NCBI GenBank assembly: GCA_036497565.1
Contig: DASXJE010000188.1
Coordinates: forward strand, 1-64,000
Origin: Mycobacteriales bacterium
GTDB lineage: Bacteria; Actinomycetota; Actinomycetes; Mycobacteriales; QHCD01
Direction: 5' to 3'
DNA: 64,000 nt
This document shows positions 1-64,000 of this stretch, piece by piece; positions within the stretch are counted from its first letter, which is position 1, and the number at the start of each line of letters is the position of its first letter. The position numbers and the translations under genes were made by a program. The notes under the pieces were generated by a model. It was not told the origin of the DNA. It saw only the letters and a program-made list of their open reading frames with translations, and did not search any database.

Positions 1-18
1 CCGGGGGTCACCACCACG

Positions 19-165
19 TACGCTGATTGACGATCCAACCGAAGACCGCTGGTTGCCGGGCACGCCCGGCCGAAGGTCCCTCCGGGGCGGCCCGCGCAGG
101 ATGGACGGAGTTGAGCGGTGCGTCCCGCACCGTCTTGCGCCCCGTGCCCTGCGCCGGGGCGTTTT
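19..165 (+). promoter_or_regulatory. rplJ promoter -10 box, L10-type leader and attenuator hairpin
   Basis: A -10-like box TACGCT lies at 19-24; its -35 would fall at or before the window edge. The following transcript has CAACC (36-40) pairing with GGTTG (51-55) around GAAGACCGCT, which resembles the L10(L12)4 binding site of actinobacterial L10 leaders as I remember them. Further down, CGCCCCG (138-144) pairs with CGGGGCG (155-161) and is followed by TTTT (162-165), a good Rho-independent stop before the rplJ start at 213. L10 binding probably switches this attenuator; that is inference. Confidence 0.55.
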
Positions 166-212
166 GCCTCTCCCGGGCCCGTCGATGCCGGCCCGACGAT
201 GAGAGGAGGCCC

Positions 213-863
213 GTGGCGCAACCCGACAAGGTCGCCGCCGTCGCCGAGCTGAGCACTCGCTTCCGTGACGCGTCCGCGGCCCTGCTGACCGAATACCGCG
301 GCCTGACCACCGCGCAGCTGACCGAGCTGCGACGGGACCTCGGGTCCACCACGACGTACGCCGTGGTCAAGAACACCCTGACGAGGCGGGCTGCCGGCGA
401 TGCCGGTCTCGCCGAACTCGGGGAGCTGCTCAGCGGTCCGACGGCTATCGCCTTCGTCCAGGGTGACCCGGTCGAGGCGGCCAAGGGACTGCGTGACTTC
501 GCCCGGGCCAATCCGACCCTGATCATCAAGGGCGGAGTGGTCGACGGCACGCCGCTGTCCGCGCAGGAGATCGGCCGGCTGGCCGACCTCGAGTCCCGCG
601 AGGTGCTACTCGGCAAGCTCGCCGGGGCGATGATGGCGAACCTGTCCAAGGCGGCTGGGCTCTTCCAGGCCCCGCTCTCGCAGATGGCGCGGCTGGCCGC
701 GGCACTGCAGGAGAAGCTCCCTGCAGAGAACACCGCAGCCGACGACACCGCAGCCGAGACCGCCGAGGCCCCCCCGGCCGACGCCACCGCTGCCGACTCC
801 GCTCCGGCCGAGGCTGCTGCCGACGCCGCTCCGGCCGAGGCGCCGACCGACACCGCGGGCTGA
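213..863 (+). CDS. rplJ: 50S ribosomal protein L10
   Basis: L10 anchors the L7/L12 dimers to the large subunit at the GTPase-associated centre. The GTG at 213 was chosen because AGGAGG lies at 204-209 and the product then begins with the usual L10 helix ([20 protein letters not shown]). The protein is 216 aa, longer than the 165-180 aa common for L10. The extra residues, from about 170, form a tail rich in Ala, Glu, Asp and Pro. rplL follows 64 bp downstream, so the two proteins of the stalk are co-transcribed. Their regulation is likely by the leader at 19-165. Confidence 0.95.
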
Positions 864-927
864 CGCCCGTCCACCCACGCCGCCCGGGATCGACCCACGG
901 CACACCGTAGGAAGGAACGCCGCAACC

Positions 928-1314
928 ATGGCGAAGATGAGCACCGACGACCTGCTCGACCAGTTCAAGGACATGACGCTGCTCGAGCTGTCCGAGTTCG
1001 TGAAGCAGTTCGAAGAGACGTTCGACGTCACCGCCGCCGCCCCGGTGGCCGCCGCCGCCGCGGCCCCCGCGGCCGCCGGTGAGGCCGAGGCGCCCGCCGA
1101 GCAGGACGAGTTCGACGTGATCCTCGAGGGCGCCGGCGACAAGAAGATCCAGGTCATCAAGGAGGTGCGGTCGCTCACGAGCCTGGGCCTGAAGGAGGCC
1201 AAGGATCTCGTCGACGGCGCCCCCAAGCCCGTGCTGGAGAAGGTCAACAAGGAAGGCGCCGAGAAGGCCAAGGAGGCCCTCGAGAAGGCCGGCGCCACCG
1301 TTTCGGTCAAGTAA
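928..1314 (+). CDS. rplL: 50S ribosomal protein L7/L12
   Basis: Forms the flexible ribosomal stalk that recruits the translation GTPases. The 128 aa product has an N-terminal dimerisation part (about 1-32), a hinge made almost only of Ala, Pro and Val (about 33-52), and the C-terminal factor-binding domain with [20 protein letters not shown] and [23 protein letters not shown] lies upstream of the ATG. Length and domains are normal for actinobacteria. It is the second gene of the rplJL unit, and the hairpin at 1380-1420 sits between it and rpoB. Confidence 0.97.
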
Positions 1315-1379
1315 CCGACCACCGGCCACACCCGGGCCGGGTCCTGCCGCCTCGACCGCGGCGGGATCTCGGACTGCAT

Positions 1380-1420
1380 CTCGAGGGGTGGCCGCCGGTA
1401 CGCCGGTGGCCACCCCCGAG
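1380..1420 (+). terminator. hairpin between rplL and rpoB (attenuator or terminator)
   Basis: A long near-perfect inverted repeat: the left arm starts CTCGAGGGGTGGCC at 1380 and the right arm ends GGCCACCCCCGAG at 1420, with a very short loop. There is no T run after it, as is common in high-GC actinobacteria. It lies 65 bp after rplL and could reduce read-through from the ribosomal genes into rpoBC. Confidence 0.6.
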
Positions 1421-1494
1421 GTCGGTCCAGGCCCGGTATGCCGTCCATCACCCGCGGTGTCCGAATCCAGCGCCGGAATCCGGTGGGGAAATGC

Positions 1495-1642
1495 TTGACG
1501 ATCCGCCCGCGCGGAGTCAGGCTAGTTCTCACGGTGACTCGAATCGGCGCCGTAATTTGGGGCGCGCCTCGACAGCAGTGGCGGCTGTGGCTACACTGCT
1601 AGTTTGCGCTGCCCTCATTTCTGCTGTCCGCTTGACGCGGAC
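1495..1642 (+). promoter_or_regulatory. tandem rpoB promoters and leader hairpin
   Basis: Two candidate core promoters are visible. P1 is TTGACG (1495-1500), 18 bp, AGGCTA (1519-1524). P2 is TCGACA (1569-1574), exactly 17 bp, TACACT (1592-1597), the better match. Just after P2 comes the block GTTTGCGCTGCC, which I recall from rpoB leaders of other actinobacteria (memory, unchecked). GTCCGC (1626-1631) and GCGGAC (1637-1642) form a small leader hairpin before the rpoB start. Confidence 0.6.
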
Positions 1643-1692
1643 CGTCTGGGCTGCGCGCGAACAGCCGGCGCATGTCCTCGGAAGGACACATC

Positions 1693-5124
<3,432 letters not shown>

Positions 5125-5205
5125 TCGGGTACGGCGGCGCGGGCTGATCGCCTGCGCCGCCCGACCCCGGCCGGCCACCCGCTCACTGACCAAAGGACAA
5201 CACAC

Positions 5206-9099
<3,894 letters not shown>

Positions 9100-9118
9100 C
9101 CGTCGACGCAGCGCAGGA

Positions 9119-9155
9119 CCAGGGGCCGGGCATCCATCGGGTGCCCGGCCCCTGG
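9119..9155 (+). terminator. rpoC terminator hairpin
   Basis: CCAGGGGCCGGGCATCC (9119-9135) pairs with GGGTGCCCGGCCCCTGG (9139-9155), a 17-bp stem with one G-U pair and a 3-nt loop, 20 bp after the rpoC stop. There is no T run. Confidence 0.8.
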
Positions 9156-9206
9156 CGTGTCCGCTGCCATGTCTCCTGTCGCGTCGTCCTCCACGGGCGG
9201 CGTTCC

Positions 9207-9212
9207 TAGACT
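9207..9212 (+). promoter_or_regulatory. -10 box of a probably leaderless methyltransferase gene
   Basis: TAGACT ends exactly 6 nt before the GTG start at 9219, so transcription would begin at or next to the start codon. No ribosome-binding site precedes the GTG. No convincing -35 was found. Confidence 0.5.
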
Positions 9213-9218
9213 CGCGGT

Positions 9219-9821
9219 GTGTCGCATTACTTCGACCAGGAGCCGGGGGCCGGGCACCGGGCCGGCACGGTGACGGTCCCGGTCGACGGCCGGGACCTCA
9301 CACTGGCGACCGACCGCGGCGTGTTCTCTGCGGACCGCCTCGACCCCGGCACGGCCGTGCTGCTCGACCTGGTGCCCCGCCCGCCGGCCGGGGGCGACCT
9401 GCTCGACCTCGGCTGCGGCTACGGGCCGATCGCGCTGACGATGGCCGCCCGGGCGCCGGGGGCCACCGTCTGGGCGGTCGACGTCAACGAACGGGCCCGC
9501 CGGCTGTGCGCGGACAACGCCGCCGCGGCGGGCCTCTCCAACGTGCGGGTGTGCGGCCCGGACGAGGTGCCGGGGCAGGTGCGGTTCGCGGCCATCTGGT
9601 CCAACCCGCCGATCCGGATCGGGAAGGACGCCCTGCACGACCTGCTCCGGCACTGGCTGGCCCGCCTGGCCGGCGACGGTGCGGCGTACCTTGTCGTGCA
9701 GAAGCACCTGGGGTCGGACTCGCTGCAGCGCTGGCTCGGGGAGGCCGGCTGGCCGACCGAACGGGTGGGCTCGCGGCGGGCCTTTCGGGTGCTCGGCGCC
9801 CGCCCCGACCCCCTGCTTTGA
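9219..9821 (+). CDS. class I SAM-dependent methyltransferase, MTS (RsmC/RlmG-like) family
   Basis: A 200 aa enzyme with the small-methyltransferase fold. The SAM-binding motif I is DLGCGYGPIALTMA (about 66-79), an acidic motif II follows (WAVDVNERA), and the catalytic-type SNPPIRIG lies at 128-135. The N-P-P signature is usual for enzymes that methylate exocyclic amines of guanine in rRNA, so a 16S or 23S rRNA target is likely but not proven. It stands alone between rpoC and rpsL, and its stop codon overlaps the -35 of the str operon. The GTG start is supported by the -10 box 6 nt upstream. Confidence 0.8.
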   Translation: MSHYFDQEPGAGHRAGTVTVPVDGRDLTLATDRGVFSADRLDPGTAVLLDLVPRPPAGGDLLDLGCGYGPIALTMAARAPGATVWAVDVNERARRLCADNAAAAGLSNVRVCGPDEVPGQVRFAAIWSNPPIRIGKDALHDLLRHWLARLAGDGAAYLVVQKHLGSDSLQRWLGEAGWPTERVGSRRAFRVLGARPDPLL

Positions 9822-9846
9822 CCGCTGCCGCGCAGTCCAGTAGCCT
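9818..9846 (+). promoter_or_regulatory. str operon (rpsL) promoter
   Basis: TTGACC (9818-9823), 17 bp, TAGCCT (9841-9846): a near-consensus sigma-A/HrdB-type promoter. The -35 overlaps the stop codon of the preceding gene. The leader to rpsL is about 190 nt and GC-rich, with several possible hairpins (for example around GCCCGGGTTCATCCGGGC) but no clear terminator. Confidence 0.75.
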
Positions 9847-10044
9847 TGATCCTCGTGCCCGGGTTCATCCGGGCCGTCCCGCGCGCCCGGCCTCGGTCGC
9901 GGCCGCGTGAGCCTACTGGTCCACCCTCTCGATTCGATGTGAGTGGGCTGCGGTCCGGGCGACACACCCGACCGCGGGGGTCGGTAGGCAGCCTGTCAGG
10001 CGACGACACGAGAACGAGTTCGATGAGGGAGACGCAGGCCGCTC

Positions 10045-10418
<374 letters not shown>

Positions 10419-10419
<1 letters not shown>

Positions 10420-10889
10420 TGCCTCGCAAGGGTCCGGCGGCGCGCCGTCCTGTCGTCATCGACCCGGTCTACGGGTCGCCGCTGGTGACGAGCTTGATCA
10501 ACAAGGTGCTGACCGGTGGGAAGAGATCGGTCGCCGAACGCATTGTGTATGGAGCGCTCGAAGGCGCCCGGGACAAAAGCGGCTCCGACCCCGTGGTCAC
10601 CCTCAAGCGGGCACTGGACAACGTCAAGCCGACGCTGGAGGTGCGCAGCCGCCGGGTCGGTGGCGCCACCTACCAGGTGCCGGTCGAGGTCCGTCCCTCG
10701 CGGAGCACCACGCTGGCGCTGCGCTGGTTGATCCAGTACAGCCGGGCGCGCCGCGAGAAGACCATGACCGAGCGGCTCATGAACGAGCTGCTCGATGCGA
10801 GCAACGGCCTCGGGGCGAGCGTCAAGCGCCGCGAGGACACCCACAAGATGGCCGAGAGCAACAAGGCCTTCGCCCACTACCGCTGGTAG
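10419..10889 (+). CDS. rpsG: 30S ribosomal protein S7
   Basis: Primary 16S rRNA binder that organises the head of the 30S subunit. It is 156 aa, the standard length. The opening [20 protein letters not shown] and the segment [17 protein letters not shown] are diagnostic of S7. The ATG shares one base with the rpsL stop. fusA follows after 63 bp. Confidence 0.98.
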
Positions 10890-10952
10890 CGGGCGGCACG
10901 CACCGCCGCTGGCGGCGCGTTCCACCACCAGAACGAAGAGAGACGAATCGCA

Positions 10953-13055
<2,103 letters not shown>

Positions 13056-13060
13056 GCACA

Positions 13061-13147
13061 TTGTCCAAGGGCTCCCGGAGCTCAGCACCAGATATCGCGA
13101 AGGCCACTGGCGACAAGCCGGGCCAGATCCCCGTCAGCACGTCATAG
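13061..13147 (+). CDS. possible 28-aa small ORF between fusA and tuf
   Basis: An open frame starts at TTG 13061, 5 nt after the fusA stop, with GGGAG (13046-13050) at a plausible distance, and ends at TAG 13145-13147. It encodes 28 aa, opening [19 protein letters not shown]. The part DIAKATGD resembles the last residues of EF-G (EIIAKATGE), and the DNA is also similar there, so this may be a relic of a local duplication rather than a gene. I know no family for it. It could also simply be spacer. Confidence 0.25.
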
Positions 13148-13181
13148 GGCGTACGAAGAACCAGTCCACAGGAGGAACCCA

Positions 13182-14375
<1,194 letters not shown>

Positions 14376-14382
14376 TCCGTAT

Positions 14383-14416
14383 CCGGCGATGGTGGCCACC
14401 CGGCCGCCATCGCCGG
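14383..14416 (+). terminator. tuf terminator hairpin
   Basis: CCGGCGATGGTGGC (14383-14396) pairs with GCCGCCATCGCCGG (14403-14416), 14 bp with one G-U pair and a 6-nt loop, 7 bp after the tuf stop. The 71 bp that remain before rpsJ contain no promoter I can recognise. Confidence 0.75.
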
Positions 14417-14487
14417 TCGCGGAGCGCCACCCGAAGAGCGGCACCGACAACGGCCACTGACCAGCGGCCAGCGACAGCGAGGATGAC

Positions 14488-14793
14488 ATGGCGGGACAGA
14501 AGATCCGCATCCGGCTCAAGGCCTACGACCACGAGGCGATCGACGCATCGGCACGCAAGATCGTCGACACCGTGACGCGCACCGGCGCGCGGGTCGTCGG
14601 CCCTGTGCCGCTGCCGACCGAGAAGAACGTCTACTGCGTCATCCGCTCACCGCACAAGTACAAGGACAGCCGCGAACACTTCGAGATGCGCACGCACAAG
14701 CGGCTCATCGACATCGTCGACCCGACGCCGAAGACGGTCGATGCCCTCATGCGCATCGATCTGCCCGCCAGCGTCGACGTGAACATTCAGTAG
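14488..14793 (+). CDS. rpsJ: 30S ribosomal protein S10
   Basis: Head protein of the 30S subunit, also known as NusE in transcription antitermination. At 101 aa it has the normal length. Diagnostic segments are [18 protein letters not shown] and [18 protein letters not shown]. It begins the S10 cluster; the next gene, rplC, follows 14 bp later. Confidence 0.98.
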
Positions 14794-14807
14794 GGGCGCG
14801 GACTCTC

Positions 14808-15476
14808 ATGGCTCACGAGATCAAGGGCGTTCTGGGCGAAAAGCTCGGCATGACCCAGGTCTTCGACGACAACAACCGGATCGTCCCGGTGACCGTCGTC
14901 AAGGCCGGGCCGTGCCTGGTGACCCAGGTACGCACCCCCGACAAGGACGGCTACTCGGCCGTGCAGCTCGCGTTCGGCGCGATCGATCCCCGGAAGGTGA
15001 CCAAGCCGGTCACCGGGCATTTCGCCAAGGCCGGGGTCACTCCGCGCCGGCACATCGCGGAGCTGCGCACCGACCACGCCGCCGACTACGAGGTCGGTCA
15101 GGAGATCGGCGCGGACGTCTTCGACGCCGGCGTGACGGTCGACGTGATCGGCACCAGCAGGGGCAAGGGAACCGCCGGCGTCATGAAGCGGCACGGTTTC
15201 CACGGCCTCAGCGCCTCCCACGGCACCCAGCGCAAGCACCGCTCGCCGGGCTCCATCGGCGGCTGCGCCACTCCAGGACGCGTCTTCAAGGGCGTGCGGA
15301 TGGCCGGCCGGATGGGCCACGAGCGCACGACTGTGCTCGGCCTGACCGTGCACAAGGTTGACGCCGAGAACGGGCTGCTCCTGATCAAGGGCGCCGTACC
15401 TGGCCCGAACGGCGGGCTGGTCATGGTGCGCACCGCAGTGAAGGCCGATCTGGCGAAGGGTGGGGTGCCGCGATGA
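14808..15476 (+). CDS. rplC: 50S ribosomal protein L3
   Basis: Early-assembly 23S rRNA binder near the peptidyl-transferase centre, 222 aa. The opening [13 protein letters not shown] and the central [17 protein letters not shown] with HRSPGSIG are L3 signatures. The stop overlaps the rplD start (ATGA). Confidence 0.98.
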
Positions 15477-16165
15477 GCGAGGCAACTACTCGCACCGTGG
15501 AGGTCCGTACGCCCGCCGGTGCGGCCGACGGCAGTGTCGAGCTGCCCGCGGAGATCTTCGACGCGCAGGCGAACGTCGCCCTGATGCACCAGGTCGTGGT
15601 CGGCCAGCTCGCCGCGGCCCGGCAGGGCACCGCCAGCAGCAAGACGCGTGGCGACGTCCGCGGCGGCGGCGCGAAGCCCTACCGGCAGAAGGGCACCGGC
15701 CGGGCCCGGCAGGGTTCCACCCGGGCTCCGCAGTTCGCCGGTGGCGGCATCGTGCACGGGCCGACGCCCCGCAACTACAGCCAGAAGACGCCGAAGAAGA
15801 TGAAGGCGGCTGCGCTGCGCGGAGCACTGTCGGACCGGGCCCGCGCGAGCCGGGTGCACGTGGTCACCGCGCTGGTGGAGGGGGACTCCCCGTCCACCAA
15901 GTCGGCCCTGGCCGTCCTGCGGTCGGTCGCCGAGTCGCGGCACCTCCTCGTGGTCGTCGACCGGCTCGACCTGTTGACCTGGAAGAGCCTGCGCAACGTG
16001 CCCGGCGTGCACCTGATCGACCCGGGCCAGCTCAACACCTACGACGTGCTGGTCAGCGACGACGTCGTCTTCACCAAGGCCTCGCTGGAGGCGTTCCTGG
16101 GCGGCAAGGCCAGCGCCGAGACGCCCGGCGACCAGACGCCGAGTGCTGAAGAGGAGCAGAAGTGA
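15473..16165 (+). CDS. rplD: 50S ribosomal protein L4
   Basis: Lines the exit tunnel with a long loop and, in enterobacteria, represses the S10 operon. It is 230 aa. The loop segment [19 protein letters not shown] and [18 protein letters not shown] are diagnostic. The last 20 or so residues form an acidic tail. The start overlaps rplC by 4 nt and the stop overlaps rplW by 4 nt. Confidence 0.97.
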
Positions 16166-16458
16166 TACCCGACCCGCGCGACGTGCTGCTCGCTCCGGTG
16201 ATCTCGGAGAAGAGCTACGGGCTGCTCGACGAGAACAAGTACACGTTCCTCGTGCGCCCGGACGCCAACAAGACCCAGATCAAGATCGCGGTGGAGCAGG
16301 TCTTCAGCGTCCGCGTGGTCAACGTCAACACGAGCAACCGGCAGGGCAAGCGCAAGCGCACCCGCACCGGCTACGGCAAGCGCAACGACACCAAGCGCGC
16401 GATCGTGAGCCTCGTGCAGGGCGACCGGATCGAGATCTTCGGCGGTCCGGTCTCCTGA
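16162..16458 (+). CDS. rplW: 50S ribosomal protein L23
   Basis: Docking site at the tunnel exit for trigger factor and SRP, 98 aa. The start is GTG 16162 in a GTGA overlap with rpl[21 protein letters not shown] and [19 protein letters not shown] are typical. Confidence 0.97.
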
Positions 16459-16488
16459 CCGGCACACAGATAAGGGACTGAGGGCGAC

Positions 16489-17322
16489 ATGGCCATCCGC
16501 AAGTACAAGCCGACGACACCGGGACGTCGCGGCTCGTCGGTATCCGACTTCGTCGAGGTCACCCGCGACGAGCCGGAGAAGTCGCTGGTGCGGCCGCTGC
16601 ACTCCAAGGGCGGGCGCAACGCCCACGGCCGCATCACGGTGCGCCACCAGGGCGGCGGCCACAAGCGCGCCTACCGGCTCATCGACTTCCGCCGGTCGGA
16701 CAAGGACGGGGTGCCGGCCAAGGTCGCGCACATCGAGTACGACCCCAACCGCACCGCCCGGATCGCGCTGCTGCACTACGCCGACGGCGAGAAGCGCTAC
16801 ATCCTCGCGCCGTCGCGGCTGCGGCAGGGCGACCCGGTCGAGGCCGGCGCCCGCGCCGACATCAAGGCCGGCAACAACCTGCCGCTGCGCAACATCCCGA
16901 CCGGCACGGTCGTGCACGCCATCGAGCTGCGGCCCGGCGGCGGCGCGAAGATCGCCCGCTCGGCCGGCTCGAGCGTGCAGCTGGTCGCCAAGGACGGCCC
17001 CTACGCCCAGCTGCGGATGCCCTCCGGGGAGATCCGCAACGTCGACGCCCGGTGCCGGGCGACGGTGGGCGAGGTCGGCAACGCCGAGCAGTCCAACATC
17101 AACTGGGGCAAGGCCGGCCGGATGCGGTGGAAGGGTCGCCGCCCGACCGTCCGCGGTGTCGCGATGAACCCGGTCGACCACCCGCACGGTGGCGGCGAAG
17201 GCAAGACCTCCGGTGGCCGGCACCCGGTCAACCCGCAGGGCAAGCCCGAGGGCCGGACCCGTCGGCACAAGCAGAGCGACGCGATGATCGTCCGTCGCCG
17301 TCGTAACAAGAAGAAGCGCTGA
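16489..17322 (+). CDS. rplB: 50S ribosomal protein L2
   Basis: Highly conserved 23S rRNA binder needed for subunit joining and peptidyl transfer, 277 aa. [20 protein letters not shown] lies near the N-terminus, and [18 protein letters not shown] near the C-terminus carries the conserved histidine. The tail is basic, as usual. Confidence 0.98.
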
Positions 17323-17364
17323 TTCCGGTGACCATGCGAACCGGTCGAAAGGTATAGGGACTTC

Positions 17365-17646
17365 ATGCCGCGCAGCCTGAAGAAGGGCCCATTCGTCGAC
17401 GGACACCTGTTGGCGAAGGTGGACGGGCAGAACGAGAAGGGGACCAAGAACGTCATCCGGACCTGGTCCCGGCGTTCGACGATCATCCCGGACATGCTGG
17501 GCCACACGATCGCCGTGCACGACGGCCGCAAGCACGTTCCCGTGTTCGTGACCGAGGCCATGGTCGGGCACAAGCTCGGCGAGTTCGCGCCGACCCGGAC
17601 GTTCCGCGGCCACATCCGCGACGACCGGCGGGCGCGGCGTGGCTGA
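17365..17646 (+). CDS. rpsS: 30S ribosomal protein S19
   Basis: Head protein of the 30S subunit that contacts the tRNA and the B1 bridge region, 93 aa. [16 protein letters not shown] and the segment [16 protein letters not shown] are diagnostic. Confidence 0.98.
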
Positions 17647-17707
17647 GATGGCAGCGGGCGACCGGAGTCGTACGCCGAGAAGCAGGACCTAGGAGAGAGG
17701 AACGCGA

Positions 17708-18208
17708 ATGGCAACCCAGGCGAGAAACGCGCGGGTCGACGACCTGCCGCGCGCCCGGGCGCGCGCGACGTATGTTCGAGTGACGCCGATGAAGGCGCGC
17801 CGAGTCGTCGACCTCATCCGGGGCCTGCCGGCCGATGAGGCGCTGGCGGTGCTGCGGTTCGCTCCGCAGGCCGCGAGTGAGCCGGTGGCCAAGGTGATCG
17901 CGAGCGCGGTCGCCAACGCCGAGCACAACCTCAAGCTCGACACCGACTCGCTGGTCGTGAGCGCGGCGTACGTCGACGAGGGCCCGATGCTCAAGCGCTT
18001 CCGGCCGCGTGCCCAGGGGCGCGCCTACCGGATCCGCAAGCGCACCAGCCACATCACCGTCGAGCTGGAGGCCATCGAGACCGACCGGCCGCAGCAGCGG
18101 TCGGGCGGCGGTCGCCGGTCCCGAGCAGCCACATCCACGCCCCCCGCCGCGGCGGGGCAGAGTGGTCCGTCCGAGCCGGCGGACCCGAATGCGAAGGGGG
18201 CCCAGTAG
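17708..18208 (+). CDS. rplV: 50S ribosomal protein L22
   Basis: Tunnel protein that binds all 23S domains, 166 aa. The core (about 1-125) contains [20 protein letters not shown] and a C-terminal [20 protein letters not shown]. The last 40 or so residues are a low-complexity Ser/Pro/Ala tail, longer than the family minimum of about 110 aa. The TAG stop shares one base with the rpsC GTG. Confidence 0.97.
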
Positions 18209-19080
18209 TGGGTCAGAAAGTCAACCCGCACGGGTTCCGACTCGGCATCACGACCGAGTGGAAGTCCCGCTGGTACGCCGACAAGCTCTACAAGGACTAC
18301 GTCAAGGAAGACGTGGCCATCCGCAAGATGATGAGCCGCGGCATGGAGCGCGCCGGGATCTCCCGCGTCGACATCGAGCGCACCCGGGACCGGGTGCGGG
18401 TCGACATCCACACCGCCCGGCCGGGCATCGTGATCGGCCGCCGCGGCTCGGAGGCCGACCGCATCCGCGGTGAGCTGGAGAAGCTCACCAAGAAGCAGGT
18501 GCAGCTCAACATCCTCGAGGTGAAGAACCCCGAGGCCGACGCGCAGCTCGTCGCGCAGGGCGTGGCCGAGCAGCTCTCGAGCCGGGTCAACTTCCGGCGC
18601 GCGATGCGCAAGGCGATGCAGTCCGCGCTGAAGAGCCCGGGCGTCCGCGGCGTACGCGTGCAGTGTTCCGGCCGGCTCAACGGCGCGGAGATGTCCCGCT
18701 CGGAGTTCTACCGCGAGGGCCGGGTGCCGCTGCACACACTGCGGGCCAACATCGACTACGGCATGTACGAGGCGCGCACCACCTTCGGCCGGATCGGCGT
18801 GAAGGTGTGGATCTACAAGGGCGACGCCATGCAGCTGCGGGTCGAGCGCGACGCCGAGGCCGCCGCGCGTCAGCAGCGGCAGCGGCCCAGCCGGCCGCGT
18901 CGCTCCGGCGCGTCGGGTACGACGTCCAGCGGCACCGAGGCCGGTCGCGCCGCGGCGGCGGGGGAGAGCGCCCCGCCGGTCGCGTCCCCGCAGCCGGTCG
19001 CCGTCGCCGACCCCGAGGCGCCGGCCCCGGCTACGGCCGAGGGCGGTCCCACCACCAGCGGCACCGGACAGGAGGGCTGA
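18208..19080 (+). CDS. rpsC: 30S ribosomal protein S3
   Basis: Lines the mRNA entry channel, 290 aa. Landmarks are the opening [14 protein letters not shown], the KH-domain loop [17 protein letters not shown], and [20 protein letters not shown]. After about residue 215 there is a long Ala/Pro/Glu/Ser tail of some 75 residues not needed for the fold. GTG start. Confidence 0.97.
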
Positions 19081-19083
19081 GGC

Positions 19084-19503
19084 GTGCTGATCCCCCGCAG
19101 GACCAAGCACCGCAAGCAGCACCACCCGGGCCGCACCGGTGCGGCCAAGGGCGGCACGCGGGTGAGCTTCGGCGAGTACGGCATCCAGGCACTGGAGCCG
19201 GCCTACGTCACCAACCGGCAGATCGAGTCGGCGCGTATCGCGATGACCCGCCACATCAAGCGTGGCGGCAAGGTGTGGATCACCATCTACCCCGACCGGC
19301 CGATCACCAAGAAGCCGGCGGAGACCCGGATGGGCTCCGGTAAGGGGTCCCCGGAGTGGTGGGTGGCCAACGTCAAGCCGGGCCGGGTGATGTTCGAGCT
19401 GGCCGGTGTGGACGAGGACGTGGCCCGCGAGGCGATGCGCCGCGCGATCCACAAGCTTCCGATGAAGTGCCGGTTCGTCAGGCGCGAAGGTGGTGAGGCG
19501 TGA
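19084..19503 (+). CDS. rplP: 50S ribosomal protein L16
   Basis: Sits near the A-site tRNA elbow on the 50S subunit, 139 aa with a GTG start. [34 protein letters not shown] and [18 protein letters not shown] are signatures of the family. The stop overlaps rpmC. Confidence 0.97.
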
Positions 19504-19736
19504 TGGCAGCAGGAACTGCGCCGGCGGAGCTGCGCGCTCTCGACGACGACGAGCTGCTGATCCGGCTCCGGGAAGCGAAGGAGGAGCTGTTCAACCTCCG
19601 CTTCCAGGTGGCCACGGGTCAGCTCGACAACAACCGGCGGCTGCAGGCCATTCGCCGCGACATCGCGCGGATCTACACGATCATGCGTGAGCGCGAGCTC
19701 GGCCTGTCGGCAGCCCCGAGTGAAGGTGTGGCATGA
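19503..19736 (+). CDS. rpmC: 50S ribosomal protein L29
   Basis: Tunnel-exit protein next to L23, 77 aa. Two helices with [22 protein letters not shown] are typical. I take ATG 19503, which overlaps the rplP TGA by one base; a GTG immediately before it (19500) is the only close alternative. It overlaps rpsQ by 4 nt. Confidence 0.95.
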
Positions 19737-20014
19737 GCGAGACGGAGACCGAGGCCCGGTCAGGACGCAACTACCGCAAGACGCGGACCGGCTACGTCGT
19801 CGGCGACAAGATGGACAAGACCGTGGTGGTCGAGGTCGAGGACCACGTCAAGCACGGTCTGTACGGCAAGATCATCCGTCGCACGAGCAAGCTCAAGGCG
19901 CACGACGAGCAGAACAGCTGTGGCGTGGGAGACCGGGTCCAGTTGATGGAGACCCGCCCGTTGTCGGCGACGAAGCGCTGGCGCGTGGTGGAGATCGTCG
20001 AGAAGGCGAAGTGA
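19733..20014 (+). CDS. rpsQ: 30S ribosomal protein S17
   Basis: Primary 16S rRNA binder with an OB fold, 93 aa. [20 protein letters not shown] and [20 protein letters not shown] are diagnostic. ATGA overlap with rpmC. A 105-bp gap to rplN holds the small hairpin at 20081-20101. Confidence 0.97.
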
Positions 20015-20080
20015 GCCGCGATGGCCGCCGCATCGCCCCCGCCGGGGTGCGTGCGGTCACCGTGAATCAGGAAAAGCAGC

Positions 20081-20101
20081 CATCGGCCGCACCGGCCGAT
20101 G
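20081..20101 (+). other. hairpin before rplN
   Basis: CATCGGCCG (20081-20089) and CGGCCGATG (20093-20101) form a perfect 9-bp stem with a 3-nt loop, 18 nt before the rplN GTG, in the only sizeable gap between rpsQ and rplN. It may be a processing, pausing or weak termination site. Confidence 0.4.
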
Positions 20102-20119
20102 CAGTAGTCGGGAGTTGAC

Positions 20120-20488
20120 GTGATCCAGCAGGAGTCGCGACTGCGTGTCGCCGACAACACCGGGGCCAAGGAGATCCTGTGCATCCGGGTGCTCGGCGGC
20201 TCCGGGCGGCGCTACGCCGGGATCGGCGACGTCATCGTCGGCACCGTGAAGGACGCGCTGCCCGGGGCCGGCGTGAAGCGCGGCGACGTCGTCCGCGCTG
20301 TGGTGGTCCGCACCGTGAAGGAGAAGCGTCGTCCCGACGGCTCCTACATCAGGTTCGACGAGAACGCCGCGGTCCTCATCCGCGAAGGCGGCGACCCGCG
20401 TGGCACCCGCATCTTCGGGCCGGTCGGCCGGGAACTGCGGGACAAGAAGTTCATGAGAATCATCTCGCTCGCGCCGGAGGTGTTGTGA
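20120..20488 (+). CDS. rplN: 50S ribosomal protein L14
   Basis: Interface protein contacting 16S rRNA helix 44, 122 aa with a GTG start. [20 protein letters not shown] and the C-terminal [20 protein letters not shown] are signatures. The stop overlaps rplX by one base. Confidence 0.98.
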
Positions 20489-20823
20489 TGACGACGATTC
20501 GTCCGTCGATGAAGGTGAAGAAGGGCGACACGGTCGTCGTACTCGCCGGCAAGGACAAGGGCGCCAAGGGCAAGGTCCTGATGGCCTACCCCGCGCAGGG
20601 CCGCGTCCTGGTCGAGGGGGTGAACCGGGTCAAGAAGCACACCCGGATCACCAGTACCCAGCGCGGCGCCAAGGCCGGCGGGATCGTCACCCAGGAGGCG
20701 TCGATCCACGTGAGCAACGTGATGGTCGTCGACGCCGACGGCAACCCGGGCCGGGTCGGCTACAAAAAGGACGAGGACGGTCGCAACACCCGCGTGTCGC
20801 GCCGTACCGGTAAGGAACTGTGA
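20488..20823 (+). CDS. rplX: 50S ribosomal protein L24
   Basis: Assembly-initiating 23S rRNA binder with a KOW motif, 111 aa. [20 protein letters not shown] is the KOW segment, and [10 protein letters not shown] is conserved. I use ATG 20488 inside the rplN stop; GTG 20485 is a possible alternative that would add one residue. Confidence 0.96.
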
Positions 20824-20825
20824 CG

Positions 20826-21416
20826 ATGAGCGCCACCACACATGCCAACGCCGGCACTGCCGAGGCTCCGGCCGTGCCGCGGCTGAAGACGCGCTACCGC
20901 GAGGAGATCGGTCCGGAGCTCCGTAAGGAGTTCTCCTACGGCAACGCCATGCAGGTGCCCGGCCTGGTCAAGATCGTGGTCAACATGGGTGTCGGCGAGG
21001 CGGCCCGTGACGCCAAGCTGATGGACGGCGCGGTCCGCGACCTGTCCGCCATCACCGGGCAGAAGCCGCTGGTCCGCCGGGCCCGCAAGTCGATCGCGCA
21101 GTTCAAGCTGCGCGAGGGCATGCCGATCGGCGCGAGCTGCACCCTGCGGGGCAACCGCATGTGGGAGTTCCTCGACCGCCTGCTCACGCTCGCGCTGCCC
21201 CGGATCCGCGACTTCCGCGGGCTCTCGCCGCGGCAGTTCGACGGCCGGGGCAACTACACGTTCGGTCTCAACGAGCAGTCGATGTTCCACGAGATCAACA
21301 TCGACCGGATCGACCGCCAACGCGGTATGGATATCACCGTCGTGACCAGCGCGACCACCGATGACGAGGGCCGGGCACTGCTCCGGCTGCTCGGCTTCCC
21401 GTTCAAGGAGAACTGA
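20826..21416 (+). CDS. rplE: 50S ribosomal protein L5
   Basis: 5S rRNA-binding protein of the central protuberance, 196 aa. The core includes [34 protein letters not shown] and [16 protein letters not shown] chose ATG 20826 because AAGGA (20812-20816) is well spaced for it. The GTG at 20820, which overlaps the rplX stop, would be too close. Confidence 0.95.
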
Positions 21417-21419
21417 CCG

Positions 21420-21605
21420 ATGGCGAAGAAGGCCCTGGTCATCAAGGCCAACCGGACCCCGAAGTTCGCGGTACGCGCCTACACGCGCTGCCAGCGCTGC
21501 GGGCGCCCGCACTCGGTGCTCCGCAAGTTCGGCCTGTGTCGTATCTGTCTGCGCGAGATGGCGCACGCCGGCGAGCTGCCCGGCGTGACGAAGTCCAGCT
21601 GGTGA
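21420..21605 (+). CDS. rpsN: 30S ribosomal protein S14, zinc-binding (type Z)
   Basis: Head protein of the 30S subunit, 61 aa. It is the short C+ form with two CXXC pairs ([20 protein letters not shown], then RICLRE) that bind zinc. Actinobacteria often also carry a zinc-independent paralogue under Zur control; none is in this window. Confidence 0.97.
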
Positions 21606-21675
21606 CGATGTCCCGGATTCCCCTTCACCGAAGGCCCGCTACCTGCGGGAACCGCGGCGAGAAAGGCACGACCTC

Positions 21676-22086
21676 ATGACCATGACCGACCCGATCGCAG
21701 ACATGCTGACCCGTCTGCGCAACGCCAACACCGCCTATCACGACGAGGTGGTGATGCCGCACTCCAAGCTCAAGGTGCATGTCGCCGAGATCCTCCAGCA
21801 GGAGGGCTACATCGCCGGCTGGCGGGTGTCCGAACCCGAGCCGGACTCGCACCGGTTCAAGGAGCTCGTCGTCGACCTGAAGTACGGGCCGAACCGCGAG
21901 CGGAGCATCGCCGGCGTACGGCGGGTGTCGAAGCCGGGCCTGCGGGTCTACTGCAAGTCCACCTCGCTGCCCCGGGTCCTCGGTGGACTCGGCGTGGCGA
22001 TCATCTCGACGTCAACGGGTCTGCTGACCGATCGGCAGGCCGCCAAGCGGAAAGTAGGCGGGGAAGTCCTCGCCTACGTCTGGTAA
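21676..22086 (+). CDS. rpsH: 30S ribosomal protein S8
   Basis: Central 16S rRNA binder and, in enterobacteria, repressor of the spc operon, 136 aa. [20 protein letters not shown] and the C-terminal [20 protein letters not shown] are diagnostic. Confidence 0.98.
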
Positions 22087-22097
22087 GGGAGGACAGC

Positions 22098-22637
22098 ATG
22101 TCGCGAATCGGACGCATGCCCATCCCCGTGCCGGGCGGGGTCGACGTCGCGATCGACGGAGCGCAGGTCACGGTGAAGGGCCCGAAGGGTGAGCTCTCGC
22201 ACACCGTCGTCACGCCGATCACCGTCGGCCGGGACGACGACGGCGCCGTGGTCGTCTCCCGACCCAACGACGAACGGGAGAGCCGGGCGTTGCACGGGTT
22301 GTCCCGGTCGCTCATCGCCAACATGGTCACCGGGGTCACCGACGGCTTCAGCAAGTCGCTCGAGATCGTCGGCACCGGCTACCGGGTGCAGGCCCGGGGG
22401 AGCAACCTCGAGTTCGCCCTCGGCTACAGCCACCCCGTGCCGGTCACGGCACCTGCCGGGATCACCTTCGAGGTGACCGCCCCGACCAGACTGACCGTCC
22501 GGGGTATCGACAAGCAGCAGGTCGGCGAGGTGGCCGCCAACATCCGCAAGCTGCGCCGGCCCGACCCTTACAAGGGCAAGGGCGTGCGCTACGCCGGCGA
22601 GGTCATCCGCCGCAAGGCCGGAAAGACAGGGAAGTAA
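22098..22637 (+). CDS. rplF: 50S ribosomal protein L6
   Basis: Lies near the factor-binding site, 179 aa, with two homologous domains. [20 protein letters not shown] and the C-terminal [20 protein letters not shown] are typical. Confidence 0.98.
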
Positions 22638-22640
22638 GTG

Positions 22641-23021
22641 ATGTCGACGCAGAGCAGCACCTCCGCGCGCCGCCGGGTCGCCCGGACCCGGCGCCATTTC
22701 CGGCTGCGCAAGAAGGTGGCCGGCACGACGACGCGGCCGCGTCTGGTGGTCAGCCGGTCCGCCCGCCACGTCTACGCCCAGGTGGTCGACGACAGCCACG
22801 GTGTCACGCTCGCGTCCGCGTCGACGTACCGCCTGGACACCGCCGCGCTCGGCGAGCACACCGACAAGACCGCGCAGGCCCGGCGGGTCGGTGAGCTCCT
22901 GGCGGAGCGCGCCAAGGCCGCCGGGATCGACCAGGTCGTCTTCGACCGGGGCGGCAACGCCTACCACGGGCGGGTCGCGGCAGTCGCCGAGGCCGCCCGC
23001 GCCGGTGGGCTGGAGTTCTGA
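22641..23021 (+). CDS. rplR: 50S ribosomal protein L18
   Basis: 5S rRNA binder, 126 aa. [20 protein letters not shown] and the ending [20 protein letters not shown] are conserved. ATG 22641 is preferred (GGGAAG just upstream). An adjacent GTG at 22638 abuts the rplF stop. Confidence 0.95.
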
Positions 23022-23076
23022 TGAGAGACCAGGTGAACATGATCGACACCGCACGCATGATGGAGAGGGACGCCTG

Positions 23077-23673
23077 ATGCCGGGAACGCAGCGCCGCGGC
23101 GGGGGATCCGGTGACCGCCGGGACCGCCGCGACCGCCAGGGCGGGGCGGCCGCCGAGAAGAACGCCTACATCGAGCGCCTGGTGGCGGTGAACCGCGTCG
23201 CCAAGGTGGTCAAGGGCGGCCGGCGGTTCAGCTTCACCGCGCTGGTCATCGTCGGCGACGGCAACGGCATGGTCGGGGTCGGCTACGGCAAGGCCAAGGA
23301 GGTGCCGGCCGCGATCGCCAAGGGCGTCGAGGAGGGCAAGAAGAGCCTCTTCAAGGTCCCGCGGATCGGCGTCACCATCCCGCACCCGGTGCAGGGCGAG
23401 GCCGCCGCGGGCGTCGTGCTGCTCAAGCCGGCCAGCCCGGGAACCGGCGTCATCGCCGGCGGCCCGGTGCGTGCCGTGCTGGAGTGCGCCGGCATCCACG
23501 ACGTGCTGTCGAAGAGCCTCGGGTCGTCCAACCCGATCAACATCGTGCACGCCACGGTCGCCGCGCTGCAGATGCTGGTGCGTCCGGAGGAGGTCGCGAG
23601 CCGTCGTGGGCTCCCCATCGAGGACGTCGCGCCCGCCGCCATGCTGCGGGCCCGTGCGGCCCAGGGGACGTGA
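23077..23673 (+). CDS. rpsE: 30S ribosomal protein S5
   Basis: Affects decoding fidelity and mRNA entry, 198 aa. The basic Gly/Arg-rich N-terminus is followed by the double-stranded-RNA-like fold ([20 protein letters not shown], then [20 protein letters not shown]) and [16 protein letters not shown]. The start follows GGAGAGGGA. Confidence 0.97.
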
Positions 23674-23675
23674 AC

Positions 23676-23858
23676 ATGACCAGACTGAAGGTCACCCAGG
23701 TCAAGTCGACGATCGGGACCAAGCCCAATCACCGTGAGACGCTCCGCAGTCTCGGGCTCAAACGGATCCACGACGTCGTCGTCAAGGAGGACCGCCCGGA
23801 GATCCGCGGCATGGTCGCGACCGTGCCGCACCTGGTTGCGGTCGAGGAGGTCGAGTAA
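23676..23858 (+). CDS. rpmD: 50S ribosomal protein L30
   Basis: Small 50S protein, 60 aa. It starts at ATG 23676, 2 bp after the rpsE stop. [20 protein letters not shown] and the segment [20 protein letters not shown] are diagnostic. Confidence 0.97.
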
Positions 23859-23861
23859 GGC

Positions 23862-24305
23862 ATGACGATCAAGGTTCACCACCTCCGCCCCGCGCCGGGC
23901 GCGAAGACGCCGAAGAACCGGGTCGGGCGCGGCGGGGGATCCAAGGGCAAGACCGCCGGTCGTGGGACAAAGGGAACAAAAGCCCGCAACCAGGTGCCGG
24001 CCCGCTTCGAGGGCGGGCAGATGCCCATCCACATGCGGCTGCCGAAGCTCAGGGGCTTCACCAACCGGTTCGGCACCACCTTCCAGGTGGTCAACGCCGG
24101 TCGGCTCGGTCAGCTCTTCCCGGACGGCGGCACCGTCGGCCCGGCCGAGCTGGTCGCGGCCGGCGCCGTACGCCGGGGACAGCCGGTCAAGGTGCTCGGG
24201 ACCGGTGATCTGGGCGGAGCGACCCTGCAGGTCAGCGCCCACGCCTTCTCCGACAGTGCCCGGACCAAGATCATCGAGGCCGGCGGAACAGTAACGGAGC
24301 TATAG
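23862..24305 (+). CDS. rplO: 50S ribosomal protein L15
   Basis: Late-assembly 23S rRNA binder, 147 aa. [20 protein letters not shown] and [18 protein letters not shown] are conserved. Last ribosomal gene of the spc cluster. Confidence 0.97.
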
Positions 24306-24464
24306 CGAGCGCGGCCGCACGCTCGCGCGGCTGTTAGAGTCGCAGCTTAGGGTCCGTCTGGCTGTTTTTCGGCTGGGTCGGACCTTGCCGACCGACCCGC
24401 CGGCTGGGATTCCGGCCGTTACCGACGGGCGGGCCGAGTCCGGCCCGCCGGCGCAGGAGGATTC
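24306..24464 (+). other. rplO-secY intergenic region
   Basis: This 159-bp gap contains GCGAGCG (24305-24311) and CGCTCGC (24320-24326), a 7-bp hairpin starting at the rplO stop. Two -10-like boxes, TAGAGT (24335-24340) and TAGGGT (24348-24353), have no good -35. TGTTTTTC lies near 24364. secY may have its own weak promoter here. AGGAGG (24455-24460) serves the secY GTG. Confidence 0.4.
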
Positions 24465-25772
24465 GTGCTTTCCGCGTTCGCAGCGGCGTTCCGGACGCCC
24501 GACCTGCGCAAGAAGCTGCTCTTCACGCTCGGGATGATCGCGCTCTACCGGTTCGGCGCGAGCGTGCCGACTCCGGGCGTCTCGACCCACAACATCAACA
24601 CCTGCATCAACTTCGTCAACCAGGGCTCGAGCAAGAACGTCTACTCGCTGGTCAACCTGTTCAGCGGCGGGGCGTTGCTGAAGCTCTCGGTCTTCGCGCT
24701 CGGGATCATGCCGTACATCACGGCGAGCATCATCATCCAGCTGCTGGTCGTGGTGATCCCCCGGTTCGAGGCGCTGAAGAAGGAAGGCCAGTCCGGGCAG
24801 AACAAGCTCACCCAGTACACCCGTTACCTCACGGTCGGCCTGGCGATCCTGCAGTCCACCGGCGTGGTCGCGCTGGCCAAGAACAACCAGCTCTTCCAGG
24901 GCTGCCCGCAGTCGGTGCTCGCCGACCAGTCGATCTTCACGCTCGCGACCATGATCATCACGATGATGGCCGGAACCGCCGTCATCATGTGGCTGGCCGA
25001 GCTGATCACCGACCGCGGCGTGGGCAACGGCATGTCGGTACTGATCTTCACCGGCATCGCGGCCCGCATCCCGTCGGAGGGCAACGCGATCCTCAAGGGC
25101 GCCGGCGGGGTGATCTTCTTCTTCGTGTGCGTCCTCGGCCTGGCGATCATCACCGCCGTGGTCTACGTCGAGCAGTCCCAGCGCCGGATCCCGGTCCAAT
25201 ACGCCAAACGGATGGTCGGCCGCCGAATGTACGGCGGGACGTCGACCTACCTCCCGCTGAAGGTCAACCCGGCCGGCGTCATCCCGGTGATTTTCGCCTC
25301 CTCGCTGCTCTACATCCCGCAGCTGGTGAGCCAGCTCAACGGCAACGGCACCAGCACCATCAAGCGGTTCGTCGAGAACTACCTGGTCAAACAGAACAGC
25401 TATGTCTACATCCTGGTTTACTTCGCGCTGATCATCTTCTTCACCTACTTCTACGTGTCGATCACGTTCAACCCCGAAGAGCGGGCCGACGACATGAAGA
25501 AGTACGGCGGGTTCATCCCGGGCATCAGACCGGGACGGCCGACCGCCGAATACCTGTCCTTCGTGCTCTCCCGCATCACGCTGCCCGGATCGCTCTATCT
25601 GGGGATCGTGGCCGTCTTACCCAACTTCTTTTTGTCGATCACGCAGGGCAACAACCAGAACTTCCCCTTCGGCGGCACAGCTGTGCTCATCATGGTCGGT
25701 GTCGGGTTGGACACCGTGAAGCAGATCGAGAGCCAGTTGATGCAGCGCAACTATGAGGGATTCCTGCGCTAG
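24465..25772 (+). CDS. secY: preprotein translocase subunit SecY
   Basis: Central channel of the Sec translocon, 435 aa. It has ten predicted membrane helices in the family pattern, beginning with [20 protein letters not shown]. The plug and gate region contains [20 protein letters not shown]. The cytosolic loop [11 protein letters not shown] and the C-terminal [19 protein letters not shown] are signatures. GTG start. adk starts 13 bp downstream. Confidence 0.98.
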
Positions 25773-25785
25773 TGAGGCCACACCA

Positions 25786-26439
25786 GTGAGGCTGGTACTG
25801 GTCGGGCCGCCCGGCGCGGGCAAAGGGACCCAGGCGCAGTTCATCGCGGCGCAGCTGGCGGTCCCGAAGATCTCCACCGGGGACATCTTCCGGGAGCACG
25901 TGAGCCAGGGCACCGAGCTCGGCATGGCCGCCAAGAAGTACATGGAGACCGGGGACCTGGTCCCGGACGAGGTCACCATCGCGATGGTCCGGGAGCGGCT
26001 CGGTGAGGACGACGCCGGCGACGGCTTCCTGCTCGACGGCTTCCCCCGCAACGTGCCGCAGGCCGAGACCCTCGATGAGATCCTCGCCGACATGGGTTCC
26101 GCCCTCAACGTCGTCCTCGAACTGGTGGTCGACGACGAGGAGGTCATCCGGCGGTTGTCCGGGCGGCGTACCTGCCGCAACTGCGGGCACATCTGGCACG
26201 TCGACTTCGACCCGCCGACCCGCGAGGGCAAGTGCGACGACTGCGGCGGCCAGCTGTTCCAGCGCGACGACGACAAGCCGGCCACCATCCAGCACCGGCT
26301 CGACGTTTACGCCGCGCAGACCGCACCCCTGATCGCGTTCTACGCTGAACATGGAGTGCTGGTCGGCATCGACGCCACCGGTCCGGTGGACGACGTCACC
26401 GAGCGGGCGATCGATGCGCTGCACCGGTACGGCGACTGA
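25786..26439 (+). CDS. adk: adenylate kinase
   Basis: Interconverts AMP, ADP and ATP in the cytosol, 217 aa. The P-loop [10 protein letters not shown] is at about residues 7-16, and [10 protein letters not shown] carries the conserved core-domain Arg. The LID has a zinc knuckle with C130, C133, C150 and C153, the long zinc-type LID. GTG 25786 is chosen because the P-loop then sits at the normal distance from the N-terminus; an upstream in-frame ATG (25753) would lie inside secY. Confidence 0.96.
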
Positions 26440-26467
26440 GGTGTTTCGGGGAAGGCGGCGGAGGCAA

Positions 26468-27271
26468 ATGATCCAGATCAAGTCGGCCGACGAGCTGGCG
26501 CTGATGCGCCAAGCCGGGCTCGTGGTCGGCCGGACGCTGGACAAGCTCCGCGGTGCGGTGGCCGCGGGCGTGACCACCGAGGAACTCGACGATCTCGCCC
26601 ACGAGTGCATCGTCGGCGAGGGCGCCACGCCGTCCTTCCTCGGCTACCGCGGCTTCCCGAAGACGATCTGCACCTCGGTCAACGAGGAGGTCGTGCACGG
26701 CATCCCGCGGCGGGACAAGCGGCTGCGCGACGGCGACATCATCTCGATCGACTGCGGGGCCATCGTCGACGGCTGGCACGGCGACTCCGCGATCACGGTC
26801 CCCGTCGGGCGGGCCAAGCCGGACCGGCTCGAGCTGATCCGGGTCTGTGAGGAGGCGATGTGGACCGTCTTCGCCCGGGCCCGGCTCGGCATGCGCATCC
26901 GTGACCTTGGCGCGATCGTCGAGGACGTGGTCCGGCCCACCGGGCTCGGCATCGTCGACTTCTACGGCGGTCACGGCATCGGCACCGAGATGCACCAGGA
27001 CCCGCACGTGCTCAACCACAGCCGGGGCCCGCGCGGACCCCGCATCGTCGAGGGGATGGCGCTGGCGATCGAGCCGATGCTCACGCTCGGCGACCCGGCG
27101 ACCCGGGAGCTCGCCGACGGCTGGACCGTGGTCACCCGCGACGGCTCTCTCGCGGGTCACGTCGAGCACACCTTCACGGTGACCGCGGACGGGCCGTGGG
27201 TGCTGACCGCCCTGGACGGGGGAGCCGCCAAGCTGGCCGAGTTCGGCGTCTCCGTGCCCGACCGGCGCTGA
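26468..27271 (+). CDS. map: methionine aminopeptidase type I
   Basis: Removes the initiator Met from nascent proteins, 267 aa. The metal ligands lie in IDCGAIVDGWHGDSAI (two Asp), GHGIGTEMHQDPHV (His) and the two C-terminal Glu residues in AIEPML and HVEHTFTVT. GGAGG lies just before ATG 26468. It keeps the classical secY-adk-map order. There is no long N-terminal SH3-type extension. Confidence 0.96.
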   Translation: MIQIKSADELALMRQAGLVVGRTLDKLRGAVAAGVTTEELDDLAHECIVGEGATPSFLGYRGFPKTICTSVNEEVVHGIPRRDKRLRDGDIISIDCGAIVDGWHGDSAITVPVGRAKPDRLELIRVCEEAMWTVFARARLGMRIRDLGAIVEDVVRPTGLGIVDFYGGHGIGTEMHQDPHVLNHSRGPRGPRIVEGMALAIEPMLTLGDPATRELADGWTVVTRDGSLAGHVEHTFTVTADGPWVLTALDGGAAKLAEFGVSVPDRR

Positions 27272-27277
27272 TCGCCG

Positions 27278-27757
27278 ATGACCGAGCCGACGCCGGACCC
27301 GACCGGGTCGCTGCGGGCCGGGGACGCCGACCGCAACGCGACGGTGGCCCGGTTGCAGGCCGCCTTCTCCGAGGGCCGGCTGGACCTGGTCGAGTTGGAC
27401 GAGCGCACGGCGTCCGCCTACGCCGCCAAGACCCTCGGCGAGCTCAAGGAGCTGACCCGCGACCTGCCCGCCGGTGATGCCGCGCCGGCGCCGGGCACCG
27501 GGCAGGTGGCCGGTCGCCGGGCCGACGGTGCGCCGGTCAGCCGGCCCGCCGCCGCGGCGTCCCTGCTCAGCGGCTGGCTGGTCGGGGCGATGTCCGGCGT
27601 GGTCGGCATCAACCTGATCATCTGGGCCGGCGTCTGCCTGGCCAGCGGGCACTGGGTCTACCCGTGGTGGATCTGGGTGCTGGTCTTCTGCGTGATCGGC
27701 GGGGCGGGCGACGCTCGCCAGCGATCCGAGCGGCGACGCCGTCGCGACGGGTCATGA
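27278..27757 (+). CDS. DUF1707 domain protein with C-terminal membrane segments
   Basis: A 159 aa protein of unknown function. The N-terminal part (about 12-65) fits the actinobacterial DUF1707/SHOCT-like pattern (LRAGDADRNATVARLQAAFS, then GRLDLVELDERTASAYAAKT). An Ala/Pro-rich linker follows. Two hydrophobic helices (about 98-140, including VVGINLIIWAGVCLA and WWIWVLVFCVIGG) form a 2TM-type tail, and the end is basic. It overlaps the next gene by 4 nt, so they are probably co-expressed. These two genes separate map from infA. Confidence 0.75.
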   Translation: MTEPTPDPTGSLRAGDADRNATVARLQAAFSEGRLDLVELDERTASAYAAKTLGELKELTRDLPAGDAAPAPGTGQVAGRRADGAPVSRPAAAASLLSGWLVGAMSGVVGINLIIWAGVCLASGHWVYPWWIWVLVFCVIGGAGDARQRSERRRRRDGS

Positions 27758-28251
27758 CCCGGGCAACGGAAGCGTCCGTCGAGCTGCGCTGGGTGCGGCT
27801 GACCGACCCGGCGGCGCAGCCGCTGGTGCACGGGCTGTCGGGGGAGTACGCCGAGCGCTACGGGTCCAACGACGAGATGCAGGCCTTCGACCCGGCCGAC
27901 TTCGGACCACCGGACGGCGCCTTCGTGCTCGTGGTCGAGGGAGGCCGGACGGTCGCCGGCGGCGGCATCCGCCGGTTGGACCCGTGCTGCGCCGAGCTGA
28001 AGCGGATGTGGACGGCTCCGACGCACCGCCGGCGGGGGCTGGCGCGGGTGGTGCTTGCGGCGCTCGAGGAGGCGGCCCGCGAACGCGGCTTCCGGCGGCT
28101 GCTGCTCGAGACCGGTCCGGCCCAGCCCGAGGCGATCCGGCTCTATCGCTCGGCCGGGTTCGAGTTGGTACCCGGTTACGGGCGATACCGGGACGATCCG
28201 GACGCCCTGAGCTATGCGAAGCACCTCGACGACGGGCAGGTTGGCGTGTGA
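27754..28251 (+). CDS. GNAT family N-acetyltransferase
   Basis: A 165 aa acetyltransferase-like protein with unknown substrate. The acetyl-CoA binding motif A is seen as [20 protein letters not shown] (about 85-104), followed by [20 protein letters not shown], the usual motif B. It starts at ATG 27754 in an ATGA overlap with the DUF1707 gene. The -35 of the infA promoter lies in its last codons. Confidence 0.85.
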
Positions 28252-28270
28252 CCGGCTCGGCCCGTACACT
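28241..28270 (+). promoter_or_regulatory. infA promoter
   Basis: TTGGCG (28241-28246), 18 bp, TACACT (28265-28270). The -35 overlaps the end of the GNAT gene. The predicted leader to infA is about 145 nt. It would drive infA-rpmJ-rpsM-rpsK-rpsD-rpoA-rplQ. Confidence 0.65.
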
Positions 28271-28423
28271 CATGCGTTGGCGCCTGCGCTGTCTTTCGTC
28301 GTGCTGTGGCCGCACGATCGAGGACCGCCCTCTCTGGGCGTAGCCGCCGAGCTGCACCATCACACCGATGTCGTGAAGACCCGTCCAGGCGTGTCTCGCG
28401 GCCGATCCACGATTGCGGAGGAT

Positions 28424-28645
28424 ATGGCGAAGAAAGACGGAGCCATTGAGGTCGAAGGCCGAGTCGTCGAGCCGCTGCCCAACGCGATGTTCCGCGTTGA
28501 GCTGCAGAACGGGCACCGCGTCCTCGCCCACATCTCCGGAAAGATGCGGCAGCACTACATCCGCATCCTGCCGGAGGACCGGGTGGTCGTGGAGCTCTCG
28601 CCGTACGACCTGACTCGCGGTCGGATCGTCTACCGCTACAAGTGA
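28424..28645 (+). CDS. infA: translation initiation factor IF-1
   Basis: Binds the A site of the 30S subunit during initiation, 73 aa with the OB fold. [20 protein letters not shown], the segment [20 protein letters not shown] and the ending [15 protein letters not shown] are diagnostic. It starts the alpha-operon block. Confidence 0.98.
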
Positions 28646-28706
28646 GCCAGCTGTCGATCTCGATCTTGTCGGGCAGCAGCGTAAGGAACAGGAGTTGGCC
28701 TGCGCC

Positions 28707-28820
28707 GTGAAGGTGAAGCCGAGCGTCAAGAAGATCTGTGACAAGTGCAAGGTGATCCGTCGTAACGGGCGGGTCATGGTGATCTGCGACAACCTGCGGC
28801 ACAAGCAGCGGCAGGGCTGA
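28707..28820 (+). CDS. rpmJ: 50S ribosomal protein L36
   Basis: 37 aa zinc-ribbon protein of the large subunit. It starts at GTG 28707 after AAGGAACAGGAG. The sequence [20 protein letters not shown] with C11, C14, C27 and H32 is the zinc-binding C+ form. Confidence 0.95.
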
Positions 28821-28846
28821 CCCAGCACCGACACATCCGCGCGTCA

Positions 28847-28886
28847 CCCGCCGTACGGCGGGCCACCCCCGGCACGGAGGCCGGGG
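28847..28886 (+). other. tandem hairpins in the rpsM leader
   Basis: A perfect palindrome with arms CCCGCC and GGCGGG (28847-28862) is followed at once by CCCCGGC (28867-28873) pairing with GCCGGGG (28880-28886). Then CAGGAG/CTCCTG (about 28896-28911) form a third small stem. All lie in the 144 bp between rpmJ and rpsM. They may be attenuators or an S4-type regulatory site; that is inference. Confidence 0.45.
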
Positions 28887-28964
28887 CCCGGAACACAGGA
28901 GTTACCTCCTGGGACCGGGACGACGACGCGACAGACCTCCGCGAGCCAAGGAGCACACCGACAG

Positions 28965-29345
28965 ATGGCACGCCTCGCCGGCGTCGACCTTCCCCGCGAG
29001 AAGCGGATGGAGGTCGCGCTCACCTACATCTACGGGATGGGCCGTACCCGGGCCCAGCAAACCCTCGCCGCGACCGGGGTGGACCCGGACCTGCGGTCCG
29101 GAGACCTCGGCGACGAGGATCTGGTCAAGCTGCGGGACTGGATCGACAGCAACTACCAGGTCGAGGGTGACCTGCGTCGGGAGATCGCCCAGGACATCCG
29201 CCGCAAGGTGGAGATCGGCTGCTACCAAGGCATCCGGCACCGCCGCGGGCTGCCCGTCCACGGCCAGCGCACGCACACCAACGCCCGGACCCGCAAGGGG
29301 CCGAAGCGGACGGTGGCCGGCAAGAAGAAGGTCGGCCGCAAGTAG
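28965..29345 (+). CDS. rpsM: 30S ribosomal protein S13
   Basis: Head protein contacting the P-site tRNA and the 50S subunit, 126 aa. [20 protein letters not shown], the segment [20 protein letters not shown] and a basic tail are diagnostic. Confidence 0.98.
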
Positions 29346-29417
29346 CCGCAGCCAGGACACCGCTGATCCGGCAGCCCCGGCCAGCATCCCGAAACCTCGT
29401 TTGGAGTAGACGGCCAC

Positions 29418-29825
29418 ATGCCCCCGAAGACCCGCGCCGGCGCCGGCGCGAAGAAGACCCGGCGTCGGGAGAAGAAGAACATCGCGCACGGGCACGCGCA
29501 CATCAAGAGCACCTTCAACAACACCATCGTGTCGATCACCGACCCGATGGGCAGCGTCATCTCCTGGGCGTCCGCCGGGCACGTCGGCTTCAAGGGTTCG
29601 CGGAAGTCGACGCCGTTCGCCGCCCAGATGGCCGCCGAGAGCGCGGCCCGCAAGGCGCAGGAGCACGGAATGCGCAAGGTCGACGTCTTCGTGAAGGGCC
29701 CGGGTAGCGGGCGCGAGACGGCGATCCGTTCGCTGCAGGCAGCCGGCCTGGAAGTCGGCACCATCCAGGACGTCACCCCGCAGCCGCACAACGGCTGCCG
29801 ACCGCCGAAGCGTCGGCGGGTCTGA
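29418..29825 (+). CDS. rpsK: 30S ribosomal protein S11
   Basis: Platform protein of the 30S subunit, 135 aa. [20 protein letters not shown] and the C-terminal [18 protein letters not shown] are signatures. Confidence 0.98.
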
Positions 29826-29847
29826 AGCCGGAGGAGAGACCGAAGTT

Positions 29848-30474
29848 ATGGCGCGTTACACCGGTCCGGACTGCAAGCTGTGCCGCCGCGAGAAGATGAA
29901 GCTCTTCCTCAAGGGCGCGAAGTGCGAGAGTCCGAAGTGCCCGATCGAGATCCGGCCCTACCCGCCGGGCGAGCACGGTCGTGGCCGCAGCAAGGAGAGC
30001 GAGTACCTGCTCCAGCTCCGGGAGAAGCAGAAGGCCCGCCGGGTCTACGGCGTCCTGGAGAAGCAGTTCCGCGGCTACTACGACGAGGCCAACCGCCAGA
30101 CGGGCAAGACCGGCGAGGTCATGCTGCAGATCCTGGAGAGCCGGCTCGACAACGTCGTGTACCGCGCGGGCTTCGCCAAGTCCCGGGACATGGCCCGTCA
30201 ACTGGTCCGGCACGGGCACATCGTCGTCAACGGCCACAAGGTCGACATCCCGTCGTACCGGATCGGCGCGAACGACATCATCGAGGTCCGCGAGAGCTCG
30301 CGTGAGCTGACGCCGTTCGTGATCGCCCGCGCCGAGGCCGGGTCCCGCCCGGTGCCGCCGTGGATGGAGGTCATCACCAACCGGATGCGGGTCCTCGTGC
30401 ACGCCCTGCCCGCGCGGCAGGTCATCGACACCCAGGTCCAGGAACAGCTGATCGTCGAGTTCTACTCGAAGTAG
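29848..30474 (+). CDS. rpsD: 30S ribosomal protein S4, zinc-binding form
   Basis: Primary 16S rRNA binder, translational regulator of the alpha operon in E. coli, and an antitermination-like factor, 208 aa. The N-terminal zinc knuckle ([12 protein letters not shown], then KCESPKCP) has four Cys. The S4 RNA-binding domain contains [20 protein letters not shown] and [20 protein letters not shown]. Confidence 0.98.
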
Positions 30475-30545
30475 CACCATCGCGCGGGCATCCGCCTCGC
30501 GCGCTTGTCGGCCGTCATATAGCGGGCGGCCGGAAGGGAAACAAC

Positions 30546-31571
30546 ATGCTCATCACCCAACGACCCACACTGAGCGAGGAGACCGTCTCCGAGCACCGGT
30601 CGCGGTTCGTCATCGAGCCGCTCGAGCCGGGCTTCGGCTACACCCTCGGCAACTCGCTGCGCCGTACCCTGCTCTCCTCGATCCCCGGCGCGGCCGTCAC
30701 CAGCCTGCGGATCGACGGCGTCCTGCACGAGTTCACCACCGTGCCGGGCGTCAAGGAGGACGTCACCGACCTCATCCTGAGCCTCAAGGAGCTCGTGGTC
30801 AGCTCCGAGTCCGACGAGCCGGTCACGATGTACCTGCGCAAGTCCGGTCCGGGCGAGGTCACGGCGGCCGACATCGCGCCGCCGGCCGGAGTCGAGGTGC
30901 ACAACCCCGACATGCGGCTCGCGACGATCAACAAGAAGGGCCGGCTCGAGATCGAGCTGGTCGTCGAGCGCGGCCGGGGCTACGTCCCCGCCAGCCAGAA
31001 CAAGCAGGCCGGCCAGGAGATCGGGCGGATCCCGATCGACTCGGTCTACTCGCCGGTGCTCAAGGTGACCTACCGCGTCGAGGCGACCCGGGTCGAGCAG
31101 CGCACCGACTTCGACAAGCTCATCGTCGACGTCGAGACCAAGCCGTCGATCAGCCCGCGCGACGCGCTGGCCAGCGCCGGAAAGACCCTGGTCGAGCTGT
31201 TCGGGCTGGCCCGCGAGCTCAACGTCGAGTCCGAGGGCATCGAGATCGGTCCCTCGCCGGCGGAGGTCGCCGACATCGCCAACTTCTCGATGCCGATCGA
31301 GGAGATGGAGCTCACGGTGCGGTCCTACAACTGCCTCAAGCGCGAGGGCATCCACACCGTGGGCGAGCTGGTCTCCCGCAGCGAGGCCGACCTGCTCGAC
31401 ATCCGCAACTTCGGCCAGAAGTCCATCGACGAGGTGAAGATGAAGCTCGCCTCGATGGCCTTGGCCCTCAAGGACAGCCCACCCGGATTCGACCCGTCGA
31501 AGGTCGTCGACAGCTACGGCACGGACGGATACGACGACGGCCAGGACTACGCCGAGACCGAGCAGCTCTGA
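30546..31571 (+). CDS. rpoA: DNA-directed RNA polymerase alpha subunit
   Basis: Dimeric assembly platform of RNA polymerase, 341 aa. The N-terminal domain has [20 protein letters not shown]. The C-terminal domain (about 245-310) has [20 protein letters not shown] and [16 protein letters not shown], which bind UP elements and activators. The acidic end is common in actinobacteria. ATG 30546 follows GGAAGGG; longer versions would run into rpsD. Confidence 0.98.
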
Positions 31572-31606
31572 CGAGCTGACCGGACAGATCGAGGAGCGAG
31601 TGATAC

Positions 31607-32281
31607 ATGCCCACGCCTACCAGGGGTCATCGGCTCGGTAGCGGTCCCGCCCATCAGCGGCTGATGCTCGCCAACCTGGCGACATCGTTGTTCGAGCACG
31701 GCAGGATCACCACCACCGAGACGAAGGCCAAGCGGCTCCGGCCGCTCGCCGAGCGACTTGTCACCTTCGCCAAGCGGGGCGATCTGCACGCGCGCCGGCA
31801 GGTGATGACGGTCGTGCGCAACAAGGACGTGGTGCACCGCCTGTTCGCCGAGATCGGTCCGATGTACTCGGCCCGGCCGGGTGGATACACCCGGATCACC
31901 AAGCTCGGCCCGCGCAAGGGCGACAACGCCCCGATGGCCGTGATCGAGCTGGTCGAGGCCATGACCGTCGCCCAGCAGGCGGTCGGCGAAGGCGAGCGCG
32001 CCCGGGGCACCCGGTTTGCCGGGCGCCGTCGGCCCACCGGCGCGACCGCGGAGGCCGCGGAGGAGCTCGCTCCGGAGTCCGCGACGGCCGCAGCCGTCGC
32101 GGCGGAGGCGGCCGCTGCCGAAGACGAGTCCGACGGGGTCGTCGACGGGGCCTCCGATGGGGTCGTCGACGAGGCCACGGACGCGTCGATCGAGGACGCG
32201 GAAGACACCGAGGCCACGGAGGTCACGGAGGAGTCGGAGTCCACCGACGATCCGGACGAGCACAACAGCTCGGGCAGCTGA
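31607..32281 (+). CDS. rplQ: 50S ribosomal protein L17 with long acidic tail
   Basis: Tunnel-exit protein next to L22 and L32. The conserved core is residues 1-118 or so ([20 protein letters not shown], then [20 protein letters not shown]). The protein is 224 aa, and the final 100 or so residues are an extension very rich in Glu, Asp, Ala, Val and Thr with repeats such as [17 protein letters not shown]. The tail is net acidic, unlike the core. The terminator at 32302-32337 follows. Confidence 0.96.
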
Positions 32282-33144
32282 CCGAGCCGCGACACGACGA
32301 CGAGCCCGCCGATCCCGGCCACCGGGACGGCGGGCTCGTCCGTCTACGCCTCGACCTCGCCTACGACGGCGCCGGATTCTCCGGGTGGGCCCGCCAGCCC
32401 GGCCGGCGGACCGTGCAGAGCGAGGTCGAGCAGGCTCTCGCCCGGGTGCTCCGGGTCGACGCGGCCCTCACGGTCGCCGGCCGCACTGATTCGGGAGTGC
32501 ACGCCCTCGGGCAGGTCGCCCACCTCGACGTGCCCGAGGCGGTCTGGTCGGGTCTCGGCGCGACCCTGCTGCGCCGGCTGGCGGGAGTGCTCCCGGACGA
32601 CGTGCGGGTCACCGCCGTCGGACCGGCACCGCTGAGCTTCCACGCCCGCTACGGCGCGCTCTGGCGGCGCTATGCCTACCGGGTCACCGATGCCCGCTAC
32701 GGCGCGATGCCGCTGCGGCGTACCGACACCCTCGCCTGGCCCCGCGACCTCGACGTCGCACGCATGGCCCGGGCCAGCGCCCTTCTGCTCGGCGAGCGCG
32801 ACTTCGCGGCGTACTGCCGGCGCCGGGAGCGGGCCACCTCCGTGCGCGTCCTGGAGCGGTTCGCGTGGAGCCGCGACGCCGACGGTGTGCTGACCGCGAC
32901 CGTGCAGGCCGATGCCTTCTGCCACCAGATGGTGCGCAGCCTCGTCGGTGCCGTCCTCGCGGTCGGTGACGGCCGCCAGGACGAGTCGTGGCCGGTGTCG
33001 CTGCTGGCCCGCACGGTCCGCGCGGACAGGGTTATCGTCGCCCCGGCCCACGCCCTGACCCTGCTGGCCGTCGGCTATCCCGCGGAAGACGACCTGGCCG
33101 CGCGGGCGGCCCGCACCCAGGGTCGGCGTTCCCCGGCGTACTGA
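32278..33144 (+). CDS. truA: tRNA pseudouridine(38-40) synthase TruA, start codon unclear
   Basis: Makes pseudouridine at positions 38-40 of tRNA anticodon arms. The conserved N-terminal [20 protein letters not shown] and the catalytic motif [13 protein letters not shown] (Asp nucleophile) are intact, as is [19 protein letters not shown]. The frame has no ATG, GTG or TTG before the YDG motif. The first ordinary start (GTG 32413) would cut off that motif. I therefore place the start at CTG 32278, which overlaps the rplQ stop as CTGA. The 20 or so residues before RLRLD are unusual because the rplQ terminator hairpin lies inside them. A non-standard start or a sequence error are both possible. 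Confidence 0.8.
32302..32337 (+). terminator. rplQ terminator hairpin, inside the proposed truA 5' end
   Basis: GAGCCCGCCGATCCCGG (32302-32318) pairs with CCGGGACGGCGGGCTC (32322-32337): 16 bp with one bulged A and a 3-nt loop, 20 bp after the rplQ stop. It ends only a few bases before the conserved truA coding sequence. Confidence 0.7.
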
Positions 33145-33554
33145 TCCAGCCGCGCCGGATCCGGCTGGGCAGATATGGGGCGCCCGGCGACCATCGCCGA
33201 CCCGGCCAGCAGCGTCGACCTGTGCGGTACGGCGGGGCCGCCACCGCGGATCGTCGCTGCTCCCCCTAATCCCGAGCCCTAGGCTGCAGACGTCGGGCGC
33301 CCTGCGCGAAGAGTAGCAGCATTGCGACTCTAAGTATCCGGTCGCGCGGATGGCCCAGACGTCGCCGGCACCGGGCCGGGGACAGTCGCCCGCTCGCCCG
33401 AAATTCGCCGTGCACTTCGCTTTCGAGCGGGATGTGCCGCTGACCCAGCCCGAGGACCGGGCGATTCTCCGGGATCGTGTTTAACGATCAGTCACCAAGT
33501 CAATACACATAGTGAGTGGCCGACGGGGGGTTGGCCCACCATGGGGGCACCAAG
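33145..33554. other. 410-bp intergenic region before the secreted protein gene
   Basis: CAGCCG (33147-33152) and CGGCTG (33162-33167), centred on the palindrome GCCGGATCCGGC, make a weak terminator for truA. Further on there are -10-like boxes TAGGCT (33280-33285) and TACACA near 33505, and an AT-richer patch at about 33478-33515 (GTGTTTAACGATCAGTCACC), a likely promoter area. No gene was found in it. The base composition of the last 80 bp is less GC-rich than the neighbours. Confidence 0.4.
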
Positions 33555-34919
33555 ATGAGGACATATCGAAGCGTCGGCGTGATCACGGCCGCCGTCGTGG
33601 CGGGTGCAGCGCTCACCCTGTCCACCACATTTGCCTCGGCAGGGGCCGGCAATCCGAACGCACCGTCGGGGTCTGCGACGCCGTCGAGCACCAAGACCGG
33701 GGTGGTGCATCTCAAGCCGACGGACGACTCGTTCATCACCCCGGGCCGGCCCACTCTGGTGAACGGAAACTCCAACCGGCTCACCTCGATGCCGGTCGGC
33801 GGGAAGTCCGGCTTCATGAGGTTCTCCGTCGCTGGGGTTCCGGCCGGGGCCACGATCTCCAAGGCGACCGTGGCGCTGGCTCGGCTGGGTGGTGACAACC
33901 TCCCCGCCCTCGACGCGTACCAGACAGCAACTACGTGGCATGAGGCAACACTCGACGCCGCCAACGCTCCGGCGCGGGGCAAGCTGGTCAGCACGTCTGT
34001 CGGCGGGCCGGCCGCGACGCTGAACCTCAAGGCGATAACACCGGTCGCCGGCGCCGTATCGGTCCGGCTGCAGTCGGTGCCCAAGGACTCAATCGCCCGG
34101 GTCGAGTCGTCGGAGTTCGTCGGCGCCGGTATCCCGTTGATGACGGTTACTTGGACCATGACGACGACGCCGACGTCGGCGTCGCTGCTGACCGGTGCGG
34201 ATACGGCGCCCGGGCAGTTCGGCGCGGCCAACTCGACGATCGGACCGCTGCACGCCGTGCGGCTGTTCTACCCCGGCGCCCTGCCGGCCAACTACGGCAG
34301 GCTCGGCGTGCCCGCCGGTGTCAAGGCGTTCGTCTCGTACAAGTCGCCGAGCGCCAACACGGTGCCGTTCGCCAAATCCTGCCCGCCGGGCACCCGGATC
34401 ATTTTCCACCACGAGCCGGAGAACGAGTACAACGGCAACGGCGCGGCATTCGTCGCGCAATACGACCAGCAGTACGCCGTGCTGAAGGCCGCCAACCCGG
34501 CGCTCATCGTCGGCATGGCCGCTATGTCCTACCAATACACCACCGGCCGGTACGGGCACAGCGGCAGCTACCTTCCCGCAGCCAGCCACGTCGACTTCTA
34601 CGCCGTGGACACCTACGAGGCGAAGCCCACCGGGAAGGGACTGGCCACCGACGCGCCGTTCATGGGCTGGTACAACCTGGTCAAGGGCCGCGGCAAGCCG
34701 CTGGTGTTCGCCGAGTACGGCGTCGGCGTCAACCCGCCCGGAGCCAGCGACAAGTATTCGGCCCAGCGGGCCACCACCTTCAAGGCCGACAAGACGTGGA
34801 TCGCCGCGCACCCCGCCTTCAACACGGTTCTGTACTGGTACAACACCGGAGCCCGGGGCGACTGGCGCTTCCACGACGCCGGATCGATAGCTGCCTGGAG
34901 GGCGATCGCGAACATGTAG
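33555..34919 (+). CDS. secreted glycoside-hydrolase-like protein with N-terminal CBM96/DNRLRE-type domain
   Basis: 454 aa, exported. A signal peptide (about 1-32: basic MRTYR, hydrophobic VGVITAAVVAGAALTL, cleavage near AFASAGA-type residues) is followed by a short Ser/Pro/Thr linker. Next comes a beta-rich domain (about 50-200) resembling DNRLRE/CBM96 modules (TDDSFITPGRPTLVNGNSN, then FMRFSVAGVPAGATISKATV). The C-terminal part looks like a TIM-barrel hydrolase of the GH26/clan A type: RIIFHHEPENEYNG with E287 and VFAEYGVG with E387 are candidate acid/base and nucleophile. The substrate is unknown; a beta-mannan-like polysaccharide is a guess. I start at ATG 33555 since the signal peptide begins there. 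Confidence 0.7.
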   Translation: MRTYRSVGVITAAVVAGAALTLSTTFASAGAGNPNAPSGSATPSSTKTGVVHLKPTDDSFITPGRPTLVNGNSNRLTSMPVGGKSGFMRFSVAGVPAGATISKATVALARLGGDNLPALDAYQTATTWHEATLDAANAPARGKLVSTSVGGPAATLNLKAITPVAGAVSVRLQSVPKDSIARVESSEFVGAGIPLMTVTWTMTTTPTSASLLTGADTAPGQFGAANSTIGPLHAVRLFYPGALPANYGRLGVPAGVKAFVSYKSPSANTVPFAKSCPPGTRIIFHHEPENEYNGNGAAFVAQYDQQYAVLKAANPALIVGMAAMSYQYTTGRYGHSGSYLPAASHVDFYAVDTYEAKPTGKGLATDAPFMGWYNLVKGRGKPLVFAEYGVGVNPPGASDKYSAQRATTFKADKTWIAAHPAFNTVLYWYNTGARGDWRFHDAGSIAAWRAIANM

Positions 34920-34998
34920 GCGACATCGCGTCGGGCCCTCACGGGCCCGGCGCGGGCCGACGACCCGGACCCAGTCCTCGTGGGGGAAGACTGGACCC

Positions 34999-35027
34999 GG
35001 GTCTTCTGCTGTGCCGGCAGAAGACCC
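34999..35027 (+). terminator. terminator hairpin after the secreted hydrolase gene
   Basis: GGGTCTTCTGC (34999-35009) and GCAGAAGACCC (35017-35027): a perfect 11-bp stem with a 7-nt loop, 80 bp after the stop. Confidence 0.75.
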
Positions 35028-35064
35028 GTTCGCAGATGTCATCCGATGTCCGCTCTTGAGGACG

Positions 35065-35070
35065 TATAGT
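35065..35070 (+). promoter_or_regulatory. -10 box for the mycothiol-dependent-type gene
   Basis: TATAGT is an excellent -10 match 58 bp before the ATG at 35129. The -35 position reads TCCGAT (35042-35047, 17 bp away), which is poor. Confidence 0.4.
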
Positions 35071-35128
35071 CCCGGAGGGTTACGCGGGCAGGAATGCCCC
35101 CGCGCAGCGGCACGGTGAACGGGGGGCC

Positions 35129-35902
35129 ATGACTGCGGGCAAGGATGGCGCGTCCCCGCCGGTCGGCGCACCACGGCCGCGGGAGCACCCGGGTCAGGAT
35201 CTCGGCTGGTCGGCGGCCAGCTACCACGCCGAGGTGGACAAGCTCTCCCGGACCCTGGCCGGACTGACCGTCGAGGACTGGGCCGTCGCAGACGAGCACG
35301 GCCGTACCGTCCGGGCGCTGCTCGACGATCTCCTGCTGCTCGAATACACCCACACCACGCGGCTCGCGCAGATCGGCAGTGGCGCCGCGGCGCAGGCCCG
35401 GGTGCGCTACATCCGACACTCTCATCGCGCCGACCCGCCGGCCGTCGGCCGGGCGGGGACGCTCGGTTGGGCCGAACAGATCGGGATCACCGAACTCGAG
35501 CTCGCGCACGCGCACCGGGTGCTGGTGAGCCGGCTGCTGCAGACCAGCCTCACCGCCGAGGCGATCCGGGCGCTCACCCTGCGCCCGTCCGACCCGTTGC
35601 CGTCCGCCGACCTGCACGGCGTGCTCGACGTCGTCATCCACCGGCTCGCTCCCGACCTCTTCATCGACAGCGGTCGGGGTCCGCGCCGGGTGGAGATCCG
35701 GTTGAGCGGTCCGGGCGGCGGGCACTGGGTCCTCGGCCCGCCGCAGGAGCCCGTCAGCGTCGCCATCTCGGCCGCGGCCGGGGACTTCGCGCTTCTCGTC
35801 GGGCGCCGGGTCACGGTCGAGGCGATGCCCAAGGTATTCGAGGGCGACGCCGACCTCGGCGGCCGCCTGCTCGCCGCCGTACCCGAGTTCGCCAGTACCT
35901 GA
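35129..35902 (+). CDS. maleylpyruvate-isomerase-like mycothiol-dependent enzyme (DinB/MDMPI fold)
   Basis: 257 aa. The N-terminal half has the helical DinB-like MDMPI pattern: LSRTLAGLTVEDWAV, ALLDDLLLLEYTHTTRLAQI and ELELAHAHRVLVSRLLQTSL. The C-terminal half looks like the small sterol-carrier-like domain often fused to it. Proteins of this family use mycothiol as cofactor in actinobacteria, but most have no assigned substrate. It ends 10 bp before the end of the convergent methyltransferase gene. Confidence 0.6.
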   Translation: MTAGKDGASPPVGAPRPREHPGQDLGWSAASYHAEVDKLSRTLAGLTVEDWAVADEHGRTVRALLDDLLLLEYTHTTRLAQIGSGAAAQARVRYIRHSHRADPPAVGRAGTLGWAEQIGITELELAHAHRVLVSRLLQTSLTAEAIRALTLRPSDPLPSADLHGVLDVVIHRLAPDLFIDSGRGPRRVEIRLSGPGGGHWVLGPPQEPVSVAISAAAGDFALLVGRRVTVEAMPKVFEGDADLGGRLLAAVPEFAST

Positions 35903-35912
35903 CCGACGGCGG

Positions 35913-36740
35913 TCAGGACCCGGTCCCGTCCCAGCGCATCGTCACCACCTCGCGCCCGGACGAGCCGAGGTCCGGCGGACTCGCCGGGTCGACGCCGCCC
36001 GCGCGGAGCACATCCGCCAGGTCGCCCTGCGCGCTGCGGGGCAGGCACAGCCGGCGCCTGGTCACCTCGACCATGCCGGCGAAGGTCGCGTACTCGCGTT
36101 CGGCCGGGCGCCGCCACCGGGTGGTCGCCGGCCGGATCCCCAGCTCGGTGAGCGCGGCCAGGCAGTCCTGCGCGGTCGGGCCTTCCGGCCGGGCGATGCC
36201 ATGGAAGTGCTGCCAGAGCGGATTGAGCGAGGTCAGCGGATGGCGCGCGGCAATCTCGACGACCACCCGTCGCCGGGCACGGTCGGTCAGCGCGCCGACG
36301 AAGGGGGCGAGGTCCGGCACGTTGTAGAGCACATTCGCGCACACCACCACATCGGCCGTACCTGCCGCGCCCGCCGACTCCGGCCACTGCCCGGGCAGCA
36401 GCCGTGCCGCCACGCCCAGTCGGGACGCCCGTTCGCCGAAGCGGGCCAGGAGGTCCGGGTCGGGATCCACCGCGGTGACCGCGTCGACCGCGACCCGCCC
36501 CACCAGGGGCAGGCTCGCCGCCCCGGCGCCGGCGCCCACGTCGAGGACGGTTCCCGGCGTCGTCAGCGCGGCGGCCGCCTCGTCGTACGTCGCCCCCGAC
36601 GGCGCGGCGATCGTGCGGTCGGCCCGCCGCGCGAACACCTCGCCGGGCAGCACCCAGGGCGAGTCCTCGGCCCCGTCGAGGATCGCCTGCGGGATCGTCC
36701 ATGCCGCGAGGCTGTCGGCCCACGCCTGCGTCGCGCTCAC
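35913..36740 (-). CDS. class I SAM-dependent methyltransferase
   Basis: 275 aa on the reverse strand. Motif I is [16 protein letters not shown] (about residue 64), followed by AVTAVDPDPDLLARF and ADVVVCANVLYNVPDLAPFV, a normal Rossmann methyltransferase. The substrate is not identifiable. The GTG start at 36740 has GGAAGGGCGG upstream. It is divergent from the ABC-F gene with 81 bp between the starts. Confidence 0.75.
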   Translation of the reverse strand: MSATQAWADSLAAWTIPQAILDGAEDSPWVLPGEVFARRADRTIAAPSGATYDEAAAALTTPGTVLDVGAGAGAASLPLVGRVAVDAVTAVDPDPDLLARFGERASRLGVAARLLPGQWPESAGAAGTADVVVCANVLYNVPDLAPFVGALTDRARRRVVVEIAARHPLTSLNPLWQHFHGIARPEGPTAQDCLAALTELGIRPATTRWRRPAEREYATFAGMVEVTRRRLCLPRSAQGDLADVLRAGGVDPASPPDLGSSGREVVTMRWDGTGS

Positions 36741-36821
36741 GCCACCGCCCTTCCGACCGTGAGCGACCCTAACCCGCTTAATCGGATGCGGGCGGGGAGC
36801 AACGGTCGCGAGACTGCAGGT

Positions 36822-38444
36822 ATGGGTTACGTCGACGTCGCGCACGTCTCGTTCGTCCTGCCGGACGGACGGGTCCTGCTCGACGACGCGTCGTTCCGGG
36901 TGGGCGACGGGCGGAAGGTCGCGCTGGTGGGGGCCAACGGCGCGGGAAAGACCACGCTGCTCCGGGTCATCGCCGGGGATGTCACGCCGAGTTCGGGGAC
37001 GGTCGCGCGGGCCGGCGGGCTCGGCGTCATGCGGCAGTTCATCGGCAGCGTCGCGGACGACAGCACGGTGCGCGACCTGCTGAGCTCCCTCGCGGCACCG
37101 GCCGTGCGGGCGGCCGGCGAGCGGCTGGCCCGGGCGGAGCGCCGGCTGGCCGGCGGTGACGAGACCGCGCAGCTGCGCTACGCCGACGCCCTGGTGGCCT
37201 GGGGCGACGCCGGCGGGTACGACGCCGAGGTGCTGTGGGATACCGCGACCGTCGCCGCACTGGGCCAGCCCTGGGACGTCGCCGCCGCCCGGCCGGTGCG
37301 CCAACTCTCCGGCGGCGAGCAGAAGCGACTCGCACTCGAGGCGCTGCTGCGGGGCACGGACGAGGTGCTGCTGCTCGACGAGCCGGACAACTACCTCGAC
37401 GTCGCGGGCAAGCGGTGGCTCGAGGACGAGCTGCGCGCCACCCTCAAGACCGTCCTGTTCGTCAGCCACGACCGGGCTCTGCTCGACCGCACCGCGCAAC
37501 GGATCGTGACGGTCGAGGCCCACACGACCTGGGTGCACGGCGGCGGTTTCGCCTCCTACCACGACGCCCGCGCCGACCGGGTGGCCCGCCTCGACGAGCT
37601 GCACCGCCGCTGGAACGAGGAGCACCAACGGCTCAAGGACCTCGTCCGAACCCTGCAGCAGCAGGCGAAGAACAGCGACGCCATGGCGGCGCGGTACAAA
37701 GCCATGCAGACTCGGCTGGCGAAGTTCGAAGAAGTCGGCCCGCCGCCCGAACGGCCCCGCGAGCAACATGTGCGGGTGCGGCTGCGCGGCGGCCGGACCG
37801 GTATGCGGGCGCTCACCTGCACAGGGCTCGAACTCGACGGCCTGACCGACCCCTTCGACCTCGAGGTGTTTTACGGCGAGCGGGTCGCCGTCGTCGGCCC
37901 CAACGGCTCCGGCAAGTCGCATTTCCTGCGCCTGCTCGCCGGCGGCGCGGTCGGGCACGCCGGAGGCTGCAAGCTCGGCGCCCGGGTCGTCCCGGGGCTG
38001 TTCTCGCAGACCCACGAGCACCCCGAGCTGAGCGGGCGGGCGCTGGTCGACATCCTGTGGCGCGGCGAGGGCGACCGGACCGGGCTGGACCGCGGCCGGG
38101 CGATCGCCGCGCTGCGCCGCTACGAACTGCACGGTCAGGCCGACCAGCCGTTCGACACGCTGTCCGGAGGCCAGCAGGCGAGGTTCCAGATCCTGTTGCT
38201 GGAGCTGTCCGGAGCGACCATGTTGCTGCTCGACGAGCCCACCGACAACCTCGACGTCGCGAGCGCCGACGCCCTCGAAGACGGGCTGGCGTCCTACGAC
38301 GGCACGGTGCTGGCGGTCACCCACGACCGGTGGTTCGCGCGCGGTTTCGACCGGTACGTCGCGTTCGCCGACGACGGCTCCGTGGTCGAGTCCGACCGGC
38401 CGGTCTGGGAGCCGGGCGATCTCCCGGCAGTCGGGTCGCGGTAG
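36822..38444 (+). CDS. ABC-F family ATP-binding protein
   Basis: 540 aa soluble ATPase with two ABC domains and no membrane segments. Domain 1 has Walker A GANGAGKTT, signature LSGGEQKRLALEALL (about 161) and Walker B LLLDEPDNYLD (about 183). A long charged linker of about 80 residues (NEEHQRLKDLVRTLQQQAK) follows. Domain 2 has Walker A GPNGSGKSH (about 358), LSGGQQARFQILLLEL and LLLDEPTDNLD. Such proteins act on the ribosome, either as translation factors (EttA-like) or in antibiotic protection. Which applies here cannot be told. GAGACT lies 6 nt before the ATG, so the mRNA may be leaderless. Confidence 0.88.
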   Translation: MGYVDVAHVSFVLPDGRVLLDDASFRVGDGRKVALVGANGAGKTTLLRVIAGDVTPSSGTVARAGGLGVMRQFIGSVADDSTVRDLLSSLAAPAVRAAGERLARAERRLAGGDETAQLRYADALVAWGDAGGYDAEVLWDTATVAALGQPWDVAAARPVRQLSGGEQKRLALEALLRGTDEVLLLDEPDNYLDVAGKRWLEDELRATLKTVLFVSHDRALLDRTAQRIVTVEAHTTWVHGGGFASYHDARADRVARLDELHRRWNEEHQRLKDLVRTLQQQAKNSDAMAARYKAMQTRLAKFEEVGPPPERPREQHVRVRLRGGRTGMRALTCTGLELDGLTDPFDLEVFYGERVAVVGPNGSGKSHFLRLLAGGAVGHAGGCKLGARVVPGLFSQTHEHPELSGRALVDILWRGEGDRTGLDRGRAIAALRRYELHGQADQPFDTLSGGQQARFQILLLELSGATMLLLDEPTDNLDVASADALEDGLASYDGTVLAVTHDRWFARGFDRYVAFADDGSVVESDRPVWEPGDLPAVGSR

Positions 38445-38473
38445 CCGGCGCAGCCATGGCCGGGCTGCCCGCT

Positions 38474-38568
38474 TTGACCCCGCCTGCGCCCAGCCGGTAT
38501 CGTCAACGGTCGGTGTGCGCGACGCTCGGGCGTCGACCGGCACACATTCGATAGGCACATGCGATAGG
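38474..38568 (+). promoter_or_regulatory. rplM-rpsI promoter and leader with 13-bp tandem repeat
   Basis: TTGACC (38474-38479), 18 bp, TATCGT (38498-38503). The leader then carries a tandem 13-mer, CACATTCGATAGG (38543-38555) and CACATGCGATAGG (38556-38568), differing at one base. This is before the rplM start at 38606. Confidence 0.6.
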
Positions 38569-38605
38569 CACCACATTCCACCCGACGATGAGAAGGCGAC
38601 ACGGC

Positions 38606-39049
38606 GTGCGCACGTACAGCCCCAAGCCCGGCGAGGTTACCCGCCAGTGGCACGTGATCGATGCGACGGACGTCGTTCTCGGCCGGCTCGCGAGCCAGGC
38701 GGCGATCCTGCTCCGCGGCAAGCACAAGCCCCAGTTCGCCCCGCACGTGGACACCGGCGACTTCGTGGTGGTCATCAACGCCGGCAAGGTCGCCCTCACC
38801 GGGACCAAGCGCGACACCAAGCTGGTCCACCGGCACTCCGGCTACCCTGGTGGCCTGACCTCCCGCACCATCGGCGACGAGCTCGACCGCCGGCCGGAGC
38901 GGGTCGTCGAGCGGGCAGTGAAGGGCATGCTGCCGCACAACTCGCTCGGCCGGAAGATGGGCGGCAAGCTCAAGGTCTACGCCGGCCCGGACCATCCGCA
39001 TCAGGCCCAGCAGCCGGTGCCCTACGAGATCCATCAGGTTGCCCAGTGA
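38606..39049 (+). CDS. rplM: 50S ribosomal protein L13
   Basis: Early 23S rRNA binder, 147 aa. The GTG start at 38606 gives the typical opening [20 protein letters not shown]; an in-frame ATG 18 bp earlier would add [26 protein letters not shown] and [20 protein letters not shown] are diagnostic. Confidence 0.96.
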
Positions 39050-39063
39050 GGGTTGCCCAGTGA
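39037..39063 (+). repeat. 13-bp direct repeat at the rplM/rpsI junction
   Basis: GGTTGCCCAGTGA occurs at 39037-39049 and again at 39051-39063, a 14-bp unit in tandem. The first copy contains the rplM stop, the second the likely rpsI GTG start. Confidence 0.9.
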
Positions 39064-39617
39064 CCGGAGAGCCAGTGACGGAAGAGACAGTGAGCCCCGA
39101 CAGCGCGCCGACCCCGGACGCCGCACCCGCCGAGACGACCCAGACACTGGGCGCCGCGGTGGCCGCTCCGGAGAGCGAGGCGCCCGCCACGGCGACCGCC
39201 GTCCGGGAGCGCCCGGTGGGCCGCGCCGACGGCACCATCCCGCAGACGGTCGGCCGGCGTAAGCAGGCCATCGTCCGGGTGCGGCTGCTTCCGGGCAGCG
39301 GCAAGTTCACGCTCAACGGCAAGAGCCTCGAGGGTTACTTCCCGAACAAGGTTCACCAGCAGATCGTCCGCGAGCCGCTGGTCACCCTGGAGAAGACCGA
39401 GCTCTACGACGTGATCGCCACGCTGCACGGCGGCGGTGTCACCGGTCAGGCCGGTGCGTTGCGCCTCGCCGTTGCGCGGGCCCTCATCGACGTCGACCCT
39501 GACGACCGTCCCGCCCTGAAGGCCGCCGGGTTCCTCACCCGCGACCCGCGGGTGAAGGAGCGCAAGAAGTACGGCCTGAAGAAGGCCCGCAAGGCCCCGC
39601 AGTACTCCAAGCGGTAG
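39060..39617 (+). CDS. rpsI: 30S ribosomal protein S9
   Basis: Its C-terminus reaches the P-site tRNA. 185 aa from GTG 39060. The conserved domain starts at about residue 63 ([20 protein letters not shown]) and ends in [15 protein letters not shown], the invariant tRNA-contacting tail. The first 60 or so residues are an acidic Thr/Ala/Pro/Glu-rich extension. GTG 39075 and GTG 39090 are alternative starts with better-placed GGAGAG and GGAAGAG. Confidence 0.94.
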
Positions 39618-39712
39618 GCGGTGCCTGCGGTGCGCGCCGCGGTCTGACGATGACGGGGATGCCGCCGGGGTCACCCGGGCTTCTCCACACGTGGCATGGG
39701 AGGGCTCAGCCG

Positions 39713-41044
39713 ATGGGTCGGCTCTTCGGCACCGACGGCGTCCGTGGCCTCGCCGGCCGGGACCTCACCCCAGAACTGACCCTCGCGGTCGCCGCGGCGG
39801 CCGCGCAGGTTCTGCCGGAGCCGGGGATCGACGGCCCGCCGCTCGCGGTGGTGGGCCGGGACCCGAGGGCGAGCGGGGAGATGCTCGAGGCCGCGGTCGT
39901 GGCCGGGCTCGCCAGCGCCGGCGTGCAGGTGTTGCGGGCCGGGGTGATCCCGACCCCGGCGATCGCCTTCCTGACCGCGGAGCTCGACGCCGACTTCGGC
40001 GTCGTCCTCTCCGCCAGCCACAATCCGATGCCTGACAACGGCATCAAGCTCTTCGGCCGGGGCGGCCGCAAGCTGCCCGACCAGGTCGAGGACGCCGTCG
40101 AGGCGCGCGCGGCACACCTCGAGGAGCGCCCGGTCGGCGCCGCGATCGGGCGGGTCCGCGATCTGCCCGATGCCACCCCGCGCTACGTCGAGCACCTGCT
40201 CACCACCGTGACCAAGGACCTCGCCGGGCTCCACGTCGTCGTGGACTGCGCGAACGGCGCGGCCTCGACCGCCGCGCCCGAGGTCTACCGGCGGGCCGGC
40301 GCGCGGGTCACCACGATCCATGCCGAGCCGGACGGGCTCAACATCAACGACGGCTGCGGCTCGACCCACCTCGAGCCGGTCATCGACACGGTGCGCAGCT
40401 CCGGCGCCGACATCGGCGTCGCCCACGACGGTGACGCCGACCGCTGCCTCGCGGTGACGGCCGACGGCGAGTTGGTAGACGGCGACGCGATGCTGGCGAT
40501 CTGTGCCTCGGCGCTGCACGAGAAGGGCGGTCTGCGCGAGGACACCGTGGTCGCCACCGTCATGAGCAACCTGGGTTTCCATCACGCGATGCGCGACGCC
40601 GGGATCTCGGTGATCACCACGCCGGTCGGCGACCGTTACGTGCTCGAGGCCCTCGTCGAGCGGGGTCTGTCGCTCGGTGGCGAGCAGAGCGGGCACCTGG
40701 TCTTTCCCGACCTGGCGAGCACCGGCGACGGGATCCTCACCGCGCTGCAGCTGCTCGCCCGGATGGCCGATACCGGCCGCTCGCTGGCCGACCTCGCCAG
40801 CATGCTGACCCGGTTGCCGCAGGTGTTGATCAACGTCAAGGTCACCGACCGGACGAGGGTGGCCGGTGCCCCGGAGGTCGGGGCCGCCCTGGCCGACGCC
40901 GAGCTCCGGCTCGGTGACGACGGCCGGGTCCTGATCCGGCCGTCAGGCACCGAACAGCTGGTCCGAGTGATGGTCGAGGCACCGACGCACGAAGAGGCGC
41001 AGGTGGTCGCTGAGAGCCTCGCCGCCGTCGTCGCCACCTGCTGA
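39713..41044 (+). CDS. glmM: phosphoglucosamine mutase
   Basis: Converts glucosamine-6-P to glucosamine-1-P for UDP-GlcNAc and peptidoglycan, 443 aa. The catalytic phosphoserine S102 lies in [12 protein letters not shown], the Mg-binding loop is HDGDADRC, and sugar binding is by GEQSGHLVF. The phosphate-binding loop is [15 protein letters not shown] 39713 follows GGGAGGG. It precedes glmS by 76 bp, so two consecutive steps of the pathway are adjacent. Confidence 0.96.
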
Positions 41045-41059
41045 CCGCCCGGGGGTCGA

Positions 41060-41087
41060 CCAAAACGCACGACTAGTGCGTTTGTCC
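41060..41087 (+). repeat. palindromic element upstream of glmS
   Basis: AAACGCAC (41063-41070) and GTGCGTTT (41076-41083) form an 8-bp hairpin with a 5-nt loop, flanked by CC and GTCC. It is a member of the palindrome family found between glmS and acpS. It may act as the glmM terminator or as an operator for glmS. Confidence 0.8.
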
Positions 41088-41108
41088 GGAGGAGCGGCCG
41101 GCGGCCGT

Positions 41109-41114
41109 TACGCT
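41109..41114 (+). promoter_or_regulatory. -10 box of a probably leaderless glmS
   Basis: TACGCT ends exactly 6 nt before the glmS GTG. There is no ribosome-binding site between them. Confidence 0.5.
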
Positions 41115-41120
41115 CATCTC

Positions 41121-42965
41121 GTGTGCGGAATCGTGGGGTACGTCGGCGACGGGCCGGCTCTCGCAGCCGTGATGGACGGGCTGCGGCGCCTGGAGTACCG
41201 CGGCTACGACTCGGCCGGTATTGCGATGGTCGAGCCCACCGGGGTGCTCTGCACCGAGCGCCGGGCCGGACCGCTGCGCAACCTCGAGAAGCACCTGGTC
41301 GACTCCGAGATCACGGCGCACACCGGCATGGGCCACACCCGCTGGGCCACGCACGGCGCGCCGACCGACGCCAATGCCCACCCGCACCTCGACTGCACCG
41401 GTGCGGTCGCGGTCGTGCACAACGGCATCATCGAGAACTTCGCGCCGCTGCGTACCGAACTCGAGGACCGCGGGCACGAGTTGCGCAGCGACACCGACAC
41501 CGAGGTCGTCGCGCACCTGCTCGAAGAGGTGCTGCCCGACGCCGAGTCGCTGGCCGACGCCGTACGCACGGTCATCCGCCGGTTGAACGGCGCCTTCACC
41601 CTGGTCGTGGTCCACCGCGACTTCCCCGGCCAGGTCATCGGGGCGCGCCGCAACTCCCCGCTCGTGGTCGGCGTCGGCGACGGCGAGATGTTCCTCGCCA
41701 GCGACGTGGCGGCGTTCATCGCCCACACCCGCGAGGCCGTGGAGCTCGGCCAGGACCAGGTGGTCGAGCTGCACGCCGACGGCTGCGTCGTCACCGACTT
41801 CGACGGCGAGCCGGCCGAGGGCCGGCACTTCCACGTCGACTGGGACATCGCGGCCGCGGAGAAGGGCGGCCACGACTACTTCATGCTCAAGGAGATCCAG
41901 GAGCAGCCGGCGGCCATCGCCGACACCCTGCGCGGCCGGTTGCTCGACGGGCGCATCGTCCTCGACGAGGAACGCCTCGACGACCAGGATCTGCGTGACG
42001 TCGACAAGGTGTTCGTGGTCGCCTGCGGGTCGGCGTACCACTCCGGGCTGCTGGCGAAGTATGCGATCGAGCACTGGACCCGGCTGCCGGTCGAGGTCGA
42101 GATCGCCTCGGAGTTCCGCTACCGCGACCCGGTGCTCGATCGGGACACGCTGGTGCTCGCGATCTCCCAGAGCGGCGAGACCGCCGACACCCTGGAGGCG
42201 GTGCGGCATGCGCGCGCACAAAAGGCGCGCGTGCTCTCGATCTGCAACACCAACGGCTCGCAGATCCCGCGGGAGTCCGACGCGGTGCTCTACACCCGGG
42301 CCGGCCCGGAGGTCGGCGTCGCCGCGACCAAGACCTTCCTCACCCAGGTGGCCGCCTCCTGCCTCGTCGGGCTGGCCCTCGCGCAGGTGCAGGGCAAGAA
42401 GTACGGCGACGAGGTCGCCCGCGAGTACGAGGCTCTGGTCGCGATGTCCGAGCAGGTGGCGCGGTCGCTGGCGACGGTCGAGCCGGTACGCCGGCTGGCG
42501 CGTGAACTCGCCGACTCCCAGGCGGTGCTCTTCCTCGGCCGACACGTCGGCTACCCCGTGGCGATGGAGGGCGCGCTCAAGCTCAAGGAACTGGCCTACA
42601 TGCATGCCGAGGGATTCCCGGCCGGTGAGCTCAAGCACGGTCCGATCGCGTTGATCGAGCCCGGGCTGCCGGTGGTGGTCGTCGTCCCGTCGCCGCGCGG
42701 GCGCGCCGTACTGCACGACAAACTGCTGTCGAACATCCAGGAGATCCGGGCCCGCGGTGCCCGCACCATCGTGATCGCCGAGGAGGGCGACGAGTCGGTC
42801 CGGCCATACGCGCACCATCTGATCGAGGTGCCGACCGCGCCGACGCTCTTCGCCCCGTTGGTGACGACGGTGCCGCTGCAGGTCTTCGCGGCCGAGCTGG
42901 CGCAGGCCCGCGGGTTCGACGTCGACAAGCCCCGTAACCTGGCGAAGTCGGTCACCGTCGAGTGA
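41121..42965 (+). CDS. glmS: glutamine-fructose-6-phosphate aminotransferase (isomerizing)
   Basis: Makes glucosamine-6-P from fructose-6-P and glutamine, the entry to UDP-GlcNAc. 614 aa with a GTG start placing the catalytic Cys at position 2 (after the cleaved Met), as required for the N-terminal nucleophile glutaminase. CGIVGYVGD, HTRWATHG and NGIIENF mark the glutaminase domain (1-240). Two SIS sugar-isomerase domains follow (ISQSGETADTLEA, then GRHVGYPVAMEGALKLKELA). The ending DKPRNLAKSVTVE is invariant in the family. No glmS ribozyme was seen, as expected outside Firmicutes. Confidence 0.97.
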   Translation: MCGIVGYVGDGPALAAVMDGLRRLEYRGYDSAGIAMVEPTGVLCTERRAGPLRNLEKHLVDSEITAHTGMGHTRWATHGAPTDANAHPHLDCTGAVAVVHNGIIENFAPLRTELEDRGHELRSDTDTEVVAHLLEEVLPDAESLADAVRTVIRRLNGAFTLVVVHRDFPGQVIGARRNSPLVVGVGDGEMFLASDVAAFIAHTREAVELGQDQVVELHADGCVVTDFDGEPAEGRHFHVDWDIAAAEKGGHDYFMLKEIQEQPAAIADTLRGRLLDGRIVLDEERLDDQDLRDVDKVFVVACGSAYHSGLLAKYAIEHWTRLPVEVEIASEFRYRDPVLDRDTLVLAISQSGETADTLEAVRHARAQKARVLSICNTNGSQIPRESDAVLYTRAGPEVGVAATKTFLTQVAASCLVGLALAQVQGKKYGDEVAREYEALVAMSEQVARSLATVEPVRRLARELADSQAVLFLGRHVGYPVAMEGALKLKELAYMHAEGFPAGELKHGPIALIEPGLPVVVVVPSPRGRAVLHDKLLSNIQEIRARGARTIVIAEEGDESVRPYAHHLIEVPTAPTLFAPLVTTVPLQVFAAELAQARGFDVDKPRNLAKSVTVE

Positions 42966-43000
42966 TCGCTGGTGGCCGATCCCGTGGACATAGCCGTGGA

Positions 43001-43239
43001 CAAAACCCACTACTAGTGGGTTGTGTACGCCCCGCACGGCGTGTCGTGGACCAAAACCCACTAGTAGTGGGTTTTGTCCAGCCCGGTCAGCTTGGTCGCC
43101 CCCGTCAGCCCGGTCGCCCCGGTCAGCCCGGTCGCCTTGACCAAAACGCACTCGGAGTGCGTTTTGGGGGTCGCGCACGGCGTGTCGCAGACCAAAACGC
43201 ACTAGGAGTGCGTTTTGGGGAGCTGCGAGTGCGTTTTGG
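43001..43239 (+). repeat. cluster of palindromic repeats between glmS and acpS
   Basis: Four hairpins and one half-copy. (1) AACCCACT/AGTGGGTT, 43004-43022. (2) CAAAACCCACT/AGTGGGTTTTG, 43052-43076, perfect 11 bp. (3) CCAAAACGCACT/AGTGCGTTTTGG, 43141-43167, perfect 12 bp. (4) the same arms, 43192-43218. (5) right arm only, 43228-43239. Loops are 3 nt and vary (ACT, AGT, CGG, AGG). The pair 1+2 with its spacer, including CGCACGGCGTGTCG, recurs as 3+4 exactly 141 bp later. The arms differ by a C-to-G change matched on both sides, so pairing is kept. Function unknown. Confidence 0.9.
43083..43136 (+). repeat. three 18-bp tandem repeats inside the glmS-acpS gap
   Basis: Three consecutive 18-mers close to CCGGTCAGCCCGGTCGCC (43083-43100, 43101-43118, 43119-43136), each with at most three differences. 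They lie between the two palindrome pairs. Confidence 0.85.
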
Positions 43240-43251
43240 GGGGTGGGCGCG

Positions 43252-43629
43252 ATGATCGTCGGTGTCGGGATCGACGTCGTCCCGGTCCAGCGCTTCGCGG
43301 AGTCGCTGTCCCGCACGCCCGGCCTCGTCGACCGGCTGTTCACCGCCGCCGAACAGATCACCGGCTCCGGCGAGCCGCGTACGCCGGAGTCGCTGGCCGC
43401 GCGGTTCGCGGCGAAGGAGGCGCTGGCCAAGGCGCTCGGCGCCCCGGCCGACCTGCACTGGGCCGACGCCGAGGTCACCGTGACCGACGCCGGTCAACCG
43501 CGGATCGAGGTCACCGGTACCGTCGCGGCCCGGGCGGACGCGCTCGGCGTCGACGCCTGGCACGTGTCGCTCTCGCACGACGGCGGCATCGCCAGCGCCG
43601 TGGTGATCGCGGAGTCCTCGGGACGTTAG
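43252..43629 (+). CDS. acpS: holo-[acyl-carrier-protein] synthase
   Basis: Attaches phosphopantetheine to acyl carrier proteins, 125 aa. Mg-binding motifs are [14 protein letters not shown] (Asp near residue 9) and the (W/F)xxKEA-type segment [28 protein letters not shown] is the third conserved motif. ATG 43252 is preferred over GTG 43243. It sits between the repeat cluster and nnr. Confidence 0.95.
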
Positions 43630-43643
43630 CGGGAGGTACGTCG

Positions 43644-45077
43644 ATGCGCGGTGTATGGCCGGTCGCGGCGGTGCGGGCCGCCGAAGAGGCCCTGATGGCA
43701 CAGCTGCCCGACGGTGTTCTGATGCAGCGCGCGGCGGCCGGACTGGCGACGCACTGCGCGGCCGCCCTCGACCGCGTCTACGGCGCCCGCGTGGTGCTGC
43801 TGGTCGGCGCCGGCAACAACGGCGGCGACGCGCTCTACGCCGGTGCCCGGCTGGCGGCGCGCGGCGCCCGGGTCGACGCCCTGCTGCTCGCTCCCGACCG
43901 GGCCCACGCCGGCGGGCTCGCAGCGCTGCGGGCGGCCGGCGGTCGGGCCGTCCCCGCCCGACCGGAGGCGGTCGCCGGGGCCGACCTCGTCGTCGACGGC
44001 ATCCTCGGCATCGGCGGCAAGGGCGGGCTGCGCCCGGACGCCGCGGCGCTCGCCCAGGCCGGCGCCGACAGCGGGGCGACGCTCGTCGCGGTCGACCTGC
44101 CGAGCGGGGTGGACGCCGACACCGGCGCCGTCGCGGGCGCCGCCTTCGACGCCGACCTCACCGTGACCTTCGGGGTGCGCAAGCCCGGCCTGATCGTGGG
44201 CGAGGGGGCCCGCCACGCAGGTGAGGTGGCCCTGGTCGACATCGGCCTCCTGCCGTACCTGCCGGCCCCGGACACCCGGGTCCTCGAGGACGCCGACGTA
44301 CGCCAGCTGCTGCCGGTGCCGGGGCCGGGCGACGACAAGTACACCCGCGGTGTCGCCGGGATCGTCGCCGGCTCACCGACCTACGGCGGAGCCGCCGTGA
44401 TGTGCGTCGGCGCTGCGTTGCACACCGGGGCGGGGATGGTCCGTTACGCCGGCCACGCCGCCGACGCCGTCCGCGCCCGGTGGCCCGAGGCCGTGGTCAC
44501 CGACGGCCGGCCCACCCAGGCCGGCCGGGTGCAGGCCTGGGTGGTCGGGCCTGGACTCGGGGTCGACGACGATGCCCGCGCGCTCCTGCGGGAGGTGCTG
44601 CACTCCGACGTGCCGGTCCTGGTCGACGCCGATGGCATCACCCTGCTCGCCGCCGAGCCGGACCTCGTACGCCGTCGCACAGCGCCCACCGTGCTGACCC
44701 CGCACGACCGGGAGTTCGCCCGGGTGGCCGGCGACGTCGGCACCGACCGGATCGGCGCGGCGAAGCGGGCGGCCGCGGACCTGGGCGTGACCATGCTGCT
44801 CAAGGGCAACGCGACGGTGGTCGCCGCGCCGGACGGCCACGCCTACGTCAACCCGACCGGGACGCCGTGGCTGGCCAGCGCCGGCACCGGTGACGTGCTC
44901 TCCGGCTGCATCGGAGCGCTGCTCGCCGCCGGGCTCCCCGCCCCCGAGGCGGCCGCCTCCGGGGCCTACCTGCACGGCCTGGCCGGTGCACTCGCCGCCG
45001 ACGGCGCGCCCACTACGGCCGTCGGCGTCCTCACCGCACTGCCGGCCGCCAGGCGGCGGCTGCCCGGTCGAAGCTGA
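43644..45077 (+). CDS. nnr: bifunctional NAD(P)H-hydrate epimerase/ADP-dependent dehydratase
   Basis: Repairs damaged NAD(P)H hydrates, 477 aa. The N-terminal epimerase domain (1-205) has LLVGAGNNGGDALYAGARLA and VAVDLPSGVDADTG. The C-terminal dehydratase domain (about 225-477) has AGSPTYGGAAVMCVGAALHT and the nucleotide site NPTGTPWLASAGTGDVLSGC. GGGAGG lies at a good distance before ATG 43644. The genes around it (acpS, alr, tsaE) are its usual neighbours. Confidence 0.95.
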   Translation: MRGVWPVAAVRAAEEALMAQLPDGVLMQRAAAGLATHCAAALDRVYGARVVLLVGAGNNGGDALYAGARLAARGARVDALLLAPDRAHAGGLAALRAAGGRAVPARPEAVAGADLVVDGILGIGGKGGLRPDAAALAQAGADSGATLVAVDLPSGVDADTGAVAGAAFDADLTVTFGVRKPGLIVGEGARHAGEVALVDIGLLPYLPAPDTRVLEDADVRQLLPVPGPGDDKYTRGVAGIVAGSPTYGGAAVMCVGAALHTGAGMVRYAGHAADAVRARWPEAVVTDGRPTQAGRVQAWVVGPGLGVDDDARALLREVLHSDVPVLVDADGITLLAAEPDLVRRRTAPTVLTPHDREFARVAGDVGTDRIGAAKRAAADLGVTMLLKGNATVVAAPDGHAYVNPTGTPWLASAGTGDVLSGCIGALLAAGLPAPEAAASGAYLHGLAGALAADGAPTTAVGVLTALPAARRRLPGRS

Positions 45078-45089
45078 CACACTGCGACC

Positions 45090-46256
45090 GTGAGCCTGTC
45101 CACCGACGCCGAGGCGTCACCACCGGTCGGCTTCGGTGCCGCGCGCAGCGCCGCCGTTGTCGACCTGGCGGTGATCCGCGCCAACGTCGCCGGGCTGCTG
45201 GCCGCGACCCCCGCCGGGGTGATGGCGGTCGTGAAGGCCGACGGATACGGACACGGCCTGCTGCCGTCCGCCCGGGCGGCGGTCGCCGGCGGCGCGAGCT
45301 GGCTGGCCGTGGCCTACGTCGCCGAGGCGCTGGCGCTGCGGGCCGGTGGCGTCGAGGCACCGGTGCTCGCGATGGTGGTCGCCCCCGGCGAGGACCTCGC
45401 CGCCCCGATCGCCCACGGGATCGACCTGTCGGTCGGTGCGGTGTGGCTGTTGGACGAGGTGGTCGCCGCGGCCCGCACCGCCGGACGGGCTGCCCGGGTG
45501 CACCTCGAGGCGGACACCGGGCTCTCCCGGGGCGGCGCCACCGCCGAGTCGTGGTCGGACCTGCTCGCCGCCGCCGCCCGCGCCGCGGCCGACGGAACGG
45601 TCGAGGTCATCGGCCTGTGGAGTCACTTCGCCTGCTCCGACGAGCCGCAGCACCCCGCCAACTCCACCCAGCTCGCGGCGTTCCACGAGGCGCTGGCCGT
45701 GGCCGACCGGCACGGCATCACGCCGCAGGTCCGGCACATGGCCAACTCCGCCGCGACCCTGACCAACCCCGCGGCCCACTTCGACCTCGTCCGCCCCGGC
45801 ATCGCCGTCTACGGCGTCCCACCGGGCCCGGACGTCGACATGCGGGGACTGGTGCCGGCGATGACGCTGACCGCCCAGGTCGCCCTGACCAAGCGGGTGC
45901 CGGCCGGCTCCGGCGTGTCCTACGGGCTGACCTACACCACGCCGCGCGACACCCTGCTGGCTCTGGTGCCGCTCGGGTACGGCGACGGGGTGCCGCGGCA
46001 TGCGTCGGGCGTCGCCGAGGCCTGGCTGGCCGGCCGCCGGCGGCGGATCGCCGGGCGGGTGTGCATGGATCAGTTCGTCCTCGACGTCGGCGACGATCCG
46101 GTGCGGCCCGGCGATCCGGTGCTGCTCTTCGGGCCGGGCGATGCCGGCGAGCCGACCGCCGCGGACTGGGCGGCCGCGATCGGCACCATCGGCTACGAGA
46201 TCGTCACCCGCGTCGGCGCCCGGGTGCCGCGTCGCTACGTCGGTGGGACGCCATGA
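45090..46256 (+). CDS. alr: alanine racemase
   Basis: PLP enzyme converting L-Ala to D-Ala for peptidoglycan, 388 aa. The PLP lysine is K49 in AVVKADGYGHG, and the second catalytic residue is Y278 in GVSYGLTYTTP. VRPGIAVYGVPP and the ending GYEIVTRVGARVPRRYVG are typical. The GTG start has CACACT exactly 6 nt before it, suggesting a leaderless transcript although the box is weak. ATGA overlap with the next gene. Confidence 0.96.
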   Translation: MSLSTDAEASPPVGFGAARSAAVVDLAVIRANVAGLLAATPAGVMAVVKADGYGHGLLPSARAAVAGGASWLAVAYVAEALALRAGGVEAPVLAMVVAPGEDLAAPIAHGIDLSVGAVWLLDEVVAAARTAGRAARVHLEADTGLSRGGATAESWSDLLAAAARAAADGTVEVIGLWSHFACSDEPQHPANSTQLAAFHEALAVADRHGITPQVRHMANSAATLTNPAAHFDLVRPGIAVYGVPPGPDVDMRGLVPAMTLTAQVALTKRVPAGSGVSYGLTYTTPRDTLLALVPLGYGDGVPRHASGVAEAWLAGRRRRIAGRVCMDQFVLDVGDDPVRPGDPVLLFGPGDAGEPTAADWAAAIGTIGYEIVTRVGARVPRRYVGGTP

Positions 46257-47359
46257 AGCCACAGAAGGCGGGCTGGGTCGGCGGCGCGGTGGGTCTGCTG
46301 GCTGCCGGCGCTGCGGTCGGCCTGGCCGCGCAGCGCTACGCCATCGGCCGGCTCCGCTCCGGCGACGACCCGGCCGCCGACGAGCCCTACGGGCGGCTGC
46401 CGGCCGACCGGACCCGCGTCGTGGTGGCCGGCGACGGCGTACCCCTCTACGTCGAGGAGGTCGGGCCCCTCGACGCGCCGTTGACCGTGGTCTTCGTGCA
46501 CGGCTACACGCTGGAGATGGGCGCCTGGCACTACCAGCGCCGCGACCTCGCCGACCTGACCGATCCCCCGGTGCGGATGGTGTTCTACGACCAGCGCAGC
46601 CACGGCCGGTCCGGTCGGGGACCGGCGGCGGCGTCGACGATCGATCAACTCGGCCGCGACCTCGCCCGCATCCTCGACGCGGTCGACGACGGCAGCCCGA
46701 TCGTCCTGGTCGGGCACTCCATGGGCGGCATGGCGATCATGGCGCTGGCCGACCAGAAGCCGGACCGGTTCGGGACGAGCGTCGCCGGCGTCGCGCTGCT
46801 GTCCACCTCCTCCGGCGGGCTGCGTGAGCTCCGGCTCGGTCTCCCGGCCGCGCTGGCCTCGCTGCAGGGCCCCATCGTGCCCGTGCTGGCCCTGGGAATG
46901 CGCGCACGGCCGTCGATGGTCGAGCGCGGCCGACGGGCCGCCCGCGACCTCGCCTGGCTGCTCACGCGGCACTACAGCTTCGGTACGGCGGACGTGAGCC
47001 CGGCTCTGGTCAGTTACGTCGAGCAGATGATCTCGGCCACGCCCGTCGACGTGATCGGCGAGTTCCTGGTCGAGTTCATGTCCCACGACAAGCTGTCCGC
47101 GGTGTCGCAGCTGGCCGAGGTGGAGACCCTCGTGGTGGTCGGGGAGAAGGACATGCTCACCCCGGCCGAGCACAGCCGGGCGATCGCCGAGGCGGTGCCG
47201 CGCGCGGAGCTGCTGGTCGTCACCGGCGCGGGCCACCTGGCCCCGCTGGAGCGGCCCGAGGTCGTCAACGACGCGCTGCGCGACCTGATCCGCCGGTCGG
47301 CGGACGCGGCCGGGCGGCCGCGGCGCCGCCGGACCGAGCGGCGACGGCGGGAGGCGTGA
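46253..47359 (+). CDS. alpha/beta hydrolase with N-terminal membrane anchor
   Basis: 368 aa. An N-terminal hydrophobic stretch (about 7-27, GWVGGAVGLLAAGAAVGLAA) is probably a membrane anchor or signal. The hydrolase fold follows with oxyanion segment VVFVHGYTLEMGAWHY, nucleophile elbow LVGHSMGGMAIM (Ser), acid in VGEKDMLTPAEHS and the final His in GAGHLAPLERPE. The substrate is unknown; it could be a lipase or esterase. Orthologues beside alr are common in actinobacteria. It overlaps alr and the glycosylase gene by 4 nt each. Confidence 0.85.
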   Translation: MKPQKAGWVGGAVGLLAAGAAVGLAAQRYAIGRLRSGDDPAADEPYGRLPADRTRVVVAGDGVPLYVEEVGPLDAPLTVVFVHGYTLEMGAWHYQRRDLADLTDPPVRMVFYDQRSHGRSGRGPAAASTIDQLGRDLARILDAVDDGSPIVLVGHSMGGMAIMALADQKPDRFGTSVAGVALLSTSSGGLRELRLGLPAALASLQGPIVPVLALGMRARPSMVERGRRAARDLAWLLTRHYSFGTADVSPALVSYVEQMISATPVDVIGEFLVEFMSHDKLSAVSQLAEVETLVVVGEKDMLTPAEHSRAIAEAVPRAELLVVTGAGHLAPLERPEVVNDALRDLIRRSADAAGRPRRRRTERRRREA

Positions 47360-47967
47360 GGACGTCGGCCGCCGCGGCCGAGGTGCTCGCGGCGGCGAAC
47401 GGGTCGCCGAGCTGGGCCGAGCTGGCCGCGCGGTCGGCGGCCTGCACCGCCTGCCCCGAACTCGCCGCCGAGCGGACCACCGTCGTGGTCGGAGACGCCC
47501 CGCCCCGAGCCCGGCTCGCGCTGGTCGGTGAGGCGCCCGGGGCGGAGGAGGACCGCGCCGGCCGGCCGTTCGTCGGCAAGGCCGGCCGGCTGCTCGACGA
47601 GCTCCTCGCCGAAGCGGGGCTGCGCCGCGACGAGGTCGCCGTGGTCAACGTGCTGCAGTGCCGCCCGCCCGGCAACCGGGCGCCCCGGGCCGCCGAGGTG
47701 GCCAACTGCCGCGGCTGGCTCACCCGCAAGCTCGATCTGGTCCGCCCGCAGGTGGTGTGTGCGCTCGGGCTCACGGCGGCATCGTGGTTCCTGGGCCGCG
47801 GAGTCCGGCTGGGGGCCGCGCGCGGCGTCGTCCATGAGGTCGACGACCGCCGGGTGGTGGTGAGCTACCACCCGTCCGCGGCCATCCGGTTCGGTCCGGC
47901 CGGCATGCCGATCGCCGCGCTGCGTAGCGACCTGGCCTGGGTCGCGTCCCTGCTGGACCACGGGTGA
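47356..47967 (+). CDS. uracil-DNA glycosylase, family 4/5-like with Fe-S cysteines
   Basis: Removes uracil (or related bases) from DNA. 203 aa, GTG start in a GTGA overlap. Motif A is GEAPGAEEDRAGRPFVG, and SYHPSA holds the C-terminal His motif. Four cysteines (C30, C33, C102, C118; CTACPEL, NVLQCRPPGNR) match the 4Fe-4S ligands of family 4 enzymes. The exact family (4 or 5) was not settled. Confidence 0.85.
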   Translation: MRTSAAAAEVLAAANGSPSWAELAARSAACTACPELAAERTTVVVGDAPPRARLALVGEAPGAEEDRAGRPFVGKAGRLLDELLAEAGLRRDEVAVVNVLQCRPPGNRAPRAAEVANCRGWLTRKLDLVRPQVVCALGLTAASWFLGRGVRLGAARGVVHEVDDRRVVVSYHPSAAIRFGPAGMPIAALRSDLAWVASLLDHG

Positions 47968-48446
47968 CCGGCCGCGACGTGCTCCGGGTCGACCTGCCCA
48001 CGGCGGAGGACACCCGGGCCCTCGGCCGGGCGCTGGCCGACCTGCTCGCCCCCGGCGACCTCGTCGTCCTCTCCGGTCCGCTCGGCGCCGGCAAGACCGT
48101 CGTGGTGCAGGGGATCGGCGCCGGTCTGCGCGTCGCCGGACCGGTGCTCTCTCCGACGTTCGTGATCGCGCGGGTCCACCGCGGCGGCCGGATACCGCTG
48201 GTGCACGTCGACGCCTACCGGCTCGGTTCGGTCGCGGAGGTCGACGACCTCGATCTCGATGCCGCGGTCGAGGAGTCGGTCACCGCCGTCGAGTGGGGCG
48301 ACGGCCTGGTCGAGCAGCTCGAGGACGCCCATCTCACGGTGCGGTTGACCCGGGCGGTGGACGACGAGGCCCGCGTCGCCGAGCTGACCGGCGCCGGCGG
48401 ATCGTGGCCGAATCGGCTGGCCGAGCTCGCCACCCGCATCGACTGA
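47964..48446 (+). CDS. tsaE: tRNA threonylcarbamoyladenosine biosynthesis ATPase TsaE
   Basis: ATPase that works with TsaB and TsaD to make t6A37 in tRNA, 160 aa. The P-loop is LSGPLGAGKTVVVQGI, and the conserved LSPTFVIARVH and VEWGDGL follow. GTG start in a 4-nt overlap. Its partner genes tsaB and tsaD are 900 bp further, separated by a reverse-strand lipoprotein gene. Confidence 0.93.
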   Translation: MTGRDVLRVDLPTAEDTRALGRALADLLAPGDLVVLSGPLGAGKTVVVQGIGAGLRVAGPVLSPTFVIARVHRGGRIPLVHVDAYRLGSVAEVDDLDLDAAVEESVTAVEWGDGLVEQLEDAHLTVRLTRAVDDEARVAELTGAGGSWPNRLAELATRID

Positions 48447-48466
48447 GCGCATCCGCCTCAGGTCGA

Positions 48467-49264
48467 TCAGCCCAGGGAAATCAGCTGCAGGCTGTTGAGC
48501 AGGCTGCTGCAGCCCTTCCGGACCGCCGGGCCCCGGGCCGACCACTCGCAGTTGACCTGCAGCTTGGTGTGGCCGCGGAACACGAAGAAGTAGTCGATCT
48601 GCGTCGTCGGGGCCGACTTGGGTACGCCGTGATACTCCAGCGTCCGCGCACCGTCCACCCGCAGCGCCCGTCCGGTCGTCGACCGCAGGCGGATCGACGG
48701 CGCCAGCTCACGGCGTACGACGAGGTCGTTGGCGGCCCGCAGGTCCCGGTCGGACAGGGTGTCGGTGTTGGTCGACGCGCGGAACACGCCGGTGGCGATG
48801 GCGTCGTGCGTGTCGAGCCCGACCGCGGTGACCCACCGCGCCGACCCGAGCCGGGCCCGGGTCGCCTTCCGGAAGCCGAACGGCCGGTCGAAGCAGTACG
48901 GCGCCCCGCCGGGCCGTTGCACCGTCGTACCGCCGCAGGAAAGCCGGGCCCGGCCGCTCGGCGGGGTCGGGTCGGCGGTGCCGGTCGGGTGGGCCGTGCC
49001 GGTCGGGTGGGCCGTGCCGGTCGGATGCGCCGACCGGCGCCCGGTCGCCGTACCGGTCGGATGAGGGGAGTGGCTTCTGGTCGGGCCGGGGGAGCGCGAC
49101 CGGCCCGGCGACGGCGAGCCGGTCGACCCCGGTGACGCCGAGCCGCCGGTCGCCGCGGCGACGCCCTGGCCGCCCGCGGAGTGCTGGGTGCACCCCGCCG
49201 CGACCGCGGCGATGCAGACGACAGCCACGACCACGTGGCTCACCCGGGCGCGCACGCCTTGCAC
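48467..49264 (-). CDS. probable lipoprotein with (HPTGTA) repeats, unknown function
   Basis: 265 aa on the reverse strand. A lipoprotein signal runs from the basic start to VVVAVVCIAAVAAGC, with lipidated C25 if GTG 49264 is the start; 49255 and 49243 are other possible GTGs. A Ser/Pro/Gly/Thr-rich linker contains three tandem copies of HPTGTA. A globular domain (about 110-265) has two Cys near its start and end (SCGG, NCEWSARG) and YCFDRPFGF; it may resemble actinobacterial DUF-type surface lipoproteins. No function can be assigned. It ends 20 bp from tsaE, tail to tail, and interrupts the usual tsaE-tsaB order. Confidence 0.65.
   Translation of the reverse strand: MQGVRARVSHVVVAVVCIAAVAAGCTQHSAGGQGVAAATGGSASPGSTGSPSPGRSRSPGPTRSHSPHPTGTATGRRSAHPTGTAHPTGTAHPTGTADPTPPSGRARLSCGGTTVQRPGGAPYCFDRPFGFRKATRARLGSARWVTAVGLDTHDAIATGVFRASTNTDTLSDRDLRAANDLVVRRELAPSIRLRSTTGRALRVDGARTLEYHGVPKSAPTTQIDYFFVFRGHTKLQVNCEWSARGPAVRKGCSSLLNSLQLISLG
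48978..49031 (-). repeat. three 18-bp tandem repeats coding HPTGTA
   Basis: On the + strand the unit is GTGCCGGTCGGGTGGGCC at 48978-48995 and 48996-49013, with a diverged third copy at 49014-49031. It lies in the linker of the lipoprotein gene. Confidence 0.85.
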
Positions 49265-49333
49265 GGTAACCGTTTCCACGGCGTCGTCCGGCCGAACGCC
49301 CGCGGCGTGGTCGGGAGATGTCAGCGACTCAAC

Positions 49334-49339
49334 TACCCT
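49334..49339 (+). promoter_or_regulatory. -10 box of a probably leaderless tsaB
   Basis: TACCCT ends exactly 6 nt before the tsaB GTG at 49346. There is no ribosome-binding site. Confidence 0.5.
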
Positions 49340-49345
49340 CGGCGG

Positions 49346-50026
49346 GTGCTCGTCCTGACCCTCGACACCGCCACCCCGGCCGTCACCGCGGGTGTCGTGC
49401 GGGTCGACGCCGACGGGGTCCAGGTCTGCGCCGAGCAGGTGGTGGTCGATCCGCGCCGCCATGGCGAGCTGCTCGCTCCGGCCGTCCGCGACGTGATCCG
49501 CGACGCCGGCACCGTGCCCGGCGAGATCGACGCGGTCGTCGCCGGGGTCGGCCCGGGCCCGTTCACGGGTCTGCGGGTCGGGCTGGTGACGGCGGTCAGT
49601 TTCGCCGACGCCGTCGGCATCCCGACCTACGGCGTCTGCTCCCTCGACGCCGTCGCGACGGCGGCCGACCCGGTCACCGGCGGACGGCTGCTGGTCGCGA
49701 CGGATGCGCGGCGGCGCGAGGTCTACTGGGCCGTCTACGCCGACGGCGGGCGGACCGCCGGGCCGGCTGTGACCCGGCCCGCCGAGCTCGCCGGGCGGCT
49801 GGCCGCCCTCGGCGTCACCGCGATGGCCGGCGCCGGCGCCGCGACCTACGCCGACGTACTCGGCCTCCCGCTCGTCGAGCCGCCCTATCCGACCGTCGCG
49901 GGCCTCACCCACCTCGCGGCGTCCCGGGTGCTCGAGCGCGGCCCGGCCGAGCCGCTCACCCCGCTCTACCTGCGCCGGCCGGACGCAGTACCGCCGGCGG
50001 CGCGCAAGTCCGTGACGCCGGCATGA
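49346..50026 (+). CDS. tsaB: tRNA threonylcarbamoyladenosine biosynthesis protein TsaB
   Basis: Scaffold partner of TsaD in t6A synthesis, 226 aa. MLVLTLDTATPAVTAGVV and VGPGPFTGLRVGLVTAV are the ASKHA-fold signatures. The GTG start sits 6 nt after the TACCCT box. The stop overlaps rimI (ATGA). Confidence 0.92.
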   Translation: MLVLTLDTATPAVTAGVVRVDADGVQVCAEQVVVDPRRHGELLAPAVRDVIRDAGTVPGEIDAVVAGVGPGPFTGLRVGLVTAVSFADAVGIPTYGVCSLDAVATAADPVTGGRLLVATDARRREVYWAVYADGGRTAGPAVTRPAELAGRLAALGVTAMAGAGAATYADVLGLPLVEPPYPTVAGLTHLAASRVLERGPAEPLTPLYLRRPDAVPPAARKSVTPA

Positions 50027-50481
50027 CCGACCTCGCTGCGGACGTCGTACTCGCCCCGATGCGCTGGTGGCACATCGAGGCACTGCTCGCGATCGACCGT
50101 GCGCTGTTCGGCGCGGAGATGTGGTCGGACCGCATGCTGTGGAACGAACTGGCCCAGCACGAGAGCCGTCACTACCTGGTGGCGATGGAGGGGGACGAGC
50201 CGATCGGCTACGCCGGCCTGGCGAGCTACGACGACGAGTCCTGCGTGCAGACGATCGGGGTGCGCCCCGACCGTCAGGGTCGCGGCATCGGCACCGCACT
50301 GCTGCGGGCACTGCTCGACGAGGCCGAACGGCGCGACACCCCCGCCGTGCTGCTGGAGGTGCGGGCCGACAACCTCGACGCGCAGCGCCTCTACGAGCGC
50401 CACGGCTTCCGCGCGATCGGGCTCCGGCGGGGGTATTACCAGCCGAGTCGCACGGACGCGGTGGTGATGCGACGTGGCTGA
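50023..50481 (+). CDS. rimI: ribosomal protein S18-alanine N-acetyltransferase-like GNAT protein
   Basis: 152 aa GNAT enzyme. Acetyl-CoA motif A is [20 protein letters not shown], followed by [20 protein letters not shown] and [13 protein letters not shown], typical of RimI. In actinobacteria RimI is usually encoded between tsaB and tsaD as here. The substrate may be wider than S18. The start overlaps tsaB by 4 nt, and its end overlaps tsaD by 8 nt. Confidence 0.92.
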
Positions 50482-51523
50482 CGAACCACTGATCCTCGGG
50501 ATCGAGACCTCGTGCGACGAGACCGGCGTCGGCATCGTGCGGGGTACGACGTTGCTCGCCGACGCGGTGGCGTCCAGTGTCGACAGTCACGCGCGGTTCG
50601 GCGGGGTGGTGCCCGAGGTCGCGTCCCGTGCGCACCTCGAGGCGATGGTGCCCACGATGCACCGGGCACTCGCCGACGCCGGGGTCGCACTGTCCGATGT
50701 GGACGCGATCGCGGTGACGGCCGGGCCCGGGCTCTCCGGCGCGCTGCTGGTCGGCGTCGCCGCCGCCAAAACCTACGCGTTGGCCGCCGGCAAGCCGCTG
50801 TACGGCGTCAACCACCTCGCCGCCCACGTCGCCGTCGACGCGCTCGAGCACGGCCCGATTCCGCAGCCCTGCCTGGCTTTGCTCGTATCCGGCGGCCACT
50901 CGTCGCTGCTGCTGGTACCCGACGTGGCCACCGACGTCCGCCCGCTCGGTGCGACCGTCGACGACGCCGCCGGTGAGGCGTTCGACAAGGTCGCCCGCCT
51001 GCTGGGACTCGGATTTCCCGGCGGCCCCTATGTCGACCGCGCCGCCCGCGACGGCGACGGCGCAGCCATTTCGTTCCCGCGCGGACTGACCGGGCCGAGG
51101 GACGCGGCGTACGACTTCTCGTTCTCGGGTCTGAAGACCGCGGTCGCCCGGTGGGTGGAGGCGCGGGAGCGGGCCGGTGAGCCGGTGCCGGTCGCCGACG
51201 TCGCCGCATCGTTCCAGGAGGCGGTGGTCGACGTACTCACCGCGAAGGCGGTGCGGGCCTGCCGCGAGGAGGGGGTCGACCACCTGCTCATCGGCGGCGG
51301 GGTCGCGGCCAACTCCCGGCTGCGGGCGATGGCCGAGACGCGCTGCGCCGACGCCGGGATCCGGCTGCGCGTCCCGCGTCCCGGGCTGTGCACCGACAAC
51401 GGCGCGATGGTCGCCGCACTCGGCGCTCACCTGGTCGCGTCCGGCGCCACGCCCTCGCCGCTGGACATCCCGGCCGACTCCGGCATGCCGGTCACCGAGG
51501 TGCTCGCCGTGAGCCGCGCGTGA
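50474..51523 (+). CDS. tsaD: tRNA N6-adenosine threonylcarbamoyltransferase TsaD
   Basis: Catalytic subunit that transfers threonylcarbamoyl to A37 of ANN-decoding tRNAs, 349 aa. [34 protein letters not shown] (metal-binding H-x-x-x-H in the NHLAAH region) and [11 protein letters not shown] are conserved, as are [10 protein letters not shown] and [14 protein letters not shown] start. The stop overlaps the epimerase gene by 4 nt. Confidence 0.96.
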
Positions 51524-52602
51524 CGACGACCATCACCGACGTCCGGACCAGCCGGCACACCCACCCGCTGCGCCAGCCGTTCGTCACCGCGCTGCGCACC
51601 GTCACCAGCGTGCCGGTCGTCCGCGTCGAGGTGATCGCCGGCGACACCCGCGGCTGGGGTGAGGCCGCGCCGACCCCGGTGATCACCGGCGACCTCGCCG
51701 ACGGGATCGAGGCCGCGCTGCTCGGCCCGCTGCGCGACGCGGTGGTCGGCCGCGACCTCGACGACATCGAGCACCTCCTCCGATCGGTCGCAAGAGCGGT
51801 GGTCGCCAACACCAGCGCCAAGGCGGCCCTCGACATCGCGCTGCACGATGCGCGCGCCCGCGACCTTGGACTACCGCTGTACCGCCTGCTCGGTGCCGGC
51901 GCCGGGGACGTCGCCACCGATGTGACGGTGAGCGCCGGATCGCCGCAGGAGATGGCCGAACAGGCCGCGCTGCGGGTGGCCGAAGGGTTCGCGACGCTGA
52001 AGCTGAAGGTCGCCGACGGCCGGTACGACGACACCGAGCGGGTGCTGCGGGTGCGGGCGGCGGCCGGTCCCGACGTCGCGCTGCGGATCGACGCCAACCA
52101 GGGCTGGTTGCCCAAACAGGCGGTGTCGGTCATCACCGCGTGCGAGCGCGCCGACGCGCGGATCGAGCTGGTCGAGCAGCCGGTGGCGGCCGCCGATCTG
52201 GCCGGTCTCGCCTTCGTGACCGGGCACGTGCTCACCGCGGTGATGGCCGACGAGAGTGTCGCCGGCCCGCGGGACGCGCTGCGGCTGGCCGAGTTGCAGG
52301 CTGCCGACCTGATCAACGTGAAGCTGATGAAGTGCGGCGGCCTGCGCCCGGCCCGGCAGATCCTCGACATCGCCGCCGCGGCCGGGATCGGTGTCATGGT
52401 CGGCGGAATGATGGAGGGCGAGCTCGCGGTCGCCGCCGCGGCCGCCCTCGCCGCCACCTGCCCGGCCGAGGTCGTGCACGACCTCGACGCCGCCTGGTGG
52501 CTCGACCCGGCGGCGAGCGAGAAGGTGGTGAGCTACGACGGCGGCCGGCTGCTGCTCGCCGACGGCCCGGGACTGGGTCCGCCGCCGGCCGGCGCTCCGT
52601 GA
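51520..52602 (+). CDS. enolase-superfamily enzyme, probable L-Ala-D/L-Glu (dipeptide) epimerase
   Basis: 360 aa, GTG start in a GTGA overlap with tsaD. The N-terminal capping domain carries [20 protein letters not shown]. The barrel has the catalytic KxK (LKLKVADG: K161, K163), metal ligands in RIDANQGW (D191), VEQP (Glu) and ADES (Asp), and the second lysine K268 in [10 protein letters not shown]. This arrangement fits the muconate-lactonizing/dipeptide-epimerase subgroup. The next gene is an NlpC/P60 peptidase, as in the Bacillus ykfBC pair, which supports a role in recycling of wall peptides. o-Succinylbenzoate synthase is a less likely alternative. Confidence 0.72.
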
Positions 52603-53318
52603 GCGGTCGCCCGATGTGGATCGCCGCGCCGGTGGCCACCCTGTGGACCGCGCCGGACGCGCCGCGGCCGGTCGATGCGCCGGCGCTGGCGGCCGCCGCC
52701 GACGGCCGGGCCTGGGCGGACGCCCTCGACACGCCCGCCCGGCTCGCTCTGCAGGGCCGGGTCGACACCCAGGCGCTGCGCGGCGAACCCGTCACGGTCG
52801 ACGAGACCGACAGCGGTTGGGCCCGGGTCGTCCTGCCGCACCAGCCGTCGTCGCTCGACCCGCGCGGATACCCCGGCTGGCTCCCCGCCTGCCAGCTCAC
52901 CGCCGACCCGCCACCGGCCGCCGACCTGCCGCCCCGGCCTGCGCCGGACGGGCCGGCGATCCTCGCCACCGCCCGGAAGTCGCTCGGGGTCGGATACCTG
53001 TGGGGAGGGCGCTGCCGCTTCGGTGTCGACTGCTCCGGACTGATGTCGCTCGCGCACTACCGGCACGGCATCGTCATCCCGCGCGACGCGCACGACCAGG
53101 CCGCGGCCGGCGTCGCGGTGCCGGTCGACGCGGCCCGGGAAGGCGACCTGCTCTTCTTCGGCGACGACCGCCGGACCGAGGCGATCCACCACGTAGGCAT
53201 GGCGCTCGGCGACGGACGGATGCTGCACGCCCCGCGGACCGGCCGCACGGTGGAGATCATCGAACTGGACACGTCGCCGTACGCAGACGAGCTCTGCGCG
53301 GCCCGTCACTACTGCTGA
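52599..53318 (+). CDS. NlpC/P60 family cysteine peptidase, YkfC-like
   Basis: 239 aa, GTG start overlapping the epimerase stop. The first 100 or so residues look like an SH3b-type module (VATLWTAPDAPRP). The peptidase domain (about 125-239) has GYLWGGRCRFGVDCSGLMSL with nucleophile C145 and IHHVGMALGDGRMLHAPRTG with the catalytic His (H198). There is no signal peptide, so it should act in the cytosol, consistent with cleaving gamma-D-Glu-diamino acid bonds of imported muropeptides. It overlaps the convergent gene by 10 nt. Confidence 0.75.
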   Translation: MSGRPMWIAAPVATLWTAPDAPRPVDAPALAAAADGRAWADALDTPARLALQGRVDTQALRGEPVTVDETDSGWARVVLPHQPSSLDPRGYPGWLPACQLTADPPPAADLPPRPAPDGPAILATARKSLGVGYLWGGRCRFGVDCSGLMSLAHYRHGIVIPRDAHDQAAAGVAVPVDAAREGDLLFFGDDRRTEAIHHVGMALGDGRMLHAPRTGRTVEIIELDTSPYADELCAARHYC

Positions 53319-54496
53319 CCGCGGGGCACCGGGGTGCCCACCAGAGCCGTCGGAGCCCCCGCGACCCGGGTGAGGATGACGGTCGCCTCGGCCGCCCCGT
53401 CGAGCCGCAGCGCACGCCGCAGCGCCTCGGTGTCGACGGCAGAGCCGCGCTTCTTGACCGTGACGCGGCCCACCCCGCGGGCCCGCAGCACCTGCTGCAG
53501 CCGCTTGCGGGAGAAGGGCAGCACCTCGGCGATCTCGTAGGCGCGGGCGAACGCGGTGTCGACGTAGCGGTCCGCGGTGACATAGGCGATGGTCGGATCG
53601 ACCAGCCGGCCGCCGACGATGGCCGCGACCTCGGCGACGAGGTGCGCCCGCACGACCGCACCGTCCGGCTCGTAGAGGAACTGCCCGGGCGCGCCGGTCG
53701 GCGGCCGACCGAGGCCCTGGTCGACCAGGGTCTCGCCGGCCGGCAGCAGGGTCGCGCGACGGGTGGTCGTCGCGAACGGGCCGAACCACAGCGCCGCCTC
53801 CTTGACCTCGCCGCCGTCGGACACCCACTCCGCCTCGGCACCGGGCGGCACCTGGTCGTGCGGGATTCCCGGCGCGACCTTGGCGCCGGAGAAGGGGATC
53901 GCCGCGGCGACCTGCTCGAGGAACCGGAACGGCGGCGAGTAGCTGCGGGGGTCGAAGACCCGCCGGCCGCCGGCCCGGCGGGCCGGGTCGCAGAACGCCG
54001 CCGGCCAGCCGGCCAGGTCGACGTCGGTCACGTCGGCCTGCTCGACGCCGGCCCGTTCGCCCAGCCCGAGCGCGGCGACGTTGGCCCGGGCGACCTCGAC
54101 GGTGAGCTCGTCGCGGTCCACGCCGTGCACGCTCAGGCCGGCCCGCCCGAGCGCGATCAGGTCGCCGCCGACCCCGCAGCACAGGTCGAGGACCCGGTCG
54201 ACGCCGGCGTCGGCGTACCGACGGGCCCGGTGGGCCGCGACGGACTGCCGGGTCGCCTGCTCCATGCCGTCGGCGGTGAAGAACATCGCCGCGGCGTCGG
54301 CGCCGAACTTCGCTTCGGCCCGGTGCCGCAGTCGCACCTGGGTGACCGCCGCGGCGACGAGAGGCTCGGGAAAGCGGGCCCGCAATGTGGCGAGCGTGCC
54401 GAGCAGGGTGTCGTCGTCGACCCCGCGCGCGGTCACCTCGGCGAGCAGCCCGATGCCCTCGGGCGTCTGCAGCCCCCGCACGGTGCCCGCATCCAC
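53309..54496 (-). CDS. THUMP-like domain class I SAM methyltransferase
   Basis: 395 aa on the reverse strand. A helical N-terminal region is followed by the SAM motif RVLDLCCGVGGDLIALGRAG (about residue 99) and VHGVDRDELTVEVARANVAA. FCDPARRAGGRRVFDPRSYS replaces the usual NPPY motif. The C-terminal 150 residues match the THUMP-like domain found in actinobacterial proteins of this type. The target is likely RNA but not known. GTG start at 54496. Confidence 0.75.
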   Translation of the reverse strand: MDAGTVRGLQTPEGIGLLAEVTARGVDDDTLLGTLATLRARFPEPLVAAAVTQVRLRHRAEAKFGADAAAMFFTADGMEQATRQSVAAHRARRYADAGVDRVLDLCCGVGGDLIALGRAGLSVHGVDRDELTVEVARANVAALGLGERAGVEQADVTDVDLAGWPAAFCDPARRAGGRRVFDPRSYSPPFRFLEQVAAAIPFSGAKVAPGIPHDQVPPGAEAEWVSDGGEVKEAALWFGPFATTTRRATLLPAGETLVDQGLGRPPTGAPGQFLYEPDGAVVRAHLVAEVAAIVGGRLVDPTIAYVTADRYVDTAFARAYEIAEVLPFSRKRLQQVLRARGVGRVTVKKRGSAVDTEALRRALRLDGAAEATVILTRVAGAPTALVGTPVPRGQQ

Positions 54497-54546
54497 CGAC
54501 CCAGCGTGCCCTACGGTGGGCAGAACCCACGATCAGTGCCCCGGTG

Positions 54547-54581
54547 TTGAACCCTTGGCACTCTCGGGGCTAGAGTGCCAG
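54547..54581 (+). promoter_or_regulatory. groESL promoter with CIRCE operator
   Basis: CIRCE is perfect in form: TTGGCACTC (54555-54563), 9 bp, GAGTGCCAG (54573-54581). It overlaps the promoter TTGAAC (54547-54552), 18 bp, TAGAGT (54571-54576), so HrcA binding would block RNA polymerase directly. The operon is thus expected to be heat-induced via HrcA. Confidence 0.92.
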
Positions 54582-54678
54582 GTGGCAGCGAGTCGATGGC
54601 CTGGCACCCGCGACGACAGGACAGTCGCCTCGCCTGAACTGACAACATTCGACCCCGCTAGGAGGGGGAGGTCATACC

Positions 54679-54987
54679 GTGACGACCGCTACCAAGGTCA
54701 CCATCAAGCCGCTCGAGGACCGCATCGTCGTCCAGGCCAACGAGGCCGAGACGACCACCGCCTCGGGCATCGTCATCCCGGACACGGCGAAGGAGAAGCC
54801 CCAGGAGGGCACCGTCGTCGCCGTAGGCCCGGGCCGGGTCGACGACAACGGCAAGCGCGTCCCCATCGACGTCAAGGTCGGTGACGTCGTCCTGTACTCC
54901 AAGTACGGCGGCACCGAGGTCAAGTACGGCCAGGACGAGTACCTCGTCCTCTCCGCGCGCGACGTCCTCGCCGTCATCGAGAAGTAG
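54679..54987 (+). CDS. groES: co-chaperonin GroES
   Basis: Heptameric lid of the chaperonin, 102 aa. [20 protein letters not shown] and the mobile loop with [20 protein letters not shown] are typical, ending in [17 protein letters not shown]. The GTG start has AGGAGGGGGAGG upstream. Controlled by CIRCE at 54555. Confidence 0.98.
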
Positions 54988-55007
54988 ACACACCGACCCG
55001 TCCGCCG

Positions 55008-56724
<1,717 letters not shown>

Positions 56725-56736
56725 CCGCTGCGATAT

Positions 56737-56771
56737 CTCGCCAGCCGGCCCCGAGCGGGTCGGCTGGCGAG
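56737..56771 (+). terminator. groEL terminator
   Basis: CTCGCCAGCCGGCCC (56737-56751) pairs with GGGTCGGCTGGCGAG (56757-56771), 15 bp with one G-U pair, 5-nt loop, followed by TTT. It lies between the convergent groEL and whiB3-like genes and could act on both strands. Confidence 0.85.
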
Positions 56772-56811
56772 TTTCGTGGCGTCGGTCGCCGGATCGCGGC
56801 CGCCGCGGCGG

Positions 56812-57108
56812 TCAGACCGCCGGGGCAAGGCCTCCGCGGCGGGCCAGCAGGTCGGCCCGCTCGGACTCGGTCGTGCCGCCCCAGACGCCGTAGGGCTCTT
56901 GGACGGCGAGCGCCTGCTCGAGGCACTGGGTGATCACCGGGCAGCGTGCGCAGACGGCCTTGGCCGCCTCCTCGCGCGCGTCCCGGGCCGGGCCGCGCTC
57001 CCCTTCGGGGTGGAAGAACAGGTTGGCGTCCTGATCGCGGCAGGAGCCCGCGTACTGCCATTCCCATACCTGGGCATTGGGTCCAGGTAGCCGGCGGATG
57101 TCTGCCAT
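56812..57108 (-). CDS. whiB3: WhiB-family Fe-S regulator, WhiB3/WhiD-like
   Basis: 98 aa iron-sulfur transcription regulator on the reverse strand. The four cluster ligands are C23, C53, C56 and C62 (AGSCRDQD, CARCPVITQC), and the sigma-factor-contact turn GVWGG is at 74-78. LPGPNAQVWEWQ and FFHPEGERGPARDAREEAAK match WhiB3 of M. tuberculosis and WhiD of Streptomyces as I remember them. The position beside groEL and bldM/sigD supports orthology. Proteins of this group sense redox state or NO and, in Streptomyces, are needed for spore maturation. ATG start with AGAGG upstream. Confidence 0.9.
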   Translation of the reverse strand: MADIRRLPGPNAQVWEWQYAGSCRDQDANLFFHPEGERGPARDAREEAAKAVCARCPVITQCLEQALAVQEPYGVWGGTTESERADLLARRGGLAPAV

Positions 57109-57376
57109 CGAGGTACCTCTCTCGGATCGGCCGACCGCGCCCTCGGTCGTGGTCACGATCTTGATAGCGCCGGCCGCTCGGACACGAACCCTTGCTACGG
57201 CATGGCTCCTACCCACGTCCGGCCCACCGCACACCGCCGATGGCGACAACTGATCCGTCCCGGCAGAGACCGCGTCCTCCGGCACCCCGTGGCCGCGGTA
57301 CGGACACGTAGTGTCATATGTATGTGATTCTCCGTCGACCTGACACCACGCCGGACAGGGGTGTTCACTCAGTCGG
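57109..57376. promoter_or_regulatory. divergent intergenic region between whiB3-like and bldM-like genes
   Basis: 268 bp with both promoters expected inside. An AT-richer patch at 57314-57330 (TCATATGTATGTGATTC, containing CATATG) stands out and may be an operator. On the reverse strand TATCAA near 57160-57165 is a possible whiB3 -10. TTCACT (57364-57369) lies 7 nt before the bldM-like GTG. No small gene is evident. Confidence 0.45.
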
Positions 57377-57979
57377 GTGGCGAGCGTGCTGATCTGCGAC
57401 GAGCGCCGAGAGGTCCGGGACCGCCTCGCGCGGTTCCTCGCGGCCGTTCCGGCGTTCGATCCGGTCAACACGGTGGCCAGCGGCGAGGAACTGCTCGAGC
57501 GTTACCCGCATGAGCACCCGGACGTCGTCTTCGTGGGCACCCATCGGGCGATCGACACCGGGATCGTCACTATTCGACGGCTGATGGCCGAGCACCCCCA
57601 GGCGGCGGTCCTCGTGTTCGGTGCGGCGGACGACCACGCCAACCTCACCGCGGCCATGGCCTCGGGTGCCCGCGGCTTCCTGTGCTGGGACGCCTCCCAT
57701 CTGGAGGTCTACGCCGCACTGGCTCATGCGCTGGCCCCGAACGGGGACTCCGCCCCGGCGGTCGTGCCGTCGGGCAACGGCCGGCCGGCGTTGACGCCGC
57801 GGGAGATGCAGGTCCTGCTCGGGATGAGCCAGGGCAAGAGCAACCACGAGATCGGCGGCGACCTGTTCCTGTCCGAGGACACCGTCAAGACGCATGCCCG
57901 TCGGCTGTTCCGCAAACTCGGCGTGCACGACCGCGCGCAGGCTGTCGCGCAGGGATTTCGTGGCGGATTGGTGCATTGA
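57377..57979 (+). CDS. bldM: BldM-like atypical response regulator, LuxR-type DNA-binding domain
   Basis: 200 aa. The receiver domain (about 1-115) begins SVLICDERREVRDRLARFL. At the phospho-acceptor place it reads DVVFVGTHRA, so residue 54 is Gly instead of Asp. The conserved Lys near residue 103 is also missing (GFLCWDAS). Phosphorylation is thus not possible at the usual site. The C-terminal LuxR helix-turn-helix (about 138-195) LTPREMQVLLGMSQGKSNHE and FLSEDTVKTHARRLFRKLG closely follows Streptomyces BldM as I recall it, and the whiD-bldM-sigD-guaB neighbourhood agrees. It is probably a developmental regulator. GTG start. Confidence 0.85.
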   Translation: MASVLICDERREVRDRLARFLAAVPAFDPVNTVASGEELLERYPHEHPDVVFVGTHRAIDTGIVTIRRLMAEHPQAAVLVFGAADDHANLTAAMASGARGFLCWDASHLEVYAALAHALAPNGDSAPAVVPSGNGRPALTPREMQVLLGMSQGKSNHEIGGDLFLSEDTVKTHARRLFRKLGVHDRAQAVAQGFRGGLVH

Positions 57980-58130
57980 CCCTGCCGCTCGAGGCGGTCG
58001 GTGCTCTACAGTTGCCGCCGATGATCGTCGGGACATGCCGACAGCGGCGTGCGTTCGTCCCGACTCGCGTCGTACCGGCTCTCGGTCCGAGGCCGGCTCG
58101 GGTGGTGTAACAGGGGGACGCGCCGTTCCG

Positions 58131-58712
58131 ATGAGCACTGCGGATGAAGAAATCGATCTCGGCCCGCTGGCGTGCCGGGCGGCGGAGGGCGATGCGGCCG
58201 CGACCGAGGCGCTCCTCGCCCGGGTCCGGCCGCTCATCGTGCGCTACTGCCGCGCGCGACTCGGCGGCCGCGACGGGGGGCGGGGATCTGCCGACGATGT
58301 GGCGCAGGAGGTGTGTCTCGCCGTGCTGACGGCTCTGCCCCGCTACGTCGACCGCGGCCGGCCCTTCGTCGCGTTCGCCTACGGCATCGCTGCGCACAAG
58401 GTCGTCGATGCGCAACGCCTCCACGCCGTGCGCAGCGACCCGTCGGGCGAGCTGCCGGACACCGCCGACCTCGCTGACGGACCCGAGCAGATTGCCGTCT
58501 CCGCCGAACGGACCCACGGCCTGCACCGGTTGCTGGCGATGCTCCCCGACATGCAGCGCGAGGTCGTGATCCTGCGGATCGCGGTCGGCATGTCGGCGCG
58601 TGAGGTCGCCGACTCCCTCGGAATGTCGGCCGGCGCGGTGCGGGTCGCCCAGCACCGCGCACTGAGCCGGCTGCGGATGCTCGCGGCCGCCGAGGCCGAG
58701 TTGGTCTCGTGA
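58131..58712 (+). CDS. sigD: SigD-like RNA polymerase sigma factor (ECF type)
   Basis: 193 aa. Region 2 is seen in VRPLIVRYCRARLGG and SADDVAQEVCLAVLTALPRY, then DRGRPFVAFAYGIAAHKVVD. Region 4 is LPDMQREVVILRIAVGMSAR and GMSAGAVRVAQHRALSRLR. It matches M. tuberculosis SigD as I remember it, and the next gene resembles the anti-sigma RsdA. ATG 58131 lies 151 bp after the bldM-like gene; TACAGT (58007-58012) is a possible -10. The stop overlaps the next gene by 4 nt, usual for sigma/anti-sigma pairs. Confidence 0.9.
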   Translation: MSTADEEIDLGPLACRAAEGDAAATEALLARVRPLIVRYCRARLGGRDGGRGSADDVAQEVCLAVLTALPRYVDRGRPFVAFAYGIAAHKVVDAQRLHAVRSDPSGELPDTADLADGPEQIAVSAERTHGLHRLLAMLPDMQREVVILRIAVGMSAREVADSLGMSAGAVRVAQHRALSRLRMLAAAEAELVS

Positions 58713-59632
58713 CTGTCATCGATCTCGCCGGTGACGGAGTGGGCCGGGACGACGAGCTCTGCGACGCGCTCGCCGGCCGGGCCTACGACGGTCTCCCGGA
58801 CGACGCGGTCGCGACGACGCTCGCCCAGTGGTGTGCCGACGTCGACCGGGACCATCCGTCGATCGTGCTGCCCACCGCGGAGCTGGCCGCGGCAGCGGCC
58901 CGCCGGCACGCGCGGCGGCGTACCGCCCGCGTCGTCGGCGTAGCGGCCGCGGTCGTCGTGATCTGCCTGGGGGGCCTGAGCCTGGCCCGCCAGCCCCATG
59001 CCGCCACGACGCCGAGCAGCCGGCAGGAGGTCGGCACCACCCAGTCCCAGTCCATGCACGCCCGCGCCCGGGTGTTGCAGTTGCTGCAGGCGGCGCAGCT
59101 AGCCATCGCGACACGCCGGTGGACCGACGCGGAAGCCGCCCTCATGCAGGCCCGGGTCCACCTGACCGGGGTCGGTGTCGCGGACGGCCGCGCGGCGATG
59201 TCGACGCAGCTGCTCGGCCTGCGGCAGCAGTTGAGCCGGATGGTGTCCGTCCGCGCGCCGTCGGGTCCGACGACGTCCGGCCACCCGCACCGGACCGCGG
59301 CCCACCATGTCCCGGCGCGTACCCACTCGCTGCTCGCGACCTCCGGCGGACAATCGGCCGGCGGCCAGACCGACCACCTCGCCGGCGCCGCAGCTCGTCC
59401 CACGGCGCAGGCACGACCGGCACCGACGCGATCAACTCCGGAGTCATCCCGACCACGTCCCGACGCGCCGGTCGAGCGCGCGCCGACCGGGATCAAGCAG
59501 CCCGGGATCACGCTTCCCTGGGACTCCGATCGAGGCGTCCGCACCGACCGATGGCACATCCGCGCCGAACGGCACGCCCGAGGGTGGGATCGGGCGGACG
59601 GCTGGCATCGCGACTGGCACCGCCACCGCTGA
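58709..59632 (+). CDS. rsdA: probable membrane anti-sigma factor, RsdA-like
   Basis: 307 aa with a GTG start in an overlap with sigD. The N-terminal 60 residues (DDELCDALAGRAYDGLPDDA, then LAQWCADVDRDHP) resemble the SigD-binding part of M. tuberculosis RsdA. A basic stretch RRHARRRTAR is followed by a single membrane helix (about 75-93, VVGVAAAVVVICLGGLSLA). The extracytoplasmic part is Ala/Thr/Pro/His-rich and largely disordered, ending in an unusual segment rich in Trp, His, Arg and Asp. No zinc-binding HXXXCXXC motif is seen, so it is not a ZAS-type anti-sigma. Confidence 0.75.
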   Translation: MTVIDLAGDGVGRDDELCDALAGRAYDGLPDDAVATTLAQWCADVDRDHPSIVLPTAELAAAAARRHARRRTARVVGVAAAVVVICLGGLSLARQPHAATTPSSRQEVGTTQSQSMHARARVLQLLQAAQLAIATRRWTDAEAALMQARVHLTGVGVADGRAAMSTQLLGLRQQLSRMVSVRAPSGPTTSGHPHRTAAHHVPARTHSLLATSGGQSAGGQTDHLAGAAARPTAQARPAPTRSTPESSRPRPDAPVERAPTGIKQPGITLPWDSDRGVRTDRWHIRAERHARGWDRADGWHRDWHRHR

Positions 59633-59649
59633 CCGCGTGCGCAGGTGAG

Positions 59650-60042
59650 CTAGCGCTGGCCCTCGTCGACCGACGACAGCACGCCGTCGGCGAAGCCACG
59701 CGCGTAGTCCCAGGACACGTACAGCGAGGGATCGGGGCAGAAGGCCGGCTCGTGCACGCGGGTCTGGCCCACGTCGAGCAGATGGCGCAGGTTGGCCCGC
59801 ATCAGATCCCAGCCGAAGTAATGGGGCTCGCGGCAATCGTCGCAGTCGATCACCACGCCGCGTACGCCCCGAGGAACGAGCAGCGCTTCGAAGACCTCGA
59901 GATCCTCGAGGTCGGACAGCACGTCCTGTCGTTCGGTCGGCTCCAGCGGCTCGCTGACCTCGTCGTCGTCGAGCGCGGCGGCCGGGTCGCTCGGGTCTCC
60001 GAAGAACGGGTCGAGGGGTCCGTCGTCCGTCACGCCCTCCAC
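59650..60042 (-). CDS. DUF5319 family protein
   Basis: Conserved actinobacterial protein of unknown function, 130 aa from GTG 60042 or 127 aa from GTG 60033. The shorter form has TACGGT 7 nt upstream and could be leaderless. DPFFGDPSDPAAALDDDE, the CXXC-type VIDCDDCREPHYFGWDLMR and SLYVSWDYARGFADGVL match what I remember of Rv3412, which lies at the same place next to guaB2 in M. tuberculosis. The acidic N-terminus and the Cys pair may bind a metal; that is inference. Confidence 0.8.
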   Translation of the reverse strand: MEGVTDDGPLDPFFGDPSDPAAALDDDEVSEPLEPTERQDVLSDLEDLEVFEALLVPRGVRGVVIDCDDCREPHYFGWDLMRANLRHLLDVGQTRVHEPAFCPDPSLYVSWDYARGFADGVLSSVDEGQR

Positions 60043-60047
60043 CGTAG

Positions 60048-61649
<1,602 letters not shown>

Positions 61650-61689
61650 GACCGCCCGGGAGCAGCGACCCCGTAGAGAGGTTTGAGTC

Positions 61690-62826
61690 GTGCGTGACAC
61701 CGTCGAGATCGGGCAGGGAAAGACGGCCCGGCGCGGGTATGACCTGGACGAGATCGCGATCGTGCCGACCCGGCGTACCCGCGGGTCGCAGGACGTGTCG
61801 ATCGGCTGGCAGATCGACGCCTTCCCGTTCTCGTTGCCGTTGGTGGCGCATCCCTCCGACGCGACCATGAGCCCCCGCACCGTCGCCGAGGTCGGCCGGC
61901 TCGGCGGGCTCGGTGTCCTCAACGGTGAGGGGCTGTGGGCTCGGCACGAGGACCCGACGTCGATGCTCCGCTCGGTCTGGCCCAAGGACGGCGAGGCGAT
62001 GGACGCGCGCGCGGTCACCCGTCGCCTGCAGGCCTCCTACGTCGACCCGATCCGGCCTGACCTGCTCGCCGACCGGGTCGAGGAGCTACGCCGGTCGGGG
62101 AGTACGACGGCGGTGCGTCTCTCGCCGCAGCACACGATGGAGCTGGCTCCGGTGCTGCTCGACGGCGGGATCGACATGCTGGTCATTCAGGGCACCATCG
62201 TCTCCGCCGAGCACGTCTCCGAGCACACCGCGCCGCTGAACCTCAAGGAGTTCATCGCCGACCTCGACGTCCCGGTGATCGTCGGGGGATGCGCGACCTA
62301 CCAGACCGCCCTGCACCTGATGCGCACCGGCGCCGCCGGCGTGATCGTCGGGATGGGGGCCGACGGCTTCGCCACCTCCGACGACGTACTCGGCATCCGG
62401 GTGCCGATGGCGAGCGCCATCGCCGACGCCGCCGCGGCGCGGCGGGACTACCTCGACGAGACCGGTGGCCGCTACGTCCACGTCATCGCCGACGGCGGGA
62501 TCGAGTGCAGCGGCGCCATCGCGAAGGCCATCGCCTGCGGTGCCGACGCGGTGATGCTGGGCAGCCCGCTGGCGGCGGCCGAGGAGGCACCGGCGGCAGG
62601 GGCCTGGTGGCACACCGCCGCCGCCCACCCGAAGCTTCCCCGCGGCCTGGTCGCGCCGCCCCGCGAGCCGGTGGGCCCGCTGCAGACCCTGCTCAACGGG
62701 CCCTCGGACGACCCGACCGGCGAGGCCAACCTCTTCGGCGGCCTGCGCCGCTCGATGGCCAAGACCGGATTCTCCGACCTCAAGGAGTTCCAGCGGGTCG
62801 AGCTCACGCTCGGCACGCCCGCCTGA
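61690..62826 (+). CDS. guaB3: GuaB3 family IMPDH-related protein
   Basis: 378 aa with a GTG start. It has the IMPDH/GMPR barrel (GYDLDEIAIVPTRRTRGSQD, then YVHVIADGGIECSGAIAKAI and ADAVMLGSPLAAAEEA) but no CBS domains. Where IMPDH has the catalytic Cys loop it reads GMGADGFATSDDVLGI, with no Cys in the loop. GuaB3 proteins follow guaB in most actinobacteria. Reports of activity differ between lineages, so I do not assign a reaction. Confidence 0.85.
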   Translation: MRDTVEIGQGKTARRGYDLDEIAIVPTRRTRGSQDVSIGWQIDAFPFSLPLVAHPSDATMSPRTVAEVGRLGGLGVLNGEGLWARHEDPTSMLRSVWPKDGEAMDARAVTRRLQASYVDPIRPDLLADRVEELRRSGSTTAVRLSPQHTMELAPVLLDGGIDMLVIQGTIVSAEHVSEHTAPLNLKEFIADLDVPVIVGGCATYQTALHLMRTGAAGVIVGMGADGFATSDDVLGIRVPMASAIADAAAARRDYLDETGGRYVHVIADGGIECSGAIAKAIACGADAVMLGSPLAAAEEAPAAGAWWHTAAAHPKLPRGLVAPPREPVGPLQTLLNGPSDDPTGEANLFGGLRRSMAKTGFSDLKEFQRVELTLGTPA

Positions 62827-62848
62827 CGCCTGCCGCTCCCCACCAGCG

Positions 62849-62923
62849 GTGCCCTTGCTGCGCGCAGCTGTCCCCTTGCTGCGCGCAGCTGTCCCCTTGC
62901 TCCGCCCAGCGAAGCAAGGGCAC
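62849..62923 (+). repeat. 21-bp tandem repeats within a larger inverted repeat after guaB3
   Basis: CCCTTGCTGCGCGCAGCTGTC occurs at 62852-62872 and 62873-62893, with a partial third copy from 62894. Each contains the palindrome GCTGCGCGCAGC. The outer arms GTGCCCTTGCT (62849-62859) and AGCAAGGGCAC (62913-62923) pair perfectly over 11 bp. The AGCAAGGG end can pair with any of the three CCCTTGCT copies. It probably acts as terminator of guaB-guaB3, but the tandem form is unusual. Confidence 0.8.
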
Positions 62924-62999
62924 AGGGCGGCGTCGAGGTGTCTACGGCCGCCGGCGGCCAATCCGGCGACGGCCCGCGCATCACCTGATAGACACTGGT

Positions 63000-63013
63000 T
63001 TACTGGCCAGTAA
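63000..63013 (+). promoter_or_regulatory. palindromic operator candidate before the acyl-CoA dehydrogenase gene
   Basis: TTACTGGCCAGTAA is a perfect 14-bp palindrome ending 17 bp before the ATG at 63031. The form fits TetR-family operators that control fatty-acid degradation genes. AAGGGTGG follows as ribosome-binding site. Confidence 0.6.
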
Positions 63014-63030
63014 CTAGAAGGGTGGGTGGC

Positions 63031-64000
63031 ATGACGGAGACGCCGCAGGTGAGCGAACGACAGGCCCGCACGCTCGCCGAAGAGTCCCGGGACACCGAGT
63101 GGCGCAAGCCCAGCTTCGGCAAGGAACTGTTCCTCGGCCGGTTCCGTCCCGATCTCATCCACCCGCATCCCCGGCCGCGAGCGGACGACGTCGAGCGCGG
63201 CGAGGCGTTCCTCGCTCGGCTGGAGGCGTTCTGCCGCACCGAGGTCGACCCGCGGGAGATCGAGCGCACCGCGAAGGTCCCCGACCGGGTCGTGAAGGGC
63301 CTGGCCGACCTCGGCGCTCTCGGCATGAAGATCGACGTCGAGTACGGCGGCCTCGGGCTCTCCCAGCTCTACTACAACCGGGCGCTGGCGATGGTGGGCC
63401 AGGCGCACGCCGCGCTCGCCACCCTGCTCTCGGCGCACCAGTCGATCGGCCTGCCGCAGCCGCTGAAGTTCGCCGGCACCGAGGAACAGCGGCGCACCTA
63501 CCTGCCGCGCTGCGCGAAGGACGAGATCAGCGCGTTCCTGCTCACCGAGCCCGACGTGGGCAGCGACCCGGCCCGCATGCATTCCACCGCCGTACCGACC
63601 GAGGACGGCAGCGGCTACGTGCTCAACGGCACGAAGCTGTGGACCACCAACGGCGTAGTCGCGTCGCTGTTGATCGTCATGGCCACCGTGCCCAAGTCGC
63701 CCGGGCATCGCGGCGGCATTAGCGCCTTCATCGTCGAGTCGTCGTCGCCGGGCGTCGAGGTGCTGCACCGCAACGCCTTCATGGGCCTGCGCGGCATCGA
63801 GAACGGCGTCACCCGGTTCACCGACGTCCGGATCCCGGCCGAGAACCTCGTCGGCGAGGAGGGCCGCGGGCTGCGGATCGCGCTCACGACACTCAACACC
63901 GGTCGGCTCTCGCTGCCGGCGATCTGCGCGGGTACGGCGAAGTGGTCGGCGATGGTGGCCCGGGAGTGGGGCGCCGGGCGGATCCAATGGGGACACGCCG
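63031..64000 (+). CDS. acyl-CoA dehydrogenase (5' part, runs off the window)
   Basis: At least 323 aa, no stop before the window end. The FAD enzyme of beta-oxidation type shows ATLLSAHQSIGLPQPLKFAG, the substrate/FAD loop AFLLTEPDVGSDPARMHSTA, LNGTKLWTTNGVVASLLIVM and NAFMGLRGIENGVTRFTDVR with the following VGEEGRGLRIALTTLNTGRL. An N-terminal extension of about 60 residues before the first helix domain suggests a larger acyl-CoA dehydrogenase with an extra C-terminal part. The catalytic Glu would lie beyond the window. It has its own promoter region with the palindrome at 63000. Confidence 0.88.
   Translation, partial: MTETPQVSERQARTLAEESRDTEWRKPSFGKELFLGRFRPDLIHPHPRPRADDVERGEAFLARLEAFCRTEVDPREIERTAKVPDRVVKGLADLGALGMKIDVEYGGLGLSQLYYNRALAMVGQAHAALATLLSAHQSIGLPQPLKFAGTEEQRRTYLPRCAKDEISAFLLTEPDVGSDPARMHSTAVPTEDGSGYVLNGTKLWTTNGVVASLLIVMATVPKSPGHRGGISAFIVESSSPGVEVLHRNAFMGLRGIENGVTRFTDVRIPAENLVGEEGRGLRIALTTLNTGRLSLPAICAGTAKWSAMVAREWGAGRIQWGHA

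Follow-up and report, generated by a model that had tools for sequence, protein, structure and literature searches.

Probable REPIN-like hairpin elements with a constant loop core and lineage-specific stems in a Mycobacteriales genome and its relatives

The gap between glmS and acpS, examined within a window of 64,000 nucleotides (contig DASXJE010000188.1, positions 1 to 64,000 of the forward strand), contains two hairpin elements on the plus strand, followed by an isolated half-arm ahead of the acpS ATG at 43252. Gene content and GC content indicate an actinobacterial host. The first element (42997–43080), which we term C-type for its CCCACT arms, runs from an outer TGGAC through a first palindrome, a linker, a loop core and a second palindrome to an outer GTCCA. 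Its left arm (43001–43025) is itself palindromic, CAAAACCCACT-ACT-AGTGGGTTGTG, with an imperfect inner end (GGGTTGTG), and is followed on the plus strand by the 8-nt loop linker GCCCCGCA (43029–43036), which is the freely varying part, and the loop core CGGCGTGTCG (43037–43046); the right arm (43052–43076) is the palindrome CAAAACCCACT-AGT-AGTGGGTTTTG. The second, G-type element (43138–43220) has an outer TGACC and CGCACT/AGTGCG arms, with the palindrome CAAAACGCACT-CGG-AGTGCGTTTTG on the left (43142–43166), the same loop core on the plus strand (43178–43187) and the palindrome CAAAACGCACT-AGG-AGTGCGTTTTG on the right (43193–43217). Neither these palindromic arms nor the half-arm and the degenerate palindrome described below are assigned a strand. 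Between the elements, and outside both, lies a GC-rich short direct repeat with a 9-nt period, CAGCCCGGT / CGCCCCGGT (43081–43133, plus strand), which has a 42-bp match in a Streptomyces nigrescens plasmid; this match concerns the direct repeat only, and the element itself has no match among plasmids and phages. The half-arm, GAGTGCGTTTTGG (43227–43239), ends 12 bp before acpS, where the initial annotation had reported it, and probably represents the remnant of a third element. The glmM-glmS gap, which lies one gene upstream of the two elements, holds a degenerate single G-type palindrome with 3 mismatches, CAAAACGCACGACTAGTGCGTTTGT (41061–41085).

The four palindromes and the 141-bp repeat (84 nt at 77% identity) lie where that annotation placed them and are far beyond chance, with the palindrome pattern matching five times in the window, the fifth match being the one at 41061–41085, compared with an expectation of 0.00 from 100 shuffles. 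The duplication of the palindrome pairs is likewise real, but the unit had been misread, because each pair forms one hairpin and not two. The two palindromes of a pair, 51 bp apart, constitute one inverted repeat with arms of 27–29 nt that are 93–97% complementary and a loop of 24–26 nt, and together they fold into one long hairpin, an element of ~84 bp whose loop of ~20 nt ends in CGGCGTGTCG. A scan of the whole 64-kb window on structure only finds exactly two long hairpins, both of them the elements of the glmS-acpS gap. Folded as RNA, the element has a free energy between −48 and −58 kcal/mol (a z-score of about −8 to −10 relative to shuffles), and as single-stranded DNA it folds at about −35 kcal/mol, which is 8–10 standard deviations below shuffles.

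The genome-wide motif search that the initial annotation proposed finds about 109 palindromes in the 4.8-Mb genome at up to 2 mismatches, and none in a reversed-pattern control, so the motif is far from being confined to this gap. Alignment of 51 full elements from 44 fetched regions shows that the spacing between palindromes is exactly 51 bp in all of them, with no indels, and only 7 single palindromes are present compared with the 51 pairs. Thirty elements have CCCACT arms and 21 have CGCACT arms, none is mixed, and the two types differ also in their loop centres and outer ends (TGGAC/GTCC in C-type, TGACC/GGTC in G-type). What had been read as a local compensating C/G exchange is therefore a genome-wide subfamily difference, and it may be a single ancestral one; within each subfamily there are no compensatory arm changes beyond it, and the outer flanks are not complementary above expectation. 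The loop core CGGCGTGTCG is present in almost all 51 elements. Identity between copies is 98–99% in the arms, 46% and 42% in the linker and 33–38% in unrelated flanks, such that the 8-nt linker is close to random while arms and core are near-invariant. Close double sites, of which 42997–43220 is an example, combine a C-type with a G-type element in 10 of 10 cases, and same-type neighbors are not seen (p about 7e-4). A third hairpin family, with arms TGATCAAGAGGGGATTC and the core variant CGGCGTTTCG, has at least three copies in the 380 kb sampled from this genome (L076:1949, L079:53 and L080:2747). The outer ends of the C-type elements (42997–43005 and 43073–43080 in the window) read TTGTCCA(C/G), which is close to the actinobacterial DnaA box TTGTCCACA, possibly by coincidence; the G-type ends differ.

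The presence of two elements and a half-arm together in one gap could suggest a local array of duplicated operators or terminators peculiar to glmS-acpS, but about 50 other copies stand beside unrelated genes, and the corresponding gap of the sister genus (G001) is about 13–16 bp long and empty. The genome-wide distribution refutes such a local regulatory array, and we regard it as scarcely credible. The more general idea of an operator array, which the initial annotation had listed, is not supported either, since the 3′ ends of genes hold most of the elements, and the 20 proteins examined, nearly all of them encoded next to an element, are mostly mutually unrelated, with varied and largely housekeeping functions and no transposase among them.

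Among the relatives, the palindrome sequence itself was not found in any of the 298 other genomes searched within the order, but the comparison with related genomes reveals stems that differ and still pair. In the sister genus, CGGCGTGTCG is found inside inverted repeats of unrelated sequence (TGTTGATCATGCGGTTTCGGGACG... and CGCCGAGATCGCAGTTCACCAC...). Of the 12 core sites in a 328-kb sample of the sister genus, drawn irrespective of hairpin content, 6 fall within hairpins, compared with a fraction of 0.0005 (0.05%) of random positions, and among the 13,238 10-mers with at least 8 occurrences in this sequence, only the core and the overlapping GCGTGTCGCG have at least two copies in hairpins. 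In a structure-only search, the core is present in 5 of 9 long hairpins. A covariance model (R1) built on an alignment of 13 elements (A1) detects hairpins (E ≤ 0.01) in 30 of the 61 genomes sampled from the order; the genome of the window, the sister genus and G020 have at least 80 matches each, and the stems are specific to the lineage, for example CGAACTCGACGTTTTGGTCCT, CCGGTGGCGCGTTTTCTGACG, CCGTCGATCATGAAGTTGGCGG and TAGTGCGGCCCGAACTTTGG. The genome G010 has such a hairpin inside its own glmS-acpS gap. In the class sample, R1 matches occur in 38 of 247 genomes, including other families, with the exact core at most of the loci inspected, and in the phylum sample all 7 matching genomes belong to the same class; absences in both searches are weak because 17–20 candidates were scored per genome. 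In many G020 elements (e.g., L244:2112) the loop is largely palindromic, GACACGCCGGCGTGTC, so that the core is present on both strands. A scan of 85k species with the G-type sequence yields 11 scattered stretches with the palindrome; their titles name no actinobacterium, and the core does not occur in a hairpin in any of them. Viral contigs yield 22 stretches with single palindromes. With Rfam 15, no family exceeds its gathering cut-off, the window region giving only sub-threshold microRNA-precursor models and 20 carrier loci giving only tRNAs, and we found no paper among the open-licence articles searched that prints the core CGGCGTGTCG in such a context. The hairpin kind, with the same loop on different stems, is thus apparently a widespread and undescribed repeated genome element.

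The pairing of the stems is maintained while their sequence changes. In A1, 88.8% of cells are paired, compared with 57.6% after shuffling and at most 41% after sliding, and both sides have changed in 21 of 24 pairs. Across 33 hairpins whose stems share less than 70% identity, which were selected for pairing, each of 20 stem positions is paired in 82–100% of cases relative to an expectation of 23–36%, with three to four pair types per position and a prevalence of T-A pairs 5–9 positions from the loop; a gapped MAFFT alignment of unrelated stems (A3) was left out of the counting. Because of that selection, the association between core and hairpin rests on two unbiased tests, the structure-only scan and the 10-mer test. 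The claim in the initial annotation that the hairpin itself matters is supported by unrelated yet paired stems around an unchanged loop motif in different lineages, and not by the local C/G exchange on which it had been based. The arms of the relatives are mostly not self-palindromic although hairpin pairing is kept, and self-palindromic arms are peculiar to the genome of the window.

Turnover can be followed at one convergent gap in the well-sampled genus of G046, where 4 species have a hairpin with the core, 6 have another hairpin family without it and 13 have no long hairpin, so that hairpins have been gained and lost, or replaced, among congeneric species. Filled and empty sites in this one gap are too diverged to define insertion junctions or a target-site duplication. 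The coreless hairpins (L286, L292, L294, L295, L301 and L306) have arms such as GATCTTGCAGTTTCTGTC and TGATCAAGGAGTTTG, and they are possibly sister families of the same element kind.

All fetched element sites are intergenic. A codon-usage gene caller places 26 of 48 sites between tandem genes, 13 between convergent and 9 between divergent genes, with enrichment per bp in convergent gaps, and in tandem gaps the median distance is about 30 bp from the upstream stop to the element and about 118 bp from the element to the next start. The core has no preferred strand with respect to transcription (14 same and 17 opposite in the genome of the window, 8 and 14 in the sister genus). This placement just past stop codons, together with the enrichment in convergent gaps, is what would be expected if the elements were selected for their function as transcription terminators or 3′-end stabilizers, similar to TRIT and lacking a U-tract, with a conserved loop that a termination or processing factor reads in the RNA and with stem turnover reflecting a relaxed stem sequence. 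It is the strongest rival explanation, and it is further consistent with RNA folding energies between −46 and −58 kcal/mol (z-scores of about −7 to −10), with the constraint on arms and core in place while the linker is free, and with the different hairpins that congeners have at the same convergent gap. Nevertheless, with the core on either strand about equally often, an RNA reader would meet it in only about half of the transcripts, and divergent gene pairs account for 9 of the 48 sites. More than half of the congeneric gaps lack a long hairpin, and terminators do not need arms that are 98% identical at ~50 loci. An intrinsic terminator, a GC-rich hairpin followed by a T-run, has no instance by the tool's definition in 42900–43300, where the TTTT of the arm instead pairs with AAAA inside the stem. 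We therefore judge a purely terminator-based origin possible but rather unlikely, and because the placement is strand-neutral, a loop function in RNA is disfavored and a reader at the DNA level is favored. The bidirectional terminator suggested by the initial annotation stands as a possible effect of the elements, although not as a U-tract terminator by the tool's definition.

A comparator for such a role is TRIT, which is reportedly the Mycobacterium tuberculosis Rho-independent terminator model of RNIE, described by Gardner and colleagues in 2011 and cited in PMC3526491. The likeness consists in a recurrent mycobacterial hairpin downstream of genes. Some relatives (f8/g9) have hairpins such as CGAGCAGACACAAAAGCCCC...GGGGCTTTTGCGACTGCTCG with a CGGCGTGTCG loop, and TRIT is a possible named relative of the hairpins described here; if TRIT carries this loop, part of the family has already been named as terminators. 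Intrinsic terminators in general share the location at gene 3′ ends, but differ in having a T-run after the hairpin.

A reader at the level of double-stranded DNA would be provided by chromosome-binding sites, in which one or more nucleoid or replication proteins occupy two dimer sites 51 bp apart together with the loop core, and in each lineage the arms evolve in concert with the protein. The near-perfect palindromic arms of 23–25 bp in the genome of the window, their fixed 51-bp spacing (about five helical turns), the lack of indels in 51 copies, the sharp separation of constrained from free positions and the strand-neutral placement all suit such sites. In contrast, relatives keep the hairpin pairing without self-palindromic arms, when binding to the double strand would not require pairing at all, and the sites are freely lost and replaced in congeners. 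We consider chromosome-binding sites unlikely as the primary explanation, and less likely than terminators.

The explanation that we favor, with slightly more confidence than doubt, is that the elements are ~84-bp non-coding, REPIN-like, non-autonomous hairpins whose stems are lineage-specific while pairing and loop core are kept; a mobile palindromic repeat is also the best fit among the options listed in the initial annotation. Each element consists of a pair of inverted arms enclosing a loop of ~20 nt, made up of the variable linker and CGGCGTGTCG, and the hairpin, whether extruded or as single-stranded DNA, would be recognized through the loop core by a putative trans-acting enzyme, so that copies spread. 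Copies would survive mainly at gene 3′ ends, where they would be least harmful, and once placed they may act as orientation-independent hairpins that attenuate transcription or protect 3′ ends, and a terminator or 3′-end role can thus be compatible with mobility. The median length of convergent gaps is 127 bp with an element and 10 bp without, in keeping with insertion of the element. Mobility is inferred, and by itself it does not explain the pattern, since recent neutral copies should share their linkers, which are ~46% identical compared with ~98% for the arms; selection on the copies in place, or a change of the linker upon copying, is needed to account for this difference.

In their layout the elements are similar to the REPINs of REPIN-RAYT systems, which have conserved inverted ends and a less conserved spacer (PMC3116915), with which they share a hairpin-forming pair of inverted conserved ends, tens of copies, an intergenic location and rarer single palindromes. 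In their placement they are similar to REPs, short palindromic repeats that also have a high copy number and an intergenic location, and which lie between convergent and tandem genes near 3′ ends, form species-specific families and in many families have neighbors of a different subtype (PMC3733652). Ordinary REPINs moved by a RAYT (Y1) transposase would therefore explain the layout, the copy number, the 3′-end placement and the preference for mixed-type neighbors. Yet PF01797, the Y1/RAYT family, is absent from the genome of the window at E ≤ 1 and from 9 other carriers, which makes 10 of the 13 carriers tested, including the single-contig G046 and the high-copy G020, and no core hairpin adjoins any of the few Y1 loci found in other carriers. 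REPs are in addition defined by a tetranucleotide outside conserved stems, and no unpaired GTAG or CGTC tag is present at the stem ends of the aligned copies, where the flanks are TGGAC/GTCC (C-type) and TGACC/GGTC (G-type); conservation is instead in the loop, with a core that is constant across the class and stems that change completely, which is the reverse of the REP pattern. Ordinary RAYT-moved REPINs are thus highly improbable, and Y1/RAYT is rejected as the general mover. It should be considered that CGTC REPs also occur without a dedicated transposase, and that the word "actinobacteria" does not occur in the same article (PMC3733652). The elements are, then, REPIN-like in layout and REP-like in placement, but are set apart from both by the lack of tags, the lack of a RAYT and the conserved loop.

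Two other kinds of system provide partial parallels. MITEs are likewise short, non-coding, multi-copy and without a gene, and have inverted-repeat ends, but in the elements described here the hairpin spans the whole element, the stems vary freely between lineages, and no parental transposon was found among the transposase families searched. In the case of geminivirus-type stem-loops, a conserved loop in a stem of variable sequence is the nicking site of an HUH enzyme, and the same logic could be applied here, except that no HUH enzyme is linked to the elements, the family tested being Y1. Autonomous copies that carry their own protein were considered and rejected, since the genes of ~210–237 amino acids found between two nearby elements, which encode an OLD-type TOPRIM protein, a transglycosylase and a DUF559 protein, are mutually unrelated.

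These comparisons lead us to propose tentatively, with somewhat more doubt than confidence, a class-wide system in which a conserved putative protein (a nuclease, a transposase or a chromosomal factor) reads CGGCGTGTCG in a DNA hairpin, in which the stems may diverge provided that they pair, and in which each lineage amplifies its own stem families. What defines the known REP-type repeats is a conserved stem, together with a RAYT transposase in those cases in which the mover has been established, whereas a fixed loop on a free stem implies a different recognition rule and another enzyme; if a class-wide reader exists, it is the loop and not the stem that would define this kind of bacterial repeat. 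The core together with inverted arms is also a simple handle for annotating many actinobacterial intergenic hairpins, possibly extending to those of mycobacteria and antibiotic producers, and with it one can ask whether they are parasites, terminators or chromosome-organizing sites. The reverse strand of the core, CGACACGCCG (for example at 43037–43046), contains GACAC, the short motif reported for WhiA, and this provides a weak lead toward a class-wide reader of the core.
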